A stretch of 38,893 bases of DNA from an uncultured Lachnospiraceae bacterium (GTDB taxonomy: Bacteria > Bacillota > Clostridia > Lachnospirales > Lachnospiraceae). Positions 1-38,893 of the stretch are shown piece by piece. The stretch's first letter is position 1. Each line of letters starts with the position of its first letter. The notes under the pieces are model-generated. The model did not search any database. It was not told where the DNA came from and saw nothing but the letters and a program-made list of their open reading frames with translations. The stretch lies in assembly GCA_946631295.1 (NCBI GenBank), contig CAMOZY010000018.1, positions 1-38,893 on the forward strand, read 5' to 3'. Made by a program: the position numbers and the translations under genes.

Positions 1-1
1 A

Positions 2-1345
2 GAGATTTTTGCGGAAATCTACAGAAATAATAAGAAATATTTACTGTTCTGCATAACACTGTGTATGCTTTTTGCAATGTTTGCATTCGGAGGATCTCCC
101 GTTGTAAATGCAGATGACATGAGCAGTGCGGAGCTTTCATCAAGACTTGGAGGAAGCTTCGGAAATTTCGTCGCACCTGTTGTCGGTGTCGGATACTTTG
201 GAGGTATAGATACTTCATGGACGATGGTGCTTCTGAGTTTTGCATCAATATGTGCCAGTCTCGGACGTGAGGTCGGTATAGCCAAGCTTCAAATACTGGA
301 CAATTTCTCATTCGGAATCTTTGAAAACCAGACCTGTGCATGGCTCCTGTTTATCTGGTTCGGACTTCCTCTTCTCATGAAGGCCACGGGCAAGACTGAG
401 GTTATGGGTATTGCCATGGAGAACATGAAGAAACTGAACGGTATTGTTGTGACTGTAGTGATCGTTTCTCAGATGATCGCAAATGTGGAACCTAAATCCA
501 TCGTCCGGGCAGCAGGCGTTGAAAATAGCGGTCTGTCATTTGGAATAGGTGCTCTGGCATGCTTTTTCATTCTGATCGTTACTCTCATGATCTATTTCCT
601 TGTCAGATACATGTTCGCATTCATTGATATCGTGATGATCCCGGTGTGCACTTTTGTGCCGTTTATGTCTCTGTTCATGGTTATTGCAAAGCTCCTTGGA
701 ATATGGGTTCTTCTTATAATTGCCAAGTATCTTCCGGGAGCATTCCTGTTCATCATGGCGGTCACGGTCATTATCGCAGCATTCGTGTTCAGGACCGCAT
801 ATATGGCTATCAGATATTTTGAGAATATTTACGCCAAACCCCTGATTCGTAGGATCTTCAGGGGCTTTGATCAAAATATCCCTCTCATAGCTCCCAAAAT
901 GCCTTCATGGGTAAAAGAGTATCTGAATGGACGTAATGTTCAGATAGCAATACCTGTATATCTCGTTCAGCCTATCCCCAATGTCTCTTCGATGCATAAG
1001 TGGGAAAGATGGTGGATGATATCGGAGAGCGGGCAAAACTACCTGATCAGATGTCCTTTGTTAAAAAAGGATTGCATACGGATACCTCTTGAGCATACTC
1101 CGGCGCAGAAGATATTTATCAATCAGTTCCTTACATATTTTGAGATATTCAATATTTATGGTTCTGAGGAAAATATAGTTAAGAAGCTGAAGAGAGTTCC
1201 CAAATACAGCCATATTGTATTCAGCAGGGAATACAGCTTCAGATATCCGGAAATCGTTAATATAACAGGCTTTGTTGATTATAAACAATACAGGGATTAT
1301 CTGACTGCGATAGCAAACGGGCAGATACCCTACGCGCCGCAGTAA
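2..1345 (+). CDS. Multi-pass membrane protein of unknown function (5' end outside window)
   Basis: The reading frame is open from base 2, so the true start lies upstream and 447 residues are visible. The first visible part looks like a hydrophobic segment ending near VVNADD, which could be a late signal sequence or a first membrane helix. Several strongly hydrophobic stretches follow in the first 260 or so residues (for example FILIVTLMIYFLVRYMF and LLGIWVLLIIAKYL), giving perhaps six to eight membrane helices. The last 170 or so residues are soluble and basic, probably cytoplasmic, and contain a tryptophan-rich KWERWWM stretch. I do not recognise the family. A GH43 gene begins 51 bases downstream on the same strand, with no clear terminator between them, so co-transcription is possible. 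Confidence 0.75.
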   Translation, partial: EIFAEIYRNNKKYLLFCITLCMLFAMFAFGGSPVVNADDMSSAELSSRLGGSFGNFVAPVVGVGYFGGIDTSWTMVLLSFASICASLGREVGIAKLQILDNFSFGIFENQTCAWLLFIWFGLPLLMKATGKTEVMGIAMENMKKLNGIVVTVVIVSQMIANVEPKSIVRAAGVENSGLSFGIGALACFFILIVTLMIYFLVRYMFAFIDIVMIPVCTFVPFMSLFMVIAKLLGIWVLLIIAKYLPGAFLFIMAVTVIIAAFVFRTAYMAIRYFENIYAKPLIRRIFRGFDQNIPLIAPKMPSWVKEYLNGRNVQIAIPVYLVQPIPNVSSMHKWERWWMISESGQNYLIRCPLLKKDCIRIPLEHTPAQKIFINQFLTYFEIFNIYGSEENIVKKLKRVPKYSHIVFSREYSFRYPEIVNITGFVDYKQYRDYLTAIANGQIPYAPQ

Positions 1346-1396
1346 GGATATAATGGGATTGTCCCATGATATATAACGAAAAAAAGCGAGGGAAAT

Positions 1397-2320
1397 ATGG
1401 AAGAAAAAACATATCACAAGAATCCGATAGTTAAGGATATGTACACCGCGGATCCTGCACCTTCGGTATTCGGAGATACTCTGTATCTCTACACAACTCA
1501 TGATGAGGATGAACTGAAGAACGATTTCTATACCATGTATGACTGGAGATGTTTCTCTACGACAGATATGGTGAACTGGACCGATCACGGCAAAATCTTT
1601 TCTCTTGATGATATCGAGTGGGCTGATGACAGAGCATGGGCGCCCCAGGCAATAGAAAAGAACGGCAAGTATTATCTGTATTGCCCCGTTCATAAGAAGG
1701 ACAGCGGTATGGCAATAGCAGTAGGTGTTTCGGATTCACCCACGGGACCTTTCAAGGATCTCGGTCATCCCCTTGTTGATGAAGGTGACTGGAATGATAT
1801 CGATCCTACTGTCTTTACAGATGATGATGGCAAAACATATCTGTATTTCGGAAATCCCGAGCTTCGTTATGTGATCCTTAATGATGACATGATCTCTTAT
1901 GATGAGAGTGTGGGAGTTGTTAAGATCCCCATGACCGTGGAGTCCTTCGGAAAAGGAAGTCACATGACAGGTACCACTTATGGTGAAGGCCCCTGGTTCT
2001 ACAAGAGAAACGGACTTTACTATATGGTATTTGCAGGATTTGCAGAAGGTGAAAAGCGTAATGAGCATTTCGGATACTCTACATCCGAATCATCTGTTGG
2101 TCCCTGGGTATACAGAGGTGTGCTGATGGAAGAGGGCCCCTGCTTCACCAATCATCCGGGAATCTGTGATTACAAGGGACATTCATATCTCTTCTATCAT
2201 ACAGATGAGCTTCCCGGCGGAAGCCTATTCCACAGAAGTGTATGCGTTGTTGAATTCAAATATAACGAAGACGGCACGATAGATACGATCTCAAAATGTG
2301 ACGGTGTAGAAAAGATCTGA
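1397..2320 (+). CDS. Glycoside hydrolase family 43 (arabinosidase/xylosidase-type), cytoplasmic
   Basis: A 307-residue single-domain five-bladed beta-propeller glycosidase of family GH43, whose members release arabinose, xylose or galactose from plant cell-wall glycans. The three expected acidic residues are visible: the base Asp19 in TADPAPSV, the pKa-modulating Asp136 in NDIDPTVF, and the acid Glu197 in TYGEGPWFY. The length is normal for a catalytic domain without an accessory module. There is no signal peptide, so it should act inside the cell on imported oligosaccharides. The start is supported by GAGGGAAAT just before the ATG. Substrate cannot be decided from sequence alone. A strong hairpin with a T-run ends the unit about 60 bases after the stop. 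Confidence 0.9.
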   Translation: MEEKTYHKNPIVKDMYTADPAPSVFGDTLYLYTTHDEDELKNDFYTMYDWRCFSTTDMVNWTDHGKIFSLDDIEWADDRAWAPQAIEKNGKYYLYCPVHKKDSGMAIAVGVSDSPTGPFKDLGHPLVDEGDWNDIDPTVFTDDDGKTYLYFGNPELRYVILNDDMISYDESVGVVKIPMTVESFGKGSHMTGTTYGEGPWFYKRNGLYYMVFAGFAEGEKRNEHFGYSTSESSVGPWVYRGVLMEEGPCFTNHPGICDYKGHSYLFYHTDELPGGSLFHRSVCVVEFKYNEDGTIDTISKCDGVEKI

Positions 2321-2377
2321 CATTCCGGAATGATGAAAACTCTCCTGAATAATGCTTGGGAGATAAAGTAAAAAGAA

Positions 2378-2440
2378 CGAGGGGACGGTTCCATTGTTCA
2401 CTGAGCAGGTGAGCGTCGGAATCGTCTCCCCGCTTTTTTT
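2378..2440 (+). terminator. Rho-independent terminator after GH43
   Basis: A 15-nt arm (2378-2392) pairs with 2418-2432, with one A-C mismatch and two G-U pairs, around a 25-nt loop. Eight T residues follow directly. The left arm holds GGGGACGGTTCC, a sequence type often seen in REP-like palindromes, so the element may be a captured repeat doing a terminator's job. Confidence 0.75.
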
Positions 2441-2477
2441 TGCAATTCACCACGGAAACGATGCAACTCGCCACGGA
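2441..2477 (+). promoter_or_regulatory. Two 16-bp direct repeats, possible LytTR (VirR-like) operator
   Basis: TGCAATTCACCACGGA at 2441-2456 recurs as TGCAACTCGCCACGGA at 2462-2477, with 14 of 16 bases identical and a period of 21 bp (two helical turns). The second copy ends one base before a candidate -35 box at 2479. LytTR regulators typically bind direct repeats about 21-22 bp apart next to -35. The core CAATTCACCAC resembles the clostridial VirR box CAGTTNTNCAC. A LytTR regulator is encoded 5.5 kb downstream. That this regulator binds here is inference. Confidence 0.55.
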
Positions 2478-2478
2478 T

Positions 2479-2507
2479 TTCACACAGCACGTTATATGAG
2501 TGATAGT
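2479..2507 (+). promoter_or_regulatory. Candidate promoter of the M13 peptidase/ABC unit
   Basis: TTCACA (2479-2484, five of six to TTGACA), a 17-nt spacer and GATAGT (2502-2507, four of six to TATAAT). The -10 is weak, which fits a promoter that needs an activator bound at the adjacent repeats. Confidence 0.4.
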
Positions 2508-2549
2508 ATGGCATCATCACAGAATTTCGTGATATGCCATGCTGTTTTT
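2508..2549 (+). promoter_or_regulatory. Leader hairpin before the M13 peptidase gene (attenuator-like)
   Basis: ATGGCATCATCAC (2508-2520) pairs with GTGATATGCCAT (2529-2540) with one bulged C and an 8-nt loop, followed by GCTGTTTTT. It lies just after the predicted promoter and 40 bases before the start codon, so it could be an attenuator, a 5' stabiliser or a second terminator. Confidence 0.5.
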
Positions 2550-2592
2550 GTGTGGAAACGAAAAATCTGATCACCAAAAATGAGGAGGAAGC

Positions 2593-4602
2593 ATGAAAAG
2601 ATTTAAAAGACTGACGGCTCTTATCTGCGCAGCATCCCTGGTCGTATTTTCGGGATGTCAGGTTGAAATGCCGGAAGTAACCGAGGGAATGGAGAATACC
2701 GCATCTGAACAGACGGGACTTCCCCATGTCAGAGCACAGGATGATTTCTACTGGTATGTAAATCAGGAGACACTGGCTAATGCTGAGTTTGAGTACGGAG
2801 AAAGTTCTGCCGCCAGCTCATTTAACTCCAAGATGATCGAGGATCAGCTTAAGGAGATCATTAATGATGTCGTGTCCGGAAGCGGATATGCCGCAGGAAC
2901 CGAGGAGTACATTATAAAAACGGCATATGACCTGTTTATGGCATATGATCAGGAAAATGCTCCCGTACCACAGATACTTGATGACCTGTTCCATGAGATT
3001 GACGGAGTTTCTTCGATGGAGGAACTGATCGCGATAGATGCTAAGATCCAGAAGGATTTCGGGTGTCAGGGTATTTTCAATATTGCAATAACACCAAATT
3101 ATTTTGAGTCCGGAAAATATATAGTAACCTTTGGGCAGTATGCGGGAATGCTGGGTGTGAACTTTGAGGATCTGGAGGAAACGTACAGATCGCTTGATTC
3201 TGTGCAGACCATGGGCAGCTGTCTGCTTAAGGCCATGGGGCACGATGATGAGACATCGGATGATATCGGAAGGAATCTTGCCTATCTGGTAATGGATGTT
3301 TATAACGATACCGATATGGAGATCACCAAAGCTGAGAATCAGTATGAGTACTTTAATGTAATTTCCGCGGATGAGGCTAAGAAGATCCTCTCTAACGTTG
3401 ATCTGGATAAATATCTTAAAGCTATAGGAATGGATCTGAAATATTGTAATGAATTCGGCATCATTGATCCAGGCCAGCTTGAGTGCCTGAACGAGATCTT
3501 TACCATGGATAATCTCGAAGCTCTCAAGGTCTGTGAGATGTGTATCGTAGGTACTGATTACCGCGGATTTATAGTGAACGGATATGAGGACCTTGCACAA
3601 TATGCAAGGGTAGATTATGCCTCTTTGGAAGAGCAGGCCATGAATGAGGTCCTTTTAGAATATTATGCCGAAACCGATCCGCTTTATGTTGATAAGCATT
3701 ATTCCGATGCTACCGATCAGGCACTTATCTCCATGTGTGATGACATAAGAGAAGGATACAGAACCCTTATTTCAGATGCTGACTGGCTGAGTTCATCGAC
3801 CAGACGAAAACTGCTGGAGAAGCTTGATAATATCGTTTATGTTACCGGAAGTGACCTCGAAAGACATGACCCTGCCGAATACAGAAATGTAAAAGGAAAG
3901 GACTATTTTGAATTTTACCTGGCTTACAGACAGAAGCAGACAAGTGATATGACGGAAAGCCTTGGAGAAGGCATGGACAGAAAAGAGATCTCAATGCCCA
4001 TGCAGATGTTCAATGCATGCTATGATCCATCGCTCAATAACATCACAATAACGGTTGCCATCACCAACGCTCCGTTCTTTGATGTTAAAGCTGATTACTT
4101 TACCAATCTGGGCGGACTGGGAATGGTTATCGCTCACGAGATGGGGCACGCATTCGACAGCAACTGCATAATGTTCAACCAGGACGGTGTCTATGATCCT
4201 TCGTGGATATCATCGGCAGATGTGGACAAACTGCATGAAAGAAATGAACAGGCGATTGAATACTTCGAAAAGTATTTTACTGTTTTCGGTGTATATCATG
4301 TTGACGGAAAGCTGACTCTCGGCGAGAATTATGCGGATCTGGGAGGAATGGAATGCATCGTGTCCCTTACATCCACGGATGAAGAAAGAAAGCTTCTATT
4401 TACAAATTACGCAAGGATATGGTGCATCAAGCAGATCAGCGATGATCTGATCTCTCAGCTGGAATACGATCCCCACAGTCCTAATGTGATAAGAGTAAAT
4501 GCGATACTTGGTTCGATCAATGAATTTTATACTACTTTCCATGTTGCACAGAGTGACGGCATGTATATAAAGCCCGAGAACAGAATCTCGAGATGGCACT
4601 GA
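2593..4602 (+). CDS. M13-family zinc metallopeptidase, lipoprotein (PepO/neprilysin-like)
   Basis: A 669-residue extracellular peptidase anchored as a lipoprotein. The N-terminus has a basic start, a hydrophobic core and the lipobox VFSGC with Cys22. The catalytic domain carries HEMGH (His515, Glu516, His519) and the third zinc ligand Glu578 in GENYADLGG, the M13 hallmark. The upstream MFNACYDPSLNN stretch matches the family's substrate-binding NAYY region. Length is slightly above the usual 630 residues because of the leader. M13 enzymes cut short peptides. The start follows GAGGAGGAAGC. An ABC permease begins 16 bases after the stop, so the two are probably co-transcribed and may work on the same peptide. 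The C-terminal cysteine motif of animal neprilysins is absent, as in other bacterial members. Confidence 0.93.
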   Translation: MKRFKRLTALICAASLVVFSGCQVEMPEVTEGMENTASEQTGLPHVRAQDDFYWYVNQETLANAEFEYGESSAASSFNSKMIEDQLKEIINDVVSGSGYAAGTEEYIIKTAYDLFMAYDQENAPVPQILDDLFHEIDGVSSMEELIAIDAKIQKDFGCQGIFNIAITPNYFESGKYIVTFGQYAGMLGVNFEDLEETYRSLDSVQTMGSCLLKAMGHDDETSDDIGRNLAYLVMDVYNDTDMEITKAENQYEYFNVISADEAKKILSNVDLDKYLKAIGMDLKYCNEFGIIDPGQLECLNEIFTMDNLEALKVCEMCIVGTDYRGFIVNGYEDLAQYARVDYASLEEQAMNEVLLEYYAETDPLYVDKHYSDATDQALISMCDDIREGYRTLISDADWLSSSTRRKLLEKLDNIVYVTGSDLERHDPAEYRNVKGKDYFEFYLAYRQKQTSDMTESLGEGMDRKEISMPMQMFNACYDPSLNNITITVAITNAPFFDVKADYFTNLGGLGMVIAHEMGHAFDSNCIMFNQDGVYDPSWISSADVDKLHERNEQAIEYFEKYFTVFGVYHVDGKLTLGENYADLGGMECIVSLTSTDEERKLLFTNYARIWCIKQISDDLISQLEYDPHSPNVIRVNAILGSINEFYTTFHVAQSDGMYIKPENRISRWH

Positions 4603-4618
4603 AGTGCGGGGGTGTGAG

Positions 4619-7087
4619 ATGAATCTTATATTAAAAACAACATTAAAGAATACATTTGGAAAACCGTTCAGATCCCTGCTGGTCATATTCTCGATATTTG
4701 TCTGTGCATTTGCGGCTCTTTTCTGTTTTGATCTTGCGCAGACCGAAAAGGGACTTGTCGGTTATCTGTTCAGGGAAATTAGCGGAGAAGCGGATATCAT
4801 GGTCAGTTCTTTTAAGGCTGATCTGTCCATTCTTCCGGAAGGATTCCCTGAAAATGAAAGCGTAAATGTAAGGTATTTTTCCAATACGATATATAAGGAT
4901 ATTCCCGGAGAATACAATCTGGTCACTGCAGAGTCCTTACAGATCTATGGTGTTGATCCGTTTCTTGCAACCAAAATGGGATACATGAATAATGAGGATC
5001 TCGGATTTATGGAGATCATCGTGACCAATAAGTATGCTAATGATTTCGGAATAGAGACCGGTGATACCATCAAGGTGTACGATAATGCCGGACATCCTCT
5101 GGAAATGACGGTTGTCGGTATAGCGAAGGATGATCTTAAGAACCTTCTGTTCCGTGATTACAGTGGTGCCGTAAATGATGAAACAGCAGATATCCTTGCA
5201 TGCGGAAAGAGCGTGTCGGGAGCATTCATGATCAATGTCCTTGATGATTCCAGGATTGATGAAGCGGAGGAGATGCTCAAGGCACAGTTCAAATCAGAAA
5301 ACGTACAGCGTTTTGCTCTGACCGAAGATATGGAAGCAATGATGAATGAGCTCTTTGGTTTTCTGTTCATCCTCTTTGCGGTTGCTTTCCTGCTGGTAAT
5401 ATTCATAACATTCTCGATATGCGAGAGGATAGTGAGCGAAAGAATGTCTTACATCGGAACTCTCAGAAGCTTCGGTATGAGTCCTCGCGGAACAGCTATT
5501 GTACTGCTTCTTGAGAATGTTATGTATGCACTTCTCGGAAGTATACCGGGTGTGCTTCTTTACTTGGGTATCAGGGGACCGATGATGGCTGTTCTGTTTG
5601 ATGTGTCGACGGCTACCGAATCGACCATCGAAATTGAAATTCCGTCGATATCAATTGCCCTTGTTGTCGGAACAGTCATTATTGCCATAGCGATAGAATG
5701 TCTTATTCCGTTAAAGGCAGTTCTCAGAGCACTTAAGATATCCATAAGAGATATCATCTTCGATAACAGGGATACGGAATATAAGTTCAATAAGCACGGA
5801 ATAATAACAGGATATATCATGGCCGGAATCGCACTGATCACATTCTTTATTCCCGGAGGATTCGTCACGGCTGCAATCTGCCTTATTACGTCGGTAATGG
5901 CACTTGCATTTCTGTTCCCTCTGATACTGAAGGGCGTTACCACATGCATTTTCAGCCTGTCGGAAAAGCTCGGTAAAGAGAAGATGTCTCTTGCTTCAAG
6001 AGAGGCAATCTCCAGAAAGAGCACTGTCGGAAGCGGTGTACTATGTGCCACCTCAGCTGTAATGACCATGCTTGTGTATGTCTTGGCAACATCAATGAGC
6101 GGAATGATGGATACAGAGATCTATCAGTGCGATGTTGTTGCGGAACTCAGGGGACAGCCCAAGGATCTTGCCTTTGTGGAGTATCTGGACGGTGTTACAG
6201 AAACAGAATATATCTACCAGAAGATGGATTATGTTTATTTCGGGGATGAGACCTTTGAAAAAACCGCTCAGGTTTTTGGTGTTCCCGATGGCGGATATGA
6301 AATGTACTGGGCACTGACGGGACTGCCCGAAGTCATAGAAAACGGTACCATTTATATTGATAAAGGCTGGGGCAATAATAACGGATATTCAGTAGGCGAT
6401 ACACTCAAGATAACATTTAATCCTGCCGGCGTATTTCCTATCATAAGAGAATATACTGTTGCAGGTTACTTCAAACTTGACAGTTATGAAGCCATTAAAA
6501 ATAACTTTGTCATATCTCAGGATGATTTTATAAGTGTATTTCATAATAATCCCGGTTATCTGATGATAAGATGCGATAAGCCTGAAAAGACAAGGGATGA
6601 GATTCTGAGGTATGGTGTAGGTAATGTCTCGACTGTCAGGACCAAACAGGAGATCATAGAAGATTTCGAAGATGATAATGCACAGTCAAACAGGATCTAT
6701 AACATAGTGATAATCGTCGCTGTAGTCATGACCTGTATAGGAATGATCAGCAATCAGTTACTCGGATTCGAAGGCAGAAAGAAGGAATGTGCAGTAATGA
6801 TATCAACATCCATGAGCAAGAAGACTCTGTCAGGTATCCTGTTCAGGGAGATGCTTATAACATCACTGACTGCCGCAACATCCGGATGTCTGCTTGCATC
6901 ATTGCTTTTGCTTGTTCTTAAAAAAGCCTTCACTGCTGCAGAGACTCTCGCTCTGACAATGGAATTCAATCCGGGCACGATGGTGAAGTTCTGGATACTT
7001 CTTACGATAGTCTTTACAATGACAGTTCTCTTCCCGATAAAGAACGTAAGGAAGATGAAGCTTTCAGAGCAGCTTAAGTATGAGTAA
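4619..7087 (+). CDS. ABC transporter permease, FtsX/MacB type
   Basis: An 822-residue permease with the FtsX-like double architecture. There is an N-terminal membrane helix near residues 18-40, a large extracytoplasmic domain, three helices between about 245 and 370, further helices near 390-450 and 480, a second outside domain, and three C-terminal helices from about 695 to 815. Such proteins act with a LolD/MacB-type ATPase as mechanotransmitters or in export or resistance to peptides and lipids. I chose ATG 4619, preceded by a G-rich GCGGGGGTG site, over the in-frame GTG at 4604. The ATPase follows 86 bases later. The neighbouring lipoprotein peptidase and two-component system suggest a role in sensing, exporting or destroying peptides. 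The substrate is unknown. Confidence 0.9.
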   Translation: MNLILKTTLKNTFGKPFRSLLVIFSIFVCAFAALFCFDLAQTEKGLVGYLFREISGEADIMVSSFKADLSILPEGFPENESVNVRYFSNTIYKDIPGEYNLVTAESLQIYGVDPFLATKMGYMNNEDLGFMEIIVTNKYANDFGIETGDTIKVYDNAGHPLEMTVVGIAKDDLKNLLFRDYSGAVNDETADILACGKSVSGAFMINVLDDSRIDEAEEMLKAQFKSENVQRFALTEDMEAMMNELFGFLFILFAVAFLLVIFITFSICERIVSERMSYIGTLRSFGMSPRGTAIVLLLENVMYALLGSIPGVLLYLGIRGPMMAVLFDVSTATESTIEIEIPSISIALVVGTVIIAIAIECLIPLKAVLRALKISIRDIIFDNRDTEYKFNKHGIITGYIMAGIALITFFIPGGFVTAAICLITSVMALAFLFPLILKGVTTCIFSLSEKLGKEKMSLASREAISRKSTVGSGVLCATSAVMTMLVYVLATSMSGMMDTEIYQCDVVAELRGQPKDLAFVEYLDGVTETEYIYQKMDYVYFGDETFEKTAQVFGVPDGGYEMYWALTGLPEVIENGTIYIDKGWGNNNGYSVGDTLKITFNPAGVFPIIREYTVAGYFKLDSYEAIKNNFVISQDDFISVFHNNPGYLMIRCDKPEKTRDEILRYGVGNVSTVRTKQEIIEDFEDDNAQSNRIYNIVIIVAVVMTCIGMISNQLLGFEGRKKECAVMISTSMSKKTLSGILFREMLITSLTAATSGCLLASLLLLVLKKAFTAAETLALTMEFNPGTMVKFWILLTIVFTMTVLFPIKNVRKMKLSEQLKYE

Positions 7088-7110
7088 ATAGTAATTACTG
7101 ATGACTAAAT

Positions 7111-7140
7111 CTGACACGAGTATCATATTCGGATGATAAT
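7111..7140 (+). promoter_or_regulatory. Possible internal promoter before the ABC ATPase gene
   Basis: CTGACA (7111-7116), an 18-nt spacer and GATAAT (7135-7140), 33 bases before the start codon. This could give the ATPase some transcription independent of the upstream peptidase/permease unit. Confidence 0.35.
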
Positions 7141-7173
7141 TTGTGATGATTGCTGATAACAGGAGATAAATAT

Positions 7174-7848
7174 ATGAATACCGTAATTGAAGTAAGTAAC
7201 GTTAGCAAGACATTTGGAAAGGGCGCCAACATTAATAAGGTTCTGGATGAAGCATGTATGTATGTCAGTGAGGGAGAGTTCGTGTCTCTTATGGGTGCGT
7301 CGGGTTCCGGTAAATCCACACTGCTTTATCTTATCGGAGGCCTTGACAGAAGCTTCGAAGGAAAGATCATGCTCTGCGGGGAGGATATCGGTTCGCTTAA
7401 GGAAAGTAAGCTTTCAAAACTCAGGCTTTCCAAACTGGGATTTGTATTTCAGTTCTATAATCTGGTAATGAATCTGAACGTTGCAGATAATATAATGCTT
7501 CCCGCAACCATAAACGGAAAGAAGAAAAGTGAACTTAAGGATCAGCTTGATGAGATACTCGAGATCACAGGTCTTACCGAGAAGAGAAAGGCGATGCCTG
7601 CAACTCTTTCCGGAGGACAGCAGCAGAGAGTTGCAATAGCAAGGGCAATTCTTGGAAATCCTGCACTTATCCTTGCGGATGAGCCTACGGGTAACCTTGA
7701 TTCCAAGTCCTCACAGGAGATCATGGAGCTTTTTAAGAGGCTCAATGAGGAGAAAAAAATGACCATCCTTCAGGTCACACACTCCGAAAAATGCGCATCT
7801 TACGGAACAAGAACCATAGTGCTTGAAAACGGCAAGACTGTCGGATAA
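7174..7848 (+). CDS. ABC transporter ATP-binding protein (MacB/LolD family)
   Basis: A 224-residue nucleotide-binding subunit. Walker A is GASGSGKST, the signature LSGGQQQR, and Walker [13 protein letters not shown]; the D-loop Asp and a switch histidine in QVTHSEKC are also present. The sequence [17 protein letters not shown] is typical of the MacB/LolD/FtsE group that pairs with FtsX-like permeases, which fits the permease just upstream. I use ATG 7174 with AGGAGA eight bases upstream, rather than the in-frame TTG at 7150. The gene is followed by an 11-bp hairpin and then by the response regulator gene, as is common for transporters controlled by a neighbouring two-component system. Confidence 0.95.
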
Positions 7849-7870
7849 AGGTGTTCTTTTAACAGGAATG

Positions 7871-7879
7871 TGATAAAAT
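7871..7879 (+). promoter_or_regulatory. Extended -10 promoter before the two-component genes
   Basis: TGATAAAAT gives a TG-N extended -10 with TAAAAT at 7874-7879; no good -35 is visible. Transcription would start near 7886 and place the 7894-7920 hairpin at the very 5' end of the mRNA. Confidence 0.35.
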
Positions 7880-7893
7880 CATAATTGGATCTG

Positions 7894-7920
7894 ATGTGGC
7901 AGCCATCCGGGCTGCCACAT
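7894..7920 (+). promoter_or_regulatory. Perfect 11-bp hairpin between the ABC ATPase and response regulator genes
   Basis: ATGTGGCAGCC (7894-7904) pairs exactly with GGCTGCCACAT (7910-7920) around a 5-nt loop. No T-run follows, so a standard terminator is doubtful. It may be a processing or 5'-stabilising stem, or a partial terminator. It ends 28 bases before the regulator's start codon. Confidence 0.55.
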
Positions 7921-7948
7921 ATCATATATGAAGGCATGGGGAGAAAAA

Positions 7949-8659
7949 ATGCGCATCGCGATAGTCGATGATGAAAGTGTATTCAGAAAACAGATAACGG
8001 AATCCATTTCTTCGCTTTATGGAAAGGGCGAGGTAAGCTGCTTTCAGTATGCAGACGGAAAGGAACTGATCACCGCATTCAGGAACGGTTTTGAACTTGA
8101 TGCGGTTTTTCTGGATATTGAGATGAAAGAGATGGACGGAATGGAAACTGCCAGACTCATCCGCACATATTCGACAGATATCCCGATAGTATTCATGACC
8201 AGTCATACGGAAATGGCTATGGAGGGTTATGAAGTCAGTGCGTTCAGATTCTTAAGCAAGCCTGCTTCTATGGATAAGCTCAGGGAAACTTTGATGGATC
8301 TTGAGAAGAAACTGAAGGTCGAAGAGAAGATAGTACTGAAAGTGGATGGGGAGGAAGTAATATATCCTGTCTCATCCCTTGTATACGCAGAAGCGGCCAA
8401 TAACTGTGTGCGTTTTGTTTTTACGAATGACAGCATAGAGACAAGGATGAAATTCTCCGAGGCTGTAACGATAATAGACAGTATGTCCGGAGATTTCTTC
8501 AAATGTCACAGATCTTATTATATAAATCTTGGAAGAGTAAAGAAAATGGGAACCACCGATGTATGTATGGATAACGGTGATGATCTTCCGATATCAAGAA
8601 GCGTTGCATCTTCGGCAAAACAGAAACTTTTTGAGTTCATAAGGAGAACCGGAAGATGA
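7949..8659 (+). CDS. LytTR-family response regulator
   Basis: A 236-residue two-domain regulator. The receiver (about 1-120) begins MRIAIVDDES with the acidic pair, and the phosphorylatable aspartate is Asp56 in FLDIEMKEMDG; a Thr and a Lys (LSKPAS) complete the active site. Residues from about 135 form a LytTR DNA-binding domain, as in AgrA, VirR and LytR, including FFKCHRSYYINLGRVK. ATG 7949 is preferred because GGGGAG lies just before it; an in-frame ATG at 7928 lacks such a site. The stop overlaps the kinase start by four bases, so the pair is translationally coupled. A likely target is the repeat pair at 2441-2477 before the peptidase gene. Confidence 0.95.
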   Translation: MRIAIVDDESVFRKQITESISSLYGKGEVSCFQYADGKELITAFRNGFELDAVFLDIEMKEMDGMETARLIRTYSTDIPIVFMTSHTEMAMEGYEVSAFRFLSKPASMDKLRETLMDLEKKLKVEEKIVLKVDGEEVIYPVSSLVYAEAANNCVRFVFTNDSIETRMKFSEAVTIIDSMSGDFFKCHRSYYINLGRVKKMGTTDVCMDNGDDLPISRSVASSAKQKLFEFIRRTGR

Positions 8660-10044
8660 ATGAGACCCTTATGAATATTTACCGGATCATTCTCATAATA
8701 CTTCCACCGATGATCTCCGCACCTCTTTTTGTCTATTTTATCACGGAGGTTCTGAGATACAGGATACGCAGAAAAAAAACGGCATATATCCTTGCACTTG
8801 CAACGGGTTTGTTTTCCGGGCTTATATATGCGTTTGTCAGTCATGATACTGCAGCAAATGCGCTTTCGATATATGATATTGCACTGCTGCTTGTTTCGCT
8901 TGGGTTTCTGATATTCTTAGGTTTTAATATGATCGAGAGAAGATGGGTCAGATTTTTTGTCGTCTTTTTCTCGATGGATATACTTTCAGATCTTAATTCA
9001 ATATTCGGAGGATTGAGAAATCAGATATACAGCACAGGTGTGCTGAACGGGAATGTCGGTATAGTGGTTACGCAGCCGGTTATATCTCTTCCGATGTTAT
9101 CCCTGCCTGCGATATTTCTGGAATTTCTTCTGTTCTGGCTTATCGCACGGATGAGAAAAAAGAGGGACGATGAACCTCTTCCTCTTCCAATCATCATTGG
9201 TCTATTTCTGATACTCAACATATTTACCATGTTCCTTCCCGGCGATCTCGATGACCCTGGTGTGCTCCCAGTCGAAAAACCGATCAGAATAGTATTCATG
9301 CTTTCTGCTCTTGCATTTGTTACCCTGATCTTCTATATAAGGGTTGCAAGAAAAGAACGTGACGATCTCAGGGAGATGAACCGTATCAATGAGGAACTGA
9401 TCGAATCCGAGACACGATATTTTGAGGCGTCCGCCGACGCAAATAACAGGATCCGTGCAATGAAGCACGATATGAAGAACAATACACAGGTGCTTCTCCT
9501 TCTTCTCGAAAACAAAGAGTATGACAAGATGAAGGAATATCTGGAAGAGATGGGAGAGACAATCGTAAATGCGGATATCAGTGCTCACACTGAAAACACC
9601 ATAGCCGATGCGATAATCTCCGAGAAAAAGGAAAAAGCTGAAAAAGCTGGTGTCCATCTCAAAGTTTCAGGCAAGATAACCGATATAGATTTTTCACCTG
9701 TTGATACATGCAAGATTCTGGCCAACATGCTTGATAATGCAATAGAAGCTGTTTCGGATGTCAGATTTTGTGATCTCGATCCTTCCTATAAAGTGATAGA
9801 TCTGAATTTTAAAAGAACTGAGAAGTTCTTTATGATATCCATGACAAATCCATGTTCAGACAAGCCCTCTATAAAGGATGGACTGATTGAAACCATAAAG
9901 TCAGATGTGATCAATCACGGCTTCGGACTAAAGAGCATAAGAGAAGCTACAGAAAATTATGGCGGAGAACTTTCACTTGACTGTGTACAGAAGCCTTATG
10001 GATATGAATTTATAACAGAGCTGCTGTTTCCGATTGAACATTAA
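8656..10044 (+). CDS. GHKL-type sensor histidine kinase (AgrC/VirS-like)
   Basis: A 462-residue membrane kinase. Six or so hydrophobic helices fill residues 1-235, then a short coiled coil leads to the phosphoacceptor His271 in MKHDMKNN. The GHKL ATPase domain follows, with an N-box in NMLDNAIEA (Asn361) and a G-box in HGFGLKSIREA. This layout matches peptide-sensing kinases such as AgrC and VirS, in which the membrane domain itself binds the signal. It overlaps the LytTR regulator gene by ATGA and is its obvious partner. No small pro-peptide gene was found next to it, so the signal may come from elsewhere or be the substrate of the nearby peptidase and exporter. Confidence 0.93.
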   Translation: MNETLMNIYRIILIILPPMISAPLFVYFITEVLRYRIRRKKTAYILALATGLFSGLIYAFVSHDTAANALSIYDIALLLVSLGFLIFLGFNMIERRWVRFFVVFFSMDILSDLNSIFGGLRNQIYSTGVLNGNVGIVVTQPVISLPMLSLPAIFLEFLLFWLIARMRKKRDDEPLPLPIIIGLFLILNIFTMFLPGDLDDPGVLPVEKPIRIVFMLSALAFVTLIFYIRVARKERDDLREMNRINEELIESETRYFEASADANNRIRAMKHDMKNNTQVLLLLLENKEYDKMKEYLEEMGETIVNADISAHTENTIADAIISEKKEKAEKAGVHLKVSGKITDIDFSPVDTCKILANMLDNAIEAVSDVRFCDLDPSYKVIDLNFKRTEKFFMISMTNPCSDKPSIKDGLIETIKSDVINHGFGLKSIREATENYGGELSLDCVQKPYGYEFITELLFPIEH

Positions 10045-10085
10045 AATTGGTATCGGATTAATAGCCTCAAAATAGCGGAGTGAAA

Positions 10086-12236
10086 ATGGCAAGATCCTTT
10101 ACAAAAAATGACGCGATAAGAATCACAAATGAACATAATGGTCTTCTTAATGAACTGCAGAGGATCTCTTATTGTCCTGATGGGTACAGGACTCAGATAA
10201 GTAAATCAGCTGATGCCATGATGGACGCAGCGGTTCAGGAAATTCTTAAGGGAATTCCCGTAGAGGAACTGAACCGTGACGGAGCGGGACTTCGTATCAA
10301 GAATCTGAAGGATGCCGGGTGCACTACCATTGCAGATGCTGTATCACGGGGAACCTATGAACTTGCATCAATCGACGGAATAAGTGAAAACGGCGCGCAT
10401 GTCATAAAAAAGATCACTCAGGATTTTGCAGATCAGGCCAGGAAGGATCTGCGTGTTAAAATCAGCTCTGATACAAAGACTGAAGGAAACACTCTGCTTG
10501 TCAGTTCCATATACAGATACAGAATGTGTAAAGCTTTATCTGAAGAGGCATCGGGGCTTATATATGGAAATGCCGGCCAGATCAAATATGATCTGGCGGA
10601 TCTGGAGCCTTCGAAGGGAACCTTCAAATGGATCTTTTCATCATCACAGATCAAGCAGAAAGCGGAGAAAGCATATAATGAACTGGATGCAATGCTCCGC
10701 GGGGAATATGGAAGTAAAGCACGTGAAATCTGTGACAGGATGCAGCGGGCAGACCGGGCAGACTCTGTCACGGTGTGGGAAGATTTTAATAAAAATTCCA
10801 TTTCATATTTCACAATACTCGAAGAGGTGTGCCCGGGCCTTCTCGGAAGTTCTGATGAAGTATACGGTCTTCCTGAAGAACTTGCAAAAGAAGTTTCGGA
10901 AGAAAGCTATGATAAGGGTGGCCTTCTCTGTACTCTCAGAAAGTATCAGGAGTGGGGCGTCAGGTATGCCCTTCACCAGAAAAGAGTTTTGCTTGGTGAC
11001 GAGATGGGACTCGGAAAAACAGTTCAGGCAATTGCGACAATGGTGTCACTTAAAAATACCGGTGCAACACATTTTGTTGTTGTATGTCCCGCAAGTGTTC
11101 TGACTAACTGGTGCAGGGAGATCCAAAAGCATTCAACATTGTCTGTCATCAAGGTTCATGGTCAGAGCAGGGAAGAGGCACTCGCAGAGTGGATTCAGGC
11201 AGGTGATGTTGCCGTTACCACCTACGAAACAACTGCGCATTTTCAGCTGGATCCCGAATTTCGATTCGATATGATCGTGGTTGATGAAGCCCATTATATT
11301 AAAAACCCTGGAGCTGCAAGAACAAGGAATGTAAAGGAACTATGCTCTCATACTGACAGGATGCTGTTCATGACAGGAACAGCTCTTGAGAATAATGTTG
11401 ATGAGATGATATCACTCATGGGTATCCTTCAGCCAAACGTTGCATCATCAGTAAAGAATATGGCATTCATGTCCAATGCACCTCAGTTCAGGGAAAAAGT
11501 TGCTCCCGTATATTACAGGAGAAAACGCGACCAGGTGCTTACAGAGCTTCCTGAACTGATTGAAAATATGGAATGGTGTACCATGACACCTCAGGAAGAA
11601 GAGGTATATGTCAGAACCTTATATTCCGGAAATCTTATGGCGGTCAGGAGAGTGTCGTGGAATGTAGAAGATCTTCAGTATTCATCCAAGGCAAACCGTC
11701 TTAAGGAAATAGTAGCTGATGCAAAAGAAGATGACAGGAAGGTGATAGTATTCTCATTCTTCCTTGATACATTAAAGGCTGTCACTGAAGTGCTGAAGGA
11801 TGTATGTGTGGAACCGATAAACGGATCCGTACCTCCTGCGCGCAGACAGGAGATCATAGATGAATTTGACAAGGCTCCTGCAGGAACGGTACTGCCTGCG
11901 CAGATTCAGTCCGGAGGAACGGGACTTAATATTCAGTCTGCAAGCGTTGTTGTAATATGTGAACCGCAGTACAAGCCTTCAACTGAAAATCAGGCAATAT
12001 CCAGAGCCTATCGTATGGGTCAGGCAAGAAATGTTCTGGTCTACAGACTTCTGAGTGATGAAACGGTTGATGAACGCATCCTTGAGATACTCGACAGAAA
12101 ACAGAAAGAATTCGATGCATTCGCTGATAAGTCCGTGGCAGGTGAAGAGAGTATAGCAGTAGATGAAAAGGAACTCGGTGATATCATCGGTGCAGAGATT
12201 GAAAGAATCAAAGCGGAAAAGAAGGGGGAGACTTAA
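10086..12236 (+). CDS. SNF2-family DNA-dependent ATPase/helicase
   Basis: A 716-residue Swi2/Snf2-type translocase. The N-terminal 260 residues are not standard helicase. They contain a helix-hairpin-helix-like stretch (DAGCTTIADAVSRG and IDGISENGAHVI) that could bind DNA. The motor has motif I GDEMGLGKT (Lys311), motif II DEAH (400-403), motif III MTGTALENN, motif V SGGTGLNIQSA and motif VI QAISRAYRMGQAR, so it appears active. I prefer ATG 10086, five bases after GGAG, over GTG 10080. The stop overlaps the start of the next gene by one base, implying a functional pair. Roles for such proteins range from DNA repair to phage defence. The sequence alone does not decide this. Confidence 0.93.
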   Translation: MARSFTKNDAIRITNEHNGLLNELQRISYCPDGYRTQISKSADAMMDAAVQEILKGIPVEELNRDGAGLRIKNLKDAGCTTIADAVSRGTYELASIDGISENGAHVIKKITQDFADQARKDLRVKISSDTKTEGNTLLVSSIYRYRMCKALSEEASGLIYGNAGQIKYDLADLEPSKGTFKWIFSSSQIKQKAEKAYNELDAMLRGEYGSKAREICDRMQRADRADSVTVWEDFNKNSISYFTILEEVCPGLLGSSDEVYGLPEELAKEVSEESYDKGGLLCTLRKYQEWGVRYALHQKRVLLGDEMGLGKTVQAIATMVSLKNTGATHFVVVCPASVLTNWCREIQKHSTLSVIKVHGQSREEALAEWIQAGDVAVTTYETTAHFQLDPEFRFDMIVVDEAHYIKNPGAARTRNVKELCSHTDRMLFMTGTALENNVDEMISLMGILQPNVASSVKNMAFMSNAPQFREKVAPVYYRRKRDQVLTELPELIENMEWCTMTPQEEEVYVRTLYSGNLMAVRRVSWNVEDLQYSSKANRLKEIVADAKEDDRKVIVFSFFLDTLKAVTEVLKDVCVEPINGSVPPARRQEIIDEFDKAPAGTVLPAQIQSGGTGLNIQSASVVVICEPQYKPSTENQAISRAYRMGQARNVLVYRLLSDETVDERILEILDRKQKEFDAFADKSVAGEESIAVDEKELGDIIGAEIERIKAEKKGET

Positions 12237-13294
12237 TGCTCATCATTACAACTAATTCCGGAACTGAAAAATATAAAGTAGTTGCAGAGGATTTTGATTC
12301 ATTCGTGGTCGCCGGTATCGATAAGCCGGTAGAAAACGGATTTTTGTACACCAACAGATATGAGACGGAAGCATCATGCATGATCATAAAAAAAGATCAG
12401 GTCGATGAATACTACAACGAATGGGAAGATACTTACGATCTATACAAAGGTATAAGAGTAGATTGTTATGAAGAGGACGGAAAGGTCGAGATAGAAGTCA
12501 GTGACGTTCCTGAGGAACTTGAAAAGGAATTTACCCGGGAAGAATATCTTGACTATGCAAGGGGCGATAATTATCCCCCGTTTAATTCCGTCAGATATTT
12601 AAAGACAGTTGATGCAGATGACCCTGATCTTAAGATGGAAGTATGCGAGCTTTGTCACAAGAATCTGGAAGTTAATAACTATGGCATTGTTCCCGGAATA
12701 AGCAGCACTGATTACGACAGACTTCACATGGAATATCTGGCAGACATGCTGGATAAATCCGACAGCGGAAATAATGATCCTATCTACAGACTGTTTCTCG
12801 GATGCTATGGATTTGCTTATCCCGGTGAAAATGGACTTCAGGATCTTGATGTTATTTTTGAAAAGATAATTCCCCTGGCATATCAGAAGCTGGTAGATGA
12901 AGGAACTCCATACGGAGCAAAGAATTTTATTCGTGAACTGGGGCAGTGTGCTTTCAGAAGAAGGATCATTCTTGAATTCAATAAAGATGATATCTATACT
13001 GTTCTTATGGATGGAAAAAAGGCAGAACTGCCAGATGAATATATATACTATTCATACTTGCAGCGTGCATTGAAAATAAAAAAATATCATGAGGCAGGTA
13101 TGACACCGTACAATATTTTAGATCTTACAAATGTATGGTACTGGTTTGACAAGGAATGCAGCGATTATTTGGAAAACACAAATCCCGTGGTATTTAATGG
13201 CTTGACTCTTTGCGACAACCTTGGAGAATATGTAAAGAATATCAGAGGTGAAATGGAATACTACAGACAGTTTGATTCCCATTCGGATAATTGA
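12236..13294 (+). CDS. Hypothetical acidic protein coupled to SNF2 helicase
   Basis: A 352-residue, strongly acidic soluble protein that I do not recognise. There is no signal peptide or membrane helix. A CELC pair near residue 140 could be half of a metal site, but no second pair is evident. The C-terminal half is helical and rich in aromatic residues. The start ATG shares its A with the helicase stop codon (TAATG), so translation should be coupled and the protein is probably made in proportion to the SNF2 ATPase. A bidirectional terminator follows within 40 bases, making this a two-gene unit with the helicase. Confidence 0.8.
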   Translation: MLIITTNSGTEKYKVVAEDFDSFVVAGIDKPVENGFLYTNRYETEASCMIIKKDQVDEYYNEWEDTYDLYKGIRVDCYEEDGKVEIEVSDVPEELEKEFTREEYLDYARGDNYPPFNSVRYLKTVDADDPDLKMEVCELCHKNLEVNNYGIVPGISSTDYDRLHMEYLADMLDKSDSGNNDPIYRLFLGCYGFAYPGENGLQDLDVIFEKIIPLAYQKLVDEGTPYGAKNFIRELGQCAFRRRIILEFNKDDIYTVLMDGKKAELPDEYIYYSYLQRALKIKKYHEAGMTPYNILDLTNVWYWFDKECSDYLENTNPVVFNGLTLCDNLGEYVKNIRGEMEYYRQFDSHSDN

Positions 13295-13305
13295 GTAAAA
13301 ACAAA

Positions 13306-13338
13306 GCCCCTGCGGAAAATTGCCGCAGGGGCATTATT
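13306..13338. terminator. Bidirectional terminator between convergent genes
   Basis: GCCCCTGCGG (13306-13315) pairs perfectly with CCGCAGGGGC (13323-13332) around a 7-nt loop. It is followed by ATTATTAT on the plus strand and by TTTGTTTTT on the minus strand, so it can end both the SNF2 unit and the minus-strand GH43/AIM24 unit. Confidence 0.85.
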
Positions 13339-13354
13339 ATCTGTCAAAAGTTTC

Positions 13355-14032
13355 TTATCCCTTTGTCGGCATGTAGGGAAGAAGTGAACCTGCAAGCTGG
13401 GGAACCGGCATGGTCTGAAGCCACAGATGTCCGGGGCCTGTTACTACGGTGTTAAAGATTCCTTCTCCGCCCAAGAATATATTCTTAAGACCGGGAACTG
13501 TCTGAATATCGATGCTGCAGGTTGCGGTCATTGCGGCAAGATAGCCTGTATCGATCACCATCTGCTGTCCGGGCTGAAGATCATACTCTTTTACGAATCC
13601 GTCGAACTCAAGGAAAGCCATTCCCTGACCGGATAATTTCTGCATAATGAAGCCTTCACCGCCTACAAGACCTGCTCCGACCTTCCTCTGGAAAAAGACT
13701 GAAAGATCAACGCCGGATGTGGATGCAAGGAAAGCCTTCTTCTGTGCGACTATCTCCTGACCCGGGGCAATCTGGAATGCACGGATAGAGCCCGGAAAGC
13801 TTGATGCAAATGCTATCATTCCTTCACCACCCTGAGCAGTATAGCGGTTTTGAAAGAGATTCTCTCCTGAAAAAGCTCTGCCAAGCATTTTACCAATTCC
13901 GCCGCCTGATGTTTCCATCTTCATATTCGGAGTCATCCAGCTCATTGCACCACTTTCGGTGATCATTGTCTCACCGGGATCAAGTGTACAGATAACTACC
14001 GGTAAAGGTTCACCCTCTATTGAATATCTCAT
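13355..14032 (-). CDS. AIM24 / TIGR00266 family protein
   Basis: A 225-residue glycine-rich beta-sheet protein of the AIM24 (TIGR00266) family. Family features include the opening MRYSIEGEPLPVV, the GESGAMSWM-like segment (here TESGAMSWMTPN), the GGGIGKMLGRAFSGE segment and the C-terminal GGEGIFNTVVTGPGHLWLQT. Bacterial members are widespread and their function is not established. The mitochondrial relative affects membrane-complex assembly. The length is typical. A GGAGG site precedes the ATG. It lies 24 bases after a GH43 gene on the same strand and likely shares its mRNA, although no functional link is evident. Confidence 0.9.
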   Translation of the reverse strand: MRYSIEGEPLPVVICTLDPGETMITESGAMSWMTPNMKMETSGGGIGKMLGRAFSGENLFQNRYTAQGGEGMIAFASSFPGSIRAFQIAPGQEIVAQKKAFLASTSGVDLSVFFQRKVGAGLVGGEGFIMQKLSGQGMAFLEFDGFVKEYDLQPGQQMVIDTGYLAAMTATCSIDIQTVPGLKNIFLGGEGIFNTVVTGPGHLWLQTMPVPQLAGSLLPYMPTKG

Positions 14033-14056
14033 TTAACATTCCTCCCTGTAGTAAGA

Positions 14057-15781
14057 TCAGTTATATCTGAATTTTGAAAATACTGCGGATCCGCCTGCTT
14101 CCTTTGTGCTGAAGACAAACAGTCCAATCCTTGCTCCTGTAAAGTGGTCGAGCTTGAAAACAAGCTTGTGTGGAGTTCCGATCGAATGTCTTGTTCCCTC
14201 GGGCTCACGATATCCGAAATATGCAGTGTCATCTTCTTCGGGAAGTTTTACAAGACTTCCTGTTTTGTCGGGATCGACATTTTTTGCAAGAAGCAAATGA
14301 TCGAAGCAGATTGCGGAGTGAAGCTTTATCTTAGGTGAAGAGAGCTTAACCTTCTCTGCAATCCTGGGAGATTCGTTATCGTGTCTTTCTCCCCATATGC
14401 CGCCGTCTATTGTTCTGGTGCACATAACGGCATAGTATTCACCGTTTTCTTTTGTGATGCCGGCATATGCATAACAGCTTTCAAGAACGCACAGTCCCGC
14501 AACATCTCCATCGCCAAGCCCGGATGCGTCTATCTCAACACTGCAGGAGCATCCCGGGAATCTGGTTCTCTGTGTCAGAACATTTTTTGCCTGAACAAGA
14601 TTGGTGCAGATCTTATCGGTTGTGACGGTTACGGTTCCTGCTTCCGCATCTCTTGTGATCAGGGAAAGGTCAGGCTCGTGTGAAAACTGCCAGCAGCTTT
14701 TGAATCCGAAGGAGTCGTTTATTCCAGGAATTTTGGAAGTGTCCTTGAAATCATCACCGGATACAAGAGGCGTATATCTGTAACCGGGGTAAAGATCTCT
14801 GACTTCAAAACTTTCAGGGATCTTTCTGTCAGTTCCGAACATGGGGAAATATGCTTCATATGTTCCGTCAAGAGGAGTGATGGTTTTATCCTCTGCGGAA
14901 GTGACATATGTGTCAGCAAGAGATCCGAGATTTATTTTCTTCCATGTAACGGGGATCAGTACGGGTATTCTTCCGACGGCGCCGCTGTCCTGGAAAAGGA
15001 TTGCGTATTCTTTTCCGTCAGGGTCACAGACTATACCGCCCTGTGCGACACCGCTTCTTCTGAAGCCTCTGTCATCGTCCATTACATCCATTCCGTAGTA
15101 GGGACCATAAGGAGAATTCGCAACATAACAACCTTCGGTGCGCTTTCCCGTGGATTTGGGCATATGGATCATGAAGAGGTAATATTTTCCGTTTATGCGG
15201 TAAAGATGTGATCCTTCATATCCAAGATAAACTTCATCGGTATCACGAAGTATGAGCGTCTCGGGTGCAGAATCTTCATCACTCAGGATCAGCCTCGTTC
15301 CTTCATCGGAAGAGTCCTCCCTGTCGGGTATTCCCTTGAGTTCTCTGATGTAGATTTCCTTATTTCCATAGACAATGTATATACGTCCGTCATTGTCAAA
15401 AAGTATGGAGTTGTCGTGATAGAAGCCGTTGAGTGTACTCTTTTTCCAGGGACCTGTAATGGATGCGGAAGTATAGACATAGGTCTTGTGAGTATCATTT
15501 GCAACGAAGCATATGTAGAAATAGCCGTCATGATATCTCAGTGATGCCGCCCACATACCCTGTCCATAGATGTTTTCTGAGCCTTCCATCTGCTGTGCGG
15601 GTGTGGAATCCAGCCTGTCATAAACATATGCGGCATGTTCCCAGTTGATAAGATCATATGATCTGAGAATCTCACATCCCGGCATAAAATACATTGTGGT
15701 ACTGACCATATAATATGTGTCATCCACACGGATGACGTCGGGATCCGGATAATCGAGTTTTAACAGTGGATTGATATTCAT
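14057..15781 (-). CDS. Glycoside hydrolase family 43 with C-terminal beta-sandwich (beta-xylosidase/arabinofuranosidase-type)
   Basis: A 574-residue enzyme with an N-terminal GH43 five-bladed propeller (about 1-310) and a C-terminal beta-sandwich (about 350-574), the layout of the xylosidase/arabinofuranosidase branch. The expected catalytic residues are Asp13 (YPDPDVIR), Asp123 (FYHDNSILF) and Glu189 (YEGSHLYRING). The sandwich includes LTQRTRFPGCSCSVEIDA and ends in FSKFRYN, typical of GH43 C2 domains. There is no signal peptide, so it should finish hydrolysis of imported xylo- or arabino-oligosaccharides in the cytoplasm. AGGGGGC precedes the start. With the GH43 at 1397 this gives two cytoplasmic GH43 enzymes in 15 kb, suggesting hemicellulose use. 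Confidence 0.92.
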   Translation of the reverse strand: MNINPLLKLDYPDPDVIRVDDTYYMVSTTMYFMPGCEILRSYDLINWEHAAYVYDRLDSTPAQQMEGSENIYGQGMWAASLRYHDGYFYICFVANDTHKTYVYTSASITGPWKKSTLNGFYHDNSILFDNDGRIYIVYGNKEIYIRELKGIPDREDSSDEGTRLILSDEDSAPETLILRDTDEVYLGYEGSHLYRINGKYYLFMIHMPKSTGKRTEGCYVANSPYGPYYGMDVMDDDRGFRRSGVAQGGIVCDPDGKEYAILFQDSGAVGRIPVLIPVTWKKINLGSLADTYVTSAEDKTITPLDGTYEAYFPMFGTDRKIPESFEVRDLYPGYRYTPLVSGDDFKDTSKIPGINDSFGFKSCWQFSHEPDLSLITRDAEAGTVTVTTDKICTNLVQAKNVLTQRTRFPGCSCSVEIDASGLGDGDVAGLCVLESCYAYAGITKENGEYYAVMCTRTIDGGIWGERHDNESPRIAEKVKLSSPKIKLHSAICFDHLLLAKNVDPDKTGSLVKLPEEDDTAYFGYREPEGTRHSIGTPHKLVFKLDHFTGARIGLFVFSTKEAGGSAVFSKFRYN

Positions 15782-15817
15782 GATGCCCCCTTGAAGAATT
15801 GACTGTTACATAACGGT

Positions 15818-15847
15818 ATTATAGCATTTTGTGATAAAATAGTCCGT
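15818..15847 (-). promoter_or_regulatory. Promoter of the minus-strand GH43/AIM24 unit
   Basis: On the minus strand a perfect TATAAT (plus 15818-15823) lies 37 bases before the GH43 start, with a weak CGGACT -35 (plus 15841-15846) at a 17-nt spacer. It overlaps the divergent promoter region of the Smr gene. Confidence 0.5.
15832..15840 (+). promoter_or_regulatory. Extended -10 just before the Smr gene (leaderless start)
   Basis: TGATAAAAT provides a TG-N extended -10 with TAAAAT at 15835-15840. Transcription seven or so bases downstream would begin at or next to the A of the ATG at 15848, and no Shine-Dalgarno is present. An alternative promoter is TTGACT (15799-15804) with TAGCAT (15822-15827) at a 17-nt spacer. 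Confidence 0.45.
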
Positions 15848-16096
15848 ATGAACGAGCCATTTGTGGAAATTGATCTTCACGGCATGAGAGCTGATGAAGC
15901 GGAACGGGTCGTAGAAAAAGCTGTTGCCTCTGCGGGCCCCGGAACATATCAGATCCGGGTTATACACGGGTTTAACCGTGGGACCAGTCTGCGTGACATG
16001 ATATACGACAGTTTCAGGTATAACTCCAAGGTAAAACGCATTATGCCCGGAGATAACAGAGGTATTACAATTCTTGTCCTTAGAGAACTTTATTAA
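15848..16096 (+). CDS. Small Smr-domain protein
   Basis: An 82-residue protein consisting of a single Smr domain, the nuclease-like fold also found at the C-terminus of MutS2. The conserved features are the opening EIDLHGMRADEA (Asp9-Leu10-His11-Gly12) and VIHGFNRGTSLRD, a variant of the usual HGxGxGxLR loop in which Asn and Arg replace two residues. Stand-alone Smr proteins bind or cleave branched DNA or RNA; this one's role is not known. There is no Shine-Dalgarno before the ATG, and the adjacent extended -10 suggests a leaderless mRNA. A terminator follows. Confidence 0.9.
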   Translation: MNEPFVEIDLHGMRADEAERVVEKAVASAGPGTYQIRVIHGFNRGTSLRDMIYDSFRYNSKVKRIMPGDNRGITILVLRELY

Positions 16097-16137
16097 GTAT
16101 CTGCATTCGTGATGGTAGAAATCAATAGAATATATTA

Positions 16138-16181
16138 AATCAGGTCAATTTTGCCTTGCGTCATAATTGGCCTGATTTTTT
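16138..16181 (+). terminator. Rho-independent terminator after the Smr gene
   Basis: AATCAGGTCAATT (16138-16150) pairs with AATTGGCCTGATT (16165-16177), 13 bp with one G-U pair and a 14-nt loop, followed by a T-run to 16181. It separates the Smr gene from the leuA-araC promoter. Confidence 0.85.
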
Positions 16182-16199
16182 GCTAAAACACAGTAAATA

Positions 16200-16216
16200 T
16201 GGCAATCTGTGGCAAT
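16200..16216 (+). promoter_or_regulatory. TGGCAAT direct repeat, one helical turn apart
   Basis: TGGCAAT occurs at 16200-16206 and 16210-16216, a 10-bp period, about 42 bases upstream of the predicted -35. Paired in-phase direct half-sites at this distance are typical of AraC-family activators. The adjacent CAATCTG (16203-16209) recurs inverted as CAGATTG at 16296-16302. Binding by the AraC domain of the gene product is inference. Confidence 0.35.
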
Positions 16217-16257
16217 ATAACAATAAAATCAATCAATAAATCAGATTAAAATCGCTC

Positions 16258-16286
16258 TTGATTTTATATTCTCATAGTGATATTGT
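16258..16286 (+). promoter_or_regulatory. Promoter of the leuA-araC fusion gene
   Basis: TTGATT (16258-16263), a 17-nt spacer and TATTGT (16281-16286). The -35 is embedded in a perfect 7-bp inverted repeat, TAAAATC/GATTTTA (16247-16253 and 16260-16266), a possible operator. The transcript leader would contain a 7-bp hairpin, GCGGAAT/ATTCCGC, near 16306-16325, just before the ribosome binding site. Confidence 0.5.
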
Positions 16287-16339
16287 TTCGTTATCAGATT
16301 GCAGTGCGGAATAATACGATTCCGCGGATAGGAGATAAT

Positions 16340-18343
16340 ATGAGCAAGGTCAGGGTCAGTGAAAAATACAAACCGACATATCACATGCCACCTGTATGTG
16401 AGCATAACTGGGTAAAGAAGGATCGTATCAAAAAGGCGCCCATCTGGTGCAGCGTAGATTTGAGAGACGGTAACCAGGCACTTATCGATCCCATGAGCCT
16501 TGAGACCAAGCTTGAGTTTTTTAAACTGCTCGTAGATGTAGGATTTAAGGAGATAGAGGTCGGATTTCCCGCTTCTTCCGATACTGAATTTGAATTCATC
16601 AGAGCGCTTATCGATAAGGATATGATCCCCGATGATGTCACGATACAGGTTCTGACACAGGCAAGAGAGCATATCATCCGCAAGACCTTTGAGGCAGTAA
16701 AGGGCTGCCCCAAGGCAATAGTTCATCTTTATAATTCAACTTCCGTTGAGCAGAGAGAGCAGGTATTCAAAAAGGAAAAGCCCGAGATCAAAAAGCTTGC
16801 CGTTGACGGAGCAAAGCTTCTCAAGAAGCTCGCCGATGAGACCGACGGAAATTTCATGTTCGAATACAGTCCCGAGAGTTTTTCGCAGACAGAGCCTGAA
16901 TTTGCACTTGAAGTATGTAATGCGGTTCTCGATGTATGGAAGCCCACACCTGAAAAGAAGGCAATCATCAATCTTCCTTCAACCGTCCAGGTTGCAATGC
17001 CTCATGTATTTGCGGACCAGATCGAGTATATGTCCGATAATCTTAAGTACAGAAAGGGAGTTGTTGTATCGGTTCATCCTCACAATGACAGGGGTACCGG
17101 TGTTGCTGATGCAGAACTCGGTGTACTTGCGGGTGCTGACAGGGTTGAGGGAACTCTTTTCGGAAACGGCGAGAGAACCGGAAATGTCGATCTTGTGACA
17201 GTAGCGCTCAATATGACCACACATGGTGTCGACAGCGGACTTGATTTCTCCAATATCATGAAGATCAGGGCCGACTATGAGAGATTTACCAATATGAAGG
17301 TTCATGAGAGAACTCCTTACGGAGGGGACCTGGTATTTACCGCATTCTCAGGATCTCACCAGGATGCTATCAGTAAGGGAATGAATTACCGTGCGGAGGG
17401 CAAGACCGGAAAGCGCTGGGATATCCCCTATATTCCCATCGATCCTTCAGACGTTGGAAGAGAGTATGAATCCGATGTTATCCGCATCAATTCAACCTCA
17501 GGAAAGGGCGGCGTGGCATTCGTTCTCAAGCAGCAGTTTGGTTTCAGCCTGCCCGCTGCAATGAAGGAAGAGGTCGGTTATCTCATGAAGGGCGTATCCG
17601 ACAGGAAACACAAAGAGCTCAAGCCCGATGAGATGTTCCAGATTTTTGAGGATGTATATATCACTTCAAGACCTGTTTTCGATGTTACAGCCGTTCATTA
17701 CAAACAGCTCGGAGAGGGCGGCATCGAGGCAGCAGTAAGCTTTAAGGATAAGAGCGGAGAGATGGATGTTTCCACCATAGGAAACGGAAGACTCGATTCA
17801 GTCAGCAATGCGCTTAAGCTGTACCTTGGTGTTGATTATGAACTCACCGGTTATGAGGAGCATGCAATCTCCAGAACCAGTTCATCCAAGGCTGCATCAT
17901 ATGTCAGTGTTGTATCTGAGGGTAAGACTTACTGGGGCGTCGGAGTCAATGAGGATATTATCAAGGCTTCAACCGCTGCACTTGTCAGTGTTGTAAATAA
18001 GGTGGCTACGGACCAGCACATTAACCGCGGGCGTGAAGAGAGACTTGTCGAGATCCTTACATATATTCAGAGGAATTATATCGATGTTACTCTTGACGGA
18101 CTTGCAGATGAATTCCACCTTTCAAGACCTTATCTCTCAAAATATATCAAGGACAAGGCAGGCGAGACCTTCCAGGATGTTGTCCGTATAGAAAGACTTA
18201 AGCGTGCCAAGACTCTATTAAAGGATACCGGCAAGAGCATAGAGACCGTTGCAGGAGAGATCGGATATGAGAACGTTGAGCATTTCAACAGACTCTTTAA
18301 AAAGACCTATGGAATAACTCCCGCACAGTTCCGCAAGAGCTGA
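16340..18343 (+). CDS. leuA: 2-isopropylmalate synthase fused to an AraC-type DNA-binding domain
   Basis: A 667-residue fusion. Residues 1 to about 440 form a LeuA TIM barrel that condenses acetyl-CoA with 2-ketoisovalerate in leucine synthesis. They contain LRDGNQ (Arg42, Asp43), the metal-binding HPHND (His246, His248) and GNGERTGNVDL. Residues about 440-555 are the LeuA allosteric domain that normally binds leucine, with GNGRLDSVSNALK and the EEHAISRTSSSKAASY segment. Residues about 565-667 are a full AraC two-helix-turn-helix domain, with LADEFHLSRPYLSKYIKDKAG and IGYENVEHFNRLFKKTYG. Enzymes of this subfamily normally end near residue 560. No frameshift is involved. ATG 16340 follows GGAG. 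No leuB, leuC or leuD lies nearby. I infer that the enzyme senses leucine and regulates transcription directly, perhaps its own. Confidence 0.93.
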   Translation: MSKVRVSEKYKPTYHMPPVCEHNWVKKDRIKKAPIWCSVDLRDGNQALIDPMSLETKLEFFKLLVDVGFKEIEVGFPASSDTEFEFIRALIDKDMIPDDVTIQVLTQAREHIIRKTFEAVKGCPKAIVHLYNSTSVEQREQVFKKEKPEIKKLAVDGAKLLKKLADETDGNFMFEYSPESFSQTEPEFALEVCNAVLDVWKPTPEKKAIINLPSTVQVAMPHVFADQIEYMSDNLKYRKGVVVSVHPHNDRGTGVADAELGVLAGADRVEGTLFGNGERTGNVDLVTVALNMTTHGVDSGLDFSNIMKIRADYERFTNMKVHERTPYGGDLVFTAFSGSHQDAISKGMNYRAEGKTGKRWDIPYIPIDPSDVGREYESDVIRINSTSGKGGVAFVLKQQFGFSLPAAMKEEVGYLMKGVSDRKHKELKPDEMFQIFEDVYITSRPVFDVTAVHYKQLGEGGIEAAVSFKDKSGEMDVSTIGNGRLDSVSNALKLYLGVDYELTGYEEHAISRTSSSKAASYVSVVSEGKTYWGVGVNEDIIKASTAALVSVVNKVATDQHINRGREERLVEILTYIQRNYIDVTLDGLADEFHLSRPYLSKYIKDKAGETFQDVVRIERLKRAKTLLKDTGKSIETVAGEIGYENVEHFNRLFKKTYGITPAQFRKS

Positions 18344-18376
18344 TATTTATAGTTTGAATCTCTTAACGTGAAGTTT

Positions 18377-18422
18377 ACAGACATGGCAGGATGAAGTATT
18401 ATCTGTCATGTCTGTATTTTTC
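18377..18422 (+). terminator. Rho-independent terminator after leuA-araC
   Basis: ACAGACATGGCAG (18377-18389) pairs with CTGTCATGTCTGT (18403-18415), 13 positions with one mismatch or wobble, followed by ATTTTTC. The fusion gene is therefore monocistronic. Confidence 0.85.
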
Positions 18423-18474
18423 AAAAATCATATGATGATCAGGCAACTATAGGATGCTGAATGAGAGGAATGTC

Positions 18475-19344
18475 GTGAAGGGCTGGTTAATAGTTAATTC
18501 ATTTGTAAAATGGGATAAATTTACGGAGATTTATGAACTGCTCCTTGATGCAGGAAAGGCGAAGGGTATCGATCTTGAGATGAAATCTTCTTCGGATGTT
18601 TTCTGCAGTGTGCAGAGCGGTTTTGGTGAAATCCCCCTTCCGGATTTTGTCATCTTCTGGGATAAGGACATACTTCTTGCAAGACGTCTTGAAAAGATCG
18701 GACTCAGGCTTTTTAATCCTTCCGAAAGTATTGAGGTATGCGATGATAAGGGTCAGACAGCCATTGCCCTAAGTGAAAAAGGGATCATGACTCCGCTTAC
18801 ATTCCTGTCACCCAAGGCATACCCAAGCTTTGGATGTACGGATCTGTCCTTCCTTGACAAGGCAGAAGACTCCCTGGGATATCCCATGGTCATAAAGGAA
18901 AACAGGGGGTCCTTCGGAAAGCAGGTCCATCTGGTCAGATCCCGGGCCGAGGCTGAGGAACTCATAGCGGGATTTAAAGAGCATCCTTTTATCATGCAGG
19001 AATATATTGAAGAGTCCGGCGGACGAGATGTGAGAGTCAATGTGGTCGGTGGTAAGGTCGTTGCCTCAATGTACCGCTATAATGACAATGACTTCCGGTC
19101 CAATATCACAAACGGCGGAAGCATGAAATGCTACGAAGCAGATCCTGCTCAGGCTGAGATTGCCATAAAAGCATGTGAAGCGATAGGACTTGATTTTGCA
19201 GGGGTTGATGTGCTCTTTGGAAATGACGGACCTGTCATATGTGAGGTTAATTCGAATCCCCATTTCAAGACCACTCTTGAATGCACCGGTATCAATATGG
19301 CAGAGCATATAATGGCTCATATCCTGGAAGTTATGTCAAAGTAA
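18475..19344 (+). CDS. ATP-grasp ligase, RimK-like (first of a pair)
   Basis: A 289-residue ATP-grasp carboxylate-amine ligase of the RimK/LysX type, which forms an amide bond through an acyl-phosphate. The central region has GYPMVIKENRGSFGKQV (ATP-binding lysines and the flexible loop), and the catalytic half has RDVRVNVVGGKVVASMYR, the FRSNITNGG motif and the metal-binding CEVNSNP. I prefer GTG 18475 (MKGWLIVNSF), which follows GAGAGGAA by five bases, over ATG 18454. A second ATP-grasp gene begins five bases after the stop. No LysW-like carrier or short substrate peptide gene was seen nearby, so the acceptor is unknown. Confidence 0.9.
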   Translation: MKGWLIVNSFVKWDKFTEIYELLLDAGKAKGIDLEMKSSSDVFCSVQSGFGEIPLPDFVIFWDKDILLARRLEKIGLRLFNPSESIEVCDDKGQTAIALSEKGIMTPLTFLSPKAYPSFGCTDLSFLDKAEDSLGYPMVIKENRGSFGKQVHLVRSRAEAEELIAGFKEHPFIMQEYIEESGGRDVRVNVVGGKVVASMYRYNDNDFRSNITNGGSMKCYEADPAQAEIAIKACEAIGLDFAGVDVLFGNDGPVICEVNSNPHFKTTLECTGINMAEHIMAHILEVMSK

Positions 19345-19349
19345 AAAAC

Positions 19350-20240
19350 ATGAAAAATAAGGCGCTTCTCATATATGCATATGAGGATATAGAAAAGAAT
19401 AAGTGGTTTGCAGACAGACTCACAGAGCTTGCAGCAGAGCAAGGCATCCGGATGAAGCTCATGTCTGCCGAGGAAATTAATGAGCGTGTTATTTCCGAAT
19501 TCAGGGTGAATGAGAAGGGGCTTCTTAACACTGCCATTGTGAATTTCCTTGACGCGATTTCCTATGTGATAAACAGATCGAGGGACGATAAAATCTCTCT
19601 TTTTTTTGAGGAACACGGCATCCCCTCATTTAATAATTCGGATACCGTCCGTTTTGGGAACGATAAATTTCTGGAGTACGGCTTCTTCTCAGGGCTTGGT
19701 CTTCCCGTGATGCCTACGGTATGCGGTGATACAGCAGAAGACGAAATACCTTTTGCTCCTCCGTATGTCGTAAAGCACCGAAGAGGACATGGCGGCAGCA
19801 TGGTTTTCAGGGCTGATTCATATAAGGATGCTCTTGATGTAATGGGGAAAATACCTCGTAAGGACTGGATCATACAGAAGTTGTGTGATGAGCCCGGATG
19901 TGATATGAGGCTGTATATATTAGGTAACCGCATTCTTGCCGGGGTGCTCAGAAGATCTGAGGAAGATTTCAGAAGCAATTTCAGCCTGGGCGGAAGTGCC
20001 GGGCTTGTCACTCCTGAGCCCGAGATCTGTGAGCAGGCTCTGAAAGCAGCAGGAAACTTAGGTGCCGATTATATAGGAATAGATCTTATACGGGATGGGG
20101 GAAGATTTGTTTTTAATGAGATCGAAGATGCGGTCGGAGCAAGAATGCTGTACGAAGTATCTGAGCTTGATGCCGCCAGAGAGCTCATGACGCATATTTA
20201 TGAAAAAACTTTTCAAAATCCCGAAAATGGGATAAAATAG
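19350..20240 (+). CDS. ATP-grasp ligase, RimK-like (second of a pair)
   Basis: A 296-residue paralogue-like ATP-grasp protein, clearly divergent from the gene before it. It has PPYVVKHRRGHGGSMVFRA in place of the usual KxxxGSxGxxV loop, DMRLYILGNRILAGVLRR, and FRSNFSLGGSAG, with a metal-site segment FNEIEDAVGARML in which NEIE replaces the EVNSNP of its neighbour. The start ATG 19350 has only a weak ribosome site and lies five bases after the preceding stop, so translational coupling is likely. Two adjacent, non-identical ligases suggest sequential additions to one substrate or a hetero-oligomer. Function is not known. Confidence 0.87.
   Translation: MKNKALLIYAYEDIEKNKWFADRLTELAAEQGIRMKLMSAEEINERVISEFRVNEKGLLNTAIVNFLDAISYVINRSRDDKISLFFEEHGIPSFNNSDTVRFGNDKFLEYGFFSGLGLPVMPTVCGDTAEDEIPFAPPYVVKHRRGHGGSMVFRADSYKDALDVMGKIPRKDWIIQKLCDEPGCDMRLYILGNRILAGVLRRSEEDFRSNFSLGGSAGLVTPEPEICEQALKAAGNLGADYIGIDLIRDGGRFVFNEIEDAVGARMLYEVSELDAARELMTHIYEKTFQNPENGIK
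20210..20238 (+). promoter_or_regulatory. Possible promoter before the foldase-like gene
   Basis: TTTTCA (20210-20215), a 17-nt spacer and TAAAAT (20233-20238), inside the 3' end of the second ATP-grasp gene. The -35 is weak (four of six). Confidence 0.35.
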
Positions 20241-20288
20241 GCAAATGTTCGGGGTTTAGAGGTAAAAACCCGTTGAAAGGAGATTCAC

Positions 20289-21821
20289 ATGTCCGAAAAA
20301 AATGAAAGTGCTGTAGTGGCAGAAGAGACAGAAAAGAAAGCTGTCAGGACACACTATGATATGAAAATGGAACAGCGCGCAAAGGCTAAGAAGCGTGCAA
20401 AGAAGGAACAGACTGCATGGAGAATAACCGGGATCATCATCCTGGCTGCCATTTGCGCATTCATTCTCTCATTTCCCATCAGACATTACATGGCAATACA
20501 TGAGACTATCTGTACGATAGGCGGAAGAAATGTCAGCAGGGTTGAATTTGACTATAACTATAATATGGTCAAGAACGCATATATGAACAGCTACGGCCAG
20601 TATCTGTCATATTACGGAATGGACAGTGCTCACATTGAAGAAGAGACATATGACGGAAATCTTACATTCAGGGATTATTTTGAGCAGGAAGCTGTTGAGC
20701 GTATCAAGCAGACGGTTGCTCTTGCTGATGAAATAAAGAGGGAAGGCTACACTGCCGACATCACCTCTGACTATGATACCTATGTAGAGACTATGAAGGA
20801 CAGCGCCGATGAAGCCGGAATAAGCCTCGGTGAACTCTATAAGCAGTCTCTTGGCGAGTATGCAACTCCGAGAAGGATCGAGCCTCTTGTAAGAGAGTCT
20901 CTTCTTGTTTCGCAGTTCTCCGATGACAAGCAGAATTCCTTTGCACCTACAGATGATGAGATCGATGCACGTTATGTAGAGGAAGCTGATGACTATGATC
21001 TCTTTGATTACAGACTTACCAGAATAGATGCAGAACTTCCCGAAGCTCCCACAGAGCTTGCCGATGAGGGTGCAGCTGTTGCTGATGACGGATCCTATAC
21101 ACCTTCCGATGCAGAGGTCGAAGCTGCCATGAAGGAAGCAAAGGAACTTGCCGATCAGGCAGAGGGCCGTATTTTCCAGGATGGAGATCTTCATGAAGGT
21201 GAGAAGGCTTCATCAGTTGTTTACCAGATCCGTAACTGGCTCCTTGACAGCTCAAGGAAAAACGGGGATTCCACGGTTGTTGAGGCAGATACCATCAACT
21301 GCTACTATGTCGTAGGATTTGTTGGAAGATATATGGACGAAAAGGACACCGTAAGTCTCAGGATCATCTCCACATCCGAGGATAATGGTGCTGCCATCAT
21401 CTCCGAATATACCTCTGCAGGAAGCACGGAGCAGGCATTCATCGATCTTGTTGAAAAGTATTCCGATTCCGATAACGGTGACGGCGGTCTTTACGAGGGA
21501 CTTACAGGAGCAGAACTTCCCGGTGATCTTGAAACCTGGATGACAGACAGTGCGCGTAAGACCGGTGATGTGAATTACTACTTTGACGAATCCATATCTC
21601 TTACTTATGTTTGTTATTATGTAGGCGGAGGAAAGCCTTCGTGGTATTATAATATTAAGAATCTCATTGAGTCAGAGAAGATGGATGATTATCTGACGGG
21701 ACTTACAACGTCTCTTACGGTGGATGATCCCAAGGGAAATCTTGAGTACATTGCGCTTAATGCAGCTGCCGAGCAGCTTCAGGAAAACGTTGAGGAAGCA
21801 GTAGCCGTTCCCGCCGAATAA
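20289..21821 (+). CDS. Membrane-anchored SurA/PrsA-like foldase with two degenerate parvulin-like repeats
   Basis: A 510-residue protein with a highly charged cytoplasmic tail (1-43), one membrane helix (about 45-65, WRITGIIILAAICAFIL) and a large outside region. Residues 75-230 look like the SurA/PrsA N-terminal chaperone domain (GGRNVSRVEFDYNYN). Two parvulin-like segments follow. Each contains a WxxDSxRKxGD block, at Trp317 and Trp417, exactly 100 residues apart, and each ends in a tyrosine-rich strand. The second has the F-x-D-L-x-x-x-Y-S-D and GDGGLYEGL turns of parvulins but lacks the first catalytic histidine motif, so isomerase activity is doubtful. It is not a lipoprotein, unlike PrsA. 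GAAAGGAG precedes the start. It probably assists folding of exported proteins. Confidence 0.8.
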   Translation: MSEKNESAVVAEETEKKAVRTHYDMKMEQRAKAKKRAKKEQTAWRITGIIILAAICAFILSFPIRHYMAIHETICTIGGRNVSRVEFDYNYNMVKNAYMNSYGQYLSYYGMDSAHIEEETYDGNLTFRDYFEQEAVERIKQTVALADEIKREGYTADITSDYDTYVETMKDSADEAGISLGELYKQSLGEYATPRRIEPLVRESLLVSQFSDDKQNSFAPTDDEIDARYVEEADDYDLFDYRLTRIDAELPEAPTELADEGAAVADDGSYTPSDAEVEAAMKEAKELADQAEGRIFQDGDLHEGEKASSVVYQIRNWLLDSSRKNGDSTVVEADTINCYYVVGFVGRYMDEKDTVSLRIISTSEDNGAAIISEYTSAGSTEQAFIDLVEKYSDSDNGDGGLYEGLTGAELPGDLETWMTDSARKTGDVNYYFDESISLTYVCYYVGGGKPSWYYNIKNLIESEKMDDYLTGLTTSLTVDDPKGNLEYIALNAAAEQLQENVEEAVAVPAE

Positions 21822-21846
21822 GATATAAACTGACCGATAAACTATT

Positions 21847-21888
21847 ACGGCCGTGAGATTCGTTTTACCGGATCTGCGGCCGTTTTTT
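21847..21888 (+). terminator. Rho-independent terminator abutting the cca start codon
   Basis: ACGGCCG (21847-21853) pairs with CGGCCGT (21877-21883) around a 23-nt loop, followed by a six-T run (21883-21888). It ends three bases before the ATG of the next gene. Confidence 0.75.
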
Positions 21889-21891
21889 ACT

Positions 21892-23223
21892 ATGAAGATA
21901 AATATACCTGAAGGTGCAAAGAAAATACTTGATAAGCTGAGCAGCGCCGGCTACGAAGCTTATGTGGTAGGAGGCTGTGTAAGAGACAGTCTTCTAGGTG
22001 ATGTTCCGCATGACTGGGATATCACCACAAATGCTCTTCCTCTTCAGGTAAAGGAGCTTTTCAGAAGAACGGTTGATACAGGTCTTCAGCACGGTACCGT
22101 GACGGTAATGATAGGTGATGAAGGTTATGAGATCACGACATATCGGACGGATGGTCAGTATACTGACGGAAGGCATCCCGATAAGGTGACATTTGTCCCG
22201 AATCTTGAAGAAGATCTTAAGAGAAGGGATTTTACCATCAACGCAATGGCATATAATGATGTCGACGGACTGGTGGATCTGTTCGGAGGAACGGAGGATC
22301 TCAAAAACGGTATCATAAGGTGTGTCGGAAGGGCGGAGGACAGGTTTTCGGAAGATGCTCTCAGGATGATGAGAGCGATAAGATTTGCCGCAAGGTTCGG
22401 ATTCAGGATGGATGATGATGTGCGGAACTCCATTTCCGGATTGTCAGGAACTCTTTCCAAAGTATCTGCAGAAAGGATAACCTCTGAGTTCATAGGTCTC
22501 CTGACATCTGATCATCCCGAGATGATAAGGGATATGTATGAGACAGGACTTACGGCCGTTTTTTTCCCGGAATTCGACAGAGCGATGGAAACGCCTCAGA
22601 ATCACCCTCATCACTGTTATAGCGTAGGTGAGCATTTGATAGAATCGGTAAGAGTTTCCAAAAATGACAGGATTGTCAGACTGACGATGATCCTGCATGA
22701 TATCGGAAAGCCCGCTACACTTAAGACAGATGAAGACGGTATCACGCATTTCCACGGTCATCCGAAGGTTTCCGCCGAGATGGCTGAAGAGATAATGAGG
22801 AGATGGAAGCTTGATAACGATACCATCCGCAGGGTGTGCAGGCTCGTAAGATATCACGATCATGCAAATGAGGCATGTACAATGTCCCTTGCAAGAAGAG
22901 CTGTGTCTGTTCTTGAAGATGATGTAGAGCTCTTCCTCGAAGTAAAGAGAGCGGATGTTCTGGCACAGAGCACCTATATGCGTGATGAGAAGCTGAAACT
23001 GATAGATGACTACAGGGCAGCATATGAAGAGATCATAAACAATAAACAGTGCTGCAGCCTGAAGGAACTGGCTATAGGAGGGCTTGAACTTAAGGAGCTC
23101 GGAGTCAGTCCCGGTCCGGATATGGGTAGGATACTTAAGGAACTCCTTGAGACAGTTATCGAAGATCCCGAAAAAAATGACAGAGATGAACTTCTGAAAC
23201 TCGCAAAGCAGATGATGGGGTAA
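21892..23223 (+). CDS. cca: CCA tRNA nucleotidyltransferase
   Basis: A 443-residue class II CCA-adding enzyme that builds or repairs the 3' CCA of tRNAs. The nucleotidyltransferase head has GGCVRDSLLG (Gly27-Gly36) and the catalytic HDWD pair Asp41/Asp43, then RRDFTINAMA and the RRxxE-type segment near RFSEDALRMMRAIRFAARF. An HD domain follows, with LHDIGKP (His269, Asp270) and HFHGHP, as in the bacterial HD-containing subgroup. The single tRNA gene in this window lacks an encoded CCA, so such an enzyme is needed. There is no Shine-Dalgarno before ATG 21892; a terminator T-run occupies that place. The in-frame GTG at 21853 lies inside the terminator stem and is unlikely. Confidence 0.95.
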   Translation: MKINIPEGAKKILDKLSSAGYEAYVVGGCVRDSLLGDVPHDWDITTNALPLQVKELFRRTVDTGLQHGTVTVMIGDEGYEITTYRTDGQYTDGRHPDKVTFVPNLEEDLKRRDFTINAMAYNDVDGLVDLFGGTEDLKNGIIRCVGRAEDRFSEDALRMMRAIRFAARFGFRMDDDVRNSISGLSGTLSKVSAERITSEFIGLLTSDHPEMIRDMYETGLTAVFFPEFDRAMETPQNHPHHCYSVGEHLIESVRVSKNDRIVRLTMILHDIGKPATLKTDEDGITHFHGHPKVSAEMAEEIMRRWKLDNDTIRRVCRLVRYHDHANEACTMSLARRAVSVLEDDVELFLEVKRADVLAQSTYMRDEKLKLIDDYRAAYEEIINNKQCCSLKELAIGGLELKELGVSPGPDMGRILKELLETVIEDPEKNDRDELLKLAKQMMG

Positions 23224-23276
23224 TGACTTTCCGAAACCGGTGGAACAGATGAAGGGTAAATGACCTTCCATAGAAA

Positions 23277-24677
23277 ATGATAAGCAGACTATTTTGGAAA
23301 AACGGAATATCAAAAGACAGGCTGAGCAGATTTATGGTCTGTTTACTTTCCTGTATTCTTTTTGTCTCCATGGTCACAGGATGTACTCCGGATTCCGGTC
23401 TTCCCACAGGCCGGGAAACACAGGAACCCGATTCGGGATTTGTGCTTTACGGAACATATGATTATGATTCCATCGACACGGCAGTTCTCGTCAAAAAGAA
23501 TGTCGAGGAGATGACTCTAACCTTTCTGAATGTGGCACTTGGAAGAAGATATACCCTGGGTTATGACGGGACCACCGGATTCTACGACAGGTATGGTCAG
23601 GTGATTTCCATAGGACAGATCTCGGAAGGCGATATAATAGACATCCGTTTTGTTAAGGCAAAGAGACACCTGACAGCAGCGACACTTTCTTCCACCGCAT
23701 GGGTCAAGACATCCTCGGACCAGTATGTTTTTGACAGTACAAAGCGGGAAGTTACGATAGGCGCGGATGTTTATAAACTGTCGGATTCACTGTTCTGTTA
23801 TTCAGGTAAGGAAGAGCTTTTATACCAGGAACTTAACAGTGTGGATGTTCTTACTTTTCACGGAATGGATTCAACGGTCCTCAGCGTGAACGTCGAAAAA
23901 GGCCATGGCTATCTGAGACTGTCGGGACAGGAGTATTTTGTCGGAGGCTGGATTGAGATCGGAACCAAGTTCATACAGAAGATTACCGATGATATGCTTC
24001 TTACTGTTCCGGAAGGAACTTATAACATCGCACTCTCCGGAAGCGGAATGACAGTGGACAGGACCGTGACGATCAAAAGAGGTCTTGAAACTGTTCTCGA
24101 TCTTTCGGATGTTGTCCCCGAGACACCGAAGGAAGGACTGGTTTTATTCTCCCTGACTCCCGCAGAGGCAACTCTTTTTATCGATGGTGAAAAAACAGAC
24201 ACCTCTTCTGCAGTATCTCTCACATACGGACTTCATCAGCTCATGGCAACCTGCGACGGTTATCTTACACTTACAAGATATCTTAGTGTGGGTGAAGAAA
24301 ATGCCGGCATCAGCATAACGATGGAGAAGGAACCAGAAGAAACAACTGCGGACGGTCAGTCATCCGACACACAGAATTCAGGAACACAGAATTCCGAAAC
24401 GCAGAATACGGATACTCAGAATACAGGTCAGACTGATGATACGGTGACATCAACGTCATATTATAAAGTTTATATCAATGCCCCGGCAGGTGCGGAATGC
24501 TATGTCGATGGTAATTACGTAGGTATCATCCCCTGCTCCTTCAGAAGGGTCGAAGGCTCCCATGTGGTAACTCTTAGCCTGTCCGGATATAACACAAGAA
24601 GCTATACGATAAGTGTCGAAAACGGCATCGGAGACATGTCATTTTCGTTCACGGACCTCGAACCGAGAAATCCTTAG
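23277..24677 (+). CDS. PEGA-domain lipoprotein
   Basis: A 466-residue surface lipoprotein with a long basic N-terminus, a hydrophobic core and a lipobox ending at Cys36 (MVTGC). After an unassigned beta-rich region come two PEGA-type repeats, one near residues 285-345 (FSLTPAEATLFIDGEKT) and one near 400-455 (INAPAGAECYVDGNYVG). They are joined by a linker of TQNS/TQNT repeats. PEGA domains are found in bacterial surface proteins and are thought to bind cell-wall or surface structures. The exact role is unknown. It starts 53 bases after cca, with no strong ribosome site visible, and may be co-transcribed with it. Confidence 0.87.
   Translation: MISRLFWKNGISKDRLSRFMVCLLSCILFVSMVTGCTPDSGLPTGRETQEPDSGFVLYGTYDYDSIDTAVLVKKNVEEMTLTFLNVALGRRYTLGYDGTTGFYDRYGQVISIGQISEGDIIDIRFVKAKRHLTAATLSSTAWVKTSSDQYVFDSTKREVTIGADVYKLSDSLFCYSGKEELLYQELNSVDVLTFHGMDSTVLSVNVEKGHGYLRLSGQEYFVGGWIEIGTKFIQKITDDMLLTVPEGTYNIALSGSGMTVDRTVTIKRGLETVLDLSDVVPETPKEGLVLFSLTPAEATLFIDGEKTDTSSAVSLTYGLHQLMATCDGYLTLTRYLSVGEENAGISITMEKEPEETTADGQSSDTQNSGTQNSETQNTDTQNTGQTDDTVTSTSYYKVYINAPAGAECYVDGNYVGIIPCSFRRVEGSHVVTLSLSGYNTRSYTISVENGIGDMSFSFTDLEPRNP
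24363..24428 (+). repeat. Short tandem repeat encoding a TQN(S/T) linker
   Basis: Five degenerate 12-15-bp units based on ACACAGAATTC/ACTCAGAATAC encode DTQNSGTQNSETQNTDTQN. Such repeats can expand or contract by slippage, changing linker length between the two PEGA domains. Confidence 0.75.
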
Positions 24678-24751
24678 AAAACCGCATGTTTACGGGCTTT
24701 TTGGGGATGTGCCGAAAAACGTGATATTTCCGTTCAAAAACCCTAAAAACC

Positions 24752-24780
24752 TTGACAAATAGGGCATTTGTGGGTATAAA
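24752..24780 (+). promoter_or_regulatory. Strong sigma-A-type promoter of the HU gene
   Basis: A perfect TTGACA (24752-24757), a 17-nt spacer and TATAAA (24775-24780), the best promoter in the window. The start point would be near 24787, leaving a leader of about 60 bases, consistent with very high HU expression. Confidence 0.85.
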
Positions 24781-24845
24781 TATGTGTAGTGGTTTCAAGA
24801 GAGATCACGATAACATTTATGCATATATACAGGAGGAGTTATATC

Positions 24846-25118
24846 ATGAACAAGACCGAATTGGTTGCAGCTATTGCAGATTCTGCTGATATTACCAAGA
24901 AGGACGCTGAGAAGGCTGTTAAGGCTTTCACTGATGTTATTACCAAGGCTCTTAAGAAGGGTGACAAGGTTCAGCTCGTTGGCTTCGGTACCTTCGAAGT
25001 TGTTAAGAGAGCAGCCAGAGAAGGAAGAAATCCTCAGACCGGCAAGGCTATGAAGATTAAGGCTTCAAAGGCTCCCAAGTTCAAGGCAGGTAAGGCACTT
25101 AAGGACGCTCTGAACTGA
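24846..25118 (+). CDS. hup: DNA-binding protein HU
   Basis: A 90-residue histone-like HU protein. It opens MNKTELVAAIADSADITKKD and carries the conserved GFGTFEV, the DNA-binding beta arm with AAREGRNPQTG, and a lysine-rich C-terminus, KASKAPKFKAGKALKDALN. HU dimers bend and compact DNA. The length is exactly that of the family. The start follows AGGAGG by nine bases. Codon use is biased to common codons (GCT, AAG, GGT), as expected for a highly expressed protein. A near-consensus promoter lies upstream and a terminator directly downstream, so it is largely its own transcription unit. Confidence 0.97.
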   Translation: MNKTELVAAIADSADITKKDAEKAVKAFTDVITKALKKGDKVQLVGFGTFEVVKRAAREGRNPQTGKAMKIKASKAPKFKAGKALKDALN

Positions 25119-25137
25119 TAGAAAGTCGTTTATACGC

Positions 25138-25173
25138 TGCACCCGCCATACAAGTAAGGCGGGTGCACTTTTG
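25138..25173 (+). terminator. Rho-independent terminator after HU
   Basis: TGCACCCGCC (25138-25147) pairs perfectly with GGCGGGTGCA (25158-25167) around a 10-nt loop, followed by CTTTTG. The T-run is short, so some read-through into rqcP is possible. Confidence 0.8.
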
Positions 25174-25190
25174 TATAAGAGGAAAGTATT

Positions 25191-25430
25191 ATGAGACTCG
25201 ACAAGTACCTTAAGGTATCAAGACTGATCAAGAGAAGAACCGTTGCAAATTCAGCCTGTGATGCCGGAAGGGTCACGATCAATGACAGACCGGCAAAGGC
25301 ATCCACCGAGGTCAAGGCCGGTGATGTACTCTGTATCTCCTTTGGAAACCGCGAAATGAAAGTGAGAGTCACCGATGTTCGTGAGACCGTCAAAAAGGAA
25401 GAAGCAGATGCTATGTATGAGGAAATTTAA
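25191..25430 (+). CDS. rqcP: S4-domain RNA-binding protein RqcP
   Basis: A 79-residue protein that is a single S4 RNA-binding domain, beginning MRLDKYLKVSRLIKRRTVAN, followed by the GRVTINDRPAKASTEVKAGD segment. This is RqcP (YabO), which works with RqcH on stalled 50S subunits to add C-terminal alanine tails in ribosome-associated quality control. The gene order next to divIC and before tilS, hpt and ftsH matches Bacillus and supports the assignment. GAGGAAAG precedes the start, and its stop shares one base with the divIC start. Confidence 0.92.
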   Translation: MRLDKYLKVSRLIKRRTVANSACDAGRVTINDRPAKASTEVKAGDVLCISFGNREMKVRVTDVRETVKKEEADAMYEEI

Positions 25431-25765
25431 TGGCTTCATCAAGGTCATCTAAAAACAGAATGACTGCAATGGAGAAGCGCCGCAGAAGATCGGGTGCTTC
25501 CGGTTACCTGCTGATAGCACTTATCGTCAGCCTTATTACCGGCGTCGTTATGATCCAGATCCATGATGTAAAATCCAGACTTAAGGTTTACGAGGAGCAG
25601 GATCAGGCACTTGATGAACAGATTGCGGCGGAGCTAGAAAGAGCCGAGGAACTGAACGAACTTGAGAAGTATGTTCAGACCAAGGCCTATGCCGAGGAGC
25701 AGGCCCATGAGAAACTGGGTCTTGTCAACGAAGGCGAGATCATATTCAGGTTAGAGGATAATTAG
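25430..25765 (+). CDS. divIC: Septum formation initiator DivIC/FtsB family
   Basis: A 111-residue bitopic membrane protein with a basic cytoplasmic N-terminus (EKRRRRSG), one membrane helix (about 25-43, YLLIALIVSLITGVVMI) and an outside coiled coil (about 45-85). It ends with the conserved YAEEQAHEKLGLVNEGEIIF, typical of DivIC/FtsB. DivIC joins FtsL and DivIB in the divisome and activates septal wall synthesis. The start ATG overlaps the rqcP stop, and tilS follows without a gap. In sporulating Bacillus, yabP and yabQ lie between rqcP and divIC; here they are absent. Confidence 0.9.
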   Translation: MASSRSSKNRMTAMEKRRRRSGASGYLLIALIVSLITGVVMIQIHDVKSRLKVYEEQDQALDEQIAAELERAEELNELEKYVQTKAYAEEQAHEKLGLVNEGEIIFRLEDN

Positions 25766-27217
25766 TTGGGATTAAAAGCGGAGATCGTCTGTAAGAAATA
25801 TATGGATGAGTTCCTGATGGCTGAAAGTGATCCGCATCTGGTCATCGGGGTATCAGGCGGGGCAGATTCTATCTGCCTTTTATTTTTGATGAAAGAATTC
25901 ATTCCTGCAGACAATATCCGTGTTGTTCATATAAATCATATGATCCGCGGAAAAGAAGCGGATGAAGATTCAAAATTCGTAGAAGATATCTGCAAAAGGG
26001 AAGGTATCAGATTCAGAGAGATCAGGAAGGATATTCCCGCTATATCAAAGGAAATGGGATATTCCGAGGAAGAGGCGGGAAGACGGATCCGGTATGAGTG
26101 CTTTGAGGAAGAAGCTCAAATATGGGAAGAAGAGCAGGGACTTGTTAAAGGAAGCGTGCGCATAGCCGTTGCACATCATACGGAGGACAATGCCGAAACG
26201 GTTCTTTTTAATCTGTTCAGAGGTACGGGAATAAGAGGACTTTCCGGTATCGCACCGGAGCGGGGAAGAATAATACGTCCCCTGCTGGGGGCTTCCAGAA
26301 AAGATATAGAAGAGTACCTGAAGGACAGGGGAGAAACCTTTAGAACGGACAGGACCAATGAAGATACTGCCTACGCCAGAAACAGGATAAGAAATCTTAT
26401 TCTGCCTCAGGCCGAAGAAGTAAGTGCGATGGCTTCCGAACACATCGCTGCCGCATCTTCAAAGCTCAGAGAAATACTTACGTTCCTTGAAAAAAAGGTC
26501 GATGAAGAAAGTGACAGGCTTGTCATTTCCGGTGATGATCTTTTCAGGATTGATAAAAAAGGACTTAACGATCTTCCGGATGTGATCGCATCGATGCTTG
26601 TCTTAAAACTTCTCACAGAACTGACTCCGATGAAAAAGGATATCGGGGAGGTTCATGCAGAGGCAGTTTTAAAGCTCGCAAAGGGAGACGCCGGAAAGCA
26701 TGCGGATCTTCCATATGGGATAAAGGCTGATGTATCTCATGATGAGGTCCTTTTGAGACGAAGAACTTCAGCATCATCTGCGGATGAAAACAAAGAAGCA
26801 GAGGATATCGAAGTACTTGAGCTGTATTACAGAGCGGACGAATACAGTGACGACGAGCTGGAGAGCCTTACTGAGGCCGCGCATGACGGAAATAAGTACA
26901 CTAAATATTTTGATTATGATAAAATATGCTACATCGCATCACAGCAGGGGATCATCGACAAACCGTTCATAAAGATTAGAAAACGACGGGACGGAGATTA
27001 TCTCAGGATCAAAAAAAGTGATGGCAGCCCGGCAACCAAATCTCTCGGAGATTATCTTACCGATCTTAAACTGTCTCCCGATGAGAGGGAAAGCATAAGA
27101 GTCTGTGCGGTGGGCAGTGAGATCATGTGGGTCATAGGATACCGCATGGGTGATTCGGCCAAGATTTCCCGTGATACGGAGAATATATTAAGACTAGAGG
27201 TGAAAAAACATGAGTGA
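25766..27217 (+). CDS. tilS: tRNA(Ile)-lysidine synthase
   Basis: A 483-residue N-type PP-loop ATPase that converts cytidine 34 of tRNA-Ile(CAU) to lysidine so that it reads AUA. The PP-loop is GVSGGADS (28-35). The catalytic domain includes HINHMIRGKEAD and VAHHTEDNAETVLFNLFRGTG, and IRPLLGASRKDIEEYL marks the end of the N-domain. The C-terminal TilS domain contains FIKIRKRRDGDYL. The start is TTG 25766, directly after the divIC stop, with AGAGG nine or so bases upstream; no ATG is available before the PP-loop except Met13. It overlaps hpt by eight bases, the normal Firmicutes arrangement. Confidence 0.95.
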   Translation: MGLKAEIVCKKYMDEFLMAESDPHLVIGVSGGADSICLLFLMKEFIPADNIRVVHINHMIRGKEADEDSKFVEDICKREGIRFREIRKDIPAISKEMGYSEEEAGRRIRYECFEEEAQIWEEEQGLVKGSVRIAVAHHTEDNAETVLFNLFRGTGIRGLSGIAPERGRIIRPLLGASRKDIEEYLKDRGETFRTDRTNEDTAYARNRIRNLILPQAEEVSAMASEHIAAASSKLREILTFLEKKVDEESDRLVISGDDLFRIDKKGLNDLPDVIASMLVLKLLTELTPMKKDIGEVHAEAVLKLAKGDAGKHADLPYGIKADVSHDEVLLRRRTSASSADENKEAEDIEVLELYYRADEYSDDELESLTEAAHDGNKYTKYFDYDKICYIASQQGIIDKPFIKIRKRRDGDYLRIKKSDGSPATKSLGDYLTDLKLSPDERESIRVCAVGSEIMWVIGYRMGDSAKISRDTENILRLEVKKHE

Positions 27218-27737
27218 TCATCATATCGAAGTAATGTTTACCGAAGAAGAAGTTGATCGCAGGATCCAGGAGATCGGAGACCAGATCACCAAAGATTACG
27301 AGGGAAAGCAGATTCATATGGTATGTGTTCTCAAGGGTGGAGCTTTCTTCATGTGCGAGCTTGCCAAGCGCATCAAGCTTGATGTATCCCTCGATTTTAT
27401 GAGTGCATCCAGTTACGGCTCCGGCACCGAGTCCAGCGGACTTGTGAAGATCGTAAAGGATCTTGACGAGCCTCTCAAGGGTAAGGATGTTCTCGTTGTT
27501 GAAGATATCGTTGACAGCGGAAGGACTCTCAGTTATCTGCTTAAGATGCTTTCGGAAAGAGAGCCTGCATCACTCAGACTCTGCACTCTTCTCGACAAGC
27601 CTTCGAGACGTGTTACTGACGTTGATGTCACATATACGGGATTCAAGATTCCCGATGAGTTCGTAGTAGGTTACGGACTTGATTACGATCAGTTGTACAG
27701 AAATCTGCCTTATATAGGCGTGGTTAAGTTCGACTGA
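27210..27737 (+). CDS. hpt: Hypoxanthine phosphoribosyltransferase
   Basis: A 175-residue purine salvage enzyme that joins hypoxanthine or guanine to PRPP. The PRPP-binding loop is [11 protein letters not shown], with the acidic pair Glu98/Asp99. The flexible loop with [11 protein letters not shown] and the base-binding segment [20 protein letters not shown] are present. The length is typical. It overlaps tilS by eight bases and lies 23 bases before ftsH. In Bacillus, Hpt and TilS are known to act together in activating ftsH transcription. Confidence 0.97.
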
Positions 27738-27760
27738 TACTGCTTCATGGAGGAAGAAAA

Positions 27761-29581
27761 TTGGAAAAGACCTCAAGAAATCCTTTCAGATCATATCTGT
27801 GGCTGATCTTTATAGTGCTTCTGATCGTATGGCTGGCACAGACACTGAAGGGTAATTCGGCAACTTATTCATACGGTCAGATGGCAGCGGACCTGACTGC
27901 CGGAAAAATAGTATCAGCCACGATCACCCCCGATTCATCCGGAACTACCGGTTATGTTGCGGTCACCACCAAAAGCGGAGTGATCGAAAGGGTATACGTA
28001 ACTGATGTAAGCGGTGCGGAAAATATGCTGCGAAGCGCAGGGGTAGATCCCGTTATCAGGGACAGGACCCTTATCAACTGGTTTACCAACACACTGCTTC
28101 CGATAATACTTCTTGCATTTGTTGTGGTATTCCTGCTTTCGGCGATCATCGGGCCCGGATCGAATCAGAGTCAGGGAAACCGGATGCTGAATTTCGGCAA
28201 GATAAGGTTCAACCTTATAAACGGTGACGGCAAGATCACTTTTGAGGATGTTGCCGGATTAAAGGAAGAAAAGGAAGAACTTGCGGAGATAGTTGATTTC
28301 CTCAAGGACCCCGGAAAATATTCAGCACTTGGTGCACGTATCCCTAAGGGTGTTTTGCTCGAAGGTTCTCCCGGAACAGGTAAGACACTGCTTGCCAAGG
28401 CTGTGGCAGGTGAGGCGAAGGTTCCCTTCCTCTCGATATCAGGATCCGATTTTGTTGAGATGTTCGTAGGTGTCGGTGCTTCGAGAGTCAGAGATCTTTT
28501 TGAGGAAGCCAAGAAGCGCTGTCCCTGTATCGTATTCATAGATGAGATCGATGCCGTAGCAAGAAGAAGAGGAACCGGACTCGGCGGAGGACATGATGAG
28601 AGAGAACAGACTCTCAACCAGCTCCTTGTTGAGATGGACGGATTCACCGAGAATTCCGGAATAATCGTAATGGCTGCGACAAACAGAGTGGATATTCTCG
28701 ATCCCGCAATACTGCGTCCCGGAAGATTTGACCGTAAGGTTACCGTTCAGAGACCTGATGTTGCAGGACGTGAAGAGATACTCAAGGTACATGCAAGGAA
28801 TAAGAAGCTCTCCGAGGATGTGGATCTGGAAAAGATAGCAAGGACTACAGCCGGATTTACCGGTGCTGATCTTGAAAACCTTATGAACGAAGCTGCGATC
28901 GGTGCAGCAAGAGGCGGAGACAGATTCATATCAATGGACCGTATCAATAATGCCTTTATCAAGGTTGGTATGGGAACAGAGAAGAAGAGCCGTATCATTT
29001 CCGAGAAGGAAAAGAAGATCACCGCTTATCACGAGACCGGACATGCAATACTGTTCCATGTCCTTCCTGATGTGGGCCCTGTTTATACCGTATCCATCAT
29101 CCCCACGGGTGTGGGTGCCGCCGGATATACAATGCCGCTTCCCGAAAAAGATGAGATGTACTGGTCCAAGGGAAAGATGCTTCAGGATATCATGGTCACT
29201 CTCGGCGGAAGGATCGCAGAGGAGATAATATTCGGCGATATCACGACCGGAGCTTCCTCAGACATAAAGCGTGCAACAAAGGTGGCACGCAGCATGGTCA
29301 CCAAATACGGCATGAGCGACAATATCGGTGTTGTCTGCTATGACAACGACGATGACGAGGTATTCATCGGACGTGACCTTGCACATGCGAAGAATCACAG
29401 CGAGGAGATCGCGGGTGAGATCGACAAGGAAGTCAGAGCGATAATTGATGACTGCTACAGCAAGGCCAAAGAGATCATCCTCGAACACCAGGGAGTTCTG
29501 CATAAGTGTGCTGAGCTTCTCATGGAGAAGGAAAAGATCGGAAGAGAGGAGTTTGAAGCTCTTTTCTCCACAAACATGTAA
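27761..29581 (+). CDS. ftsH: ATP-dependent zinc metalloprotease FtsH
   Basis: A 606-residue membrane AAA+ protease that degrades misfolded and short-lived membrane and soluble proteins. Two membrane helices (about 10-28 and 110-132) flank an outside domain. The AAA domain has Walker A GSPGTGKT (202-209, with Ser in place of the usual Pro), Walker B FIDEIDAV and an Arg-finger region in [10 protein letters not shown]. The protease site is HETGH (His424, Glu425, His428). It begins at TTG 27761, preceded by GGAGGA at the right distance, with no better ATG. It is the last gene of the tilS-hpt-ftsH unit. Confidence 0.97.
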
Positions 29582-29722
29582 GAAATGCACAAAAAGCATT
29601 CTAAGAATCTGTGAAGTTTGTGAATCTTTGGCATAGTAAGACAGGGGGTCAGGTGCTACTATATGAATGTACCCCCAATACATTTTGTTTTGGAAATACC
29701 CCAAGAGATAGATTCTCTGGAG

Positions 29723-29757
29723 AAAAGACAGCTTCCCCGGCTGTCTTTTTTCTTTTT
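29723..29757 (+). terminator. Rho-independent terminator after ftsH
   Basis: AAAAGACAGC (29723-29732) pairs with GCTGTCTTTT (29740-29749) around a 7-nt loop, followed by a T-rich run. The 290-base gap also contains a looser GGGGGT/ACCCCC pairing (29644-29649 with 29671-29676). No gene was seen in it. Confidence 0.85.
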
Positions 29758-29787
29758 CACCCGGAGATTTTATTTCATCTGCCTTAC

Positions 29788-29816
29788 TTGTGTAAGTAAT
29801 TATAATAGGCTACAAT
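29788..29816 (+). promoter_or_regulatory. Promoter of the GH13 gene
   Basis: TTGTGT (29788-29793), a 17-nt spacer and TACAAT (29811-29816). The start would be near 29823, giving a leader of about 50 bases before the GGAGG site. Confidence 0.6.
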
Positions 29817-29871
29817 ATGTTGTGGTTTTTTGTGAATATTGCAGACATGCAAATGATTCCGGAGGATACAA

Positions 29872-31983
29872 ATGTTCGTGGGTCTTGAACATCGGAAGAA
29901 GGTACTTGGTGATCAGCGCTACATTCTAACCATGCGTCCCGTATTTAATACAAGGGCGCTTTATTCCGATACTACTTCCAATTTCCTTAGTCCTGAAGAA
30001 CCTGAGTCCGGTGACACGGTCACCGTAAGGTTCCGTACAGCCAAGAATAATGTCGATGTTGTTCTGCTTGTTGCAGGCGGAAGAAGATATTCCCTGCGCA
30101 AGGCAGAAACGGAAAGACATTTTGATTATTATGAGACTCAGATCGAGCTTTCAGGAGGAAAGTTCGCATATCATTTCGAGATATGGTCTGGATCTTTGAA
30201 GGTTTTCTTTGATTCAAGGGGAGTCGTTACAGAGGCTAACGAATACTATGATTTTGTTGTATTTCCCGGCTTTTCAACCCCTGACTGGAGCAAGGGTGCC
30301 GTCATGTACCAGATTTATGTGGACAGATTTTGTGACGGAGACCCTTCGAATAACGTCTTAGAGGGTGAATACACTTATATTGGTCAGCCTGTCCACCGTG
30401 TGGAGGATTGGAACACTCCTCCTTCACAGATGGATGTGAGGAATTTTTACGGAGGAGATCTTCAGGGCGTTCTTGATAAGATGGACTATATCAAGAGTCT
30501 TGGCGTGGAGGTCATATATTTTAATCCTCTGTTTGTATCGCCTTCGAACCATAAGTATGATATCCAGGATTATGACCATATCGATCCTCATTTCGGAAAG
30601 ATCGTGGATGACGGAGGAGACCTTCTTCCCCAGGGACAGAAGGAAAACCGTCTCGCGACCAGATATATCAGGAGAGTTGCGGGAAGAGCCAATCTGACCG
30701 CAAGTGACGAGCTGTTCATCAAGGTGGTTCAGGAAGCACATAAGAGGGGAATGAAAGTCATACTCGACGGTGTGTTCAATCACTGTGGTTCGTTCAATAA
30801 ATGGATGGACAGAGAGCGCATTTATGAAAATGAGGAAGGGTATGAAAAGGGAGCGTATGTAAGTCCCGCAAGCCCTTACAGGAACTATTTTTCGTTCAAT
30901 AACGAAAACGGATGGCCTTATAACGGATCCTATGACGGATGGTGGGGCCATGATACACTTCCGAAGCTTAACTACGAAGGCTCCGAGCAGCTGTTTGCGT
31001 ATGTACTCAGGATAGGTGCCAAGTGGGTGTCCGAACCCTTCTGTGCAGACGGCTGGAGACTGGATGTTGCCGCGGATCTAGGACATTCACAGGATTATAA
31101 TCACTACTTCTGGAAAAGATTCCGCAAGGCGGTAAAAGAAGCCAATCCCGATGCCCTTATACTGGCTGAGCATTACGGTGACAAGAAGGCCTGGCTTCAG
31201 GGCGATGAATGGGATTCCGTAATGAATTATGATGCATTTATGGAGCCTGTTACATGGTTCCTTACAGGCATGGAGAAGCATTCCGACGATTTCCGCGAGG
31301 ATCTTCTCGGAAATGCCGACAGTTTCTGGGGTGCGATGAAGCATCACGGGGCGACATTCTCGACTCCGAGCATGCAGTCGGCCATGAATGAACTGTCCAA
31401 TCATGATCATTCAAGATTCCTTACAAGGACCAATCATATGGTCGGAAGAACAGGAACTCTTGGTCCCGATGCTGCTTCAAGGAATATCAACAAGGCAGTT
31501 TTCAGGGAGGCTGTTGTGATCCAGATGACCTGGATGGGCGCACCTACCATCTATTATGGTGATGAGGCGGGGGTCTGCGGTTTTACCGATCCCGATAACA
31601 GGCGTACATACCCCTGGGGGCATGAGGATCAGGAAATGATCTCTTTTCACAGGGATCTGATATCCTTAAGGCACAGGCATCCTGTATTCAAAACCGGCTC
31701 CATCAAGATGGTGGACAGTGATTATAACTTCATTGCATACGGAAGATTCGACAGAAAAGAACAGTTCCTTATTCTCATAAATAACAACAATCATGAGATA
31801 GTAAGGAATCTCACCGTATGGGAGATAGGTACTACAAGATCCGGAATGATGAGGACCGTGTTCAGATCCGACAGAAACGGTTATTCCATGACCGGTGACG
31901 AATATAAGCTGTCAGGCGGACTGCTCGATATCGCAATACCTCCTGAGTCTGCTACGATTCTTGCTTTTTATAAGTCTGTATGA
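29872..31983 (+). CDS. Glycoside hydrolase family 13 (neopullulanase/maltogenic amylase-like), cytoplasmic
   Basis: A 703-residue alpha-glucan hydrolase. Residues 1-140 form an N-terminal beta-sandwich like those of neopullulanases (CBM34-type), followed by the GH13 barrel beginning near GAVMYQIYVDRFCDGD. Catalytic residues are the nucleophile Asp398 (DGWRLDVAADLG), the acid Glu433 (LILAEHYGD) and Asp512 (LSNHDHSRF). The first conserved region is DGVFNHCG. A C-terminal beta domain ends the protein. There is no signal peptide, so it should process imported malto-oligosaccharides, cyclodextrins or stored glycogen. The GGAGG site lies six bases before ATG 29872. Exact specificity cannot be read from sequence. 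The promoter of the following tRNA gene lies in its last 25 bases. Confidence 0.93.
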   Translation: MFVGLEHRKKVLGDQRYILTMRPVFNTRALYSDTTSNFLSPEEPESGDTVTVRFRTAKNNVDVVLLVAGGRRYSLRKAETERHFDYYETQIELSGGKFAYHFEIWSGSLKVFFDSRGVVTEANEYYDFVVFPGFSTPDWSKGAVMYQIYVDRFCDGDPSNNVLEGEYTYIGQPVHRVEDWNTPPSQMDVRNFYGGDLQGVLDKMDYIKSLGVEVIYFNPLFVSPSNHKYDIQDYDHIDPHFGKIVDDGGDLLPQGQKENRLATRYIRRVAGRANLTASDELFIKVVQEAHKRGMKVILDGVFNHCGSFNKWMDRERIYENEEGYEKGAYVSPASPYRNYFSFNNENGWPYNGSYDGWWGHDTLPKLNYEGSEQLFAYVLRIGAKWVSEPFCADGWRLDVAADLGHSQDYNHYFWKRFRKAVKEANPDALILAEHYGDKKAWLQGDEWDSVMNYDAFMEPVTWFLTGMEKHSDDFREDLLGNADSFWGAMKHHGATFSTPSMQSAMNELSNHDHSRFLTRTNHMVGRTGTLGPDAASRNINKAVFREAVVIQMTWMGAPTIYYGDEAGVCGFTDPDNRRTYPWGHEDQEMISFHRDLISLRHRHPVFKTGSIKMVDSDYNFIAYGRFDRKEQFLILINNNNHEIVRNLTVWEIGTTRSGMMRTVFRSDRNGYSMTGDEYKLSGGLLDIAIPPESATILAFYKSV

Positions 31984-31989
31984 TACAAT
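31961..31989 (+). promoter_or_regulatory. tRNA-Leu promoter inside the end of the GH13 gene
   Basis: TTGCTT (31961-31966), a 17-nt spacer and TACAAT (31984-31989). The -35 and spacer lie in the GH13 coding region and the -10 just after its stop; the tRNA begins 22 bases later. Confidence 0.6.
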
Positions 31990-32010
31990 TCACACTTGCA
32001 GATTGCAGAC

Positions 32011-32094
32011 GCGGGTATGGCGAAATAGGTAGACGCAAGGGACTTAAAATCCCTCGGGGGCGACTCCGTGCCGGTTCAAGTCCGGCTACCCGCA
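32011..32094 (+). tRNA. trnL: tRNA-Leu (anticodon UAA)
   Basis: An 84-nt class II tRNA. The acceptor arms GCGGGTA and TACCCGC pair fully, with discriminator A at 32094. The anticodon loop CTTAAAA reads UAA. A variable arm around CGGGGGCGACTCCG and a T-arm GGTTCAAGTCC complete it, as expected for leucine tRNAs. The CCA is not encoded. A run of seven T follows and probably helps termination. Confidence 0.96.
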
Positions 32095-32124
32095 TTTTTT
32101 TGTGTCTGTAAAAGGTATCATGTT

Positions 32125-33363
32125 ATGAAACTTAAGAATCTGAATAAAAAAATCATAGGACTGACACTGGCGTCCCTTGTGGCCATAACCGGCTGCAGTC
32201 CCGATGCCAATGCATATAAGCCTGCTGAACAGCAGGGAGACCCCGTTTCAACCCAGCCCGGTCAGATTTCACAGACCGAGCCCCATACCCCCGATACTCC
32301 TCAGGGACTTATGGCTATCGGTGAGAGGTATGAGTTAAACGGAAAGATGGAAAGCTATCTTACCGGACAGTGGGTAAGTACCGATATAGCAACCAGACGT
32401 CCCATGGCTGTAATGATCCCCAATAACAAGAACTGCCTGCCTCAGTACGGTGTTTCTTTTGCGGATGTGATATATGAAGCTCCGATGGAGAGCTGCAGCT
32501 GTACGAGACTTATGGGACTGTTCCAGGATTATGATAAGCTGGAATTCATTGAGCCCATACGAAGCAGCAGACATTATTTCCTGTATGAGGCACTCAGTTA
32601 TGATGCAATCTACTGTAACTGGGGACTTGCCGTTCCGTATGTAGGTCCTCTTATCAACAGTGACTGGGTTGATAATGTCAGCGCAGCCGTATCAGGAATA
32701 GATGTAGCTGCAAGCGAAGCTTTTTCCAGGGATAAGGAAAGACAGGAACAGGGCTATTCGCTCGAATATACGGGTATCATGTCTATCGAAGGCTATAATG
32801 CGGCAGTCGCAAGACTGGGATATGACACAAAGTACCCTACTCCGAACTATACATTCCCGCTTCAGTTCGCAACGGATGCATATCTTGCAGAATATGAAGA
32901 TTATCTGGATATAACGGAGATCTATCCCGGCGGTGATCATAACCAGGCACGTGCCAACGGATATCAGGAGCTTAATCCGTACTTCATATACAATCCCGAG
33001 GATCATCTTTATTACAGATATCAGAACGGTGCTCCTCATGTCGATGAAGTCAACGGAGAACAGCTTGCCGTCACAAATGTCATCATCAAATATGTGTCGG
33101 GTTCGGTTCTTGATGATCACGGATATATGAACTTTGATGTATTCGGTAACGGAGAAGGTGTTCTGTTCACTAACGGAAAATGCGTTGATCTGAAGTGGTC
33201 CAGAATATACCCTATCGACGAGAATCTTGATTACAATGAAAATCTTTATTCTCAGACAAGATTCTATGACGCACAGACCGGTGATGAGGTAATACTCAAC
33301 AGAGGAAAAACCTGGATCTGTCTTGTGTGGGATGAATACAGACTGTATACCAAGTACATCTGA
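32125..33363 (+). CDS. DUF3048 (YerB-like) lipoprotein
   Basis: A 412-residue lipoprotein with signal peptide and lipobox ending at Cys24 (AITGC), then a Pro/Gln/Thr-rich linker to about residue 60. The rest matches DUF3048: RRPMAVMIPNN, ADVIYEAPMESCSCTRLMG, EPIRSSRHYFLYEA and the C-terminal GKTWICLVWDE. The function of the family is unknown. Members are surface-anchored in Firmicutes. The ATG at 32125 is chosen because the upstream in-frame start at 32068 lies inside the tRNA gene. A terminator follows the stop within 20 bases. Confidence 0.93.
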   Translation: MKLKNLNKKIIGLTLASLVAITGCSPDANAYKPAEQQGDPVSTQPGQISQTEPHTPDTPQGLMAIGERYELNGKMESYLTGQWVSTDIATRRPMAVMIPNNKNCLPQYGVSFADVIYEAPMESCSCTRLMGLFQDYDKLEFIEPIRSSRHYFLYEALSYDAIYCNWGLAVPYVGPLINSDWVDNVSAAVSGIDVAASEAFSRDKERQEQGYSLEYTGIMSIEGYNAAVARLGYDTKYPTPNYTFPLQFATDAYLAEYEDYLDITEIYPGGDHNQARANGYQELNPYFIYNPEDHLYYRYQNGAPHVDEVNGEQLAVTNVIIKYVSGSVLDDHGYMNFDVFGNGEGVLFTNGKCVDLKWSRIYPIDENLDYNENLYSQTRFYDAQTGDEVILNRGKTWICLVWDEYRLYTKYI

Positions 33364-33379
33364 TATGAAAGCTGATGTG

Positions 33380-33413
33380 ACGAGGGCCCATATCAATGAG
33401 GCCCTCGTTTTTT
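33380..33413 (+). terminator. Rho-independent terminator after the DUF3048 gene
   Basis: ACGAGGGCC (33380-33388) pairs perfectly with GGCCCTCGT (33400-33408) around an 11-nt loop, followed by six T. Confidence 0.92.
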
Positions 33414-33429
33414 CATATAAATTATTTCC

Positions 33430-33458
33430 TTGCAGTGTACAGATACGGGGGATAAAAT
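33430..33458 (+). promoter_or_regulatory. Promoter of the O-acetylhomoserine sulfhydrylase gene
   Basis: TTGCAG (33430-33435), a 17-nt spacer and TAAAAT (33453-33458). Only about 30 leader bases precede the start codon, too few for a SAM or T-box riboswitch. Confidence 0.6.
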
Positions 33459-33494
33459 AAAAAAAGGTTTTTACGAGGAGTTTAAGGAGGAAAT

Positions 33495-34763
33495 ATGGAA
33501 CAGGAAACAAAATGCATACAGGCGGGATATGAACCTAAAAACGGCGAGTCCCGTATGATACCTATCGTTCAGAGCACTACTTTCAAATATGACACCAGCG
33601 AGGATATGGGAAAGCTCTTCGATCTCGAAGCAAGCGGATATTTCTATACCAGACTGCAGAATCCCACCAACGATTACGTTGCTGCCAAGATCGCAGCTCT
33701 TGAGGGCGGAACCGCCGCAATGCTCACAAGCTCAGGACAGGCAGCCAATATGTTCGCTGTTTTTAATCTTGCAAACTGCGGAGATCATGTTATCGCATCA
33801 TCTTCGATATACGGCGGAACCTTCAATCTTTTCAATGTCACCATGAGAAAGATGGGCATTGATTTTACATTCATCTCTCCCGACTGTACCGAGGAAGAAC
33901 TGAATGCCGCATTTAAGCCTAACACCAAGGCGGTATTCGGTGAGACCATCGCTAATCCCGCTCTTACCGTTTTTGATTTTGAGAAGTTTTCAAAGGCAGC
34001 TCACGAGCACGGCGTTCCCCTGATCGTTGACAATACCTTTGCAACTCCCATCAACTGCAGACCTTTTGAATGGGGAGTCGATATCGTAACTCATTCAACG
34101 ACCAAGTATATGGACGGTCATGATGTTGCAGTCGGAGGATGTATCGTCGATTCTGGTAAGTTTGACTGGATGGCTCATGCCGACAAGTTCCCCGGACTCT
34201 GCACACCCGATGAAAGCTATCATGGCATCACTTATGCCGAAAGATTCGGAAAAGAAGGAGCATTCATCACAAAGTGTACAGCACAGCTGATGAGAGACCT
34301 CGGTTCGATCCAGGCTCCTCAGAATGCGTTCTATCTCAATCTCGGACTCGAATCCCTTGCAGTAAGGATTCCCAGACATTGTGAGAATGCACTTAAGGTT
34401 GCAAAGTTCCTCAAGGATAACGAGCAGGTTGCATGGATCACCTATCCCGGACTTGAGGGAGACAAGTATTATGATCTTGCCAAAAAATATATGCCTAACG
34501 GTACCTGCGGAGTCATTTCCTTTGGCGTCAAGGGAGGCAGACCTGCAGCAGAAAGCTTCATGAAGAAGCTTAAGATCGCCATGATCGCCACACATGTTGC
34601 GGATGCTCACACCTGCGTGCTTCATCCCGCATCTTCAACACACAGACAGCTTACGGATGAGGAACTGATCGCAGCAGGCGTTGGTCCCGATCTTATCAGG
34701 CTCAGCGTCGGACTTGAGAATGCTGATGATATTATTGCAGACCTTAAGCAGGCACTCGGCTGA
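33495..34763 (+). CDS. metY: O-acetylhomoserine sulfhydrylase (PLP-dependent)
   Basis: A 422-residue Cys/Met-metabolism PLP enzyme that makes homocysteine (or cysteine) from O-acetylhomoserine and sulfide. The PLP lysine is Lys204 in HSTTKYMDGHD. Other family features are FYTRLQNPTND, LTSSGQAAN, the substrate-side IVDNTFATP, and the C-terminal SSTHRQLTDEEL and IRLSVGLEN. Length and the LGLESLAVRIPRHCENA stretch fit the MetY rather than the shorter MetB/MetC branch. AAGGAGGAAAT precedes the ATG. It has its own promoter. Galactokinase begins 33 bases after the stop with no terminator between, although no metabolic link is evident. Confidence 0.95.
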   Translation: MEQETKCIQAGYEPKNGESRMIPIVQSTTFKYDTSEDMGKLFDLEASGYFYTRLQNPTNDYVAAKIAALEGGTAAMLTSSGQAANMFAVFNLANCGDHVIASSSIYGGTFNLFNVTMRKMGIDFTFISPDCTEEELNAAFKPNTKAVFGETIANPALTVFDFEKFSKAAHEHGVPLIVDNTFATPINCRPFEWGVDIVTHSTTKYMDGHDVAVGGCIVDSGKFDWMAHADKFPGLCTPDESYHGITYAERFGKEGAFITKCTAQLMRDLGSIQAPQNAFYLNLGLESLAVRIPRHCENALKVAKFLKDNEQVAWITYPGLEGDKYYDLAKKYMPNGTCGVISFGVKGGRPAAESFMKKLKIAMIATHVADAHTCVLHPASSTHRQLTDEELIAAGVGPDLIRLSVGLENADDIIADLKQALG

Positions 34764-34796
34764 TATTTTAATCGTAATCATTTAACGGGGTATTTT

Positions 34797-35984
34797 ATGG
34801 AAAGTGCACAGGAGATTAAAGCAGAGGTACTTAAAGTCTTTGCGGAAAAGTACGGATCTGATGAGGGGGTTAGAGTCTTTTTTGCTCCGGGCAGAGTCAA
34901 TTTGATCGGTGAGCACACGGATTATAACGGGGGACATGTTTTTCCCTGTGCTCTTACGATAGGAACTTACGGGGCAGTCAGACTTCGTGATGACCGTAAG
35001 CTCAGATTCTATTCGATGAATTTTGAGGACAAGGGAGTCGTGGAGTCTTCCCTTGATGATCTTAAGCCACTGAAGGATGAAGACTGGACTGCTTATCCGA
35101 AGGGAGTCATCTGGGCTTTTGGAGAAAAGGGACATGTAGTGGACAGAGGTTTCGACCTGGTTCTCTACGGAAATATTCCAAACGGTTCCGGACTGAGCTC
35201 TTCTGCGTCGGTTGAAGTCCTTACGGGATATTTCTTAAGATCCCTGTTCAGATTCGAGGGTGTCACGAATATTGACCTCGCCCTTATCGGACAGTATTCG
35301 GAGAACAATTATAACGGTGTAAACTGCGGAATAATGGACCAGTTTGCGATAGCGATGGGCAAGAAGGATCATGCTATCTTCCTCGATACCGCATCGCTTC
35401 AGTATACCTATGCTCCGATCAATCTTATGAACATGAAGCTGGTGATCACCTGCTCCAACAAAAAGAGAGGCCTCGGAGATTCCAAGTATAATGAAAGACG
35501 CGCCGAATGTGAGAAGGCGTTGTCTGAGATTCAGACACTGGTTGATGTTAAGAGTCTCGGAGAACTTGATGAGCCGACGTTTGGAAAGGTAGAGTCCCTG
35601 ATAAGGGATGATGCCAGAACAAGAAGGGCACGTCATGCGGTTTATGAAAACAGAAGAACCATCTCTGCAGCGAAGGCTCTTAAGGCCGGAAACATCACTC
35701 TTTTCGGACAGCTTATGAACGCCTCACACGAATCACTGAGAGATGATTACGAAGTGACCGGAAAAGAGCTGGATACACTGGTTGATGCTGCAAGAAAGGT
35801 TCCCGGAGTCATAGGATCGAGAATGACCGGAGCCGGCTTTGGCGGATGTACCGTCAGCATTGTGAAGGATGCGAATGTTGATGAGTTCATAGAAAAGGTT
35901 GGAAGTGAATATCTCGAGAAGATCGGATATGCCGCAGACTTTTATGTAGTGGATATCGGAGACGGTCCGCAGGAAATAGTATAA
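34797..35984 (+). CDS. galK: Galactokinase
   Basis: A 395-residue GHMP kinase that phosphorylates galactose to galactose-1-phosphate in the Leloir pathway. The galactokinase signature GRVNLIGEHTDYNGG lies near residues 32-46, the ATP-binding motif 2 is GSGLSSSASVE, and motif 3 is GAGFGGC. The segment around NCGIMDQFAIAMG carries the catalytic aspartate. The length matches bacterial GalK. AACGGGG precedes the ATG. galT and galE are not present in the window. A strong terminator follows. Confidence 0.96.
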   Translation: MESAQEIKAEVLKVFAEKYGSDEGVRVFFAPGRVNLIGEHTDYNGGHVFPCALTIGTYGAVRLRDDRKLRFYSMNFEDKGVVESSLDDLKPLKDEDWTAYPKGVIWAFGEKGHVVDRGFDLVLYGNIPNGSGLSSSASVEVLTGYFLRSLFRFEGVTNIDLALIGQYSENNYNGVNCGIMDQFAIAMGKKDHAIFLDTASLQYTYAPINLMNMKLVITCSNKKRGLGDSKYNERRAECEKALSEIQTLVDVKSLGELDEPTFGKVESLIRDDARTRRARHAVYENRRTISAAKALKAGNITLFGQLMNASHESLRDDYEVTGKELDTLVDAARKVPGVIGSRMTGAGFGGCTVSIVKDANVDEFIEKVGSEYLEKIGYAADFYVVDIGDGPQEIV

Positions 35985-36004
35985 AAACAGAATAAAAATA
36001 TAAG

Positions 36005-36046
36005 AGAGCTCCTCAGTTTCGAAATGAAACGAAGGAGCTCTTTTTT
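36005..36046. terminator. Bidirectional terminator after galK
   Basis: AGAGCTCCT (36005-36013) pairs with AGGAGCTCT (36033-36041); an inner GTTTC/GAAAC pair closes the loop. A T-run follows to 36046 and overlaps the stop codon of the convergent minus-strand gene. The reverse strand is less T-rich on its exit side. Confidence 0.85.
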
Positions 36047-36653
36047 ATACAGGATTTTCCGCAAGGGAATTCAGTATCACTTTTTTGTTTGAGGAATTAA
36101 GGGTTTCGGCGGTTTTTTTAAGGTCCTCTATCTTTTCCGGCATGCCGTTTTCTCTGTAATAAGCTGCGAGCTTGCGATATACTGCGGAGATATCAGCGTG
36201 CAGTCTGACCTGTTCTTCAAGGATTGGCACGGCTTCTTTTACATATCCGTTATCCCAGAGCTTATCCGCCCATTTCTGAAGTGTCTGTACAAGAAGAATG
36301 TATCTGTCGTCGTATTCCGTCAATGTGGGAAGATTGGCAACTCCGTAGCGGAACTTGAGATCGGTATTGGTGAAGCCCGTAAGATTTACGATCTTTTGTG
36401 AAGAAAGCTCTTCGATCATTTTGCGGTATTCGGCAATGTCTTCATTGTCCGCCATTGTATCGAGTGGGAAGCCCGTCATATCGGGAGTCAGAAAGATCAG
36501 GTCATCCATGGGCTTTCTTCGTACCGCATTGGCTGCACGTTCCCTGTCCCAGAATGAATCCTCCGCATTTTCCCCTCTGCGGCGGTTTCTTCTGATCGCA
36601 TGCCTGATGACCAGTGTCAGTATTATGAAACTTGCAAATATAGGGTATTTCAT
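36045..36653 (-). CDS. Hypothetical membrane-anchored protein with TPR-like C-terminus
   Basis: A 202-residue protein that I cannot assign to a named family. An N-terminal membrane helix (about 2-17) is followed by a very basic stretch (IRRNRRRG), so the rest should face the cytoplasm. Residues 130-190 resemble tetratricopeptide helices: ALLY-type spacing is seen in GYVKEAVPILEEQVRLHADISAVYRKLAAYYR (described in parts; helix A about 138-150, helix B about 155-168, then ENGMPEKIEDLKKTAETL). A protein-interaction role is likely. GGGAAG precedes the start. It faces galK tail to tail and has no partner on its strand. Confidence 0.75.
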   Translation of the reverse strand: MKYPIFASFIILTLVIRHAIRRNRRRGENAEDSFWDRERAANAVRRKPMDDLIFLTPDMTGFPLDTMADNEDIAEYRKMIEELSSQKIVNLTGFTNTDLKFRYGVANLPTLTEYDDRYILLVQTLQKWADKLWDNGYVKEAVPILEEQVRLHADISAVYRKLAAYYRENGMPEKIEDLKKTAETLNSSNKKVILNSLAENPV

Positions 36654-36698
36654 ACTATAATACTTCCCGATATGTCACAAATATAAGGGTATTTTGAT

Positions 36699-36806
36699 AT
36701 GATGAATTTTCACTCTCGTAAAACAAAAAGAACCATGGCCGCGGTGATAGTCATTGTGCTTGCACTCGCGATGATAGTACCGATTATAGCATCTGCCTTC
36801 GGCTGA
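36699..36806 (+). CDS. 35-residue single-pass membrane peptide
   Basis: A small open reading frame, MMNFHSRKTKRTMAAVIVIV continuing to LALAMIVPIIASAFG. A basic N-terminal tail (SRKTKR) is followed by one hydrophobic helix of about 20 residues, a positive-inside anchor. AAGGG lies nine bases before the ATG. The layout resembles very small Firmicutes membrane proteins such as Prli42 and DUF4044, but similarity is by composition only. The stop codon lies in a 7-bp palindrome (GGCTGAT/ATCAGCC, 36801-36817). An alternative start is the second ATG at 36702. Confidence 0.6.
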   Translation: MMNFHSRKTKRTMAAVIVIVLALAMIVPIIASAFG

Positions 36807-36854
36807 TTCAATCAGCCGGGGATTTGGCAGGTTAACGGCGAACGTTTATCATTA

Positions 36855-36915
36855 GGGCTTGGAGGCCCTGCAGTATGAATAATGATAATGGCGCAGCTGT
36901 AAACTGCGCCTCTTT
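36855..36915 (+). promoter_or_regulatory. Two hairpins around the start of the AIR-synthase-like gene
   Basis: AGGGC/GCCCT-type stem at about 36854-36869 places the GGAG ribosome site in or next to its loop. GGCGCAG (36890-36896) pairs with CTGCGCC (36904-36910) just inside the coding region, followed by TCTTTTG. The arrangement could limit translation or cause partial termination. Confidence 0.4.
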
Positions 36916-37351
36916 TGCTATCATGGTAAAAGGCTTTGCGGGTTCGTACGGAGCGGCGAAGGCATGTCTTGAATGTCCGGACATACCTGATGGAGTCCGG
37001 AGTGATCTGTGGAACAGACTGAAAAAATGGGCTTCCTCAGTGATGGATGAAAAGACGCCCGTCACTATCACCTCCGGGATATACAGTGCTCTCTGGGATA
37101 TTGGGAGCGAAGGATACGGATTCAGAGTCACGGTAAGGGATATACCGCTTGAACAGGAAGCGGTTGAGATATGTGAGATCCTCGGACTCAATATTTTTGA
37201 GACGGAATCGGCAGATCTTGAAACGGGGCTTTACGGATACCCCTATCCGGAAGATGGGAAGCTTATCGGATTTGCCGCAAAGGGCAGGGACAAACTGCTG
37301 GTCAACGGAGAGGACATTTCCTTTCTCAATAAGCCGGCTCATGAAGAATAA
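36875..37351 (+). CDS. AIR-synthase/HypE-like C-terminal domain protein (half-size)
   Basis: A 158-residue protein resembling only the C-terminal (PurM-C) half of the roughly 330-residue AIR-synthase-related/HypE-like proteins. TITSGIYSALWDIGSEGYGF stands where those have DVTEGGxxGALWE. VRDIPLEQEAVEICEILGLN matches their IPIRQETVEICEFFDIN segment. RDKLLVNGEDISFL matches their terminal DRIIVNGEERRFL. The N-terminal ATP-binding half is absent, and the central segment before the terminus is shortened. With the key aspartate/glycine turn altered, it is unlikely to have the usual activity. The next gene, an Lrp-type regulator, begins 40 bases later. ATG 36875 follows GGAG by ten bases; ATG 36923 is an alternative. 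Confidence 0.7.
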   Translation: MNNDNGAAVNCASFAIMVKGFAGSYGAAKACLECPDIPDGVRSDLWNRLKKWASSVMDEKTPVTITSGIYSALWDIGSEGYGFRVTVRDIPLEQEAVEICEILGLNIFETESADLETGLYGYPYPEDGKLIGFAAKGRDKLLVNGEDISFLNKPAHEE

Positions 37352-37391
37352 AGAACCAGTGTACTATTAATGTACTGATGGGAGGAACGAT

Positions 37392-37880
37392 ATGGAATTC
37401 AGAGAAGAACTGCTTCGCATAATTGAAAAGAACAGCCGCATGAACACTAAGGAACTGGCGGTCATACTCGGAGTATCTGAAGATGTGGTGGCGGCGGAGC
37501 TTAAGAATCTTGAAGATGAAGGCACTATCTGCGGTTACCATACAATGGTCAACTGGGAGAATGTTTCCACAGAGACTGTTACCGCTCTTATCGAGGTTAA
37601 AGTAACTCCCCAGAGAGGACAGGGTTTCGACAATATAGCGGAGCGCATATACAATTATCCCGAGGTTGAAAGCGTATACCTCATGGCGGGTGGTTATGAT
37701 CTTATGGTAATACTTGAGGGCAAGACGATCAGGGAAGTATCAGGATTTGTTTCGGAAAAGCTTTCCGCGCTTGAAACCGTCACAGGCACCGCGACACATT
37801 TCATTCTCAAGAAATATAAGGACCACGGAACCGTTCTTGGCAAAAAGAAGGAAGATACGAGGGAGATAGTTACACCATGA
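37392..37880 (+). CDS. Lrp/AsnC-family transcription regulator
   Basis: A 162-residue regulator with an N-terminal winged helix-turn-helix (about 1-60: NSRMNTKELAVILGVSEDVV) and a C-terminal RAM ligand-binding domain (about 65-145: VTALIEVKVTPQRG, then VYLMAGGYDLMVILEG). Such proteins form octamers that sense amino acids. GGGAGGAACG precedes the ATG. The stop overlaps the start of an aminotransferase gene by four bases, a pairing that is common in Firmicutes and suggests it controls that enzyme in response to an amino acid. Confidence 0.93.
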   Translation: MEFREELLRIIEKNSRMNTKELAVILGVSEDVVAAELKNLEDEGTICGYHTMVNWENVSTETVTALIEVKVTPQRGQGFDNIAERIYNYPEVESVYLMAGGYDLMVILEGKTIREVSGFVSEKLSALETVTGTATHFILKKYKDHGTVLGKKKEDTREIVTP

Positions 37881-38893
37881 GAGATCCTTTGGCAAAAAAA
37901 GTAGTAGATATCAAACCTTCCGGAATAAGGAAGTTTTTCGACATAGTAAGTGAAATGAAGGATGCCATTTCCCTGGGCGTGGGAGAACCTGATTTTGATA
38001 CTCCCTGGCATATAAGGGATGAGGGCATATATGCTCTTGAAAAGGGCAGAACCTTCTATACATCCAATGCGGGACTTAAGGAACTCAGGGTGGAGATTGC
38101 AAATTACATGAAGCGCTCCCAGGATCTTGAGTACGATCCTCTTAATCAGATCCTTGTTACTGTCGGAGGATCCGAGGGAATCGATATGGCACTCAGGGCA
38201 ATGTGTGACCCGGGTGATGAAGTTCTTATCCCCCAGCCCAGTTATGTATCATACGAGCCCTGTGCAATACTTGCAGGTGCTGTTCCCGTGATAATCGATC
38301 TTAAGCCCGAGAATGAATTCCGTCTCACCGCACAGGAGATCGAAGACGCAGTTACCGACAAGACCAAGGTCATAGTTCTTCCTTTCCCCAACAATCCTAC
38401 CGGTGCAATCATGGAAAAGAGTGATCTCGAGGCAGTGGCCGAGGTTATCGCAAAGCATGATCTTTATGTTATTTCCGATGAGATATACGGAGAGCTTACC
38501 TATAAGGGAAAGCACATCTCGATCGCAACAATGCCCGGAATGAAGGAAAGAACGATCCTCATTAACGGCTTTTCCAAGGCTTATGCCATGACCGGATGGA
38601 GACTGGGATATGCATGCGGCCCCGCAAATATCATTGCGCAGATGACCAAGATCCATCAGTTCGCCATCATGTGCGCTCCCACCACCAGTCAGTATGCAGC
38701 TGTGGAAGCTATCAGGAATGGTGATGCGGATATAGCAAGAATGCGTGAAAGCTATAATATGCGAAGAAGATTCCTCCTCAATTCCTTCAGGGAGATGGGC
38801 ATCGAATGCTTCGAGCCTTATGGTGCGTTCTATGTATTCCCCTGCATCAAGGAATTCGGCATGACCAGCGATGAGTTTGCCACAAGATTCCTT
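37877..38893 (+). CDS. Class I/II PLP-dependent aminotransferase (3' end outside window)
   Basis: The frame runs open from ATG 37877 to the window edge, giving 339 residues of an expected 390 or so. Conserved features are ISLGVGEPDFDTPWHI near the start, the YTSNAGLKELR turn, FPNNPTGAIM with the carboxylate-binding Asn, the ISDEIYGEL segment with Asp/Tyr contacting PLP, and the Schiff-base Lys234 in NGFSKAYAMTGWRLGY. It belongs to the aspartate/aromatic aminotransferase group (PatA/AspB-like). The substrate is uncertain. It overlaps the Lrp-type regulator gene by ATGA, so the two are co-translated. Confidence 0.95.
   Translation, partial: MRDPLAKKVVDIKPSGIRKFFDIVSEMKDAISLGVGEPDFDTPWHIRDEGIYALEKGRTFYTSNAGLKELRVEIANYMKRSQDLEYDPLNQILVTVGGSEGIDMALRAMCDPGDEVLIPQPSYVSYEPCAILAGAVPVIIDLKPENEFRLTAQEIEDAVTDKTKVIVLPFPNNPTGAIMEKSDLEAVAEVIAKHDLYVISDEIYGELTYKGKHISIATMPGMKERTILINGFSKAYAMTGWRLGYACGPANIIAQMTKIHQFAIMCAPTTSQYAAVEAIRNGDADIARMRESYNMRRRFLLNSFREMGIECFEPYGAFYVFPCIKEFGMTSDEFATRFL

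Follow-up and report, generated by a model that had tools for sequence, protein, structure and literature searches.

T-boxes are RNA leaders that sense uncharged tRNA, and regulators of the AraC/XylS family usually have a cupin-like sensor domain as their ligand part. Ada combines an AraC-type helix-turn-helix (HTH) with a DNA-repair methyltransferase in one chain, and the DNA-binding folds of PutA and BirA are a ribbon-helix-helix and a winged helix, respectively. PutA and BirA are described as enzymes that repress their own operons (PMC6978683). In Clostridia and Bacillales, T-boxes are described as controlling branched-chain amino-acid synthesis, and in Geobacter and Pelobacter as controlling leuA (PMC2494555). 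In the alpha-isopropylmalate synthase LeuA of M. tuberculosis, leucine is described as occupying C-terminal pockets at the dimer interface, with a loop that closes over it (PMC11057210).

Here we describe leuA-araC, a gene for the first enzyme of leucine synthesis in an uncultured Lachnospiraceae bacterium, which resembles each of these systems in part and lies in a window of 38,893 nucleotides, the whole stretch of DNA that was analysed. M. tuberculosis LeuA (PDB 1SR9/3FIG) is of the same enzyme class over residues 9-556, leucine domain included, but ends where the AraC domain starts here and has no DNA-binding domain. Like the AraC/XylS factors AraC, RhaS and SoxS, the leuA-araC protein carries a C-terminal double HTH behind a dimeric ligand domain, and its predicted operator recalls that of AraC, with direct repeats about two helical turns apart and the proximal half-site over the -35 element. 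Where those factors have a sensor domain, the leuA-araC protein has an entire biosynthetic enzyme, with an allosteric site of its own, for ligand binding and dimerisation. As in PutA and BirA, one polypeptide would unite metabolic catalysis with a DNA-binding part for a pathway promoter (predicted here from sequence), although those are other enzymes with other folds, whereas here an AraC domain sits on an enzyme of leucine biosynthesis and apparently replaces a T-box. Ada likewise holds an enzyme and an AraC-type DNA-binding domain in a single chain, but it is a one-shot repair protein, whereas LeuA is a turnover biosynthetic enzyme with feedback inhibition. T-boxes upstream of many HTH-less leuA genes in the family serve the same purpose, adjusting leucine synthesis to the leucine supply, but do so as RNA leaders, in contrast to the candidate protein operator of the window. 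In literature searches judged by titles and abstract openings, with subscription journals and preprints mostly outside them, none of the papers listed dealt with a LeuA-AraC protein.

The leuA-araC gene and its product

The leuA-araC gene (16340..18343, plus strand) encodes a 667-aa 2-isopropylmalate synthase with an AraC-type DNA-binding domain, in a continuous frame of 667 codons from ATG 16340 to TGA 18341-18343. An alternative start at GTG 16277, listed with a 688-aa product, was rejected because it falls within the promoter. All on the plus strand, an HMGL-like catalytic TIM barrel bearing the motifs LRDGNQ and HPHND (16439..17269; PF00682, residues 34-310, E 3.2e-74) is followed by the post-catalytic domain IPMS_D2 (17327..17530; PF22615, residues 330-397, E 1e-30), the allosteric leucine domain LeuA_dimer (17615..18004; PF08502, residues 426-555, E 1.3e-23) and the AraC double HTH (18101..18337; HTH_18, PF12833, residues 588-666, E 2.5e-22). 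The three LeuA domains all score above their cut-offs, and HTH_18 reaches 79.4 bits against a gathering score of 33.6, which places the C-terminal part among the AraC/XylS double HTHs; HTH_AraC also matches residues 627-666 (E 1.9e-12). The NCBIfam model PRK03739.1 assigns the protein to its subfamily (790.6 bits, cut-off 455), while the equivalog TIGR00970 (leuA_yeast) was narrowly missed (684.3 bits, cut-off 697.4). All 20 aligned sequences share LRDGNQ, and all but one share HPHND, the exception reading HAHND.

The closest solved structure by sequence is that of M. tuberculosis LeuA (E 1.9e-156), which also ranked first in a Foldseek search with an AF2 model of the protein. The LeuA_dimer region aligns to this enzyme, whose last residues match up to residue 556; the AraC domain is thus an addition to a complete enzyme. 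Structure matches to the HTH part include SoxS, AraC and Rob. The AF2 model itself is mediocre (pTM 0.51): the HTH has a pLDDT of about 83-90, but parts of the barrel and the hinge at about 323-390 are poorly predicted, and the model therefore supports no claim on domain coupling. The first-pass annotation had read an uninterrupted LeuA-AraC frame here, with a barrel, a full allosteric domain and both HTH units in this order. Frame, Pfam domains and the M. tuberculosis alignment confirm that reading, and a stop or frameshift near 18020, its named point of weakness, was looked for in the sequence and not found. By sequence, then, the product is a full-length 2-isopropylmalate synthase of the M. 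tuberculosis type, leucine domain included, followed by an AraC-type double HTH, and we infer that it is catalytically active.

The genome of the window has one LeuA match at E<=1e-100, and leuB, leuC and ilvC are present in it. Directly after leuA-araC lie two consecutive RimK-like ATP-grasp genes (18454-20240), and upstream of it the minus strand encodes a GH43 glycosidase and a protein of the AIM24 family (13355-15781). The sole Rfam match of the window at the gathering score is a tRNA (32011-32094).

Operator and promoter of leuA-araC

The regions upstream of fused leuA genes have a tandem direct repeat in common, TTAAAATAnATCAAt with GATTAAAnnnnnCnCTTG 22-23 bp further on, and the CTTG of the GATTAAAnnnnnCnCTTG half-site holds the start of the -35 hexamer. 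In the window, all on the plus strand, box 1 of the predicted operator (ATAAAATCAATCAAT) lies at 16223..16237 and box 2 (GATTAAAATCGCTCTTG), its direct repeat 22-23 bp away, at 16244..16260. Box 2 overlaps the -35 hexamer TTGATT (16258..16263), which was placed by its sequence and by its offset from box 1 in relatives; 17 bp further follows the -10 hexamer TATTGT with an extended TG (16281..16286). A weight model scores the operator of the window at 34.5 bits, this locus having belonged to the training set.

The model detects the operator in 83 of the 97 non-redundant 350-bp upstreams on which it was trained. In two-fold cross-validation, 70/97 held-out upstreams reached at least 20 bits and 79/97 at least 15 bits. 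Controls with the full model gave no hit at 20 bits or more and seven at 15 or more among 9700 Markov shuffles, and one of 97 reverse strands at 20 bits or more. A TATAAT-like hexamer (at least 4 of 6) stands exactly 17 bp past the -35 in 77 of 93 operator-bearing loci; the 93 include 22 without a TTG in place, where the -35 position was assigned by offset. The next real peaks, at spacings of 12 and 20 bp, comprise 40 and 37 loci, and the shuffle background is 7-16 per spacing. This conserved tandem operator, predicted at the gene's own promoter, is new in this analysis. As with AraC/XylS regulators, the candidate sites are direct repeats about two helical turns apart at the target promoter, and as with trigger enzymes they lie at a promoter of the enzyme's own pathway, that of its own leuA.

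We consider it likely that the protein is a bifunctional, autoregulatory 2-isopropylmalate synthase whose AraC domains bind its own promoter and in which leucine alters both catalysis and DNA binding. The LeuA part would be a complete enzyme with a dimeric leucine-binding domain, and each protomer's C-terminal AraC domain would bind one of the direct-repeat half-sites, which stand 22-23 bp apart at the gene's own promoter, where the downstream half-site overlaps the -35. Since the AraC domain directly follows the leucine domain, two HTHs per dimer on half-sites two turns apart would be a natural geometry. Leucine in the allosteric domain would shift the placement of the HTHs and so change DNA binding along with catalysis, such that one leucine site may set both the rate and the amount of the enzyme. 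Leucine-free dimers would most likely activate leuA, by class II activation. DNA binding, activation rather than repression, and leucine as the signal are what we infer here; that the enzyme controls its own production is very probable from its DNA-binding tail and the paired sites at its promoter, and that leuA-araC is leucine-responsive is probable.

The sign of this control can be argued in two ways. Overlap with the -35 would permit box 2 to serve steric repression too, and both the -35 and the extended -10 look serviceable without an activator. It is thus possible, if doubtful, that the protein is an autorepressor which, in its leucine-bound form or as idle enzyme, sits on both boxes, blocks the -35 and lowers leuA transcription when leucine is plentiful. 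The leuA-araC promoter, however, has the layout of AraC class II activators, in which the direct repeat nearer the promoter overlaps the -35. The near-constant spacing to the -35 and -10 also fits contact with RNA polymerase, something that simple blocking would not require.

Operator, HTH and T-box across loci and trees

The comparison took loci in which 250 bp or more (up to 800 bp) precede leuA, after removal of near copies, the HTH-less ones being a non-random set hand-picked from the best genus and family matches. Of 101 fused loci, 90 had an operator of at least 20 bits and another five one of 13-20 bits; six had none recognisable (L002, L016, L122, L127, L039, which has a T-box, and L067, whose upstream is merely 279 bp). 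Where the HTH lies in an adjacent or overlapping frame, all three loci scored at least 19 bits (L014 31.9, L213 30.4 and L222 19.1). None of 50 HTH-less loci had an operator of 13 bits or more, the best scoring 8.5, once L061 (26.5 bits), a frame-broken fused gene, had been set aside from the original 51.

The T-box showed the opposite distribution, with its motif, sought by regular expression, in 36/50 HTH-less as against 12/101 fused loci. At the Rfam gathering score a T-box was found in 29 of 37 loci taken as unfused (16/20 and 13/17), a set that includes L213 and L222, split genes in which no T-box was found, and in 3 of the 20 fused loci searched. Operator and T-box are both present in the fused loci L030, L046, L119 and L284. 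L024 and L116 also show the T-box motif, but an Rfam match is absent for both as well as for L136, another stretch taken from the L024 promoter. Upstream of the leuA of the window no T-box (RF00230) reached the gathering score, which leaves this locus outside the T-box-regulated leuA group. Judged by these predictions, leuA genes with the fusion tend to be without a T-box leader, and the best explanation would be that the fused enzyme stands in for T-box control in many lineages.

Three further observations concern single loci. In L213/L227 (G129) and L222/L228 (G146), LeuA and AraC are encoded in adjacent or overlapping frames and the operator is kept; these are either natural split genes or frameshifts. 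A Clostridiales-1 RNA (RF01699) matches beside the T-box upstream of HTH-less leuA in L215 and L226. L284 (G1018:C22:39000-45500), where the fused gene has an operator as well as a T-box, comes from a genome assigned to another family and reflects either horizontal transfer or a mis-binned contig.

A FastTree phylogeny of the LeuA core (114 rows, HTH columns left out) placed every HTH row inside one clade of 74 rows (support 91, not starred), which also includes 10 nested HTH-less rows. None of these 10 has the operator, and 8 of them have the T-box motif. The tree requires seven changes of HTH state, a number as low in 0 of 500 shuffles. An IQ-TREE phylogeny of 62 rows, hand-chosen from the same set, has six HTH-less rows within the HTH group and again seven changes, three of them forced by starred branches. 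Over the seven independent contrasts in the 62-row tree, operator and HTH were concordant in a mean of 6.9 and reversed in none, while T-box and HTH went the same way in none and opposite ways in 4.1. On starred branches only, the operator was concordant in 1.7 of 2 contrasts (114-row tree) and 2.9 of 3 (62-row tree), with no reversal, and the T-box gave 0.3 the same way and 0.7 reversed of 2 (114-row tree); these starred-branch contrasts are non-significant because two or three are too few for a sign test. Contrast counts give no direction, gain versus loss. The simplest reading of the trees would be one origin and repeated loss, with HTH and operator lost jointly.

This joint distribution bears on whose operator it is. 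Some family and order genomes encode AraC proteins that stand alone and resemble the fused HTH (about 101-135 bits against A1). One of these might use the operator, and the fused HTH would then do something else or nothing. We give this little credence, since the operator comes and goes with the HTH in about seven of seven independent contrasts and the split genes L213 and L222 keep the operator with the HTH frame adjoining leuA.

Spread of the fusion, selection and possible other targets

The full-length fusion is found in 27 of 31 genomes of the genus. Elsewhere in the genus, the match covers residues 73-666 from the start of a contig (G018), is split by a frame change into LeuA and HTH frames (G010) or stops at residue 370 (G002), and in G020 no match is at LeuA level (best E 1.2e-14). 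Across the family, at least 89/397 genomes have it, counting rows that extend to residue 665 or further. The order-wide set has the fusion in 50/392 genomes, all of the window's own family, and the phylum sample in 4/398, three of the same family plus G1018. A scan of named genomes with C-terminal alignment confirmed at least 581 relatives, among which free-standing AraC proteins may be included; titles among the 80 matches listed are mostly Lachnospiraceae, Acetatifactor, Roseburia or Eisenbergiella. By regular expression, LeuA and HTH motifs lie within one frame in 116 of 128 first loci, the other 12 being cut by a contig end, frame-broken or missed by the expression. Enzyme and DNA-binding domain are thus, by their sequences, one conserved polypeptide that is widespread in the family.

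The first-pass annotation had raised the idea that the enzyme is itself a transcription factor responsive to leucine or substrate, and had suggested footprinting 16180-16340 and mapping the fusion among relatives on a tree. The idea is supported in part: the conserved fusion and the predicted operator at the gene's own promoter lend good support to an enzyme that is also a transcription factor, and a response to leucine or substrate would be its putative part. The operator falls inside the stretch proposed for footprinting, and all HTH rows of the 114-row tree lie in the single clade described above.

The nested HTH-less rows suggest that some lineages probably lost the HTH and kept LeuA, as might be expected were it a passive C-terminal extension without DNA-binding function. 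This we find scarcely credible. Over 53-66 pairs per domain from the genus and near relatives, the median dN/dS of the HTH is 0.062, compared with 0.025 for the barrel, 0.033 for IPMS_D2, 0.047 for LeuA_dimer and 0.089 for the linker, rough values given a median dS of 0.9-1.3, near saturation. The HTH is, by this measure, under purifying selection; its stretches PYLSKYI and VEHF.R.FK hardly vary among 17 aligned sequences, and it comes and goes with the operator. That the fusion is an assembly or frameshift artefact has practically no probability, for although the window's assembly is fragmented and about 91% complete, an uninterrupted frame of the same kind stands in those at least 89 genomes, including the single-contig G299, G349 and G390, and recurrence in genus, family and named genomes excludes chance or assembly error as its origin.

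Few other genes with the operator came out of the searches. A pattern allowing three mismatches gave 11 sites in 10 of 18 genus genomes, 10 of them at leuA and the eleventh upstream of a gene for a short-chain dehydrogenase in G027 (L257, 32.8 bits), with no site in the other 8 genomes and none for the reversed pattern; as a site was found in only 10 of 18, this near-uniqueness to leuA rests on an insensitive pattern. In 30 fused genomes a strict pattern found 13 sites in 11 genomes, seven at leuA (reversed control 0), and the six others lie within open frames and look like chance. A looser pattern in 30 diverse fused genomes gave 12 sites in 11 genomes, mostly chance since only two are at leuA and the reversed control gave one; two of its sites are strong by weight matrix (L287, 36.1 bits; L293, 30.0 bits).

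Within the pathway, none of 18 leuC upstreams (from 25 loci, in 7 of which no start was located) and none of 20 ilvC upstreams had an operator of at least 10 bits. For leuB, z exceeded 3 in 3/30 fused and 0/30 HTH-less genomes, with outstanding sites in G047 (22.3 bits), G349 (10.9) and G027 (8.7), but the medians were equal (Mann-Whitney p 0.38 for scores, 0.20 for z). A pathway-wide regulon is thus unsupported as a general rule. The sole site of at least 14 bits in 20 leu/ilv stretches, before ilvN-ilvC in G349 (16.5 bits), was rejected as a target, being about the shuffle expectation for 310 kb on both strands. In the ilvB-ilvC-leuCD locus of the window's genome (L187, G000:C36:8000-27000), no T-box reached the gathering score and no leuA-type operator reached 14 bits. 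In G258 (L287, G258:C1 near 2055051), the gene of an SBF-family (bile acid:sodium symporter family) transporter is preceded by the 36.1-bit operator and then a T-box, which suggests a leucine-related substrate; as a conserved target it was rejected, the relative in G299 (L329) being without the operator. Autoregulation would thus be the general case, with other targets sporadic at best.

The widest version of our model joins several claims: leucine at one site sets catalytic rate and the enzyme's own transcription, the system arose once in the family, largely displaced the leuA T-box, was repeatedly lost together with its operator, and extended sporadically to leuB (G047, G349) and the SBF transporter (G258). 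Taken whole, we regard it as about evenly poised between right and wrong.

If the model is true, enzyme inhibition and gene regulation, both of them end-product controls, would be joined in one molecule, probably through one leucine site. The family would then display an apparent natural swap from T-box RNA to protein sensing of the same amino acid, and because that swap is visible across related lineages, the cost and benefit of each could be compared. The locus also provides candidates for a leucine-responsive promoter and a regulator module, and it indicates that, in many genomes from gut and rumen, a gene labelled simply as leuA can conceal a putative regulator.
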